From Cochliopodium minus (taxonomy: Eukaryota > Discosea > Himatismenida > Cochliopodiidae), in NCBI GenBank assembly GCA_024220525.1, contig JAMYWO010000254.1:1-57928 (forward strand): DNA of 57,928 nt. Direction: 5' to 3'. The notes beneath the pieces are model-generated. The model ran no database searches. It was not told the origin of the DNA and was given only the letters and a program-made list of their open reading frames with translations. A program made the position numbers and the translations under genes. Shown here piece by piece: positions 1 through 57,928 of this stretch (its first letter is position 1; each line of letters begins with the position of its first letter).

Positions 1-110
1 AATAAAAAATAAAAAATAATAAAATAATAAAATAAAAAATAAAAAATAAAAAATAAAAAATAAAAAATAAAAAATAAAGAATAAAAAAATTTAAATTAAA
101 AATAATGAAA
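1..110. repeat. A/T low-complexity tract (AATAAAA-type)
   Basis: Degenerate tandem AATAAAA/AATAAAAA units fill the left edge. They lie inside what must be an intron of the aspartyl-tRNA synthetase gene, because a good exon ends near 142 and the rest of that gene has to lie further left. No coding potential is visible. Confidence 0.8.
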
Positions 111-2210
111 ATAAAAAAAAAATTTTAAAAATAAAAATTGTTACCTTCAGAAGCAGCAGAAATGATCTTTGGGGAGTGAATTTCGGTGAAATCCTTTTCG
201 ATCAAAAAGTTTCTGAAGAGCAAGCAGACAGCAGATTGGAGTCTGAACAAAGCTTGATTGGCCAATGTTCTCAAATCGATGACTCTGTTGTCCAAACGAA
301 CCTTTCTGGAGATTGAAACGTATTTCTACGAAAAAAATAAATAAAATAAATAATTTTTAAAAAAAAATAAATAAAATAAATAATAATTTAAAAAAAAAAA
401 AAAATTAATAAATTGTTTTTAAAAAATTTAAATAAATTAATTAATTGAAAAGAGGATCATATAATTTATCAGAAATTTAATTAGGTAGCTCAGAGTTGTC
501 TTCAAAAAAAATAAGACAAATGCCTGAAATCATCATGTTTAAAAAAATGATCAAATAAATGATGTAGATAAAATAATAAGTATAAAAAGTAAAAAAATGA
601 GAAAAAATAAAATTCAAATCAAAAAAAAAAGTAAAAAAATGAGAAAAAATAATAAAAAATAAAAAAATGATAAAGTAAATTTAAATTAAAAAACAAAAAA
701 TTTCAAATAAAAAGTAAAAAAAAAGAAAGTAAAAAAAATTGGTTACCATAGTCTTGGATTTTCTGTCTTCAAGTTCCAAGATTTGATTCTTGATTTCTTC
801 AGTAGATTCCTTGTTCTCCTTCAAAATTTCGATTTGCTTGGAGATCTCCAAGATGTCTTGCTTTTGCTTCTTGATGATGGATCTAGGGACGGAGCAGTCC
901 AAGATCTGGATAGGCAAGGGTTGAGCTTCGGAAGAAACGAAGATTTTGGTGACTCTCAACTCGATTTCCTTTTGGGTACATGACTCAATAGTCTCTACGT
1001 TTTCTACTTCGTCCAAAGATCCTTGATTTATTAAAAAAAAAAGATGAGATTTTGTAAAGATTTAAAAAAAAAAATAAAGCAAAATAAAAAGCAAAAATGT
1101 TAATAATATTTAAGACTCATCCAAATTTTGTGGATTTAATTTTTTCAGTGGATTTATTTGTAAAGTCTTTTTAATCTCCAATTATGATTATCTCCATACA
1201 ATTGAAAAAGATTGCAAAAAATTTGCAAAAAGGATGATAATATGATTCAAGAACAAAAGATAATAAAAAATGAAGAATGTTTTCAAAATAAAATAAAGGA
1301 AAAAGCAAATGTGATAAATAATATGAAGATTATAGAATGAATATAAAAAAGAAAAATAAGAATTTTGAAATAATAAATTAATACTGTTTTTTTGATTTTA
1401 ATATTACCAATTTCTCCATAAAAATCTACGATGGATTCAACTGGAATTCTTTTTGCAAACAATACCATCTCTTTTGGAATCAAATCAGTCTTTGCAACTA
1501 CAGCTTGCAAGGTATGCACTCTTTGTCTAATCACGATGAAGGTGAGATTACCTGCACCTCTGGATGCCAATACTCTTCCTCTGATGAGAACTTGTTGTCC
1601 AACATCTTTTTTGCTTAAATTGGAGATTTTAGTGTAATTCTTTCTTTCTTTTGATTGGGATCTGTTCAATGGTGAATTTCCAAAGAAATCTTTGAATTTT
1701 TCCATTTCTTGTTCTTTTTTCTTTTTCTATTTATTTTGATTATTAAAAGATGATCTCATTAAATTAAGGTTTATTTGAATATTAGAACATCATTAATATC
1801 CTATCATGATAGGAAAGGAGGAATAGATTGGATTTGGGATTTTTGAAATCATATACTGATTTATTATTTATATTTGTACTATTTTAATATTTTTTGTTTT
1901 ATTTAAATTTGTAATATTTTGTATTTTTGATTAGTTTTGTTTTACCTCTTCTTCTTCTCTTTGTTTCTTTTGTTCATCTTTCTTCTTTTGTTGTTCCAAT
2001 TTCTTCAATTGTCTTTATTTCATGTAAAAAAATAAATAAATGATGTATAGAATCAATAGAGCAAATTTACAACAAAGTTGAAGTAAATATTTCATATAAG
2101 GTGGTTGTAAATATTTTTGGATATAATCTAAATTATAAAACATACTTTTTGGATAATTTCTTTTCTCCACCTTCTCCTTCAACTTGCACTTCAACTTCAT
2201 TTTCTTTCAT
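1..2210 (-). CDS. DARS1: Cytosolic aspartyl-tRNA synthetase, N-terminal part (runs off left edge)
   Basis: Charges tRNA-Asp in the cytosol. Visible exons on the minus strand are about 2210-2153, 2016-1947, 1722-1409, 1020-750 and 330-142, with the rest beyond base 1. In order they encode a Lys/Glu-rich N-terminal extension ([19 protein letters not shown]), the OB-fold anticodon-binding domain ([26 protein letters not shown]) and the hinge into the class II core ([20 protein letters not shown], then [14 protein letters not shown], which contains motif 1). I place the start at ATG 2208-2210 because it splices in frame into the lysine-rich exon, as in other eukaryotic cytosolic AspRS. The ATGs at 2200 and 1705 are out of frame or internal. 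Splice ends are read by eye. The identification is secure; the catalytic core is not in the window. Confidence 0.93.
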
Positions 2211-2500
2211 TTTTGTTTTGACAATATTTTTTTTATAATTTTAAATTTTTCATAAATTAAAAAAAATTTTAAAAAGGAAATCTTTATTTATTCCTATATT
2301 TTTCTCATATTTCAAAATCAACAATCTATTTTTAAGATATAATTTTCAGAATTTTGATTGTCAATCTATTTCGCCAATTGAAATCAATTCCAATCCATCA
2401 AATTTTTGAAGATTAATAGAATAAGTAGGTACTTAAAAAATTTTGGAAATTATTTAAGAAAAATTATCCCAAAGTGGGTACATAAAGAAATTTGATATGT

Positions 2501-2645
2501 TATCCGTCGAGTCCCATTTATCTGGTCGGAAAATAAATATAAAATAAAAAATAAAGGGAGGGAAAGGGGTCCCCTTTGGGGATAGGGTCCCCCTGTTTTT
2601 TTATTTTATATTCATTTTCAGACAGACAATGGGACGAGACGGATA
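2501..2645. mobile_element. Fold-back (MITE-like) element with 50-bp imperfect inverted ends
   Basis: Bases 2501-2550 (starting TATCCGTCGAGTCCCATTTA) are the imperfect reverse complement of 2596-2645 (ending AATGGGACGAGACGGATA). The 45-bp core between them is GC-rich for this genome and contains a near-perfect palindrome, AAAGGGG-T-CCCCTTT. No ORF fits such an element, so it would have to be non-autonomous or a structural hairpin. No target-site duplication is obvious. It lies just outside one arm of the larger inverted repeat at 2662-2750, so it may have inserted next to or within that element. Confidence 0.6.
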
Positions 2646-2661
2646 CAATACTTATCCTTCG

Positions 2662-2750
2662 AAAACTGAATTCAGCGATTATAAAAATCGCTATCCTCTC
2701 CTCTAACACATTAATGTTTAATTCGACAAAATAAACCATTTATAAATAAT
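2662..2750 (+). repeat. Left arm of a roughly 90-bp inverted repeat
   Basis: The segment ending with AACACATTAATGTTTAATTC and AAACCATTTATAAATAAT recurs in reverse complement at 3728-3820, with a few small differences. A short internal hairpin, AGCGATT..AATCGCT, is present in both arms. The arms flank the broken tyrosine-recombinase ORF, which suggests they are ends of one element. Confidence 0.8.
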
Positions 2751-3432
2751 ATTCCCTCAAAAATATAAATAATGATAAATATACAGTGATCTCGCACCAT
2801 TAATAAATATAAAAAATAATTAATAAATAATAAAATATAAATGCATCCTGTTGTTTATTATGAATTATTTTTTTTTTAAATTTTTATTATTATAATAAAA
2901 AAAAAATTAAAATATTAATGGAAGAAGATTTAAATGAGGATTTAATAAAAGATGTTTTTGAGGTATTATCTTGAACAAAGAACAAGAATTCGAAAAAAAG
3001 TCAATTGATACACCCTTTGATCCTGTTGAAATTGTTGAATATTATCTTGCTCACCTGCCATTCCATGAAAAAAGAGATTTCCAACAAAAATTTTGATTTG
3101 AAACTACAATATTGGTATTGCGACAAAAGACCAGTTGGAGAAAAGACATTGGGACTATATTTGAGACAAATCTGCGAAAAGTACGGTGAAATGAAGGTGA
3201 GTGAGAATAACCTGCATAAACAATCTAATTCAAGCTGGATTCAAAATATCCGAAATACAAGATGCAAGCATAATTCAAAAACTGTGATTAAACGATATAT
3301 GAGGACCACAGAAGAACATCAATCCAAAAAATCACATGCACTATTCGATAAACCTTCAAAAGTAAAAATTAAAAAACAAAAATCTAATGATTCAATAAAT
3401 AAAAATAAAAATAATATAGTGAATAATAATAT

Positions 3433-3635
3433 AAATCACTATTACCCTCCGCACCATTAATACCATCCTCCGCACCATTATTACCATCCTCCACAACCCT
3501 ATTATCCTCCTCCGATCCAAAATCCTCAATATCTACACGATTACTCTCAACATCCCTATTATCCTCCTCCACAACCCTATTATCCTCCTCCGATCCAAAA
3601 TCCCATTATCCGCACCATTATTACCATCCTCCTAA
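3433..3635 (+). repeat. Tandem Pro/Tyr/His-coding repeats
   Basis: Units built on TATTATCCTCCTCC, CCGCACCATTATTACCATCC and CACAACCCTATTATCC recur about ten times. A 36-40 bp compound unit that includes CTCCTCCGATCCAAAATCC occurs twice. Read on the plus strand they give YYPPPQ / YHPPHH-type repeats, like the low-complexity tails of annexins and other membrane- or coat-associated proteins. They sit at the 3' end of the broken recombinase region, within the inverted-repeat arms. Confidence 0.75.
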
Positions 3636-3727
3636 TTATCACCAAAATTGAGTTTTATTAAAATCTTTTATTTTTATTTACCGTCAAAAACCGGAAATTA
3701 TTTTGTTAGTAGATTTTTGAGTCGGAA

Positions 3728-3820
3728 ATTATTTATAAATGGTTTATTTTGTCGGAAATTAAACATTAATGTGTTAGAGGAGAGGATAGCGATTTTTTAT
3801 CGCTGTTCAAAATTCAGTTT
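3728..3820 (-). repeat. Right arm of the roughly 90-bp inverted repeat
   Basis: Reverse complement of 2662-2750. Just outside the matching part, GTCGGAAATTATTT is repeated in direct orientation with small differences at 3720-3733 and about 3751-3764, a short duplication specific to this arm. Confidence 0.8.
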
Positions 3821-4568
3821 GAGGAGGATAATAGAAAATAAAATTTATAGTGTGATACTAACCTATTTCAAATTCCCAGACCAAATGTCAAAACTATTAA
3901 TATTATAGGAGCCATATCTTTACTAATAATATATGAAACAATTTTTTTCACTGTTAAAAGACTTATGAAAACCTCTCCAACATTTCTGCAACAAAAGCAA
4001 GCATTTGTAAATAAATAAGAATTCAAAATTTAAAAATCCTCATTTGAAATGTAAACCTCCAAATACTCCTCCTACATTTGGAATCATTTTTTGGAACTCA
4101 TGACAATTCGAAATCGAAATTGTTCCAAATTATAAAGGAACAATTAAAAAAAAAGGAACATTCAAACTAAATGAACAAAATTCAAAAAAAAAAGTATTAT
4201 TTAAATCTTATTATTTAATTCCAAAATTGATGAAATTCTACAATTCTCAATAAAATTTAAAATTTAAAGCAAAATCTTATCAAAAGATTTCAACAATAAC
4301 ACTTCAAGTTTAACATAATGTTTGAAAGATTGTTTGTTTGATTTTAATAGGAAAATTAAAAATTCATAATTTATAATTTATAATTTTATTTGGGAAGAAA
4401 TAATAATGAAAACTGGATAGGAAATTCGAGAATAAAAAATTAATATAATTAATAAAAAAATACAAAAATATGGCGAATGAAAGCGTTTGAAAATTGATAT
4501 GAAATGGTGGTTTTAACAAAATAAAATAAAATAAAAAAAACTCATATTTCCTAAAAAGAGAGAAAGAA
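3821..4568. other. Gene-free stretch with possible decayed coding remnants
   Basis: No intact gene is seen. On the plus strand, about 3860-4010 reads FQIPRPNVKTINIIGAISLL, which faintly recalls the R-G-x-x-x-x-x-I-G-A-I/L-S context of IS630/Tc1-type DDE transposases. A second open piece follows in another frame near 4040-4230. These could be relics of a plain DNA transposon or chance ORFs. The rest is A/T-rich without recognisable signals. Confidence 0.3.
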
Positions 4569-5806
4569 ATGAACATTAATTTCAACAAAAAGCTTTACAA
4601 TTTCATGGATAATTTGGATCAAAGCCCAATTTTTTGGAAAACAGATCTTTTGAGTGAGTGGTTTGAGAGTGTACTCTGCTTAAAGCAATATGTCAGCATA
4701 ATCAAAAAGAAGAAATTGAGTGGGAAAAAATTCGATTCGATAATAAATGAGAATAGGCTAGATAGATTGGATATCATCAAAATAGGACATAAAAAATTGG
4801 TCATTCAATTATGGAGGTAATAAATTTATTTTTTAAATTCCTTATATTTTGAATATCACGAATGAATCATCTCATCTAACATTTTTATTTTTATTTCCTC
4901 ACAATTAGAAAAATGATCGACAAATTTCCAGAAATAGATCTACAATTAAACCATCAGAAAAGATCATTCAGTTCTCCATTGTTGATAGGAAAGGAAATAA
5001 ATACTTTGTTGTCTCCAAGTAATAATAATATTAATGAGTTCACCCCAACAAAATCAAATAGCTTTGAAGAACAGATGAATTACAAGATATTGGTTACTCA
5101 AACGTACACTCAAGAACAAATATCAAAATGGAGGAAACAAGAAGTGAAAGAATGGTTGAGAAAGATTGGATTTCAATCCTTTGAAGTTGTATTCGAAAGA
5201 AATAATATATTTGGTGATATCCTTTTAGATTTGAAAGGTATTTTTTAATTTAAGTATTTCATTTTTTTAAATTTTTTATTTTATATTTCTTTACAAAAAG
5301 AGGATATACTGAGAGAAATGGGGATCAATTCTTTTGCATCCATCAAGAAATTCATCTATTGTTTGAGATTATTATGCCCATCTCACTTCCAATCAAATAA
5401 ATCAAAGTCAATAAAGATTAAAAACAACCTCAAGACCATCAATGAAGGGATGATGTTGATATCACCAACTTCGTTATCTCCAAAATCCCCCTCTTCTTTA
5501 AATAATTCTCCCCTCAACTCCCCAAGAAATTCACCAACAAAAGAAAACATTTTACCCTCCAAATGGGATTCAGTGCAAGTATCACAATGGATCTATTCAA
5601 AGGGTTATGGAATCTACTCTAAATTATTCAAAGAAAATGAAATAAACGGAGAAATCTTGGGATCGCTGGAGGATCAGGATCTGAAGGAGATAGGCATTTC
5701 TTCATCCAAAGACAGGAAGAATATCATTTCTAAAATCAAAGATCTAAACAAAGGAAGATTAAGATTGCCTTCACTTAAAACCACCTCACTATTCAAAAAT
5801 AATTAG
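4569..5806 (+). CDS. Triple SAM-domain protein
   Basis: Exons 4569-4816, 4909-5237 and 5301-5806 join in frame to 360 residues. Three SAM-like domains are visible: residues ~15-83 (WFESVLCLKQYVSII..LDRLDIIKIGHKKLVIQLW), ~155-220 (WRKQEVKEWLRKIGFQSF..ILLDLKEDILREMGI) and ~280-345 (WDSVQVSQWIYSKGYGIYSK..DLKEIGISSSKDRKNII). SAM domains form protein-protein and sometimes RNA contacts, often as polymers. The linkers are Ser/Pro-rich (SPKSPSSLNNSPLNSPRNSP), which suggests phosphorylation. The first intron follows the first domain and the second splits SAM2, at phases 2 and 1. No catalytic domain is seen, so a scaffold is likely (inference). Start is the first ATG of the open frame, with A/T-rich leader upstream. 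Confidence 0.85.
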
Positions 5807-5927
5807 ATCATGAAATTGAAAAAAAAGAAGAAAAAATAAAATGTTTTTTTGTTTTATTATTATTTAAAAAAAGTTCCATTTCAAAAAATGACTTTTTTAA
5901 ATTCAATTTCAAATTTTTTTTAACAAT

Positions 5928-8850
5928 TTATTTTTTATTTTCATTTTGTTGTTTCAAAATTTTGTTTCTAAATTCTATAACTTTTGGATGAGCCCTCACA
6001 ATATTATCAACATTATTTTCAGTCAAGCCCTTTAAATGAAGTCCCTTGATGGAAACGGCCCTAGATAAAGCAACATAAGCTTGCCCGTATTCAAACACTT
6101 TGGAGAGATCCACCCTCATTGATTCAAAAGAAAGCCCTTGGCATTTGTGAACTGTAAATGCATATCCCAAAAGTAAAGGAATGTTGTATCTAACAGCAGC
6201 TCCTTCTCTAAAAAAAATGTTTAAAATTAAAAAATAATTAAAAATTAAAACGACTTATAAATAAGGATTTTAAAAAATTAAAAAAAAATTAAAAAACAAA
6301 TATAAAAACAAAAATAAAAATAATGTAAAATTAAAAAGACTAAACAAAATTAAAAATACTTTTAAAAAAATAAAAGAAAAAAAAATTAAAAAAATTTTAA
6401 AATGAAAAAATATTTAAAAATAAAAACCAAGAAATTATTTTTTTAATACATATTACTTACATATTGCTTGTTGAGTCAGTGTTGGGAACAACAACAAATA
6501 GGGTGTTAGAAAACTGGACTCTGGGCAACCACTTGTTAATTTCAAACCACTTCTTGATCCCCTCCATGCTCACATCCAAGTTGTCATTGTTGCTAGGAAT
6601 GAAATCTTTGGACTCTACAAAATCTGATACGTAACCCTTCGATCCATTAACCTAAAAGAATTTTTTTTATTTTTTTTTTAATTTTTTTTTTAATTTTTTT
6701 TTAATTTTTTTTTTAATTTTTTTTTTATAATTTTTTTAATATTGAAAATATAAAATACAAGTTTCAAGCTAGGTATGTTTGATGTCAAAAGCACTTGAGC
6801 TCCCACTTTCAACTTCAAATTTTCTTTGATCTGACTATTTTTAAGCAAACTTTTCAGTTTCAAATGTGTTTCCTCTACAATTGTTTTATTGAAAAAATTT
6901 TTAAAAAATTTTTATTTTTTATTTTATTTATTTTTAAATAATAAAAAAATTTAAAAATAAGTTTAAGCTTATTATTTTTTATTTATTTTTATTTAACCTG
7001 ATTTATCATGTAGTACAGGATCTATTTCTTCCACACTGATAAACTCGTATTGTTTTTCATCCAAACTTTTCAACTCTCTTTCGTTTATTTGGTCTACATT
7101 CACATTCAAAGGGAAAAGCTAAAAAAATAAAAAATAAAAGAAATAAAACAAAAGAAAAAAATGAGTTTAAAATGAAAATAAATTTAGGAATCAAAAATAT
7201 TCAATTAATATTAAAATAAAAAAATAAAAATAATACATAAAGATTTTGGGTTTTAAAATTAATATTAAATAAAAAAATAAAAAATAAATTAAAATTGATC
7301 CACAAAAAAATTTGAGAATAAAAAAATAAAAAATAAAAAAATAAAAATTTTTGATTTTTTTTTTTTTTTACCTTTGTAGGAATGATTTTTTGATTTTCGG
7401 GTTTCTTTTCGTATTTGGTGTTTTCCAACAAATATTTCAAGGAAGATTTCTCGAGTTTTCCAACACGTATTTCTTGAAGGATGTCCTGGAAGGTGGAGTC
7501 TGCTTGGCGGTAGATTTTGGTGAGCTCCATTATTTGGGGTTTGCATTCTTCCCATCTGCTACTTTCAAAGCAAAATCTCGTTTCTTTGTCTGTAGTGTTC
7601 ACGGGCTTTTGAAAAAAATAAAAAAAAAAATTAAACTCTTTGTTAAATTAAAAAATAATGTTAAATAAAAAAATCTAAAAATATTTTTAAAATAAAAATT
7701 AAAAATTAAATTTATTAAATTTGAAATAAAAAAAAAAAATCATAGAAAATAAAAAAAAAATTGATAAATAAAATCAAAATAAAAAAAATTTGATAATAAA
7801 CTATAAAAAAATATTGTAAAAATCAAAATTCATAAATTTTATTTTTTAACTGGTAACTGAAAAAAATCTCCGCACAAAATAAGTTGTATTCCTCCAAATG
7901 GTTGAGCAGACTTTCTGAAAGTTCGTGCCAAAATCTCCAACTTGTCAAAAATTTCCTCACCTAAAAAAAAAAATAATGATAAAAAAAAAAATTGATTCAC
8001 AAAAAAAAAAAATAATCATCAAAAAATGATCAAAAAAATAATAATAATCAAAAAAAATTCTTTTTTTTTTTACTTATCATACTAATTTCGTCAATTATCA
8101 ATATTTTCACTCCCAACCAATTTTTGAGTTTTCTCTTGTATTGAATCAATTTGTCTTGTTTTTTATTAAATATTTTATTTTAATTTCTTAAAAAAATTTC
8201 TACCAATAGGTTCAGTTCCTCTTAAAATACCAGACCTTTTTTTAAATATTTTTTAATATTTGAAATATTTTTATTTTTATTTTATTTTTTTATTTTTATT
8301 TTTATTATTTTATTTATTTATTTTTTTTTTATTTTTTTACCAAGAATACAACGTCTCACCATGGATGTGGAAAGAAGCTATTCCTGTGCTGGCTGTAATT
8401 GCAACTTGGTCCTTCCTTATCTGAGTTGCATTGGTGAGAAAATCGATGATCTTCGAAAGTAAAAAAGATTTTCCTTCAAAAAATTAAAAAAATCAATAAA
8501 ATCAATAAAATTAAATAAAAAATTAAAAATAAAATTAAATAAAAAATGAAAGTATATTACCAGTTCCAGCTCCTGTTTAACAATTTAAATTTTATTTTTA
8601 TTTTTATTTTTTTTTCTCAGAAAAAATTGACCTCCTGTTATGAACACATTGCTCCCCTTTAATATTTCAGAAACGACCTTGTTTTGTTCTTCATTGAGAG
8701 AACTGGTGAGGTTTTGGTAGGTGATGAAATTCAATACGTTGTGGGCCTTAAGAGATTCTTCTCTTTTTTGCTTTTCTTCGTTGAATTTTTTGAAAGGGTT
8801 GATGTTTTCGTTCTCGTTCTTTCTTTTTTCTCCTCTCACTATTTTTTTTT
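5928..8850 (-). CDS. PIF1: PIF1-family 5'-3' DNA helicase
   Basis: Superfamily 1B helicase acting on G-quadruplexes, telomeres and, in many eukaryotes, mitochondrial DNA. On the minus strand about eleven exons carry the motifs in order: [10 protein letters not shown] and FITGG, Walker A GGAGTGKSFLL (8640-8460), motif Ia [17 protein letters not shown] (8340-8440), Walker B IIDEISMI (8075-8110), motif [18 protein letters not shown] (7855-7960), [16 protein letters not shown] (near 7520), [22 protein letters not shown] (6650-6810), and the C-terminal [15 protein letters not shown] and [14 protein letters not shown] (5990-6170). The Walker A loop is assembled from three exons, the middle one only 12 nt (8561-8572). 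The 5' end is unresolved: the first supported exon (8845-8620) has no in-frame ATG, so an upstream coding exon is expected within 8850-9150. No obvious Helitron Rep domain is present, so a host PIF1 is likelier. Confidence 0.9.
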
Positions 8851-9176
8851 TTTTGAAAATAATTATTTGATAATGTAATGTTCCCAATAAATGTTATAAC
8901 AGAATGTGATAAAGATTTGCTCCACAATGAAAAATTCACAATGAAAAATTTTTGTGAGAATTTAACATTAATATTAAATATAAGATTCTATTATTGATCA
9001 ATGAGATCCAAATTATCATATTATCATTTTATAAGTTGATCATTTAACCTTAATCGATCATTTTTACGAACAAATTTTCATTCCAAATTCTTTTATCAAA
9101 AATCATCCAACAAATTAATTTATGATATTATATGAGTTCTATTTCTTTCAAAAATATGAAAGATATGAAAGATGTT

Positions 9177-9527
9177 TTAATTTTTTTTGAAATGATCGTT
9201 ATTTGTATTATCTTTTTTTCCCGCATTTTTTAAAAAAATTCTTATTTCTTTCTTACTTTCTGATTGTTTGGTCATCAATATATTTGATGATTGAATGTCG
9301 AATCTGCTATTTCCTAAATTATTCTTCTTATTGGAATATTGGCTTCTCATTTGAGATAAGAGAGATTTGGGTTTATTCATATTCTGGAAGAATCTTTCTG
9401 CATTCATTTTAGAAGTGAATGCTTTATAATTTCCTCCTTTTATCCCATTTACTTGTTCATTTGCTTCTTTCAAAGAATTATATATCCCAGGTTTTTTTCC
9501 AACTATAACCACAAAATATTCTTCCAT
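9177..9527 (-). CDS. Small RNase H1 N-terminal (viroplasmin/hybrid-binding) domain protein
   Basis: Single-exon, 116 residues, ATG at 9527. The N-terminus (YFVVIVGKKPGIYNSLKEAN then VNGIKGGNYKAF) matches the roughly 45-residue domain at the start of eukaryotic RNase H1, which binds RNA/DNA hybrids; the key W/Y-G-x-x-P-G-I-Y and G-x-x-x-K-x-F signatures are visible. No RNase H catalytic domain (D-E-D-D) follows. The remaining 70 residues are basic and low in complexity. It may be a stand-alone nucleic-acid binding protein, or the first exon of a longer RNase H1 that was lost. It lies next to the PIF1 gene on the same strand. Confidence 0.75.
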   Translation of the reverse strand: MEEYFVVIVGKKPGIYNSLKEANEQVNGIKGGNYKAFTSKMNAERFFQNMNKPKSLLSQMRSQYSNKKNNLGNSRFDIQSSNILMTKQSESKKEIRIFLKNAGKKDNTNNDHFKKN

Positions 9528-9887
9528 TCTATTTGATCAAATATATTCAAAAAAATGTTCTTATTATTTTCAATTTTTTTTTAAATTTTTTCCACTGTGG
9601 TTTAAAATTATTAGGGGAATAATTTAAAAAAATATGAAAAAATATGAAAAGAAAGTTTCAATTAGAATTTTTTTTTCACTTTTTCAAATTTACTTTGAAT
9701 TGGATATTCGCTTATCAATTATACCAATTTAATTTATTTTTTTATTTTTAATTTGGAAATTTCTTAAACGATTTTAAAATTTTTCAGAAAAATATTTCAA
9801 GCAATTTTTATTTTATTTGAATTAACAAACAATAAAATATAAAATGAAAGAAAAAAAAAAACACACTAAAAAAAAAAAAATAAAGAA
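9528..9887. other. Intergenic region between divergent genes
   Basis: About 360 bases separate the divergent starts of the hybrid-binding-domain gene and the first ELWxxDGT-type gene, so promoters for both should lie here. The sequence is alternating A- and T-runs (an A-tract of about ten at 9868-9880 precedes the plus-strand start). I see no distinct TATA box, RNA gene or ORF. Confidence 0.6.
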
Positions 9888-11853
9888 ATGAAAATCATCC
9901 TTCTCGTAATTTTCTCAATTATCTTATATACAATCAATACACAAGAATTATTGAATTGCAACTTGATATCCAACAATTTATATGGCATAAAAGAATTCAC
10001 TGCAAATGACAGTACAGTATTTTTCACTGCATGCTCCCTTGCTAATAATGATTGTGAAATTTATTCCACTATTGGCACATCTGCTTCAATAATCAAAATA
10101 GATGTTCTTCCTGGATCTGATTCATCATATCCCCACTCTCTTGTAAATTTTCAGAACAATATTTTCTTTTCGGCCAAGAATAGTACCGGACAAAGATCAA
10201 TCTATAAAGCAAATTCTACATCATCTGTTTATATTGTTGATCAACCCAATTTATCCTATTTATCTTCTGTGGTCAATAATAGGCAAGAATATTTTTCAAT
10301 AAAAAAAAATAAAAATTGAGATTAATCGTTCCAAGAAGATTTATAATTTTAAAAAAATATCACAAATTATAAATTATATTTCCTTTTCTATTTGAAATAA
10401 AGTGAAAAAATGATTAAGAGAAAAAAATATTTTATTTTCTTAAATTTGAAATATTCTAATCCTTTTTCTTTAATTTAAAAAAAAAATAATAAAAGGTTAT
10501 ACTTTGCTTCTTTTGATGAAAAAGAATATTTGAGAGCATATGTCAAAGTTAATACTGATCCTGGATATTTTAATTTTGCACCATATTCATCACCACAACT
10601 TGATTTTCATCAATGCCAAAATAATATAATCTTCAATGCAGATAATGGATTAGGACCATTTGTTCAAATATCATCTGGATTACCAGGTAAATTAAAAAAA
10701 TATAGTTTTATATTTAACTCATAAATAATTTTTATTTATATTTTTTATAAAATAGGAAGTCGTTCATACCTTCAAACAAACTTTACATTTGGTCAACAAT
10801 TTAAACCATTCAAAAACAGGGTTTATTTCGTATCTATGGTAGAGGGATATGGAACAGAGTTGGCATACACCGACTGTAGTTTGGACAAATCCGCTTCTCG
10901 TGTGATAGATATAAAACCAGGTGCATCTGGATCATTTCCAAAGGATTTAATTGTTTTGAACGACTTTCTTTATTTCACTGTTATGAATGCTTCCAAAACC
11001 AATATGTAAAAAAAACACTTTTTATTTTAAAACACTTTATTTTCATCTATTTTTTTTAAATTATAGTTATAAAGTAGATACCACCGATACTATCTATCAA
11101 GTCACAAATTTTTCTTATATCACCAACCTGTATTCTTTTGGTCCTCGTGTTTATTTCCTCGCTCTTAATTCAACTACTTATACATATGATTTGTACAGCT
11201 GTGATTCACAAGGTAAATATTTCAATCCTTTTTTTATTTTTTCTTATTTTAATTGATTTTTTTTTTTTTTGTGAATAGACAACATCAGATTAGTCAGGAC
11301 AAATATGAGTTCTACCCCTCGTTTCATCACTTTTGGAAACACCATGTATTTCACAACTTGGGAAGCTAGTGTGGGAGATGAAATTTTCGGAATAACTAGC
11401 TCTGATCCTGAAACCACTTTTCTTGCTAATGACATTTTTCCTGGAACAAACTCTTCCGATCCTACTAACTTTTTTGTCAACCAAAATAACATTTACTTTG
11501 AAGCTCAATATCCTCCAAACAGCCTTTATTCTTGTACCAAAGTTTCCAACACTATTGTTCCAACCTTTGTTCCGTCAACAACTTCACCAACAACTGCCAC
11601 TCCAACTCTAACGTAAATTATTTTGTTTTTTAAAAGTTTTGAAATTAATTTTATTTTTAAAATTAGATCAACACCTACTGTTGTTGCTACTTCTACCCAA
11701 ACAAATACAACAGGAGATATTACTGTGAATATAAGTGGCAAAGCAAAGAAGAAAGAAGAGTGGCCTGTTTGGAGTATCGCCATGTGTGCTGTCTCTGGTG
11801 CTTTCATCATTCTCTCCATCATTGTTCTTGTTACTTTGAATGTGAAATTTTGA
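9888..11853 (+). CDS. Type I membrane protein with ELWxxDGT-like repeats, paralogue A
   Basis: Exons 9888-10282, 10496-10686, 10756-11005, 11067-11212, 11279-11612 and 11667-11853 join to 500 residues. A signal peptide (KIILLVIFSIILYTINTQ) is followed by repeats of the form aromatic-F-F-T-A..D-C-E-I-Y-S-x-x-G-T..I-x-P-G-S..S-L-V-N-F-Q-N-N-I-F-F-S-A, the pattern of bacterial ELWxxDGT beta-propeller repeats. A Thr/Pro/Ser-rich stalk precedes one transmembrane helix (WPVWSIAMCAVSGAFIIL) and a very short tail ending NVKF. It is probably a surface protein for adhesion or recognition (inference). Intron 1 begins GC rather than GT, whereas both paralogues have GT there. Unlike B and C, it has no intron splitting the FLAxD..PGT exon. 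Confidence 0.85.
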
Positions 11854-12094
11854 GGATACAAAAGAGTTTTTTTGTAATCAAATCTTTCTTTCAAAGTATT
11901 TTTGGGAGATGTTTTTGTGTATGTATTTATATTATTAAATTTATTTGTTTTTCGAACTTCCTTTTACTTTTTCTCCAGTAACAAATTAGATATCAAAAGA
12001 ATTTTCATTTTTTTCAGTTTGATATCAAACAAAATAAAAAAAAATAAAAAAAAAAATCTCTATTTTTAATTATAATCATTTAATTATAAAAGAA

Positions 12095-14195
12095 ATGAAA
12101 ATCATCCTTGTAATTTTCTCATTGATATCTTTCACCACTATTTTTTCACAAGAATTGAATTGTGAAGTGATATCAAACAATTTCATCGCCATAACTCATT
12201 ACGCAGCTAATGATAGCAATGTATTTTTCATAGGATGTACCTATGGAGATGATGACTGCGAAATATATTACACTAATGGAACATCAATATCCAAAATACA
12301 TATCATTCCTGGATCAAATCAATCTTATCCCAATTCTCTTGTCAATTTTCAAAACACTATCTTCTTTTCTGCAAGAAATATAACTGGACAAAGGGTTATT
12401 TTTAAAATTGTCCCTCCTTCTTCATTAGTAGTTGTGGATGAACCAAATAACTTTGGTAGATTGAATGTGGTCAATAATAGGTAATGATTAATCATTTTAT
12501 ATATAAAATTAATATTGAAGTGATTAATCTTTCTAATTTATTTTCAATTAAAGAGAAAAAATAATTAAGAGAAATTTTTTTTTTGATTGAAGAATATTCT
12601 AATCCATTTTCTATATTTATAAAAAATAAAATAGACTTTACTTTACCTCTGCTGATGATAAGGGAATTCCAAGAGCACAAGTTAAACTCAATACTGATCC
12701 AGGATATTTTAATTTCGCTCAATATTCAACACCATCAGAACGCTATTTTCAATGCCAAAATAACATAATCTTCAATTCTGATAATGGATTGGGATTGAAT
12801 GTTCAAATATCAGCTGGATTGCCAGGTAAATAAAAAAAAAAAATTTTTTTTTTTTTAATATTTATTATCTTAAAATGCTTTTTTCAAAAGGAAGTCGTTC
12901 ATACATTCAAACTAACTTCACCAACGGGGTTAGTTTTACTCCATACAACAACAAAGTTTATTTTACAGCTGCTATTAATGGATATGGATCAAAACTGTGC
13001 TACACCGACTGTAGTTTGGACAGATCTGCAACCAAATTGATCAATTTTAATATGAATTCCACAAATTTTAAATTTCTTACCGTTTTCAACAACTTTCTTT
13101 ATTTCACTGTGTCAAATACTTCGGAAATGAACCTGTAATTTTTTAATATTTCTTAACTGTCAATCAATAAATTATTATTTTCATTTTTATTTTTTATTTA
13201 ATTTTTTTAAAATAGATACAAGATTGATACTTCAAACACTATCACAAAAGTTTCCAACTTAACCAACATCTATGATCTCTATGTTTTTGGTTCTCGCCTA
13301 TATTTCAATTCAGTAAATTTTGATACTCAAGAAATTGTTTTGTACAATTTAGATTATCAAGGTAAATAAAATTTTAACTTTTTTAATTTTTTTTCAAACT
13401 TTAAATTTTTTTTAAGATAACATAAGATTGGTCAGAAATAACTTTACTTCTGTTCCTCACTTCACTACTTTTGGAAACACTATGTATTTCACTTGCCGCG
13501 GAGTTGGTGTTGGGGAAGAATTGTTCGGAATAAGTATTTTTGATCCTGAAACTGTTTTTCTTGCCATTGATATCAACCTTGGTAAAAAAAAATAATTTTT
13601 TTTTTATTTTTTTCATTTTTATTTTTTAATATTTTTATTAACTTTATTTTTTATTTTCAAGGTACAAACTCATCTGAGTCTTTCAATTTTTTTGTCCATC
13701 AAAACAACTTTTATTTTCAAGCTAATTACCCCTCCAACAGCTTTTATTCTTGCACTAAAGCTTCTAGCTCTGCTCTCCCTACTTCTGTTCCTCCTACTAT
13801 CTCCCCAACTACTATCGAACCAACAATTCAAACGTAAAATAAAAATATTACAAATTAATGATTTTTGTTTTTTTTTTAATCAAATCATTATTTTTTTTGT
13901 TTTTCTTTATTTTTTAAATAAAATTTTTTTTTTATTTTTTATTTTTTATTAATTATATTTTTATATTTTTATTTTTTATTTTGATTTTTTTGAACTTTTT
14001 AAAATTAGATCAACACCTACTGTTGTTGCTACTTCCACCCAAACGAATACAACAGGTGATATCACTGTGAATATAAGTGGCAAAGCAAAGAAGAAGGAAG
14101 AGTGGCCTATTTGGAGTATCGCCATGTGTGCTGTCGCAGGAGGTTTCATCATTCTCTCCATCATTGTTCTTGTTACTTTGAATATGAAATTTTGA
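12095..14195 (+). CDS. Type I membrane protein with ELWxxDGT-like repeats, paralogue B
   Basis: Seven exons: 12095-12480, 12635-12825, 12891-13134, 13216-13361, 13417-13581, 13662-13833 and 14009-14195, giving 496 residues. It has the same architecture as its neighbours: signal peptide (KIILVIFSLISFTTIFSQ), extracellular repeat domain (CEIYYTNGTSISKIHIIPGS, then VYFTAAINGYGSKLCYTDCS), Thr/Pro stalk, one transmembrane segment and a tail ending NMKF. Exon lengths 191, 146, 165 and 187 recur in one or both paralogues, so the copies arose by tandem duplication with introns in place. Its last exon is almost identical in sequence to that of paralogue A, far closer than the rest of the gene. Function is not known from sequence. 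Confidence 0.85.
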
Positions 14196-14486
14196 TAGAT
14201 GAAAAAAGATCATGAAGGAATGTACACCAATTTTCGTATTTAGATTTGAATCAGTTGAAACGATAAAAAATAAAGTTCGTATTGAAAATTTATTTTTTTG
14301 TTTTTTGTTAAATTATTGAATCAAAAATAAAAAAAATTTGAAAATAGGAATTTTCCTTTTGAAGAAATTTCAACTTCAATTCAACTCTGATTATTATCAA
14401 ATTCTATAATCTTCAGCAAAATTCAACGAATTCAAAAGTTTGTTCTAAAAATTTAAAAAATATATATAAAAAAATAGATACGATAT

Positions 14487-16941
14487 ATGAAAATCATCCT
14501 CGTTATAATTTTCTTTATATACGCTTTTACAATCAATTCCCAAGAATTATTGAATTGCAACGTCATATCTAACACTTTGTATGGCATAAAAGATTATATT
14601 GCAAATGATAGTTATGTATTCTTCTCTGCCTGCGCAAATATCGATTTTGATTGCGAAATTTATTCCACAAATGGTACATCTGAATCCATAACCAAAATAG
14701 ATATCATCCCTGGATTCAATTCATCATTTCCTGACGATCTCGTAAATTTTCAAGGAAATATCTTCTTTTCTGCAAGAAATAGTTCAATTCAAAGAGTTAT
14801 TTATAAAGCAACATCAACAAATACGATAGTTAATGTGGATAATCCGAATATGCTAACAAATGATTTTTCAGTGGTTAACAATAGGTGAGAAATTTTAACG
14901 GTTTATATTAAATTTCCTTTTAAAAATTATAATTTTAACTATCAATAAAGAGATATCTTATTCATCATTAAATTTCCCTTTTCATTTCATTTCATAATAA
15001 TAAAATTTTAGATTCACTGTTCTTTATAAAATTTCATTTGATATTTTTCCTTCACTATTTCTTTTTCAGTGATAATTAATTTTCATGAGAATAGAATTTT
15101 CAAATCCTTTTTCTTATTTAAAACAAAAAAAAAGATTTTATTTTGCTTCTCAAGATGAGATTGGCATTCCAAGGGCAAGAGTGAAACTGAATACTGATTC
15201 TGGATTTTCCATCTTCGCCCAATTTTCATCGCCACACCAACACTTTCATGCATGCAAAAACAATGTAATCTTCAATGCAAATAATGGATTGGAATTGCAT
15301 GTACATCTCTCATCTGGATTGCCAGGTAATTTAAAAAAATTATAAATTATAAATTATAAATTATAAATTATAAATTTTAAATTATAAATTAAAAAGAATA
15401 AAAATTATTAATTGAAAAATGTTACAATCAATTTTATTTACCAACACTTTTTTTTTGTTTAATTTCTAAATAGGCAGTCCTTCATTTATTCAAACAAATT
15501 TTACGGCGGGATTACAATTCACATCATTCAACGACAGAGTTTATTTCGTTTCTTCTATAAATGGGTTTGGATCGGAACTGTGCTACACTGACTGTAACTT
15601 GAACAACACTGCTTCTAAATTTATAGACGTTAAACCTGGTACTGCTGGATCTTTTCCTACCTATCTAACTGTTTTCAATAATTATCTTTATTTCGCTGCA
15701 GTGAATGAGTCTAGAACAAACATGTAAAAAACCCATTTATTTTTTATTTTTTATTTTTTATATTTTTTATATTTTTTATATTTTTTATTTTTTTTATTGA
15801 TTTTTATTCATTACTTTTTTTGATTTATTTTTTGAATATTTTTTTTCGTTTTTTTTTGATAATTTTTGAATTTTATTAATTTTTATTCATTTATTGATTT
15901 TTATTTAATTATTGTTTTTTTTATTTTAAAATTTTTAATATTTTTTTGATTTTAATATTTTTTTAGATTTAAAATCGATTCATCAGATAATCTCACCAAA
16001 ATCACTAACTTTCCCCAAGTAAACAACCTCTACGCCTTTGGTTCTCGTCTTTATTTCTCAGTGTTAAATTATTCAACATTTTCATACGATTTGTACAATT
16101 TGGATTCTCAAGGTAAAAAAAAAAAACTTTGATTGAATATTTTTTTTTTGATTTTTTAAAAAATATTTTCAAATAAATAATTTTTTACACATTTTTTTTA
16201 TTTTTTTTTTTTGGATAGATAACATAAGATTGGTCAGATTCAGCTTTACTAGTACTCCCCATTACATCACTTTTGGAAACACATTGTACTTCACTTGTTG
16301 GGACTTTACCTCTGGGGAAGAAATTTTCGGGATTGACATTGCTAATCCTGACACCATTTTTCTTGCAGCTGATCTCAATGTTGGTAATAATTTTTTTTTT
16401 TTTTTTATTTTATTATTTTTTTATCATCTTTATTCATTATTTTTTATTTTTTATTTTTTATTTTTGTTTCATTAATTTTATTTAGGAACTAATTCATCTC
16501 AGCCAACTAACTTTTTTGTCAACCAAAACAACTTGTATTTCGAAGCTAAATACCCTCCCAACAGCTTTTATTCTTGCACCAAAATGTCCAGCACCCCTCT
16601 TCCCACGTTCCTTCCTTCTACTTTTCCACCAGTCACAACTTCACCAACAACTACCTCTCCAATCCAATCGTAAAAAAATATTCATTTGTTATTTTTTTTA
16701 TTTTTTTTTATTTTTATATTTCAATTTTTTTTTAATTTCTGATTCATTAATTAGATCTGTTCCTACTGTCTCAGCAACTTCAACTCCAATTAGTTCGACA
16801 AGTGGTTTTAACGTGAATTATAATGGCCAAATTAAGAAAAAGGAAGATTGGCCTACTTGGAGTATTGTCATGTGTGCTGTTGCTGGAGGTTTCATCATTC
16901 TCGCCATCACAGCCCTCGTTATTTTAAATGTCAAATTTTGA
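14487..16941 (+). CDS. Type I membrane protein with ELWxxDGT-like repeats, paralogue C
   Basis: Seven exons: 14487-14884, 15135-15325, 15474-15723, 15967-16112, 16219-16383, 16486-16669 and 16755-16941, giving 506 residues. Signal peptide (KIILVIIFFIYAFTINSQ), repeats such as CEIYSTNGTSESITKIDIIP and VYFVSSINGFGSELCYTDCN, a Ser/Thr/Pro stalk, and a transmembrane helix within WPTWSIVMCAVAGGFIILA. Exon 1 is closest to paralogue A, while the extra intron at 16384 is shared with paralogue B. The conserved tail motif K-K-K-E-D/E-W-P-x-W-S-I sits directly before the helix in all three copies. Likely a surface glycoprotein (several N-x-S/T sites). The exact ligand cannot be inferred. Confidence 0.85.
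15335..15392. repeat. Tandem TTATAAA microsatellite in intron 2 of paralogue C
   Basis: About seven head-to-tail copies of the 7-mer TTATAAA/AATTATA follow the donor site. They are absent from the matching introns of paralogues A and B, so the expansion postdates the duplication. Confidence 0.8.
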
Positions 16942-17110
16942 AAAAGAAAGAAATTGTAATATTAAACTTTTTAACGAAAAAAAGGAAAAATTTTTTATTA
17001 ATTTTTATTTTCATTTATAATTCGATTTTTGAATCAAAATCCAAACAACATGGTTTGATTTTATTTCCTCCATTTGATAAATAAAATATTTTTGTGGAAA
17101 TAGTTTCAAA

Positions 17111-18520
17111 TTAAGGTTCATCATCTTCCATGTTTTCATTTTCTTGATTAGAATCACTTGAATCATCAGAATCACTTGAATCATCAGAATAATCCAAATT
17201 GCATTGTTCAAACTTTATGATTACACTCTTTAGTTTTTTGAAAATACTTTCCTCATTCACTTTTTGGTAAAAACAAGGACCACTTGTGCAAATGGACTCA
17301 AATTGCTCCAGAACATCAATGTACTGCTTTATTTTGTTCATATCCTCTTCACTTCCTTTCACTAATTCCAATTCTTTTTCAATTCTATCTGATTCACCTC
17401 CAAGTTTAATGAAAAGAGTGGATTTGAAGCAAGACATTTTATTTTGGAGATATTTTGAGGAATTGATGATTCTTTCTTTGTCACAAAAATCTGTCTCGAA
17501 AAGAAAAATTTCATTCCAAGTTTTAGGAAGACATTCTTCTTCAATTAGAAAAGATCGATTCTTCACATTTTCTTCTAAATTTGTAAATAATGATCTGGCG
17601 AATTCCTCTATTGAAGTGGAAAAATGAAGTGAACAATTCTCCAAAAACTTTTCTAACAAATTGGAATAACTCTCGGTTAAATTCATCTCTAAACGGTCGA
17701 GGGTAATTTTTCAAGGAAGTAAGAACAGAGACTTGCACAGTCAAATCAGAAGAATTTTCGAGAAATTTTTTTCTAAATCAATGAACTCAACTTGAGCTAA
17801 AATTAAGTACCTTTCTTTGCAATCACTCAACTTTCTTAAAAGATGATTAAGTTTCTTCACTTTGTTTAAAAGTATTCATCATTTTCAATTTCCATGTTGT
17901 AGATATACTCGTTTTTTCTTTAGTATCGAGGTGTTTTGAAGGACAAACAATCTTCGGATGTCAATATTTTGTCTAGTTTAAACTTCCCACAATAATCAAT
18001 TTCTCTTTGAATTGTTTGTCGGCCTCAGTTTTCAGAGAATTGTATATTCTTTGGTGAAGCAATACGAATTTATTTTGTGATCGTGCAGTTTTTTTAAGAA
18101 CAAATTTTTGTCTAATATGGGATGCTGAAATATTTCAACGTGAAATGGATAATCTCCTCGAGACTCTTTTCATTTCTAGTCTTTTCTCTAGCTATATATT
18201 TTTTTAAAAAACAATCAAAGATTATTGTTGAATAATAATATTTTGACAAATTTTTGAAAATTAATTAATTTTTATTTTTGAAAATAATTGAATTTGAAAA
18301 ATTTTACCTCAAAGTATTCTCGATCTAAGATGAAATAATGATCTCTCTTCTTTTTTAGCTATTTGAATCAAAAACAATAATTTTGCTGAATTTTTCTAGT
18401 TCGGGATGAGAAAAAGAGTATTTAAAATCAAACTCTTTTTTTTCTCCGATAAGCTTTCTCAGACACAATATGTCTTTGCTGTTTTTCAATACGTTGTTTT
18501 TATATTTTCTTCAAACTAAT
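17111..18520 (-). pseudogene. Decayed or mis-assembled coding locus of unknown family
   Basis: The only long open frame (17686-17111, MNLTESYSNLLEKFLENCSL to an acidic Ser/Asp tail, YSDDSSDSDDSSDSNQENEN) is preceded on the same strand by a string of protein-like pieces in changing frames: KSLEEIIHFTLKYFSIP, PILDKNLFLKKLHDHKINSY, EADKQFKEKLIIVG, KLDKILTSEDCLSF, LNHLLRKLSDCKERYLILAQ and LTVQVSVLTSLKNYPRPFRD. Two more pieces (FDFKYSFSHPELEKFSKIIV, KRDHYFILDREYFE) lie at 18310-18500. Five or more frame changes would be needed, so this is a pseudogene or an error-rich assembly patch. It could be the 3' half of the F-box gene just upstream, since both lie on the minus strand with no gene between. 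I recognise no family. Confidence 0.55.
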
Positions 18521-18657
18521 AATTAAATCATAGGATAAATTAATAAAAATATTCAACAAAGAAAATATAAAACATAATCAAAATCAAAAAATAAAAATCA
18601 AACGATTTAATTTTTTAAAAATAAGAATAAATTTAAATTTTTTTGAAAATAATAAAT

Positions 18658-20027
18658 CTAATTTTTATTATTAACCTCTTTGACATGACCATCGTATAGA
18701 TATTCACTTAGAGAATATTGGAAAAAGAAAGTTTCATAATCTGGCAAGGGATACTCATATTCATTCTTGTTCTTTGGGAGAATACGGAGCATTTCTAAAA
18801 TATTTTCGGAGGTTTTCCGATGAATGATGTCATCCATATTCTTTTTTATTTGATTATAAATGTCCAAGTAATTCAAGATTATATCTATTTTTGCTATTGT
18901 CTCGATTGTCAAGCGGATTTTGTTTTCGATGAGATTATATTTTTCTATCATTTGAGTCAATATCTCTGAACAGATTTGATGATCTTGAGTTTTGATCGAA
19001 TCAATCGAAGATTTTAAGTGATTGAAATATTCATCGAAATGTATCTCCTTTAATTGCTCCAAATAAGATTTTTCAATCTCTTGAAGATATTCTGATTGGC
19101 TTAATGATTCCTTGATAATCTGTGGATATAAATTCTTGAATTCCAACACTTCTATCAGAAAGTCTCTCAACTCTATTTTTTGGGGAAAATGATAGATGAG
19201 AGGATCCATTAAATCCAACACCTTCAAATTCTCGTTCTTTCTTGAGAAGATGATGATCATTGGTCCTTTTCTTTTGATGAAGCTCATCTCACATTTAGAT
19301 AGATTATTTTCTCCATCAACCAAATCTAAAATTTCTGCATCTCTGAAATATCTGCTTCTGATAAGAGATTTGTTGATGGAGATTGAGAATCTATTATTTT
19401 CAAGGTTATTTGGGTTAATTCTTTTCATCTTTCTATCTAAAACAACTTCCAGAATTTCTTTGGGAGAAATAGTTGCTAATCCCAATTTAACTTTGAAATA
19501 GAAGGGAAGATAAAAATATGCAGGTCCTTCATTTTTTATAAAAATATATTAAAAAATTTAGCCGAAAGAAATATAAATAAAAATTTAATTTTACCACCAA
19601 AGATTTTGTGAAACTCTTTGTACATCTTGAAGTATGAGATTTTCTGGGAAAATTCTTCTGTTGGTTGATCTCTTTCTTTTCTTTTCTTTGTTGTAATTCC
19701 TTCTTTCAAATTATCAAAAGTGAAAAGTGAAGAATTTTCTTGATTATTTCCCTCTGAATCTTGATATTGGATTGGGAAATAGTTAATGCTGAAATCTTTA
19801 AAATCTTCAATTGTATAGAATTTAAAATGCAGGCGACATCTCTTCTCCCAAACTTGATTTAAAGCATCCATCATCTTCTCTTTCCATTCTTTGCAGACAA
19901 GCCTCAAATTGATGATTTCTTCATTGGGGATCTTATCAAAAATGATTGACAAAACTACCTTGGGAATATCAAAAATATTCGTTCTTAGATTTGTTTTCAA
20001 TTTTTTGGTTGTATTCGAATCAAACAT
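18658..20027 (-). CDS. F-box protein
   Basis: Two exons, 20027-19595 and 19526-18658, join in phase 1. Residues ~18-65 form an F-box (FDIPKVVLSIIFDKIPNEEI, then LRLVCKEWKEKMMDALNQVW), which recruits SKP1 in SCF ubiquitin ligases. The rest is Lys/Glu/Leu-rich and mostly helical, without WD40, LRR or Kelch repeats that would name a substrate class. I prefer ATG 20027; another in-frame ATG at 20087 would add a Phe/Lys-rich leader of poor quality. The frame ends KEVNNKN-stop, but GAG|GTTAATAAT there is a plausible donor, so the true C-terminus may continue into the decayed region 18500-17111. Confidence is good for the F-box and low for the 3' end. Confidence 0.75.
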
Positions 20028-20315
20028 TCTTTTTATATTTTGCTTTGCTTTTTTTTTTTTTTGAAAATTTATAAATATACAAAACATATTTGAAGATATT
20101 TATAAATCTCAATTACAATTACAATCCATTCAAATTACAATTGCAATCCATGAAATGCCAAAAAAAAAACATTTGCTGAAAAAGGTTTATGATCTTAAAA
20201 AACTAAATGAAAATAACAAATATAAATAAATACGTAATTTTTTTTGAATATAATATATTTCTCAGATAGACGAATCAGAAAAAAAAAAATATATTTAAAT
20301 TAAATTTATTTAATT

Positions 20316-23300
20316 TTATTGGACTACAGGATACAAAGGGAGACTTTCAACACCACATCTATGAAAGGGAGATAAAAATCAAAAAAAAACAAAACAAAAC
20401 AAACAAAAAAAATTTTTACCTGTTCCATCCTCTTGCGACTTTGATGTAACCATTAATACCCCAAAATTCAGACCATTGATTTTCTTTTTAAAAATTAAAA
20501 TTAAAAAAATTAAAAAATAAAATTGAAAAAAAATAATAAAATGATAATGAAAAAATAATAAAATAATAAAATAAAATAATGAATAAATAATTTATTTTTT
20601 TACTGATGAGCCAATAATCTTTTCCTGTGCTATCAGTGCCGTAACCAATAAGCAATACGCAATGATCAATGGTGAGTGTATTACATCCTTCAGTATCCAA
20701 GACTCCACTAAAAACAAATAAAAATAAAAATAAAATTAAAAAAAAAAAAAATAAAAAAATTTTAAAATAAAATAAAAATAAAAATATAATAAAAATACAT
20801 AAAAAAATAATAAAAATAAGATAAAAATATTTAATAAAAGGGTTACTCGTGATAAAAAGTCCATCCTTTTGTTGACACAGAGATGGCGATAGGTTGAACA
20901 TTAACTACTGCATCCATTAAAGCCTTTTAAAATAAAACATGAGAAAAAATTCAAAATAAAATTAAAAAATAAAAATTAAAAAAACAAAAAATCTAAAAAT
21001 AAAATAATAAATAATCATAAATGAAGAAAAGAAATTAAAAAAAAAACAAAAAAAATTATTTTTTTACGTGTTGATCAAGTGGGAAAACATGTTTCTTTCC
21101 AATAACAGTAACATTGTTAGAAATGGATTGACAGATTTGAGGGTTCATCTTGTAAGGGTATTGTGCTTCGGCTAAAGTAAAAAAAAAAGGATTATTTTAA
21201 TCTTTAAATTGAAATTTAAAAAAATTTTTAATACTCGGCCATTGTCCCTTGTTGTTGTTGATAACATCTTTAAAGAAAAAAATTTTAAAAAAAAATTTTA
21301 AAAAAAATTTTAAAAAAAAAATGATAAAATAAACAAAAAAATAAAAAATAACGAAATGAAAAAGTACAAAAAAAAAATAATAAAAAAAATAAAATGTTAT
21401 ACGATCGTATGATCCTCCTTGTGATCCACCGTTACATGCTGCGTTGAGGTCTCCCCAAGAACAATCCATCAAGTATTGTTCAGAAAGAGTCAACATTACA
21501 CCGTGTTTTAAAAAGTAAGCTGTATTTAAAGTTTAAAAAAAATCAACATTAATTTAAATAAAGTCAAAAAAAAAAAACAAAAAAATAAAATCAAAAAAAA
21601 AAATCATAAAAAAAAAAAATTTACCAGATTCTGCTGCTCCTGTTGCTGAAAAAGACCTTTAATCAAATATAAAGTTTAATATTTGATTTCAAATAAAAAA
21701 AAATAATAAAAAATATAAAAATGTATTTACCAACAAGAACCGCAATCACCTTGATCCTTGAGAACTAAAATTATGTTTCAATAAAAAAAAATATTAAAAT
21801 TGAAATAAAATGAATTCAAAAAAAACTTTTTCAAAAAAATAATTCAAAAAAAAAAAAAATGAGTAAAAAATTAAAATAAAAATTACCACTGACAGCTCCT
21901 TTGGTTCTCCAATCCCATGAAGAAGGGAGATCGGTTAATTTGGAAGTTTTAGGGATGTAGTACTCTTCCTTTTTGATTGGTTTGGTGTAAGGTCTGTAGC
22001 AGCTGCTGAAGGAGTTGATTTCGTCTGGGGTTTTGTCTGCCAAATGATTCAAATTCAAAATATGTGAATGGAGACCTTAAAAAAATAATAAAAAATAATA
22101 AAAATGAAATGAAAAAAAATAAAATAAAATAAAAATAAAATAAATAATAAAATAAAAATAATAATAAATAATAAAAATAAAAAATAATAAAAATAAAAAA
22201 TAATAAAAAAAAAATAATAAAATGGAAAAATAAAATGAAAAAATGAAAAAATGAAAAACAAAAATATTTAAATTTTAATAATTTTTTATTTACCAGCTTT
22301 ATGTTCCCAACGATGTTTCAAAATTGCTCCCAAGTTATTCAAAAAATGGACCTTTCTAAATTGTTTTTCTTCTTCGGTAGCATAAGACTTCTTATATTGA
22401 GAAACGTACTCCCTATAAAGATAAAATTAAATAAAACAAAGAATAAAAATAAAAATAAAAAATAAAAAATATAAAAATAATAAATAATAAATAAAAATAT
22501 AAAAATAAAAATTAAAATATAACAATAAAAAATAAAAAAAAAAATATAAAAATAAAAAATATAAAAATAATAAATAATAAATAATAAATTTATTTTTTAC
22601 TTGAAAAGTAAATCTCTATCAATATGGAACATGTGAGCCAATCTTTGAGAAGGAGTAACGATGTGGTGAGTTTCCCTGAGAGAAGAACAAATGGAAGGGA
22701 TTGCGAAATCAGAAGCATTGTAGTAGTTTGGCAAGTATGCAGTGTAATTACTGACAAACCAATCATAGTTAGGACTAATTAAAAAGAAAAATAAATTTGT
22801 TTTAAAAATTTATTTAAAAGAAAATATTACCTGTTCAACTTATTTTTTGATTTTAATTTTTTTTTTTAATTTTTTTAATTTTTTTAATTTTTTTTTTTAC
22901 GTATCCTGCCATAGATGAGCTGTAGCCGATGTAATCATAGGAAACAGGGACATTTCCTTGGGAAGTAACTGTGTAGGTGTAGTTGTTGTTAGCTCCTTCT
23001 TTGGGGAGATACAATTTGTAAACGTCACAATTAACTCCGTTGATCACTGCATTCCCAGAAAACTATTTTTAAAGAAAAATTATTTAAGAAATGAAGATTA
23101 GAAAATTAGATAATGAGTTTTTTTTTAGATTAATCATTAATCATCTTTGTACATGAGAATATTTATCCCAACCGAATCTAAACAGCGTTAGGGATAATTT
23201 AATATTACGAAAAAACAATTTATGTTTGATCACCATAAAAAATTTAATAATGAGAACAAATGAATCTTTATCATTTAATGATATTCTTGATAAAAATTAT

Positions 23301-23956
23301 ATTCGTAATAATAAATTTAAATATTTATTTTGAAATTTCTTTCGTAATATTATCCTCAATATTTTGGTGTTGATATTATTCAGAATGTTTGATTATATTT
23401 AAAGGTAAAAACTTGAACTTACGATGTACTGTGATAAATCGTTTGGAAATGCACTGACCATAGATGCTTCTTGAACAGATCTGGAACATACGATCTCTTT
23501 GTCTCTAGGATAGATGTGGTAGACTTCATAACTCTTGTCATCTCTCTTTCGGATTATGCTGGTCTCAATACCTCCCCAATATTCAATTTTTTGTTGTCCA
23601 TTGATTCCATCAAAATACATTTTGACGGGTTCAACAACCTACCAATTCGAATCGAAACAAAAGAGAATATTTAATAAACACAAATATAATTAATTTTATA
23701 ATTTTGAAATACCTTTGGCAATTTGCTCACAGTCCATTGTGGAACCTAAATAATCATAAAAAAAGAATATAAACGTTAAATTTTTAAATCCGTCCCAAAG
23801 GAAAAAAAATTCTTTTTCTTTTTCTGTTTTATATTTTTGTAAAAGTGAACAAACCTCAAATGAGAATTCGACATAATATCTAGATGGTGGGCTAGGTGCA
23901 CAATAGCAATAAAAAATCAAAGATAAAATAATTGCAACGAAATGAATGATCTTCAT
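20316..23956 (-). CDS. Papain-family (C1A) cysteine peptidase with cfaD-like N-terminal domain
   Basis: Sixteen small exons on the minus strand. Order: signal peptide (KIIHFVAIILSLIFYCYC); a roughly 200-residue N-domain (VKMYFDGINGQQKIEYWGG..PKEGANNNYTYTVTSQG) like that preceding the peptidase in dictyostelid counting-factor-associated protein D; an I29 inhibitor prodomain (EYVSQYKKSYATEEEKQFRK..LNLNHLADKTPDE); then the mature domain starting LPSSWDWRTKGAVS. Catalytic residues are seen: oxyanion Gln and nucleophile Cys in KDQGDCGSCW (21729-21766), His in TIDHCVLLIGYGTD, and Asn in NQWSEFWGINGYIKV. HCV in place of HAV and NQWSEFW in place of NSWGxxW are unusual variants. It is a secreted or lysosomal protease by family. 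The intron at 23065-23422 is much longer and less repetitive than the others. Confidence 0.88.
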
Positions 23957-24054
23957 TATTTTTTATTTTTTTTTTTTTTGAAAATAAAAATAATTTTAAT
24001 ATTCAAATATATCTGTTGATGATCAGTATTATTCTATTCCATTTTGAACAACAT

Positions 24055-24702
24055 TTAATCATCAATTTCATCTTGGCGACAAATTCCGTTTGTAGGATTG
24101 ACATATGCACAACATGCTTCAGTAGAATCCTTGCAGATTCCTGGTTGTGATCCAACACCATTATCAGATACAACAAAGACTCTTTCTTTGAGTGGTTCGA
24201 ATAATCCTTTCTTGTACTTATTACGGATGGAGGGTTGACTGGAACATTTGTTAACAATAGGAGGCAATCCACAAGGACTTGTTTTGAATAAACATTTAGG
24301 TTGTCTCAAATAATTTCCAGAGGAACTGTTGAATAAACTATCAGGAATGAATGATAAGAGAAATGGAACATCAGTTGCTAATGTAGTAAGACTTGTAGAT
24401 GCAGTGAAATCTATCTTTGATACTTTGTTTCTTATATTCTGACAAATATATGATACTTCTACATCCTCTGTTATTGCATCACCTGTTGATATAGGCAAGC
24501 ATGATCCAACAGAATATGATTTCATTGTGGTACTCAAACTTTCGAATTGGGTACATGTTCCATAATAATCCAATGTCAACAAAGATTTATCAAATACCAT
24601 TCCTCTTGCTTTTTTATTCAATTTTATCACTTCTCCTGATACAAATGAAGATGATATAAAACATAGTACAACCAAAATAACCAATATACTACTTGCAGTC
24701 AT
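24055..24702 (-). CDS. Secreted Cys-rich protein, unknown family
   Basis: A single-exon gene of 215 residues starting at ATG 24702. It has a clear signal peptide (ASSILVILVVLCFISSSFVS). About a dozen cysteines lie in the mature part, clustered near the C-terminus (CKDSTEACCAYVNP, NGICRQDEIDD), which points to disulfides and extracellular export. Two N-x-S/T sites occur. I do not recognise a domain. It is read as a separate gene from the cathepsin because it has its own start and signal peptide, about 98 bases upstream of the peptidase start on the same strand. Lack of introns sets it apart from its neighbours. Confidence 0.75.
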   Translation of the reverse strand: MTASSILVILVVLCFISSSFVSGEVIKLNKKARGMVFDKSLLTLDYYGTCTQFESLSTTMKSYSVGSCLPISTGDAITEDVEVSYICQNIRNKVSKIDFTASTSLTTLATDVPFLLSFIPDSLFNSSSGNYLRQPKCLFKTSPCGLPPIVNKCSSQPSIRNKYKKGLFEPLKERVFVVSDNGVGSQPGICKDSTEACCAYVNPTNGICRQDEIDD

Positions 24703-24872
24703 TTTTTTTTATATTATTTATATTTTTAACAGTAATTGCCATTTTATGGTGTCAAAAAAAAAAAAAATCATTGTTTGAAAAATTTTTTGTCAATCATACT
24801 CATTTTTAGGTTTTTGATGATTCAATAGATGATATGGATTGGTTATAAATATTTAATTTCTTTTCTTTTCCT

Positions 24873-25479
24873 TTATAAATTTGAAATTGATTTATTATTC
24901 TTGATCGCAATAGCCTCTATTTCAATTAGAGCATTTCTTGGCAAAGTTTTGACAGCATATGCAGTTCTATTTTATCATCAAGATTTTTTTTTTTGAATAT
25001 TTCAATTTGGGTAATAGAAAGTAAAAAAGGAGATATATATACCTTGCAGGAGGTTTATTGGTGAAATATTGACCATATATTCTATTCATCTCTCCATATA
25101 AAGAGATATCAGATAATAAAACTGTCACTTTAACAACATTTTCAAGAGAAGATCCAGCAGCTATATTATTGAATAATAAGTTTGATATGATGGATAAATT
25201 TGATTTGTATAAAAATTCCTTCTTAATTTTTACCTTCCAAAATATTTTTCAAATTTTCCAATGCTTGTGTAGCTTGTCCAACCAAATCTTGTTTCATTTC
25301 TCCATTTTTAGGTGTCCCTTTAATTCATGAAGTGATTAAATTTTGAGAGGAAGTTAACTGAAGGAAAATATACCCAATTGTCCACTTACAAAAATGAAAT
25401 TGCCAGCTTGGATAGCCATTGAATATGGAAGGTTTCCAGGAGGAGTGTTTTTATCAGTAAATATTACTTCTTTTTGCAT
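24873..25479 (-). CDS. RIDA: RidA/YjgF enamine-imine deaminase
   Basis: Hydrolyses reactive 2-aminoacrylate-type imines made by PLP enzymes. Four exons (about 25479-25376, 25313-25234, 25165-25046, 24968-24873) join to roughly 130 residues. Family signatures in order: NTPPGNLPYSMAIQAGNFIF, VSGQLG, GEMKQDLVGQATQALENLK, VVKVTVLLSDISLYGEMN, and the C-terminal P-A-R-T-A-Y-A-V..LPRNALIEIEAIA. The catalytic Arg sits in PPARTAY, and an intron splits its codon (AG|A). Length matches cytosolic or mitochondrial RidA, and no clear presequence is visible. Confidence 0.93.
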
Positions 25480-25604
25480 TATTTCTAATTTTTTTTTAAT
25501 TTCAAAGCAAAGATCTTTTTTTGATTTTAAGATATCAATAGGTTTCAGATAGACAAGTGCATTTGATGAATATAAAAAAAAATTGTGGTATATTTTTTGT
25601 ATAG

Positions 25605-26433
25605 ATGAAAAGAAGTCTTGATGATGAATTCCTATTTGCTTGCAAAAATGATTATCTCGAAGAAATTAAAGAATTTCTCGATAAAGGAGCCAATATTGAA
25701 TCAAGAGATAAGCTGGTATGATTTCAATAATCAACATATACCAGATATTAAAACCTAAAATTAAGAATATTAAAAAATATATTGAAAGAATTGGTGTGCT
25801 ATACATAATACAGCGAGATATGGGTAAAACTCTTTTAAGCAATTACAAATATATCGATATTTTATTTTTCTTTTAAGATATACTGAAGCAACAAAGCTCT
25901 TGATTGAAAGAAAAGCGAATGTGAATAGTTTGGTTGGAGATTGGGGTGCATTGCATTTTGCATCTTGCTATAATCATTTGGGAGTTGTAGAATTATTGTT
26001 GCAATCAAAAGAAGTCAAGATAACAAAGGATAATGAAGGACAAACACCCATCACCATCGCCCAAAACTCCAATAATTCGAAATTACTAGATCTCTTCTCA
26101 AAATATATCGATAATGAAACGAATGATGTGAAGAAAATGGACCTAAACAATCAAAATAACAATAAAGAAGAGAAAGATGTAAATAGAAATGATGATAAGA
26201 ACTCTAATACAGAAATAGGAGTGAATAATAAATTGATAGATTTCTTTGAGAAACAATTAGAATATTTTAAAGGGATAATCGAAAAACAGAATACGACAAT
26301 ACAAAATCAACAGAACAAGATCGATGAATTGCAGAATAAATTGTTTGTGGTCACTATAGAGAATCAAAAGAGGATAATCGATCAACAAAACGAGAAGATA
26401 AAACAGTTAATGATGACAAAAGAAGATAAATAA
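25605..26433 (+). CDS. Ankyrin-repeat protein with C-terminal coiled coil
   Basis: Exons 25605-25715, 25789-25823 (35 nt) and 25878-26433 join to 233 residues. Residues 1-110 hold about three ankyrin repeats: FLFACKNDYLEEIKEFLDKG, the middle repeat spread over the small exon (NWCAIHNTARYGYTEATKLL), and GALHFASCYNHLGVVELLLQ. An Asn/Lys/Asp-rich linker leads to a 75-residue heptad-like helix rich in Gln/Lys/Ile (NKLIDFFEKQLEYFKGIIEK..IENQKRIIDQQNEKIKQL), probably a dimerising coiled coil. No enzymatic domain is seen, so it is probably an adaptor. It is divergent from the RidA gene, 125 bases apart. Confidence 0.88.
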
Positions 26434-26567
26434 TGAGGGAGAATGAAAAGAATAATTTAAAGAGGAAATTTGGAAAATAAATTTTTTTTTATTTTTTTAT
26501 TTTTTTTTTCTCCTTCAAAATATATTTTCCAAAAACATTCAAATTTAAACACTATCTAACCTCCGTA

Positions 26568-26921
26568 TTAGATGCGATAAACAAAGTTGGTGTTGTTGAG
26601 TTGAGGAGATTGGTTAATAGGCATAGGCATTTGAGGGATCATCTGGGTAGGTTGTTGTTGAGGGAAAGGGACAGAGATGAATTGCATTTGTTGTTGTTGG
26701 GGTTGTTGGAGGGATTGTTGTTGGATGAATTGATGGGTGGAAGGTTGGATGAATTGGGGTTGTTGGATGAATTGATGGGTCTGTTGTGGTTGCTGGAGGG
26801 TCTGTTGTGGTTGAGGGATCATGTTTTGTTGGGGATGGATTGCATAGACGAGGGGGATTTGTTGGTTGTTGAACATGATGGTTTGTTGTGGTTGTTGTTG
26901 TTGTTCTTGGATTGGGATCAT
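26568..26921 (-). CDS. Gln/Pro-rich low-complexity protein
   Basis: An open frame of 117 residues from ATG 26921, about one third Gln, with repeated QQPQQ, PQQTHQFIQQPQFI and STHQFIQQ units. It ends with NNTNFVYRI. Upstream in frame lies NSQSINTTPNDYV behind an AATAG acceptor-like site, so an unseen 5' exon is possible. The composition is what one expects of a prion-like or transcription-cofactor segment, but there is no recognisable domain. GTT/TTG runs on the opposite strand create a long shadow frame that I do not believe is coding. Confidence 0.55.
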   Translation of the reverse strand: MIPIQEQQQQPQQTIMFNNQQIPLVYAIHPQQNMIPQPQQTLQQPQQTHQFIQQPQFIQPSTHQFIQQQSLQQPQQQQMQFISVPFPQQQPTQMIPQMPMPINQSPQLNNTNFVYRI

Positions 26922-27243
26922 GACGTAGTCATTAGGAGTGGTATTGATGGATTGGCTATTTTTTTTTTGTTGAGAGGATAATTAAATGTGAGTAAAATAA
27001 CAGGATATTCATTTGAAAGAGTCAAAATAAGAAGTAATTTGTGTTTATGGATAAATTAAATGATTGGATATATATGAGAGATTGAATAATTTGAATATTA
27101 TTTTTGGATTTTATAATCATAATTAATTTATTGAGGAAATACAAATAATATTAACATCAACATCATATATTTTAAAAAGATAACCAGATAATTTAATTTA
27201 TATTTTTATAAGAGTATGAAATTTTTATAATATTTTATTTTTC

Positions 27244-27735
27244 TTACCCTTGGGTATTTTCAACAACATTTTGTAATTCATTTTGTTGTTGATTTTGATT
27301 GCATTGTCTTTTGTTGCAGCATGTAGGAAAAGTTCCATGGATCTTCTCATAATCATCTACTTTGCGTCTTATTCTGAATGCAGCAAATCCAGACAAACCA
27401 ATCAACATAGATACTCCCATAAACAAGATGACATTCCAAAATTGCATACCAAAGTTGATAGTTATATAAGTGATAACGAATGTTCCAAGGAATGATTGTA
27501 TAACTGATACAATTCCAAATGTCACCAAGCAGCATCTATTTTTTGTACGTACAGCAATAAGTCCTAATATTGCTAATATCATTCCTACGATGAAATGTGC
27601 TGGGTTCCAATAGTATGATACAATAGCCAATCTTACCAAGCATACAAAGAGAAGGAATCCACAAAGTTTTCTGATTCTTCTCATTCTTCTTCCCTTTCCA
27701 ATTGGATCTACTACATTTGTATTTTCTGTTTCCAT
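27244..27735 (-). CDS. Four-helix transmembrane protein, unknown family
   Basis: A single-exon gene of 163 residues from ATG 27735. Four hydrophobic segments are clear: LCGFLLFVCLVRLAIVSYYW (~25-44), FIVGMILAILGLIAV (~48-62), LVTFGIVSVIQSFLGTFVIT (~71-92) and WNVILFMGVSMLIGLSGFAA (~100-120). The N-terminus is basic (GKGRRMRRIRK), so by the positive-inside rule both ends are probably cytosolic. The C-terminus is Asn/Gln-rich and contains CCNKRQC. It resembles tetraspan/TMEM-type proteins in general shape only, and I assign no function. Confidence 0.75.
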   Translation of the reverse strand: METENTNVVDPIGKGRRMRRIRKLCGFLLFVCLVRLAIVSYYWNPAHFIVGMILAILGLIAVRTKNRCCLVTFGIVSVIQSFLGTFVITYITINFGMQFWNVILFMGVSMLIGLSGFAAFRIRRKVDDYEKIHGTFPTCCNKRQCNQNQQQNELQNVVENTQG

Positions 27736-28068
27736 ATTTAGGCTTTTTTCAATTTTTTTTTTTTTAATTTTTTATTTTTGTTCAAGAATCTTTTTTAATA
27801 ATTTTTTATTTGAATTTGTTTAAAAGTGAATGACACCTGATATTTTAGTTTTGATCTAGATCAAATTTAAAAACAAATTTTTGAATTTAACCAAAGATCT
27901 AAAGCAAAAATTTGAATAAAAGTTAAATTTTGGGTAAATTCAGTGATAAAGAAATTGATTTTTTCAAAAAAAAAAGAAAATGAAATTTAATGAGCAAAAG
28001 TTGATTTAAATTGAAATTTAATTTGTTATAAAAGATATTTTTGAAAACAAAATTTAGTAAAAACACAT
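27736..28068. other. Intergenic region, no gene seen
   Basis: About 330 A/T-rich bases between two minus-strand genes. They must hold the 3' UTR of the RasGEF gene and the promoter of the four-helix protein. TTTGAATTTAACC-like and GATCTAGATC words occur singly. I find no RNA gene, ORF or repeat. Confidence 0.6.
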
Positions 28069-31017
28069 TTATAAATGATCATTTTCCTCGACAAGATCCA
28101 AATCGAGATTATTTCCATCAACTTTCTTTTTTTTCTTTTTGATACTCGAACTAACAGAAGTGGTTCTGCTGGAAGAATTTTTGAAAACTTTTTGAGAAGT
28201 AATGGGTTTCTTAGAATCAATAGTGCGAGTCCTCGTGATATACACACTATCCTTATCGTTCGTAAAGAGAGCTCTCTTCAATTTAACATTGTTATCATTC
28301 AAATGGTTATTTGTTTTTATAAGGTTTTCATTCTCTGTTTCTAAATTGGTGATTTTCAATCTCAAATTGATAATTTCTTGCTTCATTCTTTCTTCTTCCA
28401 TGAGCATTTTTTCTATAGCTTCTTCGGTAGATTTTGGTTCTATTTTTTTTTTTAAAAAATTTAAATATTTATTAAAAATATGGAAAGGAAAACTTTAATT
28501 ACCAATTTTTGTGGATAAACTAAAAGCTTCCTCTTCACTTACTTTGTCAATCCCAAATATCAGGTACTGGTTTAAGCTTTGATCGATTTTGATTGTAAAG
28601 TTTTGTTCTAAAAGAAACAATGATTTTTTAAAAATAAATATCAAAAGTATTACCAACCTGATTTTCTTTGATTATTGATAAAACAGATGCGATTTTTCTA
28701 AACTTTTCCCAATTTACAATATTTTCTTTAAAAAAGTTTTTGAGAGTCTCGTCTATGAAGAACATATCTTTCAAAAACAAACCCAAGTATGGAATGAAGG
28801 GTTTTCTAGAAGTTTCGACCAATTTACGATATATCTTATAGTTATTTTGATGGGAAATACTAATACTAACTTTTTGATAAAAACTAATTTCTTCTTTTTT
28901 GAGTTGTTCCCATGTTTTCTAGTTTTTGATTTTTTTTTTTCAATTGTTTTTTTAATTTTTTTTTTTTTTATTTTTTATTTTTACGTGTAATCTTTTGACG
29001 GGAGTTGAGGTTAGTGCCCCTATTATCTGGAAGATACTAGAATAATTGTTGAAATCTAAGCAGAATTGAATCACTTTGATAAAAAATCTGATGATTTCCA
29101 CTCTTTTAGATAAATTGAAAGCCTATTTCAAAAATTCATAAAAATAAATGAAAATAAAATGCATTATGTTAACCTTTATAATACTCGAAACAACCCATTG
29201 TCTATTTTAAAATTTTTTTTTTTTTGTAAATTTTTTTTTGTATATTTAAATTTATAATAAATTACGAAACATGATTAAAAAAGCTTGTAGATTGGAAAAT
29301 GGAGGGTGTTATAGTCTTTTTGTCCTTTTTAGACCATTTTTGAGATAGAATCTCGTTGAAATTTAATTTTTTGAAAATGTGAGATTCAATGAGAGTAAGT
29401 TGCTCTGCAACTTGTTTGGGAGTAATCTCCTCAAAATTAAAATCTTTTATTTCTGTCACATTCTCCATTCTTTCGCTCATTGAAAAAAGATCCGCATTAA
29501 TTTCCTTTTTCTCTTTTAAAATTTTTAATAGAAATGAAGAGATAGGCTTGTTGAATTTAAAGATCGTTTTTTCTACGAAAGAAATTAAATTCTGCTCAAA
29601 ATCTTGGTCTATTTCCTTGTAATGATTCTCGATAATTTGTTTCAAAAGTGATATTATTTTCACTCCTAAAGAAAAAAAAATTAAAATAAATTAAAAATAA
29701 AAAAAATTTAAATTAAAAATTAAAATAATTTTTAAAAAATTTTGAAATTAATTAAAATAATTTTTAAAAAAATTTAAAGTTAATTTTAATTTTGTTTTGA
29801 AGAAAAATTATCGATATTTTCTCTTTTTTTTTTTACTTATTATGTTCAGAAAAGGAGATTCGAGAAAAAACCTTTCGTTTAATTCCTTAAAAAACTCCTC
29901 TGTCTTGCAAAATGTTCTAAATGTGAGAATGAACTGCTTTATCAAAAGAGGGTCAGAAAATTTTTCAAAAGTCACCCTAAAAAATTTTTTTATTTTTATT
30001 TTTTTTATTTATTTTTTTTATTTTTTTTAATTTTATTATTTTTTTGATTATTTTTTTGATTATTTTTTTATTAAGAAACCTTTCTATCAATCTTTTGATT
30101 GAAGCATATTTTATTTTCGGAAAGGGATAATTTGGATCCGTCTCAAATTTAATGTCATCTATTTGTAAGTGAGCTTCCTCTTCTTCATCAATTAAAATCT
30201 CCGAAGAAAAATTTCTTATCGAAGTTGAAGTTTTTCTTGTATTAAAAAAAAATTATTAATTTTATTTTTAGTTTAATTAATTAATTAATATTTTTCAATT
30301 TATTTTTTTTTACTTTTTTGTTGATGATTTTGGTCTTTCTTTCTTAAGTTGATTTTCTGCAGTTACTGTTTGTATCGCTTCTTTCAGTGTGATATCTTGC
30401 TTGCTTCCATAGAAGTTGTGTTTTTTCCAGGTGTAAAAATACTCCTCTGAATAAATGAACTCTGCAGAACTTTGACAATACAATATTTTTGCATTAATAC
30501 AACTTTGACAAATTTTGATTGCTTTTAAAATTGAAATTTCTTTAAAATTGTATTTTTATTTTTATTTTTTATTTTACCAGTATGAATATCATTGACATTT
30601 GGCAAAACCATTATTATCCACCACACCAAATTAATCGCAGAGATATATTCATAATTTGATAATATTTGGATCTGTGTATATTTTGGGAATATTAAATTTG
30701 AACATATCGAATTTCCTTTTTATAGAAATATTTCTTACGTTGGATGAATATATCTTCTCTATTCCATGATTTTCATCTTCAAATTCTTCATTTATTTTAA
30801 GCAAACATATGAAATCCTCATCATAATCCTCTTTCTTCAACAGATTGCTTTTTCTTGTTATTGGAAATTTTATATTTTCCACATATCCATTCCCATACAT
30901 CACATTTCTGCTTATAAATGAATTTGATAATTCGTCTAATTTGGATTCTAGAAGTAAATCATTGGTATCCATTGAATCTTTCTTTTTTATTTTAAAAATT
31001 TGATCTTCCATTTTCAT
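28069..31017 (-). CDS. Ras guanine-nucleotide exchange factor (RasGEF_N + CDC25 domain)
   Basis: Activates Ras-type GTPases by nucleotide exchange. About eleven exons. The N-terminus (from ATG 31017) is unique. RasGEF_N follows: IKYASIKRLIERF, then VTFEKFSDPLLIKQFILTFR and FCKTEEFFKEL. The catalytic CDC25 domain reads FEEITPKQVAEQLTLIESHI, QWVVSSIIK, LSKRVEIIRFFIKVIQFCLD, NNYSSIFQIIGALTSTPVKR, and KPFIPYLGLFLKDMFFIDET. A C-terminal coiled coil (EEERMKQEIINLRLKITNLE) ends in a Lys/Ser-rich tail. The first intron is open in frame and easily mistaken for coding; the donor AAC|GTAAGA (near 30736) and acceptor CACAG (near 30671) restore IQILSNYEYISAINLVWWII. No DEP or kinase domain is visible. It starts 119 bases from the divergent PARN gene. 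Confidence 0.9.
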
Positions 31018-31136
31018 TAAATCAAATTTTATTTAATGATGTTTGATAAGATACATAGAGATAATATTGAGAACATATTTTGATCGGTAAATTCCAATTA
31101 ATAAGATGAAATGCTTTGATTTTCAGAAAAATAAAA
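31018..31136. promoter_or_regulatory. Bidirectional promoter region between RasGEF and PARN
   Basis: Only 119 bases separate the two divergent ATGs, so both transcripts must start here or overlap. The sequence is A/T-rich, with no clear TATA box. Confidence 0.55.
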
Positions 31137-34100
31137 ATGCAAGTCACTAAGAAAAATTTTAAAGAATTGTTACCCCAAATATTAGAATCTATCAAAAAAT
31201 GCGATTTCATTGCTATTGATACAGAATTTACAGGTATAATAATAAATTTATGTCTTTTTCATTTGTAAATGGAAATGGAAAAAAGGAAAATATATCAGAA
31301 TAAATGAGTTTATCATCACATACATCAATATTAGTGTTGAATATTTGATTAGATAAGCAAAATATAAAATATATAAATTTTGCATCAAGCTTTATAAATA
31401 AAGTCATTTTCATAAAGTAAAACTAAACAATCTATTCAAACAAATTTCATTTAAATAAAGGATTACATAGCGAAAATGAAAAAGATAATCTATTTGACAC
31501 TGTTCAAGAAAGATATGATAGATATACAAAGAACAAAAGCGATTTTTTGATAATCCAATACGGATTGTGCATATTCGAGTGGGACAAAGAAGAAAAGAAG
31601 TACAAAGTGAAAGTGTACAATTTCTATGTGTTTCCAGAAAAGTTGGATTTTCTTGAGAGATGGTTTAGTTGCCAAGTCAGTTCTCTAAAGTTCCTGTCAT
31701 CTCACAATTTCGATTTCAACAAATTAATATATGAAGGTAAATTTTTTTTGAAATTTTTCATTTAAAAGTTTTTTCAATTTAACAAAAAAAAAAAAATTTT
31801 AAAATTCAATAAAATTAAAATAAAACAACATTTGGTACATGTCCAAAATTTACAACTTTGTTAGTAGATATTAATTTATAACTAACAAAATTTAAAATTT
31901 TGAACATCTCAAATCAAGAATTATTGGTTGATTTATTGAAAAATGTTTTAAAAAATTATCAGATGTTTATTTAGAAAAAGTTTAAACATTTTACACTTCA
32001 AATTCGAATTTTTTATTTTTTTTTTCCAAAAGGAATAAACTACTTGTCAAAGCACGACCAAGAAAAATCTCTCCAAGTTTTGCAAGAAAAAAGAAATTCG
32101 GAAATCCAGCTCATCAACCGAAAAGACATCAACTACATCAACGAAGTGGTCAGCAAAATAAAAGACTGGAAAGAAACCAATCCCAAAGAAAACGAACAAC
32201 TAACCCTAGATTCTTGTAACGCTTACAAAAGAAAACTCCTTTATTCCGCCATTCCCAAGTATTTCGATGATTTGATTCTTGACAGCGTTTTTTCTAATGA
32301 CAATCGCAACAAAGCTGTTCGTTGTACTTTGATGCCTAAGTCTCTAGTAGAGGTGGAGAAGGGGAAGCAGAGTTCTTTGTTGGAAAATGAATTAAATGCT
32401 CAGAAAGGTAGATTTATAAATTTTTTTAATTTATTTTAATTTTTTGTTTTAATTTTTTGTGAATTAATTTTTTATAATTTTTTTCTTAAAAATTATTTTC
32501 ATATTATTTAATTTTTTTTGTTTTTTGAAAAGTTTTCATTTGATTTTATTTTTTTATATTTTATTCATTTTTATTTATTTTTATTTACTAGGTTTCACTG
32601 AAATAATAGAAGCAATAACTTCTTCCAAGAAAGTAGTGGTAGGACATAACATGTTCACTGATTTGGTGTTGTCTTACAGACAATTCATCTCTCCTCTTCC
32701 TAAAGACTTGTCAGACATCAAAAAAGAATTTTCAAAGTCTTTCCCTCTCTTATTTGACAACAGAAATTTAGCTAGAAGACTTTCTGCAAGAGTAAGATAA
32801 AAACAAACAAAAGTTTTTTTTTCAACATTATTAATTTTCTAAAAAGAAAAAATTAGGGACTTATGGTTTAAAATTTTTTTAAAATTTTTATTTTTTCACT
32901 TTTTTTATTTGTTATTTTTAATCATTTTAATTTATTTTTTTTATTTTTTTTATTTTTTACTTTTATTATTTTTTTTTTAATCATTTTAATTTATTTTTTC
33001 ACTTTTTAACTTTCTTTTATTTTTTTTTTTTTATTTTTAATTTATTTTTTCACTTTTTATTTATTTTTTCACTTATGTTTAAAATTTTTTTTATTTTTTT
33101 AATTTTTTACTTTCTTTTATTTATTATTTTTTTTTTTTAATCAATTTAATTTATTTTTCACTTTTTTACTTTCTTTTATTTTTTTTTTTTATCATTTTTA
33201 TTTATGTTTTTATTTTTATTTTATTTTAGTTCTTTCGGACATTTTCGAAAAAGTCACAACAGAAACGTGTTTCACAGACATCATGCCTCCTTTCGAGTTC
33301 GATAAGGAATCCTCCGAAAGATATGAACTCCACAACAAATTATCTAACAAACCAACCACCTCTAATTTTGAGCATGAAGCAGGTAAAAATTAAATCTAAA
33401 ATAAAAAATATAAAATTTTAAATTAAATTAATTAAATTAATTAAATTAAAATTTAAAAAATAAATCAATATTTAAATTAAAAATTTAAAAATTTTTAAAA
33501 TGAATAATAAAAAAAATCAAAATTTAAATAAATTCAAAAAATTTAAAATTTAAATTTAAATTTAATAATCAATTAAAAATTTTCTTTTTAAACCAGGTTA
33601 CGACGCTTTTATTTCTGGTTATTCTTTTTTAAGCCTTATAAGTTATTCTCTTTTGGAGGATAACAAAAAATTGGAGTTCCCTCTTTTTGGAGAGAACGGA
33701 AGCACTGTGCCCTCTTTGTTGAAAGAATTTTTAAACGTGATCCCAATATCCAACTCTTATTTTGACTTATATATTGATCAAGAAAATAGTAAAAGAAAAT
33801 TTTTTTATTTTTTATTTTTTATTTAATATTTTATTTAATATTTTATTTTTATTTTTTATTTCTATTTTTATTTTTATTTTTATTTTTATTTTTATTTTTA
33901 TTTTTATTTTTATTTTTATTTTTATTTTTATTTTTATTTTTGTTTTTTTATTTTATTTTTATTTTTATTTTTATTTTATTTTATTTTTATTTTCTACTTT
34001 TATTTTTACTTTTCTATTTTTTATTTTTATTTAATCATATTAGAATATTTTACCATCATTTTTTTTAATTTTATACTTTTATTATTTATATTTATTTTTT

Positions 34101-34474
34101 ACTTTTTATTTTATTGAATCATTTTAGAATATTTTACCATCATTTTTTTCATAATTATTTTTTAAATTTTTTTAATTTCCATTTAAAAATTTTTTTTAGT
34201 GTTTTCTGAAATTGAGAACGTGATCCATTTAGAAACACCAGAAAATTACGACATCAGAAAAATTTCGGAATATCTCAGCGAATATGGCCACGTGACCGTC
34301 AAAAAAGAGAAGAACGAGGTGTTGTTTTGTATGGGCAACATGGACAAAAACGAAAAGTTAGACAAAATCTTCTTTGATCTCAAAAACAAGTTTTCTTCGA
34401 ATAATCTCAAGTTTAACAAGTGGGACGAAATTTTGATTAAAATTCATGGTTATAAGAAGAAACTTCAAAATTAA
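31137..34474 (+). CDS. PARN: Poly(A)-specific ribonuclease (PARN/CAF1 family)
   Basis: DEDDh 3' exonuclease that removes poly(A) and trims telomerase and H/ACA RNAs. Exons 31137-31233, 31461-31736, 32033-32407, 32592-32791, 33230-33382, 33597-33788 and 34200-34474. All four metal ligands are visible: Asp and Glu in FIAIDTEFTG, Asp in VVGHNMFTDLVL, and Asp in EHEAGYDAFISGYSF; the DEDDh His is in the same FEHEAGYDAF segment. GLHSENEKDNLFDTVQERYD and LIIQYGLCIFEWDKEEKKY fit the PARN N-terminal nuclease fold, and the exon-3 region matches the R3H insertion. Exon 4 to exon 5 does not keep frame with canonical GT..AG (the protein wants R-V-L-S-D-I-F-E), so a one-base assembly error or odd splice is likely. 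The C-terminus is shorter than in human PARN. Confidence 0.92.
33838..34036. repeat. TTTTTA/ATTTTT hexamer microsatellite
   Basis: Some 25-30 near-perfect copies of TATTTT form the core of the last PARN intron. The strand is pure pyrimidine apart from single A residues. In one frame it reads as an IFIFIF string, which is an artefact. Confidence 0.9.
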
Positions 34475-34693
34475 AAATTTATTTCATTTATTGTATTATT
34501 TTTTCTTTTTTAATTAATTTTGTTAAAATTTTTTCATTTTAAATTAATAATGGAAAAACTAGAATTAAAACTTTTTTGACTGAAACCTGTTGTCCTTATT
34601 TAAACCCAATTTAATAAAATTAATTAAACAAAATTAAAAAAGATTTTAAAATAATATAAAAATAAAAAATAAAAAATAAAAAATAAAATAAAA

Positions 34694-36069
34694 ATGAAGA
34701 TAAACCAAAGAAAAATATTCAAAAAAATTTTTAAAGGACAATCCAAATTATATTCAACAAATATTAATGTAGATTTCAGCAATAGTGAAGAATATAAAGG
34801 AAAACATGGACCAAAATATCTCAATCATACCCCCACAACGAATCTTCAAAAGTAAAAAAAAATAAAGAACAAATGGGTTCATAAAATAGAATGAATGGAA
34901 TTTACAGAAAAATTTAAAAATAACACAACCAGATTATATCATTTTCAAAAAAAATTTATATTTATAATTTTATATTATTAATAATATTTCTCTGAAATTG
35001 AAATTTAAACCAATAAAAGTTTTAATTTTAAATTAATTGATTAAAAATTCTAGATTGGGCCTTGCTGTTTCTTCCGCAATAGGAGGATTCATAGATCCAA
35101 ACAGAACAGACTACATAGCAGTGTTAGGAGAAACGACTGGTGCTTTTCCACTCTCTCAAATAAGGATCAAAATGCTAAAAGACGAAACTGGTATAAAAAA
35201 GTTATATTCAAAAAAAATATTTTATTAATTAAAATTAAATTATTTGTTCAAAAAAAATTTTTTAAAAAAATTATTTAAAAAATGATTAATAAATTTTTAA
35301 AAAGGAAAAAAAATTTTGGAGGAAAAGCCACTTGTTAGAAACATTGATGTCCAAAGATTCTCAGAGTTGAAAGAAGGCACTTTTGGGAGAGCTTACTATG
35401 ACTTCATGAGAATCAGAGGCTTCAAGGCTGAAGAAAGAACTAAGGTGAGGTAAAAAATTAAATTTAAATTTAATAAAAAAAATAATAAAAAAATTGAAAT
35501 TAAAAATTTTAAATTAAATTAGAATAAAATTGAAATTAAATTAATTAAATAAATTAAAAATGAAATTTATTATTTAGATTTGTTGATGACCCAGAATTAG
35601 CTTATATCATTAATAGATACAGAGAAGTACATGACTTTTGGCACTTGTTATTCGGAATGGAGACGACTGTAGTTGGGGAGATCGGACTAAAGTGGATAGA
35701 TTTGTTGCAAACTGGACTTCCAATGACGTAATAATAAATTATTAAAAAAAAAAAAAATATAAAAAATTAAAAAATTAAAAAAAATTAAATTAAAAAATTA
35801 AAAGTTAAAAAAATTAAATTAAAAATTAAAAAAATTAAAAAAAAAAAATTTTTAAAAAAAAAAGATTTTTGGCTTCTTTTGTTGGACCTTTGCGCTTGCC
35901 TTTTAGTGAAAAGAAATTATTAGTTACCAAGATGATTCCTTGGGCAATTGACAATTCTTTGAGGGTCCCTTTCTTACTCAACATCTATTATGAAAAACAC
36001 TTTGAGGAGGACTTGAGTGATCTCAGAAACAAACTGAAAATAAAACCTTATGATCCTCATTTCAAATAA
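34694..36069 (+). CDS. COQ4: Ubiquinone biosynthesis protein COQ4
   Basis: Mitochondrial matrix scaffold and C1-decarboxylase of coenzyme Q synthesis. Exons 34694-34851, 35054-35190, 35305-35449, 35578-35727 and 35865-36069 give 264 residues. The N-terminus ([20 protein letters not shown]) is basic and acid-free, as expected of a mitochondrial presequence. Family hallmarks: [47 protein letters not shown] with the zinc motif H-D-x-x-H..E ([17 protein letters not shown]), and [20 protein letters not shown]. Length agrees with other COQ4 proteins. All introns are A-rich in the sense strand. Presence of COQ4 implies an aerobic, ubiquinone-using organism. Confidence 0.95.
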
Positions 36070-36115
36070 AAAAAAAAAAAAATTAAATCAAGTTAAAATA
36101 AATTTAAATAATTAT

Positions 36116-38818
36116 TTAATTCCCTTCTTTATTAATTCCTTCATTAATTTCTTGCAGTATTTCTTTCTTTTCAGTTTGATTTGGCATTTCTTCATTTACT
36201 TTCTCAACATTAGATTGTTGTGAAAGAGAATTAAGTTTGGATTGCAAAAGATTCAAAAGATCATTGTCATTCTTAAGGACANNNNNNNNNNNNNNNNNNN
36301 NNNNNNNNNNNNNNNNNNNNNNNNNNNNNNNNNNNNNNNNNNNNNNNNNNNNNNNNNNNNNNNNNNNNNNNNNNNNNNNNNAAGCAAATCCACTGGTGAG
36401 GAACCAACCAAACTTTCAAAGAATCTTCAAATTCCTGATCCTTTACATCAGAGACATCACTTTTTTCATCTCCAACTTTTACACTTTCGATATTACTATT
36501 GTTGTTAATTTCAATATTAAAATCTTGATTATCATCAATTTTTTCATTATTTTCTTCAACTTTAAAACTATCAGTGTTTGTTATTTCATTATTTACAAAA
36601 TTATTACTATTTTCGATAATTTTTTCATTGTCATTACTCATTTCACTTTCGTCTTCGCTTTCACTCTCACTTTGGTTTTTGAAGAGGGAAACGGAGGGAA
36701 AATATTTCCTCTGTCCAGAACAAGACAGGAGATAGGGCAAAGAAGGGTGGTACTCAACAGAATTCAAGCAGTCCTCATGCAGTTTTTTTTTCTCCACCAA
36801 TTTCCCCTCCTCTCCGTTTAAATCGAAAACAAATAAGTTTCCGTCACTTGATCCACTAACCAAGTAATTGTTGCCTTTTTAATTAAAAAAAAATTGAAAT
36901 TTTAATTTAAGAAAATAAAAAATTTGAATTAAAAAATGTAAATAAATAAATTTAAATAAATATTCAATGAAAATAAAAATTTTTTAAAAATAATGAAAAA
37001 TAAAAAATAAAATATTTATTAAAGCAAATTATCTGAAAAAAAATGAAATAAATAAAAAAATTAAAAAATGAAAAAATTTAAAAAATGGTTTACTTTTGTC
37101 CAAATCGAAAGTAATGCGTTGATTTGTTTGAGAAACCCTTTGTAACTTGAAAAGAGGCTTCTTAAGCTTTCTTAAATCCCAACAAAAGATGAAATTGTCT
37201 TTACGAGCACCAGAGTAAAGTTGGTTGCCACACGCGCTGAATTTCAAATGAGTAACCCCTCCTGTGTGTCCCTTCATTGATTTTATCATTTTTCCATTGT
37301 TTGGGTCCCATAACCCCAATTTTTTCGAGTAACTTCCACAAGCTAACATCTTTTTTTTTAAAAAAATTAAAATAATATATTTGAAAATTTAAATTTGAAA
37401 TACATCAAAAAATAAGTTTTTAAAAAATAAAAATAAGTTCAAAAAAAAAATTATTTAGTTTATAAAATGAAAAATAAATAAAAAATAATTTTATACCAAT
37501 AAATTATTATTAAATAAAAATTTTATTAAAAATTTATATTATAACAAAAATTTATAAAGTTTAAAAAAAAAATAATTGTGAAATAAAATTAAAAAAAAAA
37601 ATTTATTCAAGTTAAAATAAAATGAAAAATAAAAAATTAAAAAATAAAATTAAGTTGAAAAAATAAAAATTTATGACTTTTGAATCCATTTCTTTATTTT
37701 TTTAAAACGAAAAAAATTTTTTTTACCTTATTATCATTTTTCATATCTATAGCACCAATGATTCCTTCATAACCATTAGTATGTTTGTTTCTCCTTTCGA
37801 AAGTTTTTATGGTGTCGATTTCTCTGCCAGGAATGGACACATCAAACACCTTCACGTTGTTCATATATCCTCCATAAAGTTTTTCTCCTGTTTTATCAAA
37901 TGAGAGAGAAATAGCATAATCCAATTCGTCAAGGTGACTGTATCCTGATGAAAAATCGAAATTCAATTTTTCATCATTTTTATTTTCATTTTATATTTTT
38001 TCTTTTTTTATTTTATTTTTTTGATTTTTTTTTTTAATTAATTTTTATTTTTATTTCTTATTTTTTGATTTTAGATTTTTATTTTATTCATTTTTCATCA
38101 TTATTTATAATTTATTTCAAATTTTTTTATTTTTTATTTTTATTTTTATTTTTTATTTTTTATTTTATTTTTTTCTTTTTTATTTTACTTACCATTGAAA
38201 CTTCCTCTTGTCTTTCCTGTGTACGCATCCCATAACCTAATTGGCTGATCTTTAGCAGTGGAAACAAAAAAGCAAGTAGTAGGATCCAAAGAGTGCATCT
38301 TGGGAAACCAAGCGAAATCATAAACAGTTTCTGCTTGTTTTATTTTCAAGATTGGTTTAGTTTCTTCAATAACATCATATTGTTGTGAACTAAAAAAAAA
38401 AATTTAAAAAAATTTAAAATTTAAATTGTGGCGCCAAGATTTTCTTTTACTTCGCTGAAAAATTGAATAATCTTAGGTATTTATCTTCGCTGTTCGATAG
38501 ATAGCATGTACCATCTGGAGCCCATTTGCATCCTTTCAGATAATTGTTGTATTTCTTCTCTTCCTGCTTGAATTCTTGCTCTGCCTTTGTTAAGAGGGTA
38601 TATCCACCTTCCTTGAAGTCAGATCCATGCAGCAATGATAAATGATAGCTAACAGAGTAATTATTGTAGTTATAATCTGTTGTATAGGTGTTATTGTGTT
38701 GATAATCTGTTGTATTATTATTATTGTTTTCAATTAAAAGATTATTATCTTCATTGATTGATTCATCTATTAATTTGGGTTTCTTTGATGGATTGGGTAA
38801 TATTTCTTCATCGTTCAT
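36116..38818 (-). CDS. WRAP53: WD40 protein WRAP53/TCAB1 (telomerase Cajal body protein), interrupted by N gap
   Basis: Binds the CAB box of H/ACA scaRNAs and telomerase RNA. Minus-strand exons from ATG 38818: an Asn/Thr-rich N-tail then [52 protein letters not shown] (38390-38195); [20 protein letters not shown] (37960-37730); [40 protein letters not shown] and [14 protein letters not shown] (37349-37095); and [40 protein letters not shown] (36880-36640). The WxPDGxC, GARKD and TNQRI..FDLD words are specific to this family. The 100-N gap lies inside the acidic C-terminal part; the gap size may be nominal, so the frame across it is not proven. The tail after the gap ([20 protein letters not shown]) ends at stop 36116. 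Confidence 0.9.
36282..36381. other. Assembly gap (100 N)
   Basis: Exactly 100 N, the conventional scaffold-gap length, within the 3' part of the WRAP53 gene. Confidence 0.99.
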
Positions 38819-38975
38819 TTTTTTATTTATTTTATATAAAAAAATAAAATTAATAATTTTTCTCGAATCAAAAAAACTTGTCAAAGAAAAAAAAAAAAAC
38901 TTTTTTTCAAAATTATTTTTTTCAAAATTTTTAATCATGATTTAATTTTTATTGTTTTAAATTTTTTTTATAAAG

Positions 38976-39612
38976 TTAATTATTTTTTAGATCGTAATTC
39001 AAAGTCTTGACAGGCAATCCTTCGGTGAAAGCATAGCCAGTGTAGCCCTTCTCCAATTTAGGAACACGTTCACCTTTGATTGTCAAGTGTCTTCTATTGA
39101 CAGGTTTTTTAGTACGATGCAACTTGGAAAGTTTACCTTTAAAAAATGAATAAAAAAAAAAAGATAAATAAAATAAATTTTTTATTAAAAATAAAAAAAA
39201 TAAATTCAAATAATTTCTTTTTCTTTACCCAATTTTTCTCTTTCTGCGACGATGTGATAGTTTTTAGGGAAAAAAGTTCTATGTATGTACAACCAAGTGA
39301 ATGGGAGAAGATTGGCAGCAATAGGAACCTTTATTAAAGATAAATTAAAAATAAAAAAGTTACAATATTAAAGAAATAAAAATTAAAAAAATATTAAAAT
39401 TAAAATTAAAAAATTAAAAATTAAAAAATTAAAAAATTAATTTTATTTTTTTACCATTAAGACAAGAAACCAATGTTGAGGATTTGCGAGCAAACGGTAG
39501 TAAGTGAAGTAGATGTTGTAACCAAGAGAAGTGCTTGGGAACAATGCACAATAAATTATACACCATATAAAGATCAAGAAAAGTGACAACCAAACAACGA
39601 GATGGTGAAACC
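38976..39612 (-). CDS. C-terminal fragment of a P4-ATPase (phospholipid flippase)
   Basis: Three minus-strand exons (39612-39458, about 39326-39233, about 39136-38976) form an uninterrupted tail of about 135 residues: HHLVVWLSLFLIFIWCIIYC, YNIYFTYYRLLANPQHWFLV, the family end-motif region AANLLPFTWLYIHRTFFPKN with YHIV, and a basic tail finishing GYTGYAFTEGLPVKTL. This is the last two or three transmembrane helices plus the cytosolic tail of type IV P-type ATPases (the G-F/Y-A-F-S/T near the end is typical). The first exon has a good acceptor (AAAATAG|GTTTC) but nothing coding lies upstream: within 280 bases an opposed gene begins. The remaining roughly 1,000 residues are absent, so the gene is truncated by rearrangement or mis-assembly. 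Confidence 0.75.
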
Positions 39613-39889
39613 TATTTTAAAAAATAATGTAATGAAAAATAAAAAGAAATTTAACAAAAAAATAAAATTTAACAAATAAAAAATAAATTAAATGAAATTA
39701 AAAAATTAATGAAAAAAAAAATAAAAAATAAAAAATAATAAAAATAATAAAAATAATAAAAATAATAAAAAATAATAATATAATAAAATAATAAAAAATA
39801 ATAATATAATAAAATAAAAATAATATAAAATAAAAAAATGTAAAAATAAAAAATGAAAAAATGTAAAAATTCCTTTATATTTTTAAAAG
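39613..39889. other. Low-complexity seam between two 5'-truncated opposed genes
   Basis: On the left, a minus-strand acceptor leads into the P4-ATPase tail. On the right, a plus-strand acceptor (TTTTAAAAG|GAAAATTC) leads into an exonuclease-family C-terminus. Both expect upstream exons that are not here. The space between is AATAATAA/AAAATAATATAAT filler, so two introns appear to have been fused head to head within simple sequence. Confidence 0.65.
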
Positions 39890-41463
39890 GAAAATTCAAT
39901 GAATATACTTATATGTTGATGCCATGTTTGGAAACAGCAAAAATATTCTTCAAAGAAATCGTAAAAGAAAAACTTCCTCCCCTGATGAAATTTGAAAGTG
40001 TGTACAACGGAAAAAGAAAAGTGTTCGACCCAAACATCAACAAAAAAGTAGTGTGTTTCTCAGGCGAAAATCTTAAATTTTCAAACTTTATAAATTATTC
40101 TAATTGTACTAATTTCACCAAAGATTTTTGTGGGATGATCGATTATATTTTTGTTAACGAAAAAATTAATGTGGTGGAAAAATTCCGCTTTTTTGACGAA
40201 AAAATGAAAAAAAAAATTTCATCTTTTGATGAAAAAGATTTCGGGGAGGAGGGTTTGGAGGAAGTGGATTTTGTTAATTTTATTTTTGATTTTTTCACTT
40301 TTAATCAGAAACATACCTCATTCCCTTTTTGTTTGCCCAATGAGGATTGGCCTTCTGACCATTTTGCTCTTTCCGCCATTCTACAACTTTCTTTTGTTGA
40401 CAAAGTTGAAGAAATTGGTCCTCTTAATGACAATTTGAATTGTGATTTAAAGAAGGAAGTAACTAATTTTGATAATAACATTGTTGATAATGTTAAAAAT
40501 GAGGCTGTTAATTCAAATTTTATCCCTGTTATTCAAGATCTTCCCAACGAAAGTGATAAATCAGTTAATGTAAACAAAATCATTGAATCAAGTAACAATG
40601 AAAAAATTGATAACAAAGACAAGAACAATAACAATATTAATGAAAATAACTCTTCCACAAGTTCACAAACAAACATTACAAGTGAAAAGCCAGTTTGGAA
40701 GCCAAAGAAAGTGTCGAAGAAAATAGGAAACCTCACAATAACTCTTACTTCTCCATCTCCGAGACACAATGTCAAATGGTTTTACTCGAAATGCCTGTCC
40801 AAAAAAAGCGAAATGAACATCACCGAAACATGTTCCCTTTGTAAGAAAGAATCTCCTTTCATCGCCTGGCATTTGATTACAGAATGCGAAGTAATAAAAG
40901 AAATAGAGTTTCACATCCCCAAACTCTCCAATTATGAAATTCCCCTCGATGTAAAATCATTTTTCAGAGAAGACCGCATTTATTATTCTATTCATGGTGG
41001 AAAGAACATGATTGTTTCTTATTATTGGACTATAAACTATGCCATTTGGAGATTTTACCGCTTTTTTTCGGATCATTTCAAAAACAAACCCTCTTTTCTT
41101 CCTTTGTACTCTTATTTCTTTTATTTTGTTTCTGTTGAAGAATATATGCTCCTCAAGTATGCTTCCTACTATGACCATAAGAAATATACAAAGCCCGACA
41201 GTAGATGGAACAGTCTGAGTCTTTTTTATGAGTTTAAGTTTCCCTTCATTCCAAAAAAGAAGAAGAAGAAACTCCGCAAACCTGTCTCTTTTAATTACAA
41301 ACTCAACAATAGTGGAAAAGACTTGGAGATTGACTTTTTCGAGCCTCAATTAGTTGTCAACTCTTTCGTCAACATGAAAAATTTGTTGAGAAGCTTCAAA
41401 CAAAAGATGTTTCTTTCTTCAAAAAAAATCAATCATTCAATTGATCAATCAAATGTTTATTAA
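39890..41463 (+). CDS. CCR4/PDE12-like exonuclease C-terminus with reverse-transcriptase-type zinc knuckle
   Basis: One open frame of about 524 residues; ATG 39853 lies 37 bases upstream of an AAAAG acceptor, so the true 5' end is probably lost. The N-terminal part matches the second half of the endonuclease/exonuclease/phosphatase fold of the Nocturnin, ANGEL and PDE12 group: FTKDFCGMIDYIFV, then LPNEDWPSDHFALSAILQL with the catalytic Asp-His pair. A long Asn/Lys/Glu-rich linker follows. Next come ETCSLCKKESPFIAWHLITE plus C (C-x2-C-x9-H-x4-C, about 40830-40893), the layout of the zf-RVT knuckle at the end of non-LTR reverse transcriptases, and a Trp/Tyr-rich region (YYWTINYAIWRFYRFFSDHF) like that following the knuckle in LINEs. 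No reverse-transcriptase palm domain lies between. It could be a host fusion, a captured element tail, or part of the neighbouring rearrangement. Confidence 0.6.
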
Positions 41464-41505
41464 AAAATAAATAAATAAAAATTTATAAATTGAATAAAAA
41501 AAAAA

Positions 41506-43906
41506 ATGAATTTAAGTTCAAATTGCTTCTCTAATCAAACTATGTTTTTGAATGGTAAAAAATTTAAAAAGAGATTCCCTAAATTCTTATCTTTTGACAT
41601 TTTATTTCCACATAATTTGATTTATAAAAATGAGTTTGAATATCCAGACACATATTTTTAACACTATAATAAATCAAACGTAGATATATTGGATATAACC
41701 TCAAATAAGAATTGTTATTTTCATTTGGTGTTTTGTAATCGCATTTAAATGCAAATAATTTCTCGTCATGCATATCTTTGATATTTCCTTGTTGATAATT
41801 TAATTGACCCATTTATTTTATAGAGGATGGTGATTTATATGGATTTGGTTCTAATAATTATGGTCAATTGGGATTGGGAGATATTCAAAATAATATGCAA
41901 AGTTATGAGAATCCTACCTTTATCATGAACAACAAAAACATAAAAGAGATCATTCTAGGTGTAAATCATAGTTTCTATTTGGAGAGTAAAAAAAAAAAAA
42001 AATAAAAATAAAAAATTTTGTTTTCAAATTGATCGATCATAAAAATTTTAGAAAATGGAGATTTATATGGGTGTGGTAAATTATTCAATTAAAAAATTTT
42101 TTTTTAAGTTTCAATTTCATTCATGAATTTAAATTTAAAAAAAAAAATTTAAATTATTTTGTTCCAAATTATTTGTTAAAAAAAAAATTTTAAACAATTA
42201 AATTTAATTTTATTTTAAACAATTAAATTTAATTTTATTTTTTTTCATTTTTATAAACTTATTAGGATGGAACGATCAGTGTCAATTGGGAATATCAACA
42301 GGATCTTCAAACCCGAAAACATTCATCAAATCTTGTTCTGAAGTGAAAAGGATATGGACTTCATACCGTTCCACCATTATAGAAAAGTGTAAAAAATATT
42401 TAAAAAATAAAATATGAAAAAAAAAAAAAAACATAAATATTTTATTTTAAAAAAATTTTAAAATTAAAAATATTTGGAAATTTAACTTGTAGAAAAGTGT
42501 CAAAATAAAATAAAATAAAAAATAAAAAATAATAATATTTTAAAAAAAAACAAATAAACTTTTAATAACAGTTGACAAGAAAATATATTTTGTTGGGAAT
42601 ATGGGGGCTTTCACTTCCCAGACTCTTAAAAAAATAAAAATAGGGGAATGCTCCTCTATTTCACTTGGTTGTTCTCATGCAATATTCTTGACAAGTAAAA
42701 ACAAAAAATAAAAAACAAAAAACAAAAAATAAAATAAAAAATAAAAAATAAAAAATAAAAAATAAAAAATAAAAAATAAAAAATAAAAAAAATGATTTGA
42801 AGAATTAAAAAATTTTAAAAGAAAAAGGAGAAATTTTCGGGTTGGGATCATTTTATGGAGAGTCTTCGGAAACGACCAAGAACCTTGTTCTTTTGTTTAC
42901 TAACAAAGATGCTTATTCTGTTAGTTGTGGGTACAGAAACTCTTTTGTATTATCTGGTAATTAAAAATAAAAATAAATAAAAATATAAAAAATAAAAATA
43001 AAAATAAACAAAAACAAAAAATAAAAAATAAAAAATAAAAAATAAAAAAATTACTGATTAATGTGAAGAAAATTAACTACATTTTCCAAAGAAAGAAAAA
43101 GAGGCTCTCTTTTGCATTGTTTTGGAATAGATATTTCTGTGAAATCAACCGAAGCAAACGAAAAAATTTCAAAAATTAAATTTCCCAAAAAAATTAAAAG
43201 TTTGCACTGTGGAGGAACTCACATTTTAATGTTGACATGTTCATTACTTTTTTTTTCAATGTTTTTTAAACTATTTTCATAATGGGAATACTTTAATCTT
43301 TTTTTTTTAAATTAGATGATGGAGAAGTTTATGGGAAAGGAGAGAATGAACACAATCAACTTGCATTGGATCCTTTTGTTAAAAAATACCAAGATTTTAC
43401 CAAAACACAAATAATAAATGTTGATAAAATTACTTGTGGATGGAATCATTCAATTTTTGTTTTGAGTAAAAAAAAAAACAATTTCTTTTTATTTTATTTT
43501 TTGTAAAAAAAAAAAATGTCAAAAACTTTCTAGAAAATAAAGAAATTTATGTTATTGGTGGGAATTTTAGAGGCAGATTAGGTGTTGGTGATTCTCTCAA
43601 TAGAACTACTTTGACCAAAATATCTTTTGAGAAATTAAAGTACATCCATAACCACCATTCATGTTGCGTAACAACTAACAAAAATTATTAAAAGTTAAAT
43701 TCTTTAATTTTCATTTTAAAAAAAAGGATTGGAGTCCTCAAGAACATTACTTTTTTGGAAAAGAATTTAATTTTAAAATCATTTCTTTGATTACTTGTTT
43801 CAAACTTTTCACAAAAAAAATAAAGGAAGAGAAAAATTTGGTGATAAAATTACCAAGGCCCATTCTCTACCTAATAATAAAGACAATTGCTGATTTTGAA
43901 AATTAA
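41506..43906 (+). CDS. RCC1-repeat protein with C-terminal W-S-P-x2-H module
   Basis: Nine or ten exons from ATG 41506 (exon 1 41506-41554, next 41824). The repeats read FLNEDGDLYGFGSNNYGQLG, NGDLYGCGWNDQCQLGIS, KKIYFVGNMGAF, GEIFGLGSFYGESSETTK, DDGEVYGKGENEHNQLALD and NKEIYVIGGNFRGRLGVGD, with linking C-G-W/Y-x-x-S/H-x-x-F-x-L strands, i.e. one seven-bladed propeller. The last exon (43729-43906) encodes DWSPQEHYFFGKEFNFKIIS and an Ile/Leu/Lys-rich helix ending IADFEN. It follows donor TGC|GTAACA. The RCC1-type arginine finger or beta-wedge for Ran is not evident, so Ran exchange activity is unlikely to be inferable. The gene is convergent with its right neighbour, 46 bases apart. Confidence 0.85.
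42718..42792. repeat. AAAAAT hexamer microsatellite
   Basis: About ten copies of AAAAAT/AAAAAC within an intron of the RCC1 gene, the sense-strand counterpart of the T-rich array in the PARN intron. A shorter array recurs in the next intron (43010-43050). Confidence 0.85.
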
Positions 43907-43952
43907 AAAAAATTTATTTACAATTTTAATTTTATTAATTATTTAGATAAAT

Positions 43953-45503
43953 TTATTTGGATGTAATGATTGAAACATTTTGGTAGCGTAAACCAGGTAG
44001 TTTGTTCTCCCATTCGGTGGTACCAGTCAAAGCATCAACACTAAACAAACGACCAAAAACACCAACCAAAAGTTTATCTTGTTGAGTGTAAACGAGAGAA
44101 GCAGCACCAGAAAATTGTCCCAAATAACATCTCCAAACATCCTCCCCAGTGTGCTTGTCCAAAGCAACCACATGAGTGCAAACTGCGACAAAAAGCAAAT
44201 CATCTAACTTGACGTTTTTGTGGTTGTTGGTGTTGAGATCAGTGGTATAGTTAAGGTTTTGGAGCTCATTGTAATTGATGCCGAACATGTTTTGGTTTCT
44301 GTTTGGTTGATGATGAGGGATGGTGTTGTTAATATTGCTGATATTGCTTATTGGAGAAAAGATGCAAAAATTGTTGTTTGGAAGGTTGATATTTGGGTTG
44401 TTAAGGTTGACATTCATGTTCATGTTGTTTGGGTTGTTATTAATGTTAGAATTGTTATTGTTGTTGACGAGGTTGTTATTTCTGTTGTTATTAAGATGGA
44501 GGTTGTTTTGTTGTTGTGGTGGGTTTTCCAGGTTGAGTTGTTGGTGGAGGGAGAGGGCAAGCTTTTCATCTTCCTCCAATTGTTTTTGTTTGATGTTTTC
44601 TGTGACTGAAAATTGTTGAAGAATTTGTTGTTGAGATAAAATTGGTTGTACTTGTTGTTGTTGTTGTGGAACTTGAATTATCTGTTGTTGTAATGGTTGT
44701 TGTTGAATTTGGATAGGATAAGGATAGAGAGGAGATTGGATGAATTGAGGCTGTTGAATTGGTAATTGTTGTTGTATTGGAATTTGAGGTAATTGTTGTT
44801 GTAATGGCTGTTGAATTGGTATTTGTTGTAATGGCTGTTGTTGAATATGTTGTTGAGGAAAGGGATAAAGAACAAAGGGGGAAGGATTTTGCTGAATTGG
44901 CTGATTTGTTTGTTGGATTGATTGTTGGATTGGTTGATTATTTTGTCCAATAACTATTTTACTATTTTGTTGGACCATTACTGGTTGTTGGATCATTTGA
45001 TTTATTTGTATTGGTTGTTGGATTGGTTGTTGTTGGATTATCTGTTTTGGATCTTTTCTTTGGTTATTCGATGAGGATTTGGTTGCAAAGGTAATAAATC
45101 CAAATCCGAGACCAACCATTTCTAAATTTTAACAAAATATTAGATATTTTTTGAAGGAGTTTTAAAAAATAAAATTAAAAAGATAATTCAAAAAAATAGT
45201 TTAAATATTTTATGATTCTGACCATTCTGTGCTATTATTTTCCCATCAGCCTCATTCAAAATGAATATTTTTCCAGATGTTGAACAATACACTTTATTCT
45301 CTTCAAGGAAACAATTAACTGGGTTATAACCTTTAGAAAAAATTACAATATTAATTTTTAAAAGATGGGAAGAAAGAAATTTCTTTATTTTTTTGATTAT
45401 TACCTGTTCCTGGCAAGCTTGTTCTCCAAATTTCCTTCCCATTTTCTTGATCTATTGCTGCAACATAACCATAAGTTCCAATAATAATTTTTTCTTTATT
45501 CAT
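43953..45503 (-). CDS. PQQ-type beta-propeller protein with large Gln/Asn-rich insertion
   Basis: Three exons (45503-45416, about 45332-45222, 45121-43953). The N-terminus has PQQ-like blades: KIIIGTYGYVAAIDQENGKE-IWR, then KVYCSTSGKIFILNEADGKI. The C-terminus continues the same fold: LLFVAVCTHVVALDKHTGED-VWRCYLG, then KLLVGVFGRLFSVDALTGTT-EWENKLPG. Each has the A/V-x-D-x-x-T/N-G-x-x-x-W signature. Between them about 270 residues are nearly pure Gln, Pro and Asn (QQPIQQPIQINQ, NNNRNNNLVNNNNNSNINNN), inserted within the propeller. The protein has no signal peptide, so it is probably cytosolic. Gene length and exon phases are consistent, and the insertion is coding because the flanking blades are in the same frame. 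Confidence 0.82.
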
Positions 45504-45703
45504 TCTTTTTTTTTCAAATTTTTTCTATTTTTTTTTTTATTTAATTTTTTTGATTTTTTTTTTTGAATTTCTTAAAAGGAGAAATTGAAAATTCTTTTGA
45601 AAAATTAATTTTTCAAATAAAATCATCAATGAAAAATTCAATCCTTTTCAATCCAATATCCAAGCATAGAGAAATAGATTTTTCAAAGATTTAATATTTT
45701 AAT

Positions 45704-47049
45704 TTAAAAATGAAGGATAGAACCAAAAAGAAAATGTTGGATGATGGGATATTTGCCTAAAACTTCTGCTTTAAACATTTTGATCATTCCTTCATTAGTT
45801 TTTTCCCAATGAGGAAGTTGGGTAAGAGAAAAAAGAATAGGACTGTGTTCAGCAAATGGTCCTTAAAGGATAAAAAAATTATGTAAAAATAAAAAATAAT
45901 AAATTTCAAAAAAAAAAAATAAAAACAAAAAAACAAAAAAATCAATAAAAAATAAACAAGTTTTTATAAAATATGAAATTATACCTTTTTTAACACTGTT
46001 GATATAATCGATGGCGGCGAGGTAGAGATAGTCATTTTTGTTTTCAGTTATGACACGTTCATTAGTGATGGATTTTGGGAAAATGAGTTTGTTTTGTTTC
46101 AATTGTGAACTTCCCCATAAAAAAGGAATGAATTGGTAATCGTCTAAACTCCATACGCCATGACTCAAAATGAGTTTACTTAGACCACGTTTAAAGAAAA
46201 GAAAAAATAAAAATTACCTTCCTGCAGGCTCCAAACCATATCTAAAATGAAAAGAAAATTAATAAATGTAAAAATAAATAAACGTAAAAATATTAAAAAA
46301 AAATCAATAAAACTTTAACTTTAAAAAAGAAATAAGATATTTTTTAAAATATAAAAAAATAAAAAATTAAAAAAAATTACCTTTGTTGAATTTTACGTAT
46401 TAATTTCATATAATGATCAAAAACGAAAAGAGGAGCAGAAATGTAATCATCTTCTTGAAACAACTTCATCTCATCCAAACAAACCAACAAACAAACAAAA
46501 TTGGTTTCGTGTCCAGTACCGTAATCTATTCTCACCCTGTTTCCGAAAGAATGGAGCAAGTAGCTTTTCAATTCTATTTTTGATTTTTTCAATTCTTCTT
46601 CATTATTTTCTTTTTCAAAAAGTCCTTCGATGAGATTTTCTGATTCTTTTTCTATTTTGTCGAACAGTGTTCTGAATGCTGTGTTTCCGTATCTCATTTC
46701 TTGCTTTATTGGTTCGATTTCATCTACCCATTTCGATATTTTTTCCAACATTTTAACTACATTGTTGCTTATCTTTTGAAATAATCAAATTTTTAATTTT
46801 CTCTGAAAACAATATTAAAATTGTGAATTATTTGAAAATATAAACAACCTCTCTTTAAAAAGATAATTAAATTTATGTTGTTACATTTGAAGGTTGTGGG
46901 CTTGATGAAATGGTCTTTGATATAATCTTGTCATTACATTTCAATATGAAATCTATGAACTTGTTATAAGCAGAAGTATTTGTCCATTTGTGAAATTCTT
47001 GTTTATTATTTAAAAATAAGAATTTGGTCTCTTGGAAATTAAATTGCAT
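45704..47049 (-). CDS. PTPA: PTPA, serine/threonine phosphatase 2A activator (peptidyl-prolyl isomerase)
   Basis: Loads metal and restores activity of PP2A catalytic subunits. Exons 47049-46885, 46772-46381, 46241-46218 (24 nt), 46163-45985 and 45861-45704 join to 250 residues. Signatures: [39 protein letters not shown], the active region [44 protein letters not shown] (across the 24-nt exon), [29 protein letters not shown], and the invariant end [11 protein letters not shown]. The ATG at 46751 is internal; the separate first exon at 47049 supplies the conserved N-terminal helix. It is shorter than human PTPA, lacking most of the variable N-terminus. Confidence 0.95.
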
Positions 47050-47174
47050 CACAAATCAAAAGTAAAAGGTTCAATTTTTTTTTTTTTTTATTGAGAATAT
47101 ATAGATGATTAAATGTCCATATATTTGAATAAAAGGAGAATATCGATTCATATGTTCGAAAAATTTAATATAAT

Positions 47175-48171
47175 TTATTTCAATTGAAAAGACTTTGTAG
47201 CTGCAAATAAAAAGCATTTTTCTACATTTTGGGAATCCAAAGCGGAAGTTTCAAAATATTCAGCGATATTATTCTCTTTGGACCATTTCTTGGCCTCCTC
47301 TGATGATACTAATCTTTCTTCAGAATCCACTTTATTTCCAACCAAAATAAATGGAAAAGATTGAGGATTAGTTGGTGCACTTTGTTTAAGAAATTCATTT
47401 TTCCATTTATCCAAATGTACAAAGCTATCATGATCTGTCACACTAAAAACAAGTAAACAAGCATCAGCTCCTCTAAAAAAAGCTATATTTTTCGTTTGAA
47501 TAATTTGAATTGGAAATAAAGAATGAATTATATTGCATATATATCTTTGATAATTTCATTTATATTCTTTAATATTTTATATTGAAGTGATTTTTTTATA
47601 CCTTTTGCCAATGATGCAAATCTTTCTTGCCCTTTATATTATATTTAATAACCAAATATAAAAAAATTTCTTCAAATTTATGTTATACCTGCTGTATCCC
47701 ACTAAAATAAGAATTTTTCAATAATGAATAATTACAAAAAAGAAGAATTTGATTGTTTACAATTTGAAGAGAAATTTGTTTTCCATTTAAATCAATGCTG
47801 TATAATTTTAATATTTTTTGTATATTTTACATTTTTATGAAATATACAACAAAGTTTTACTTTTTTGTCAAGAAATCAGCTCCTATAGTTGTTTTATAAT
47901 CCATTGATACTCTATCTTTGACATATCTATGCATCAAGCCTAATAAATTAGAATGAAATAATAGAATTGATTTATTTACTTGTCTTTCCAACTCTATTTT
48001 TAAAAAAGAAAGTGATTATTTGATTCAAAAAAAAAATCATTTATTTTTATCAAATCCAAACCCACTATCCCCAATAATAACAAATTTTAATAATGAGTTT
48101 TGGTTATCAGAGTATTGAGTTGATATTTTTAATAAATCTTCATTATCATTCTTCGTATTTGAACAACCCAT
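47175..48171 (-). CDS. Rab7-like GTPase with N-terminal acylation signal
   Basis: Seven exons: 48171-48062, 47993-47980 (14 nt), 47939-47861, 47797-47761, 47701-47689 (13 nt), 47631-47602 (30 nt) and 47482-47175, giving 196 residues with every phase consistent. G boxes: GDSGVGKTS, TTIGADF (RabF1 region), WDTAGQERF, NKVD, and ETSAL where most Rabs have SAK. FFRGADACLLVF and the DKWKNEFLKQSAPTNPQSFP segment place it near Rab7. It begins MGCSNTK, an N-myristoylation plus palmitoylation context (G2, C3, T6, K7), and ends TKSFQLK without any C-terminal cysteine for prenylation. It therefore probably attaches to membranes by its N-terminus, as plant ARA6 does (inference). Confidence 0.9.
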
Positions 48172-49345
48172 CAATTATTTCAATTCTTTTCAATTTTTTT
48201 TTTTTTTATTTTCATTTTTTCACTATCAAAACTATTCTGAAGAATTTTAATTTTAAGAGAATTTCATTCAATTTAAAAAATTTAAAAAAAATCGTGACAA
48301 TTTCAATAAAATGGATAAGCTTATCCATTCTCATTTGCGAATTTCTCTTAATATTTCAATATTGAACTATTTAATTTAATCAAAAAAAAAAAAAAACAAA
48401 AATAAAAATAAAAATAAAAATAAAAAAAAAAAGTTGGAAATCAGATTAATTCCCATATAAAAACAAAATTTATTTCTATATGGCATGGTTGTTTGATATT
48501 TCTCACCAATGGCAAAATATTATTTTATTTTTCCACCATATTTAATTTTTTCTTAATTATTTTTATTTATTTAGAAACTCTTCAATGCTATCGGGTACCT
48601 GCATTGAATTATCCTTGATTTCTGGATAGCATGCATTGAAATTTCTTTCTCTTGGCAATTATATACCAGAGTGATTTCATTCGATAAATTGCATAATATA
48701 AACTTGCGGTCCCGTGCTACCAAATATTCTATGATCATTCTTCATAATGTGTTTAAGCTCCCTAAATAGGAAGATGTCCTAGGATACAGATTAGAAATCG
48801 GAATAACCCACTGATGTTTCCCTCATGCTTTGATAATATACCTTCCCATTAAAAGAACCAAACATGCTTTGTATTGCTGCTCGATCAAATGCCACATGAT
48901 CTCTACACCTGTGCATTCAAGATAATGCTTTCGTACAAAGAGAATTTCATCGAAATTCATCCTAAAATTTTAATCTCAATACAAAGCATCCTAAGGACAA
49001 GTTTTTCTTTGCTTGGGTGGCCTCATATGGATAAAATTGCAACATCCTATGGATACATAAAAAGCATCTGTAAATTTAAGCAAATAACATAAGCGTGGAA
49101 TCTCAGGAAAAAATCTTCTTTTCAAAAAAAAACACAAAATTGGGTAAAATTTATTTAAATGACAAATAAATGAATAAATAATCAAAATTCTCTTATTTCC
49201 AAATGTACAAAACCCACTCGAGAGAAAAAACCAAACAAAGTCTCTTACTCTGTCCATGTGGGTGCCAACAGATAGATCCATAAGAAGGTTGATTCTCTTT
49301 ATCCATTTCTTTGCCTTCAAGAATAGGGGGAGTGGGTGGTTATTT
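48172..49345. other. Long gene-free stretch with a less AT-rich, possibly decayed, block
   Basis: Bases 48172-48550 are ordinary A/T filler with a (TAAAAA)n patch near 48400. From about 48570 to 49090 the composition is more balanced, without poly-A/T runs, more like coding sequence. Minus-strand fragments such as DEILFVRKHYLECTGVEIMW, LIEQQYKACLVLLMGR and RDRKFILCNLSNEITLVYNC are open but in different frames. I recognise no family and no tRNA or snRNA. The 3' UTR of the RWP-RK gene must occupy the right end. Confidence 0.4.
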
Positions 49346-51603
49346 TTATTTATTGCTACTCTTATGAGTAATATCCCCATAAAGTTGCTGCAGATTGAGA
49401 TTCCGAGCAATATCCCCTCCACTATTTTTTGGTGGTTTATTGTTGATGTAGGATTGTCCAGTGTTCCCTCTTTGGGATATCCCATCATTCGATGTTTTGA
49501 GTGAATCCATTTTGGTAGTGTAAAACATATCGTTTTGAGTTTTGTTTTCAATTTCACTTGGTGAGCCAAAAAGAATCGGAGAAAAACTTTTATTATTTGA
49601 AGAATCTTTATCCAAATTAAAGAAATCAGTGTTATTTAGTTGAGAGTTAAAGTACTGGTAATTGCTTTGCATATGATGATTGTTGTTGTTGATAGGATAT
49701 CCTTTTTGAGGAGATTCATTGATCATCTTTCTTTTCTTTTCGATGGGATCGTAGTAAGAGTTTGGATAGAAATCTGTTTCTGGTATTTCGTTGAAAAATT
49801 TTGGAAGGGAGGAGAGTGGAGGTGCAAAAGATCCCTTCAAAGGAGATGGCATCATCTTGCCGAGTGTAGGAGTGTTGTCCGAGAAGAAAGGGGAATCCTT
49901 CTTGTAGCTGATATCAAAGTGAACGGGTGGCTCATAAGGGAAGGGATTGGAATCATCAAACATTTTTGGTTCGCTGAATTCAGAGTTTACCAAATATTCT
50001 TGGTAGATAGGATCAGTTGTATTGATTGATTGATAGGGATAGGTATTGTGAAGCATTGGATCTGAAATGCCATAATCATCGAAATCATTGAGATTCTCTA
50101 CCACGTTAAAATGATCATTTAGATACAAGTTTCCGTTGATAGGATCGAGCATATCTATTTTTTTTCTCTTGTTTAAATCTTTGATGGAAGGGAGGGTGGT
50201 TTTGGTTTTGATAGGATAGGTCGGATACTTGGGAGAAAATTGAGGAGATTCAGATTCAGGAGATTTCTGGGCAAAAGGATCAGAATTGATCAATCCATCT
50301 TTTCCATTGAAAAAAGAAAGATTCCTTTTCTGAATCTCTTGCTCCTTTCTGAATTCTTCTTCCATCGAGCGATGTGGAGGGAGGATTTCTTTGTTTTTAA
50401 CAGTGGTGTATCTAAAGTTTTGAAGAAACTGTTGGAATTGAGGTGTATTTCCAAGATTCTTGTTGAGAGTATTGAGGCATTGTTTCGTACATTCTTGGTG
50501 TCCATAGCTTGAAAATTTGGGGAAAAAGTAAACATCTTCGTGTCCAACTACAGGCGAATAGCACATTGAACAGTTGAACACAGATGCATTCTCGAGGTAT
50601 GAGTTCTCCAACCTGTCAAATTCATTGTTGTTCATAGATGTCAAAGTTTCATCTTGAATGAATATTGATTTCATTACGAAATCCTATAAATTAAAATAAA
50701 TTAAATTCACAACATAAAATTAACTTAATTATTTTTTTTTTTGTTTCAATGAAAAATATTACCAAATGAGGACACTCTTCAATTTGTTTTCCGCAAGTAC
50801 ATGATACTTGTAAACCTAATTGCACAGTGAAAATGCTTTGATTATCTATTATTTTAAATTCCCTGACGTTATTATCTCCATCAAAAAAATTTGTGGTAAA
50901 AAGCAACATTTTCTGAAAATTATTAGGTAAACAATTTTAAGAAAAAATTGAACATAATTTACATTGAAATTGTTTTCTGGCTTTTTGATAGCCTTCTTCA
51001 TTACTTTTTTATTTGTTTTTGATGTTTTCACGTCATCATTCAAAAACATTGGAATATCTACTTGTTTGGTGATGGTATTATCTATTATATTCATTCTGCT
51101 GTCTTCCAACATCTTTATGTTTTGTTCTATTTGTTCGAGATCTTTGGGTGTCTTATTGCTTTGTATTGCTATCTTGTACTCTGCAATTTTGTGGTCAATA
51201 CTTTTTATCTATAACAATAAATTATTAAAAAGTTGATAAATCAAAAAAAAAAAAAGAAAAAGAAAATGGAAAATACCTTTCTATGAGGCCAACGAGCGAT
51301 ACCGAATTTACGGCAGTATTTCTTGAAATTGGTAGGACAGACACCCATTTCCTTAGCGGCCAATTTGAGAGGAATGTGGAATAAACTCTTCAGTTTTTCC
51401 AATCCTTCTTCATCTGCTTTAATTTTTGATCTTTTACTCCTTTTATTTTAAAAATAAAAAAAATTAATTAATTGAGAAAAAATAATTTCATGAAATTTTT
51501 TTGAGAGCAATATATGAAAAAAAAAAAATATAAATGAAAAGTTGGGAATAATTCCCCTTTAAAATTAAAATTAATAATTTGATCATGGGTATTACGTATT
51601 CAT
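49346..51603 (-). CDS. RWP-RK transcription-factor-like protein with SWIM and C4-type zinc motifs
   Basis: Exons: a tentative 8-nt first exon (51603-51596, Met-Asn-Thr), 51439-51277, about 51209-50964, about 50912-50763 and 50690-49346. Exon 2 encodes an RWP-RK domain: LFHIPLKLAAKEMGVCPTNF-KKYCRKFGIARWPHRK, the DNA-binding helix of NIN/MID-type factors. Exon 4 contains LGLQVSCTCGKQIEECPHL, a SWIM zinc finger (C-x-C-x6-C-x-H). Exon 5 follows with DFVMKSIFIQDETLTSMN then FNCSMCYSPV..YGHQECTKQC, a Cys-pair motif placed as the RING is behind SWIM in MEKK1-type ligases. The remaining 300 residues are Ser/Pro/Asn-rich. It is probably a nuclear regulator. The 5' end rests on one splice guess; ordering of domains does not. 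Confidence 0.8.
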
Positions 51604-52545
51604 TTTGTATTTAATATTGTAATAAGTTGAAAAAATTCTTATTATTCAAAAGTTTTCAATTTTTTTTTTTTTAAGCTTAATATTATTTATGTCTTTTTGT
51701 TTTTTTTTTTCATAAATGATAATTTGTAATTTTTTGGACAATTAGGTATCTCCGAATATTTAAGCTTTATGATGAAATAATAATTGTTATTTGGTCTTAA
51801 TTTTAAAGTAAAAGACTTTAAATCTTTAGAATGAGGTTTAAAAAGGAATCTTTTTACCCTGTGTAATAGGGTATTTTAATTGTTAAGTATCAGTGCTAAT
51901 ATATGGAAGTTATTTTTGAATTTTTCAGTTTCAATTCTTTTTGATGAATATTTAAAAAAAATAATATTTCAAATAATAACTTGTCAAATTGAAGAGCCAT
52001 TGTAACAATTTTCAATTGACATTATCTCCAGTCACTTCTTATAATCACTTTCATATTTAGGCTTATTCCAAGGTTTATTGTTTTTTTCAGTTAAAATTGG
52101 AATTAGCAAAACATTCAAGAGAAATTTGTCAATTATTTAGAAATAAAAAAATCTTTTGATATATAAAGAACATTCAGTGTACTTCAATATCCTTTTGTTC
52201 AATAACAACCACATAACTTTTAAAAGTTCATTTGTTTATAATGCTAAAAGGTATTTTTATTTATCCATTCAAAAATTTAATCACCTAAGTACATCAAAAA
52301 ATATTTGAAGAATATATCAAATTATGAAAATAACCAAGATTCTTTGGAAATAATTTCAATCATATGATTGAGATTTGAAGGTGCCTTTTACTTTCAAAAG
52401 AGATACCTTTATCATATGAAAATAAAAAAAGGATGAAAAGAAAATATAAAGAAAATAAAAAAAATAGCATAAAAAAAAATATAGGTATGATATTTTCAAA
52501 TTAGATTCACATAATATCAATAATCCCAATTATCATTTCAAGAAA
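51604..52545. other. Intergenic region upstream of eIF2-alpha
   Basis: About 940 bases between divergent genes. It is A/T-rich but not simple repeat and contains scattered words such as TTGATATATAAAGAACATTC near 52155. Promoters for both genes are expected. I found no ORF, tRNA, snRNA or repeat. It is the longest spacer without any coding trace in the window. Confidence 0.6.
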
Positions 52546-54356
52546 ATGAGCCAAAAAATTAATTTGGATTGCAGATTTTATGAAAATGAATATCCATCAA
52601 AAGATGATTTGGTGATGGTGAATATAGTAAGTGTAGATCCATTGGGTTCAAATGTTAAATTATTAGAATACAATAATATAGAAGGATTTGTGCCTTCTTC
52701 AGAATATAGCAGAACAAGAGTAAGATCTGTAGCAAGATTAATGCAAGTAGGACATAATGTAGTATTGCAAGTTACAGGAGTAGATGAACAAAACGGATAT
52801 ATAGATCTTAGCAAAAAATTTGTAACAACAGAAGATAAAGAAAATTTGACCAAAAAATTCAAAAATTCTTTGCAAGTTCATGGTATTTTGAGAAGATTGG
52901 CAGAAACCTTTCATGTCAATTTGATTGATTTATATAAACAATTTGGATGGCCAATGTATAAAGACCACACTCATGCCATCAATGCTTTTCATTCTTTCTT
53001 GCAAGATCCAACATTGTTGGATAAATATAAAATCGAACCAGCAGAATTAAAAGAAAAGTTTTTGGAGATCCTTCGCCACAGATTGACCTCCAAATCAGTT
53101 AAATATGAAGCAGAAATCGATGTCACTTGTTTCTCTTTTGAGGGAGTTGAAGCTATCAAAACTGCATTGAAAGCAGGATTAGAAATTAATAAGGAATTGG
53201 AATTGGAGCTATCCAAACAACAACAACAAGAACAAGAAGAGGAGGAAGAACCTGAAATCGAAGAAAAAGAAGGGAAAAAATCAAGTAAGGATAAAAAAAA
53301 GAAAAAAGTAAAGAAAGAGAAGAAGGGTACTCAACTTGGTATTGTATCTATCACTCTTTTGGCTTCCCCTACTTATTCTCTTGCTATCACCCATACTGAT
53401 AAAGATCTTGCTTCCAAAAAATTGACCGATACCATCGAATTGATCGAAAAGAGCATCAAATCTTTCAATGGGAGACTTCAAATCAAAACTCAACCTAGAG
53501 AGGCTGCAGTGAATACTAAAAAGTGAGTTATGCTCTTCATGAAAATGAAATTTTATTTAAAATTAAAAAAAAATATTGATCAAAGTTTATTTCTTTTCAA
53601 TTAATATTCTTATAAATGTTAACTTACCTTCATATATCAGATCTTGAAACCTATATTCATGCAAAAATCAAAATACAAATAATTCAATTATTCCAAAGAT
53701 TAAAATCATTAAAGTCTTCAAGTTAAAAATTTGTCAAATTGCTTTCAACAAATAAAGAATAAACTTGGAATGATTGATGGCTTTTTGAAAAAGAAATAAT
53801 TTCACAAATAAAATATTAATAAAAATAAAAAAAAAAATCAGTGAAACTTTTGAATCAAAATGTCTAGTAAATAAAAATTTGATAATAAAAAACCCTTTAT
53901 CTTATTTTATACTTTATTATAGGAGGAGATAAAAGAGATAGGTATTCAATTTATTACAATTAAAACTATCCACCTGAACTTATACATTTAATAAAGGGAT
54001 CGTGTAAAATTAAATTCCAAAAAAGTATTTTTTAAAGACAAAAATTAACCAATTTGATTCAATTAATGTAGGAGGTATAATACAAATTCAAATGGAAAAT
54101 ATATTTATATATTTCTTTCTTTTATTATCAGAAAGGAAAGAAGAGAATGGAAAAGAACAAAAAGTAAAATCTACGTAAATACATAAAAAGTGATTGAAAA
54201 TTATTGAAATTAATCTTTTTTTTTTCTGATAGCAAGTTGAATAATAAGAATGATCCAAATAATTTAACTTTGAACGAAAAAAGAGAAAGAGATAGACAAA
54301 TAATGTTAGAAAAACAACTCAAATCTGAAGAGAAAAAGAAAGAACAACAAAAATAA
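52546..54356 (+). CDS. EIF2S1: Translation initiation factor eIF2-alpha
   Basis: Delivers Met-tRNAi as part of eIF2 and is the target of stress kinases. Exons 52546-53522 and 54233-54356 join through a 710-base intron to 366 residues. The S1 OB-fold carries CRFYENEYPSKDDLVMVNIV, LLEYNNIEGFVPSSEYSRTR and NGYIDLSKKFVT. Ser55 sits exactly where Ser51 is in animals (S-E-Y-S-R-T-R), so phospho-regulation is probably retained, although the following basic residues differ. The helical domain (VNLIDLYKQFGWPMYKDHTH) and the C-terminal fold (VKYEAEIDVTCFSFEGVEAI, then GIVSITLLASPTYSLAITHT) are complete. A roughly 50-residue insert of Gln/Glu then Lys (QQQQEQEEEEEPEIEEKEGK onward) interrupts the C-terminal domain. 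Exon 2 encodes the charged tail. Confidence 0.95.
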
Positions 54357-54429
54357 TTCAGAGTCCCTCACAAATTTTTGAAAAATATTGAAATTAAATT
54401 CAGATTTAAAGAAAATTTAAGAAGTTTAT

Positions 54430-54876
54430 TTATTTCTTATTCTTTTTCTTTGTTTGATTGTTAATACTTTCTTGTTTTTTACTTTTCTTTTCATTAATTG
54501 ACTTTGCTATTGCTTCATAAAGTTGTTTTTCTGTAATTTTTTAATAAAGCTTTAAGATTAAAAAGGTGATATCTTCTTAAAATAACTTACTATTTTTAAA
54601 TTCTGGTCTTATTAATTCTCCATTTTCATTTCTATAACGAAATCTTACTCTTCCCACATTTTCAAAATCTTTTGGATGTTGTTTTTCAGCTTCTATTTCA
54701 AATTCATATTTCAATTCTTTTAATGCATCTGCAATTATATCAGTTGTAGGTAGGACAGTTGCATTTGCTGCAGATATTCTTCTTCCTTCACTGATTGTTT
54801 TCTTTTGATCAATATATACTGGATAAATGATAGACCATTTTTGTTTTCCCATTCTTACAAAATCATTTTTCTTCAT
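54430..54876 (-). CDS. SRP19: Signal recognition particle 19 kDa protein
   Basis: Binds SRP RNA helices 6 and 8 and licenses SRP54 binding. Two exons from ATG 54876, joined by an intron at about 54592-54540, give roughly 130 residues. Hallmarks: WSIIYPVYIDQKKTISEGRR-IS (family P-x-Y-x-D/N-x-x-K-T-x-x-E-G-R-R), PTTDIIADALKELKYEFEIE, HPKDFENVGRVRFRYRNENG, and a Lys-rich tail (KKSKKQESINNQTKKKNKK) as in other eukaryotes. It diverges from the flavoprotein gene with about 300 bases between starts. Confidence 0.94.
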
Positions 54877-55174
54877 TTAATCTTTAAACAAGTTTTATTT
54901 TTTTATCACAAATCAATTTTATTTTATTTTTATTTTTATAAAATCGTAATCAACTTTCCAACACGATCTTAATTTATATTTTGTGGGATAACAAAATTTT
55001 CAACCAACAATTCACAAATCATGAAGAAAATATGATTTATGACTTATTCAAAAAATTTAATAAAATGAACTGGAATTTGAAAGGAAGAATTTAACAATCA
55101 AATCAAACATCCAAATAACAATTTTTTTTAAATTTTATTTGGAATAAATAAAAAAAATTGATTGGGAATTCATT

Positions 55175-56872
55175 ATGAGTTTTGCATCTTCATTATTTGA
55201 TTTCATCAACAAACTTGTTAATACATCAAACAAAAAATTGGTCTTCATTTTTGGCGGAGGGTTAGCAGTAATACTCACATATTTAAAATTAAAAGGAGGA
55301 TCACAAAGGCCACAAAGAAAAATAACTGTATATTCAAAACATTTTATTTTTCAAATCAAAATAAAATAACTGAAAATAATTTCAAATAGTGGAAAGGAGA
55401 TGAAGAAGATATTTATGATGTAGCAATTATAGGAGCTGGTCCTGCTGGCGCAACTGCTGGATGGTATCTCATGCAAGAAAAGATAAACGATAAAAAAGTA
55501 AAGGTTATTTGTATCGATAAACAAAAATTCCCAAGAGATAAGATCTGTGGGAATGCAGTAACTACATTAGCACAAAAACATTTGAAAAGAATGGGAATTA
55601 TTAAAGAACTTGTTGAAGAAGGTCAATGCCAATGGGTAAAAAAATTTATTGAATAAATAATTAAAATATTTTATAATTTGGGATTTGGGATTCAATCAAC
55701 ATCATAAGATGAATATAATTCAAACATCAACACATCTTAACTTTAAATTTACCAATTTTCCAATCATATCTTGAAAGGCTCAAACAGGAGGATTTGTATC
55801 ACCTTCTGGATATAGTTTCATTGGAAATTCTGCAAAAGAATTGAATAGAGGAGATGAAGGAGCAGTAGTTGCAATAAAGAGAATGATTATGGATGATAAA
55901 ATTGTGAAAGCAGCAGTGAAATCGGGAGTGATTTTGAAAGAATCAACAACTGTGGTAGATGCATCTTTTGATACAGATACTGGATTATGGAAAGTGAAAT
56001 GTGTTGATTCCGATAATAAAGAATTAGTACCCTATAGAGCTCGTATGTTAATCTCTGCTGATGGATCTGGATCAGGTTTTGGAAGAAAGAAAGGATTGGT
56101 GAATACTGAACCAGATGGAGTTTGTTCAAGAGCTTATGTGAATGGAGAATACAATTTCCAATGGGATGGTGTAATTTTCTATCCTAGATCAATTTTGCCT
56201 GGATATGCAGCCATAATGAGACATGCTAATAATGAGCTTGGTTATTGTGTTTACATCATTCCTGGAAATCCAAATTGTAAAATTGAAAATCTCAATGAAA
56301 TTCATCACAGATTACTCGAAGAAGATCCTTTCATTTCAAAAGCAATTGGCCCAAAGTCAAATCCACAAGTAATTTTGGAAAGAATGAAGGGAGCTTCTTT
56401 GAGATTGGGAGGCTTGAAGGGAAAGGAAAGGAGTTTCGATGATCATTTCATTATCATTGGTGATGCTGCCGGATTCATCGATCCTTTGACTGGAGAAGGA
56501 ATACAATACGCCATGGAAAGTGCTGAGATAGGAGCAAAAATAGTAAGGGAGGGTTTGAAAAACAAGAACCTTTCTGCAAGATTTTTGAAACAATATCAAG
56601 ACATCTGGTATCGTAACTGGGGAAGAGAATTCTACTGGTCTTTAAAAGTCTCTTACTTACTTTATAAAATGCCTATCATGTTGGATGCTGCTGCCAAGTT
56701 AATTGAAAAAAGAGGTGCCAAGTTCCTTGCTGATTGGGCAGAGGTCATGACTGGAAGTCAATCTAAGATGTGGTTTTTGCGTCCTGATGTTTGGTCTCTC
56801 ATTGTTTTGGAAGCTGTTGGAATAGGTTTTCGTAAAATGTTCATGCCCCACACTTTGCCAAAACCTAATTAA
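55175..56872 (+). CDS. Geranylgeranyl-reductase-family FAD-dependent oxidoreductase
   Basis: Exons 55175-55327, 55390-55635 and 55778-56872 join in phase 0 to 497 residues. An N-terminal helix (LVFIFGGGLAVILTYLKL, ~22-40) probably anchors it in a membrane. The Rossmann motif is DVAIIGAGPAGATAGWYL. FPRDKICGNAV is the substrate/FAD P-x-x-K-x-C-G motif of geranylgeranyl reductases, and the second FAD motif is DHFIIIGDAAGFIDPLTGEG-IQYAMES. Such enzymes reduce isoprenoid double bonds in archaeal lipids and chlorophyll; eukaryotic amoebal homologues have unknown substrates (possibly dolichol or quinone side chains, inference). The C-terminus is rich in Trp and basic residues. Family assignment is firm, substrate is not. 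Confidence 0.9.
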
Positions 56873-57033
56873 AATCTTTTTCTTTTCAAAATTAAAAAAT
56901 TTGTTTTAAAAAAAACTTTTACTTGTCACCAAAGTTGATACTTTATTTCTTTTTGATGACAATATATTTTTCATATTCTTTACACTTGTTCCATTTTCAA
57001 AAATAATAAAAAAAAGGTGAAAAGATTTTTAAA

Positions 57034-57322
57034 ATGTTCTTATTGGTAAAGAAAGAAATAATATATTATCATTTGACAAATATTTTACAATAAATTGATA
57101 TTTTTAAAGAGTGCTCTCTTTAATTTTCAAGGATTATTGACTGTTATTGTATTATTGATTTGTACATGCGCATATATTCATAATCTTAGAAGTTCATTAT
57201 TGGATAGAAATAAAGAAGGTACTTTGGGATTATTTTGGAAATTTGCTAGAATTGGAGAAAGATTATCACCATGGATATCTGTCAGTTGTGCCACATTAGG
57301 ATTTTTGGCATTAATCCTGTAA
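57034..57322 (+). CDS. TMEM167: Kish/TMEM167 family small Golgi membrane protein
   Basis: A 12-nt first exon (57034-57045, Met-Phe-Leu-Leu) splices to 57110-57322 and gives 74 residues, matching the family's roughly 72. The conserved [54 protein letters not shown] and a second hydrophobic helix at the end leave little doubt. Kish proteins are Golgi-localised and needed for constitutive secretion. The open frame also runs left of the acceptor to an ATG at 57095, which would add Ile-Phe-Leu-Lys. I prefer the spliced form because the family begins M-S-A-[IL]-F-N-F. Confidence 0.93.
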
Positions 57323-57428
57323 AAATAATCAAAAAAGAAAAAGAATACAAATAATCAAGAAAATATGTGTGTAGATGGGAAAAAAATCTAATTCTTACAA
57401 CAAAATATTTATTGAATAAATCATTTTT

Positions 57429-57881
57429 TTAAAGATCATAATCTAATCTTTTTGTAAGATTATCAGAAAAGAAATTTTCACCAGATATCCATTCTTCATT
57501 GTTATTTCTTTTTATATTTTCTTTGTTTAAATGTGGTGTTTTGAATTCTGGTTTGAACTTTGGGTAAATTTTGATTGGCTTTGTTGTATTTGGTGTTTTA
57601 TTGAAAAAACTTTCTCTTGTATAACTTTTCTTTTTTTTATCTGGTGTATAATAGATTGATTGTCTATTATCTGAATTTCTTTTTGGATTTTCAGCGATTG
57701 ATTTTTCGAGTATATTTGATGTTTTTTGAAAGTATTGAGTCTTTTTTTCACTATTTTTTATCAAATTTTCTTTTCTTAAACTTTCTCTTTGAGGATTATC
57801 TCTCCTTGTTGAGAAAGGTGTTGTAAATGATTTATTTTTGATTTCTATAGTTGGTGTTTTTGGTTCTAATTCATTTTTCAT
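57429..57881 (-). CDS. Basic Ser/Thr-Pro-rich protein, unknown family
   Basis: A single-exon frame of 150 residues from ATG 57881. It is strongly basic and Asn/Lys/Thr-rich, with at least five T-P sites, several followed by Lys (KTPT, YTPDKKK, KTPNTTK, KTPHLNKEN), the pattern of cyclin-dependent kinase targets. No globular domain, coiled coil or membrane segment is seen. The C-terminus is acidic-aromatic (EEWISGENFFSDNL). It might be a cell-cycle or cytoskeletal substrate (inference only). Confidence 0.6.
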   Translation of the reverse strand: MKNELEPKTPTIEIKNKSFTTPFSTRRDNPQRESLRKENLIKNSEKKTQYFQKTSNILEKSIAENPKRNSDNRQSIYYTPDKKKKSYTRESFFNKTPNTTKPIKIYPKFKPEFKTPHLNKENIKRNNNEEWISGENFFSDNLTKRLDYDL

Positions 57882-57928
57882 TTTTTTTATAATTTTGTCA
57901 GTTATTTTAATTATTTGAATTTTTTGGG

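Follow-up and report, generated by a model that had tools for sequence, protein, structure and literature searches.

Contig C254 is analysed here over its entire length (the window, 57,928 bases) and belongs to an assembly of 44.65 Mb in 598 contigs. Two genes of opposite orientation, a P4-ATPase on the minus strand and a CCR4/ANGEL/PDE12-type nuclease on the plus strand, both lose their 5′ halves at one low-complexity seam in this contig. Is this seam an error of the assembly, or were two genes broken in the sequenced strain? The original prediction had named a misjoin and an inversion as alternatives; the former is supported by partner exons at the ends of other contigs, but the latter has remained without support. 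The window is A/T-rich (G+C 16–36% per kb), and short introns are numerous in the genes read here. The seam lies between two splice acceptors. It had been described as filler from 39613 to 39889 and does consist of simple sequence, but it extends from 39612 to 39889 (278 bases) and its composition is not uniform. Its core is an A/T-only run of 128 bases (39712–39839), the longest of its kind in the window, which contains 11 such runs of at least 77 bases. We conclude that C254 is very probably chimeric, the product of an assembly misjoin through A/T-rich introns. The left part of the seam would then be the remainder of a P4-ATPase intron and the right part the remainder of a nuclease intron, the two falsely joined.

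The P4-ATPase (flippase) fragment in the window consists of three minus-strand exons, identified by splicing and translation. The first (39455–39611) is preceded by the acceptor ...aaatag and, further upstream, by an in-frame stop codon with no ATG in between. The second spans 39229–39328, and the last (38976–39136) contains the C-terminus and the stop codon, with a tail whose alignment to yeast Drs2 extends as far as GYAFTE/GFAFSQ. Together they encode 138 residues that match only positions 179–251 of PF16212 (PhoLip_ATPase_C, 38.1 bits), which confirms that the gene starts in the middle of a domain behind an acceptor. A genome search with PF16212 gave the best match on the minus strand of contig C240 (1230–1466), and another on the same contig at 67–330. 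Three minus-strand exons on C240 (1468–1281, 880–727 and 323–137) match PF16212 from 4 to 178 with 242.3 bits. The last of these ends at C240:137 with ...ALESRRWV and the donor TG/gtaaaa, and the contig then stops inside the intron. The C240 part ends at profile position 178, and the first exon in the window begins at 179. The split codon is also restored: TG from C240 and the G behind the window acceptor (ag/G TTT CAC) make TGG. When joined, the two parts match PF16212 from 4 to 251 as a single match with 291.2 bits, and residues 1–300 align with yeast Drs2 (PDB 6roj) without a gap at the join (E 9e-52). Upstream motifs of the flippase are also located on C240 (DGET, DKTGTLT at 3481 and GDGAND at 1857). 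Only with the C240 and window parts combined does this gene have the full PhoLip_ATPase_C domain together with DKTGTLT.

The nuclease fragment begins with an exon at 39890 behind the acceptor ...ttttaaaag and reads on the plus strand to 41463. This exon, delimited by translation, PF03372 and a paralogue on contig C220, encodes the end of the EEP domain and a long C-terminal extension. Its frame continues upstream across the acceptor without a stop codon as far as an ATG at 39853, where a gene caller could set the start of the nuclease. Of PF03372, the EEP part covers no more than the final stretch (179–225), and its score of 12.5 bits does not reach the curated threshold of 24.5. This gene, too, starts mid-domain behind an acceptor, as predicted. 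PF03372 found 28 matches in the genome at an E-value limit of 1, and one of them lies on the minus strand of contig C117, at its left end. Here, two minus-strand exons (1126–835 and 432–79; PF03372 3–160, 32.1 bits) contribute 216 residues, which begin at a start codon and end with ...GSIIS; this is close to the roughly 200 residues that had been estimated to be missing. The reading frame stops at C/gtaaaa, and A/T filler follows to the end of the contig. The C from C117 and the GA behind the window acceptor (ag/GA AAA TTC) give CGA. Thus the search of the assembly that the original prediction had proposed did find the missing 5′ exons of both genes (C240:137–1468 and C117:79–1126), each set at the end of another contig and ending within an intron, with codon phase and profile register right at both joins. 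By chance alone, a fitting codon phase at both joins has a probability of 1/9.

Profile scores add little to the link between the two nuclease parts. The joined protein matches PF03372 from 3 to 225 with 45.1 bits (32.1 and 12.5 bits apart), and positions 161–178 are covered by neither part. Among solved structures, the C117 half is closest to ANGEL2, with yeast Ccr4 and PDE12 next. The score against ANGEL2 does not improve upon joining (52.2 bits versus 53.0 for the C117 part alone), and the gains against PDE12 (44.4 to 46.0 bits) and CNOT6L (34.3 to 35.3 bits, where the alignment spans the join) are small. The paralogue on C220 (L040) provides a stronger link. Its positions 1331–2065 match the C117 part (71.6 bits, 26% identity) and its positions 2368–2613 match the window part (66.2 bits, 35%), on the same strand and in the same order as C117 followed by the window. 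This comparison covered 26 EEP stretches, with C220 included twice and four further stretches omitted for overlap with these, and C220 was the top match for both parts, the C117 locus itself aside. When the nuclease protein from the window was searched against the genome with an E-value limit of 10, its own locus and C220 were the only matches. NWNILA, LQEV, NCHLEWNP and GDFN are found on C117 and SDH in the window; these we take to be the motif set of EEP nucleases. Only with the C117 and window parts combined does this gene run from the start of the EEP domain to the terminal SDH (PF03372 3–225).

Two other contigs were considered as partners of the nuclease. The right end of C369 (L021, C369:32123–34343) carries a 5′ EEP fragment followed by similar filler, and by eye its filler array is near-identical to that at the end of C117. 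The fragment is by eye compatible in phase, and phase alone does not separate C369 from C117. We rejected C369 since a comparison of its protein with the C220 paralogue, to which both the C117 and the window parts are similar, gave nothing meaningful (18.9 bits, E 8.5). The EEP match on C383 is located some 3.2 kb inward of an end that is not filler, and this contig was also rejected. The C-terminal extension of the window part (40450–41463), which by eye is missing from the C220 paralogue, contains a CxxC...WHLITEC pattern. This extension could not be assigned convincingly to any family in Pfam or among solved structures. The pattern is reminiscent of the Cys/His tail in ORF2 proteins of non-LTR retrotransposons.

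How could such a misjoin arise? The true P4-ATPase gene would run from the left part of the window (1 to about 39.74k) onto C240, and the true nuclease gene from C117, read in reverse, into the right part of the window (about 39.75k to 57.9k). Both broken introns are A-rich on the plus strand of the window and built of AAAAAAT- and AATAAT-like words. A short-read graph assembler may have confused the two introns and paired the wrong arms, in which case the two unpaired arms would remain as the loose ends of C240 and C117. The location of the seam in the longest A/T-only run of the window, and the frequency of such filler at contig ends, are consistent with this sequence of events.

The seam also contains a candidate for the point where the true and the false path part. 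Its positions 39716–39743, read on the plus strand, are identical to C240:85–112 within the P4-ATPase intron over 28 bases in the same orientation. None of 4,538 other window segments shares as much (maximum 24), where the segments of 278 bases overlap and are not independent. Joining the flippase at this word produces an intron of 156 bases, next to 92, 126, 400 and 403 bases for the other introns between its spliced exons. With the nuclease intron on C117, the seam has 25 bases in common (39714–39738), an overlap that is not unusual, since 1.7% of the other segments attain it. The longest matches of the seam to both partner ends fall at 39714–39743. From these matches we place the false step at about 39716–39743 with moderate confidence. 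The filler from about 39743 to the nuclease acceptor would then be the nuclease's own intron; matches to the partner ends do not account for this A/T filler.

The ends of the contigs suggest what kind of assembly graph was used. The first 77 bases of C240 are identical to C209:19516–19592 over exactly this length, after which the two diverge. This segment of C209 (within L085, C209:14500–24400) sits in an Asn-rich reading frame of a gene unrelated to the flippase, and the 77 bases on C240 are probably a false tail. Similarly, the first 77 bases of C254 are A/T filler identical to C505:7962–8038, directly after an N run, again over exactly 77 bases before the sequences diverge. We examined 46 contig ends, of which 10 read N and 36 were readable. 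Among these 36, 9 terminate with precisely 77 A/T-only bases, including 7 of the 28 readable ends in an arbitrary set of 19 contigs. In this set, 10 of 19 left ends read N throughout all 500 bases (L046–L051, L053, L055, L056 and L060). The low-complexity scores of the 28 readable ends exceed the 90, 95 and 99% quantiles of the interior background in 15, 13 and 8 cases, as recounted by hand with the 10 unreadable ends left out. A de Bruijn graph with k = 77 that is cut at a repeated word leaves exact 77-base tails. The tails observed here therefore suggest that the assembly was made from a short-read graph with k = 77 that was cut at repeats.

We could not locate a second copy of the terminal 77-mer of C117, or of the single 77-mer that was tested from the seam (39743–39819), in the readable assembly, where N stretches are not visible. 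No graph node that connects the four arms was thus seen, and the shared word (28 bases) falls well short of 77, so that such a repeat node at k = 77 is hypothetical. Repeats of at least k−1 bases are described in a passage of PMC9215042 as a cause of false edges in de Bruijn graphs, and one section of PMC5481147 attributes most SPAdes misassemblies in simulated bacterial data to repeat resolution. In C254, the error would have come from repeat resolution and not from gap filling or a chimeric read.

Of the alternatives to a misjoin, the least improbable is that the sequenced strain carries a genuine inversion or translocation. Such an event would have cut both genes in introns and displaced their 5′ halves, and it could explain why the exons on both sides are intact, as expected after a recent break, and why both 5′ halves do occur on other contigs. 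The reciprocal product of such an event should join the left ends of C240 and C117, yet both are contig ends and no such join was seen, although it may have escaped assembly. The left end of C240 instead runs into the 77 bases of the unrelated C209 gene, and that of C117 stops in A/T filler. In addition, both breaks would need to fall in introns, and the seam coincides with the window's most extended stretch of pure A/T, a place at which errors of a short-read assembler are to be expected. We consider a rearrangement very improbable.

Still less probable is the idea that these genes are naturally split and that their halves are joined by trans-splicing, as in the case of Hsp90 from Giardia. 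Each half does have its own donor or acceptor in fitting phase. According to a passage in PMC8494341, the Giardia Hsp90 pre-mRNAs share a complementary sequence of 26 nt. As far as the contigs extend, the longest complementarity between the half-introns here is 9 nt for the flippase and 8 nt for the nuclease. Between the two half-introns of the flippase there is instead a same-sense overlap of 28 nt, as parts of one intron would show, and both partner halves run off contig ends.

Equally hard to sustain is the view that the window contains remnants of pseudogenes, or 3′ pieces that belong to other copies, and that the genes on C240 and C117 are unrelated paralogues. The genome does contain further P4-ATPases and EEP nucleases. 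However, the spliced exons in the window contain no internal stop, and neither join disturbs the codon phase or the profile register. A search of the assembly for a close second copy of the last flippase exon found none (next match 31% identity, E 0.25). The remaining P4-ATPase matches in the genome (C70, C192 and C101) are all internal to contigs, none at an end, and the rival EEP fragment at the end of C369 is without a meaningful match to the C220 paralogue. Finally, a combined scenario, in which the seam is real, a rearrangement split the two genes in introns and the proteins are still made by trans-splicing between loci, deserves next to no credence.

A misjoin in C254 has direct consequences for annotation. 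Genes to the left of about 39.7 kb should be linked with C240 and those to the right of about 39.75 kb with C117, and each of the two truncated gene models should be united with its other half on these contigs. The warning that annotations on either side of the seam may not be truly linked was therefore justified, and claims about synteny, gene neighborhood or rearrangement across the seam should be avoided. Because the same kind of filler ends many contigs of this assembly, similar misjoins may exist elsewhere. Regarding the neighborhood itself, the left side contains a COQ4-like gene (34187–36069, by eye) and a minus-strand WD40-type gene (WRAP53/TCAB1-like by eye) that is interrupted by exactly 100 N (36282–36381), which would represent either a gap in the assembly or withheld sequence. 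An RCC1-repeat-like gene with introns between the repeats was recognized by eye on the right side (41808–43691). A tRNA scan found none.

Comparison with known systems places these observations in context. Like the trans-spliced split genes of Giardia, the two genes appear as distant halves with matching splice sites; unlike in Giardia, no long complementarity was found between their half-introns, and their halves stop at contig ends. The nuclease resembles the CCR4/ANGEL/PDE12/nocturnin group of EEP nucleases, with matches of the C117 half to ANGEL2, yeast Ccr4, PDE12, CNOT6L and nocturnin. It differs from its C220 paralogue, which by eye lacks the long C-terminal extension of the window half. 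The flippase is comparable to yeast Drs2 (PDB 6roj), to which the C240-plus-window protein aligns over 300 residues, whereas the window alone carries only the last part. Unlike de Bruijn misassemblies at repeats, the seam consists of intronic A/T filler, and the sole word that it was seen to share with C240 has 28 bases, fewer than the 77 that the tails suggest for k. It resembles such misassemblies in the 77-base tails at contig ends and in the simple-repeat sequence of the seam itself.
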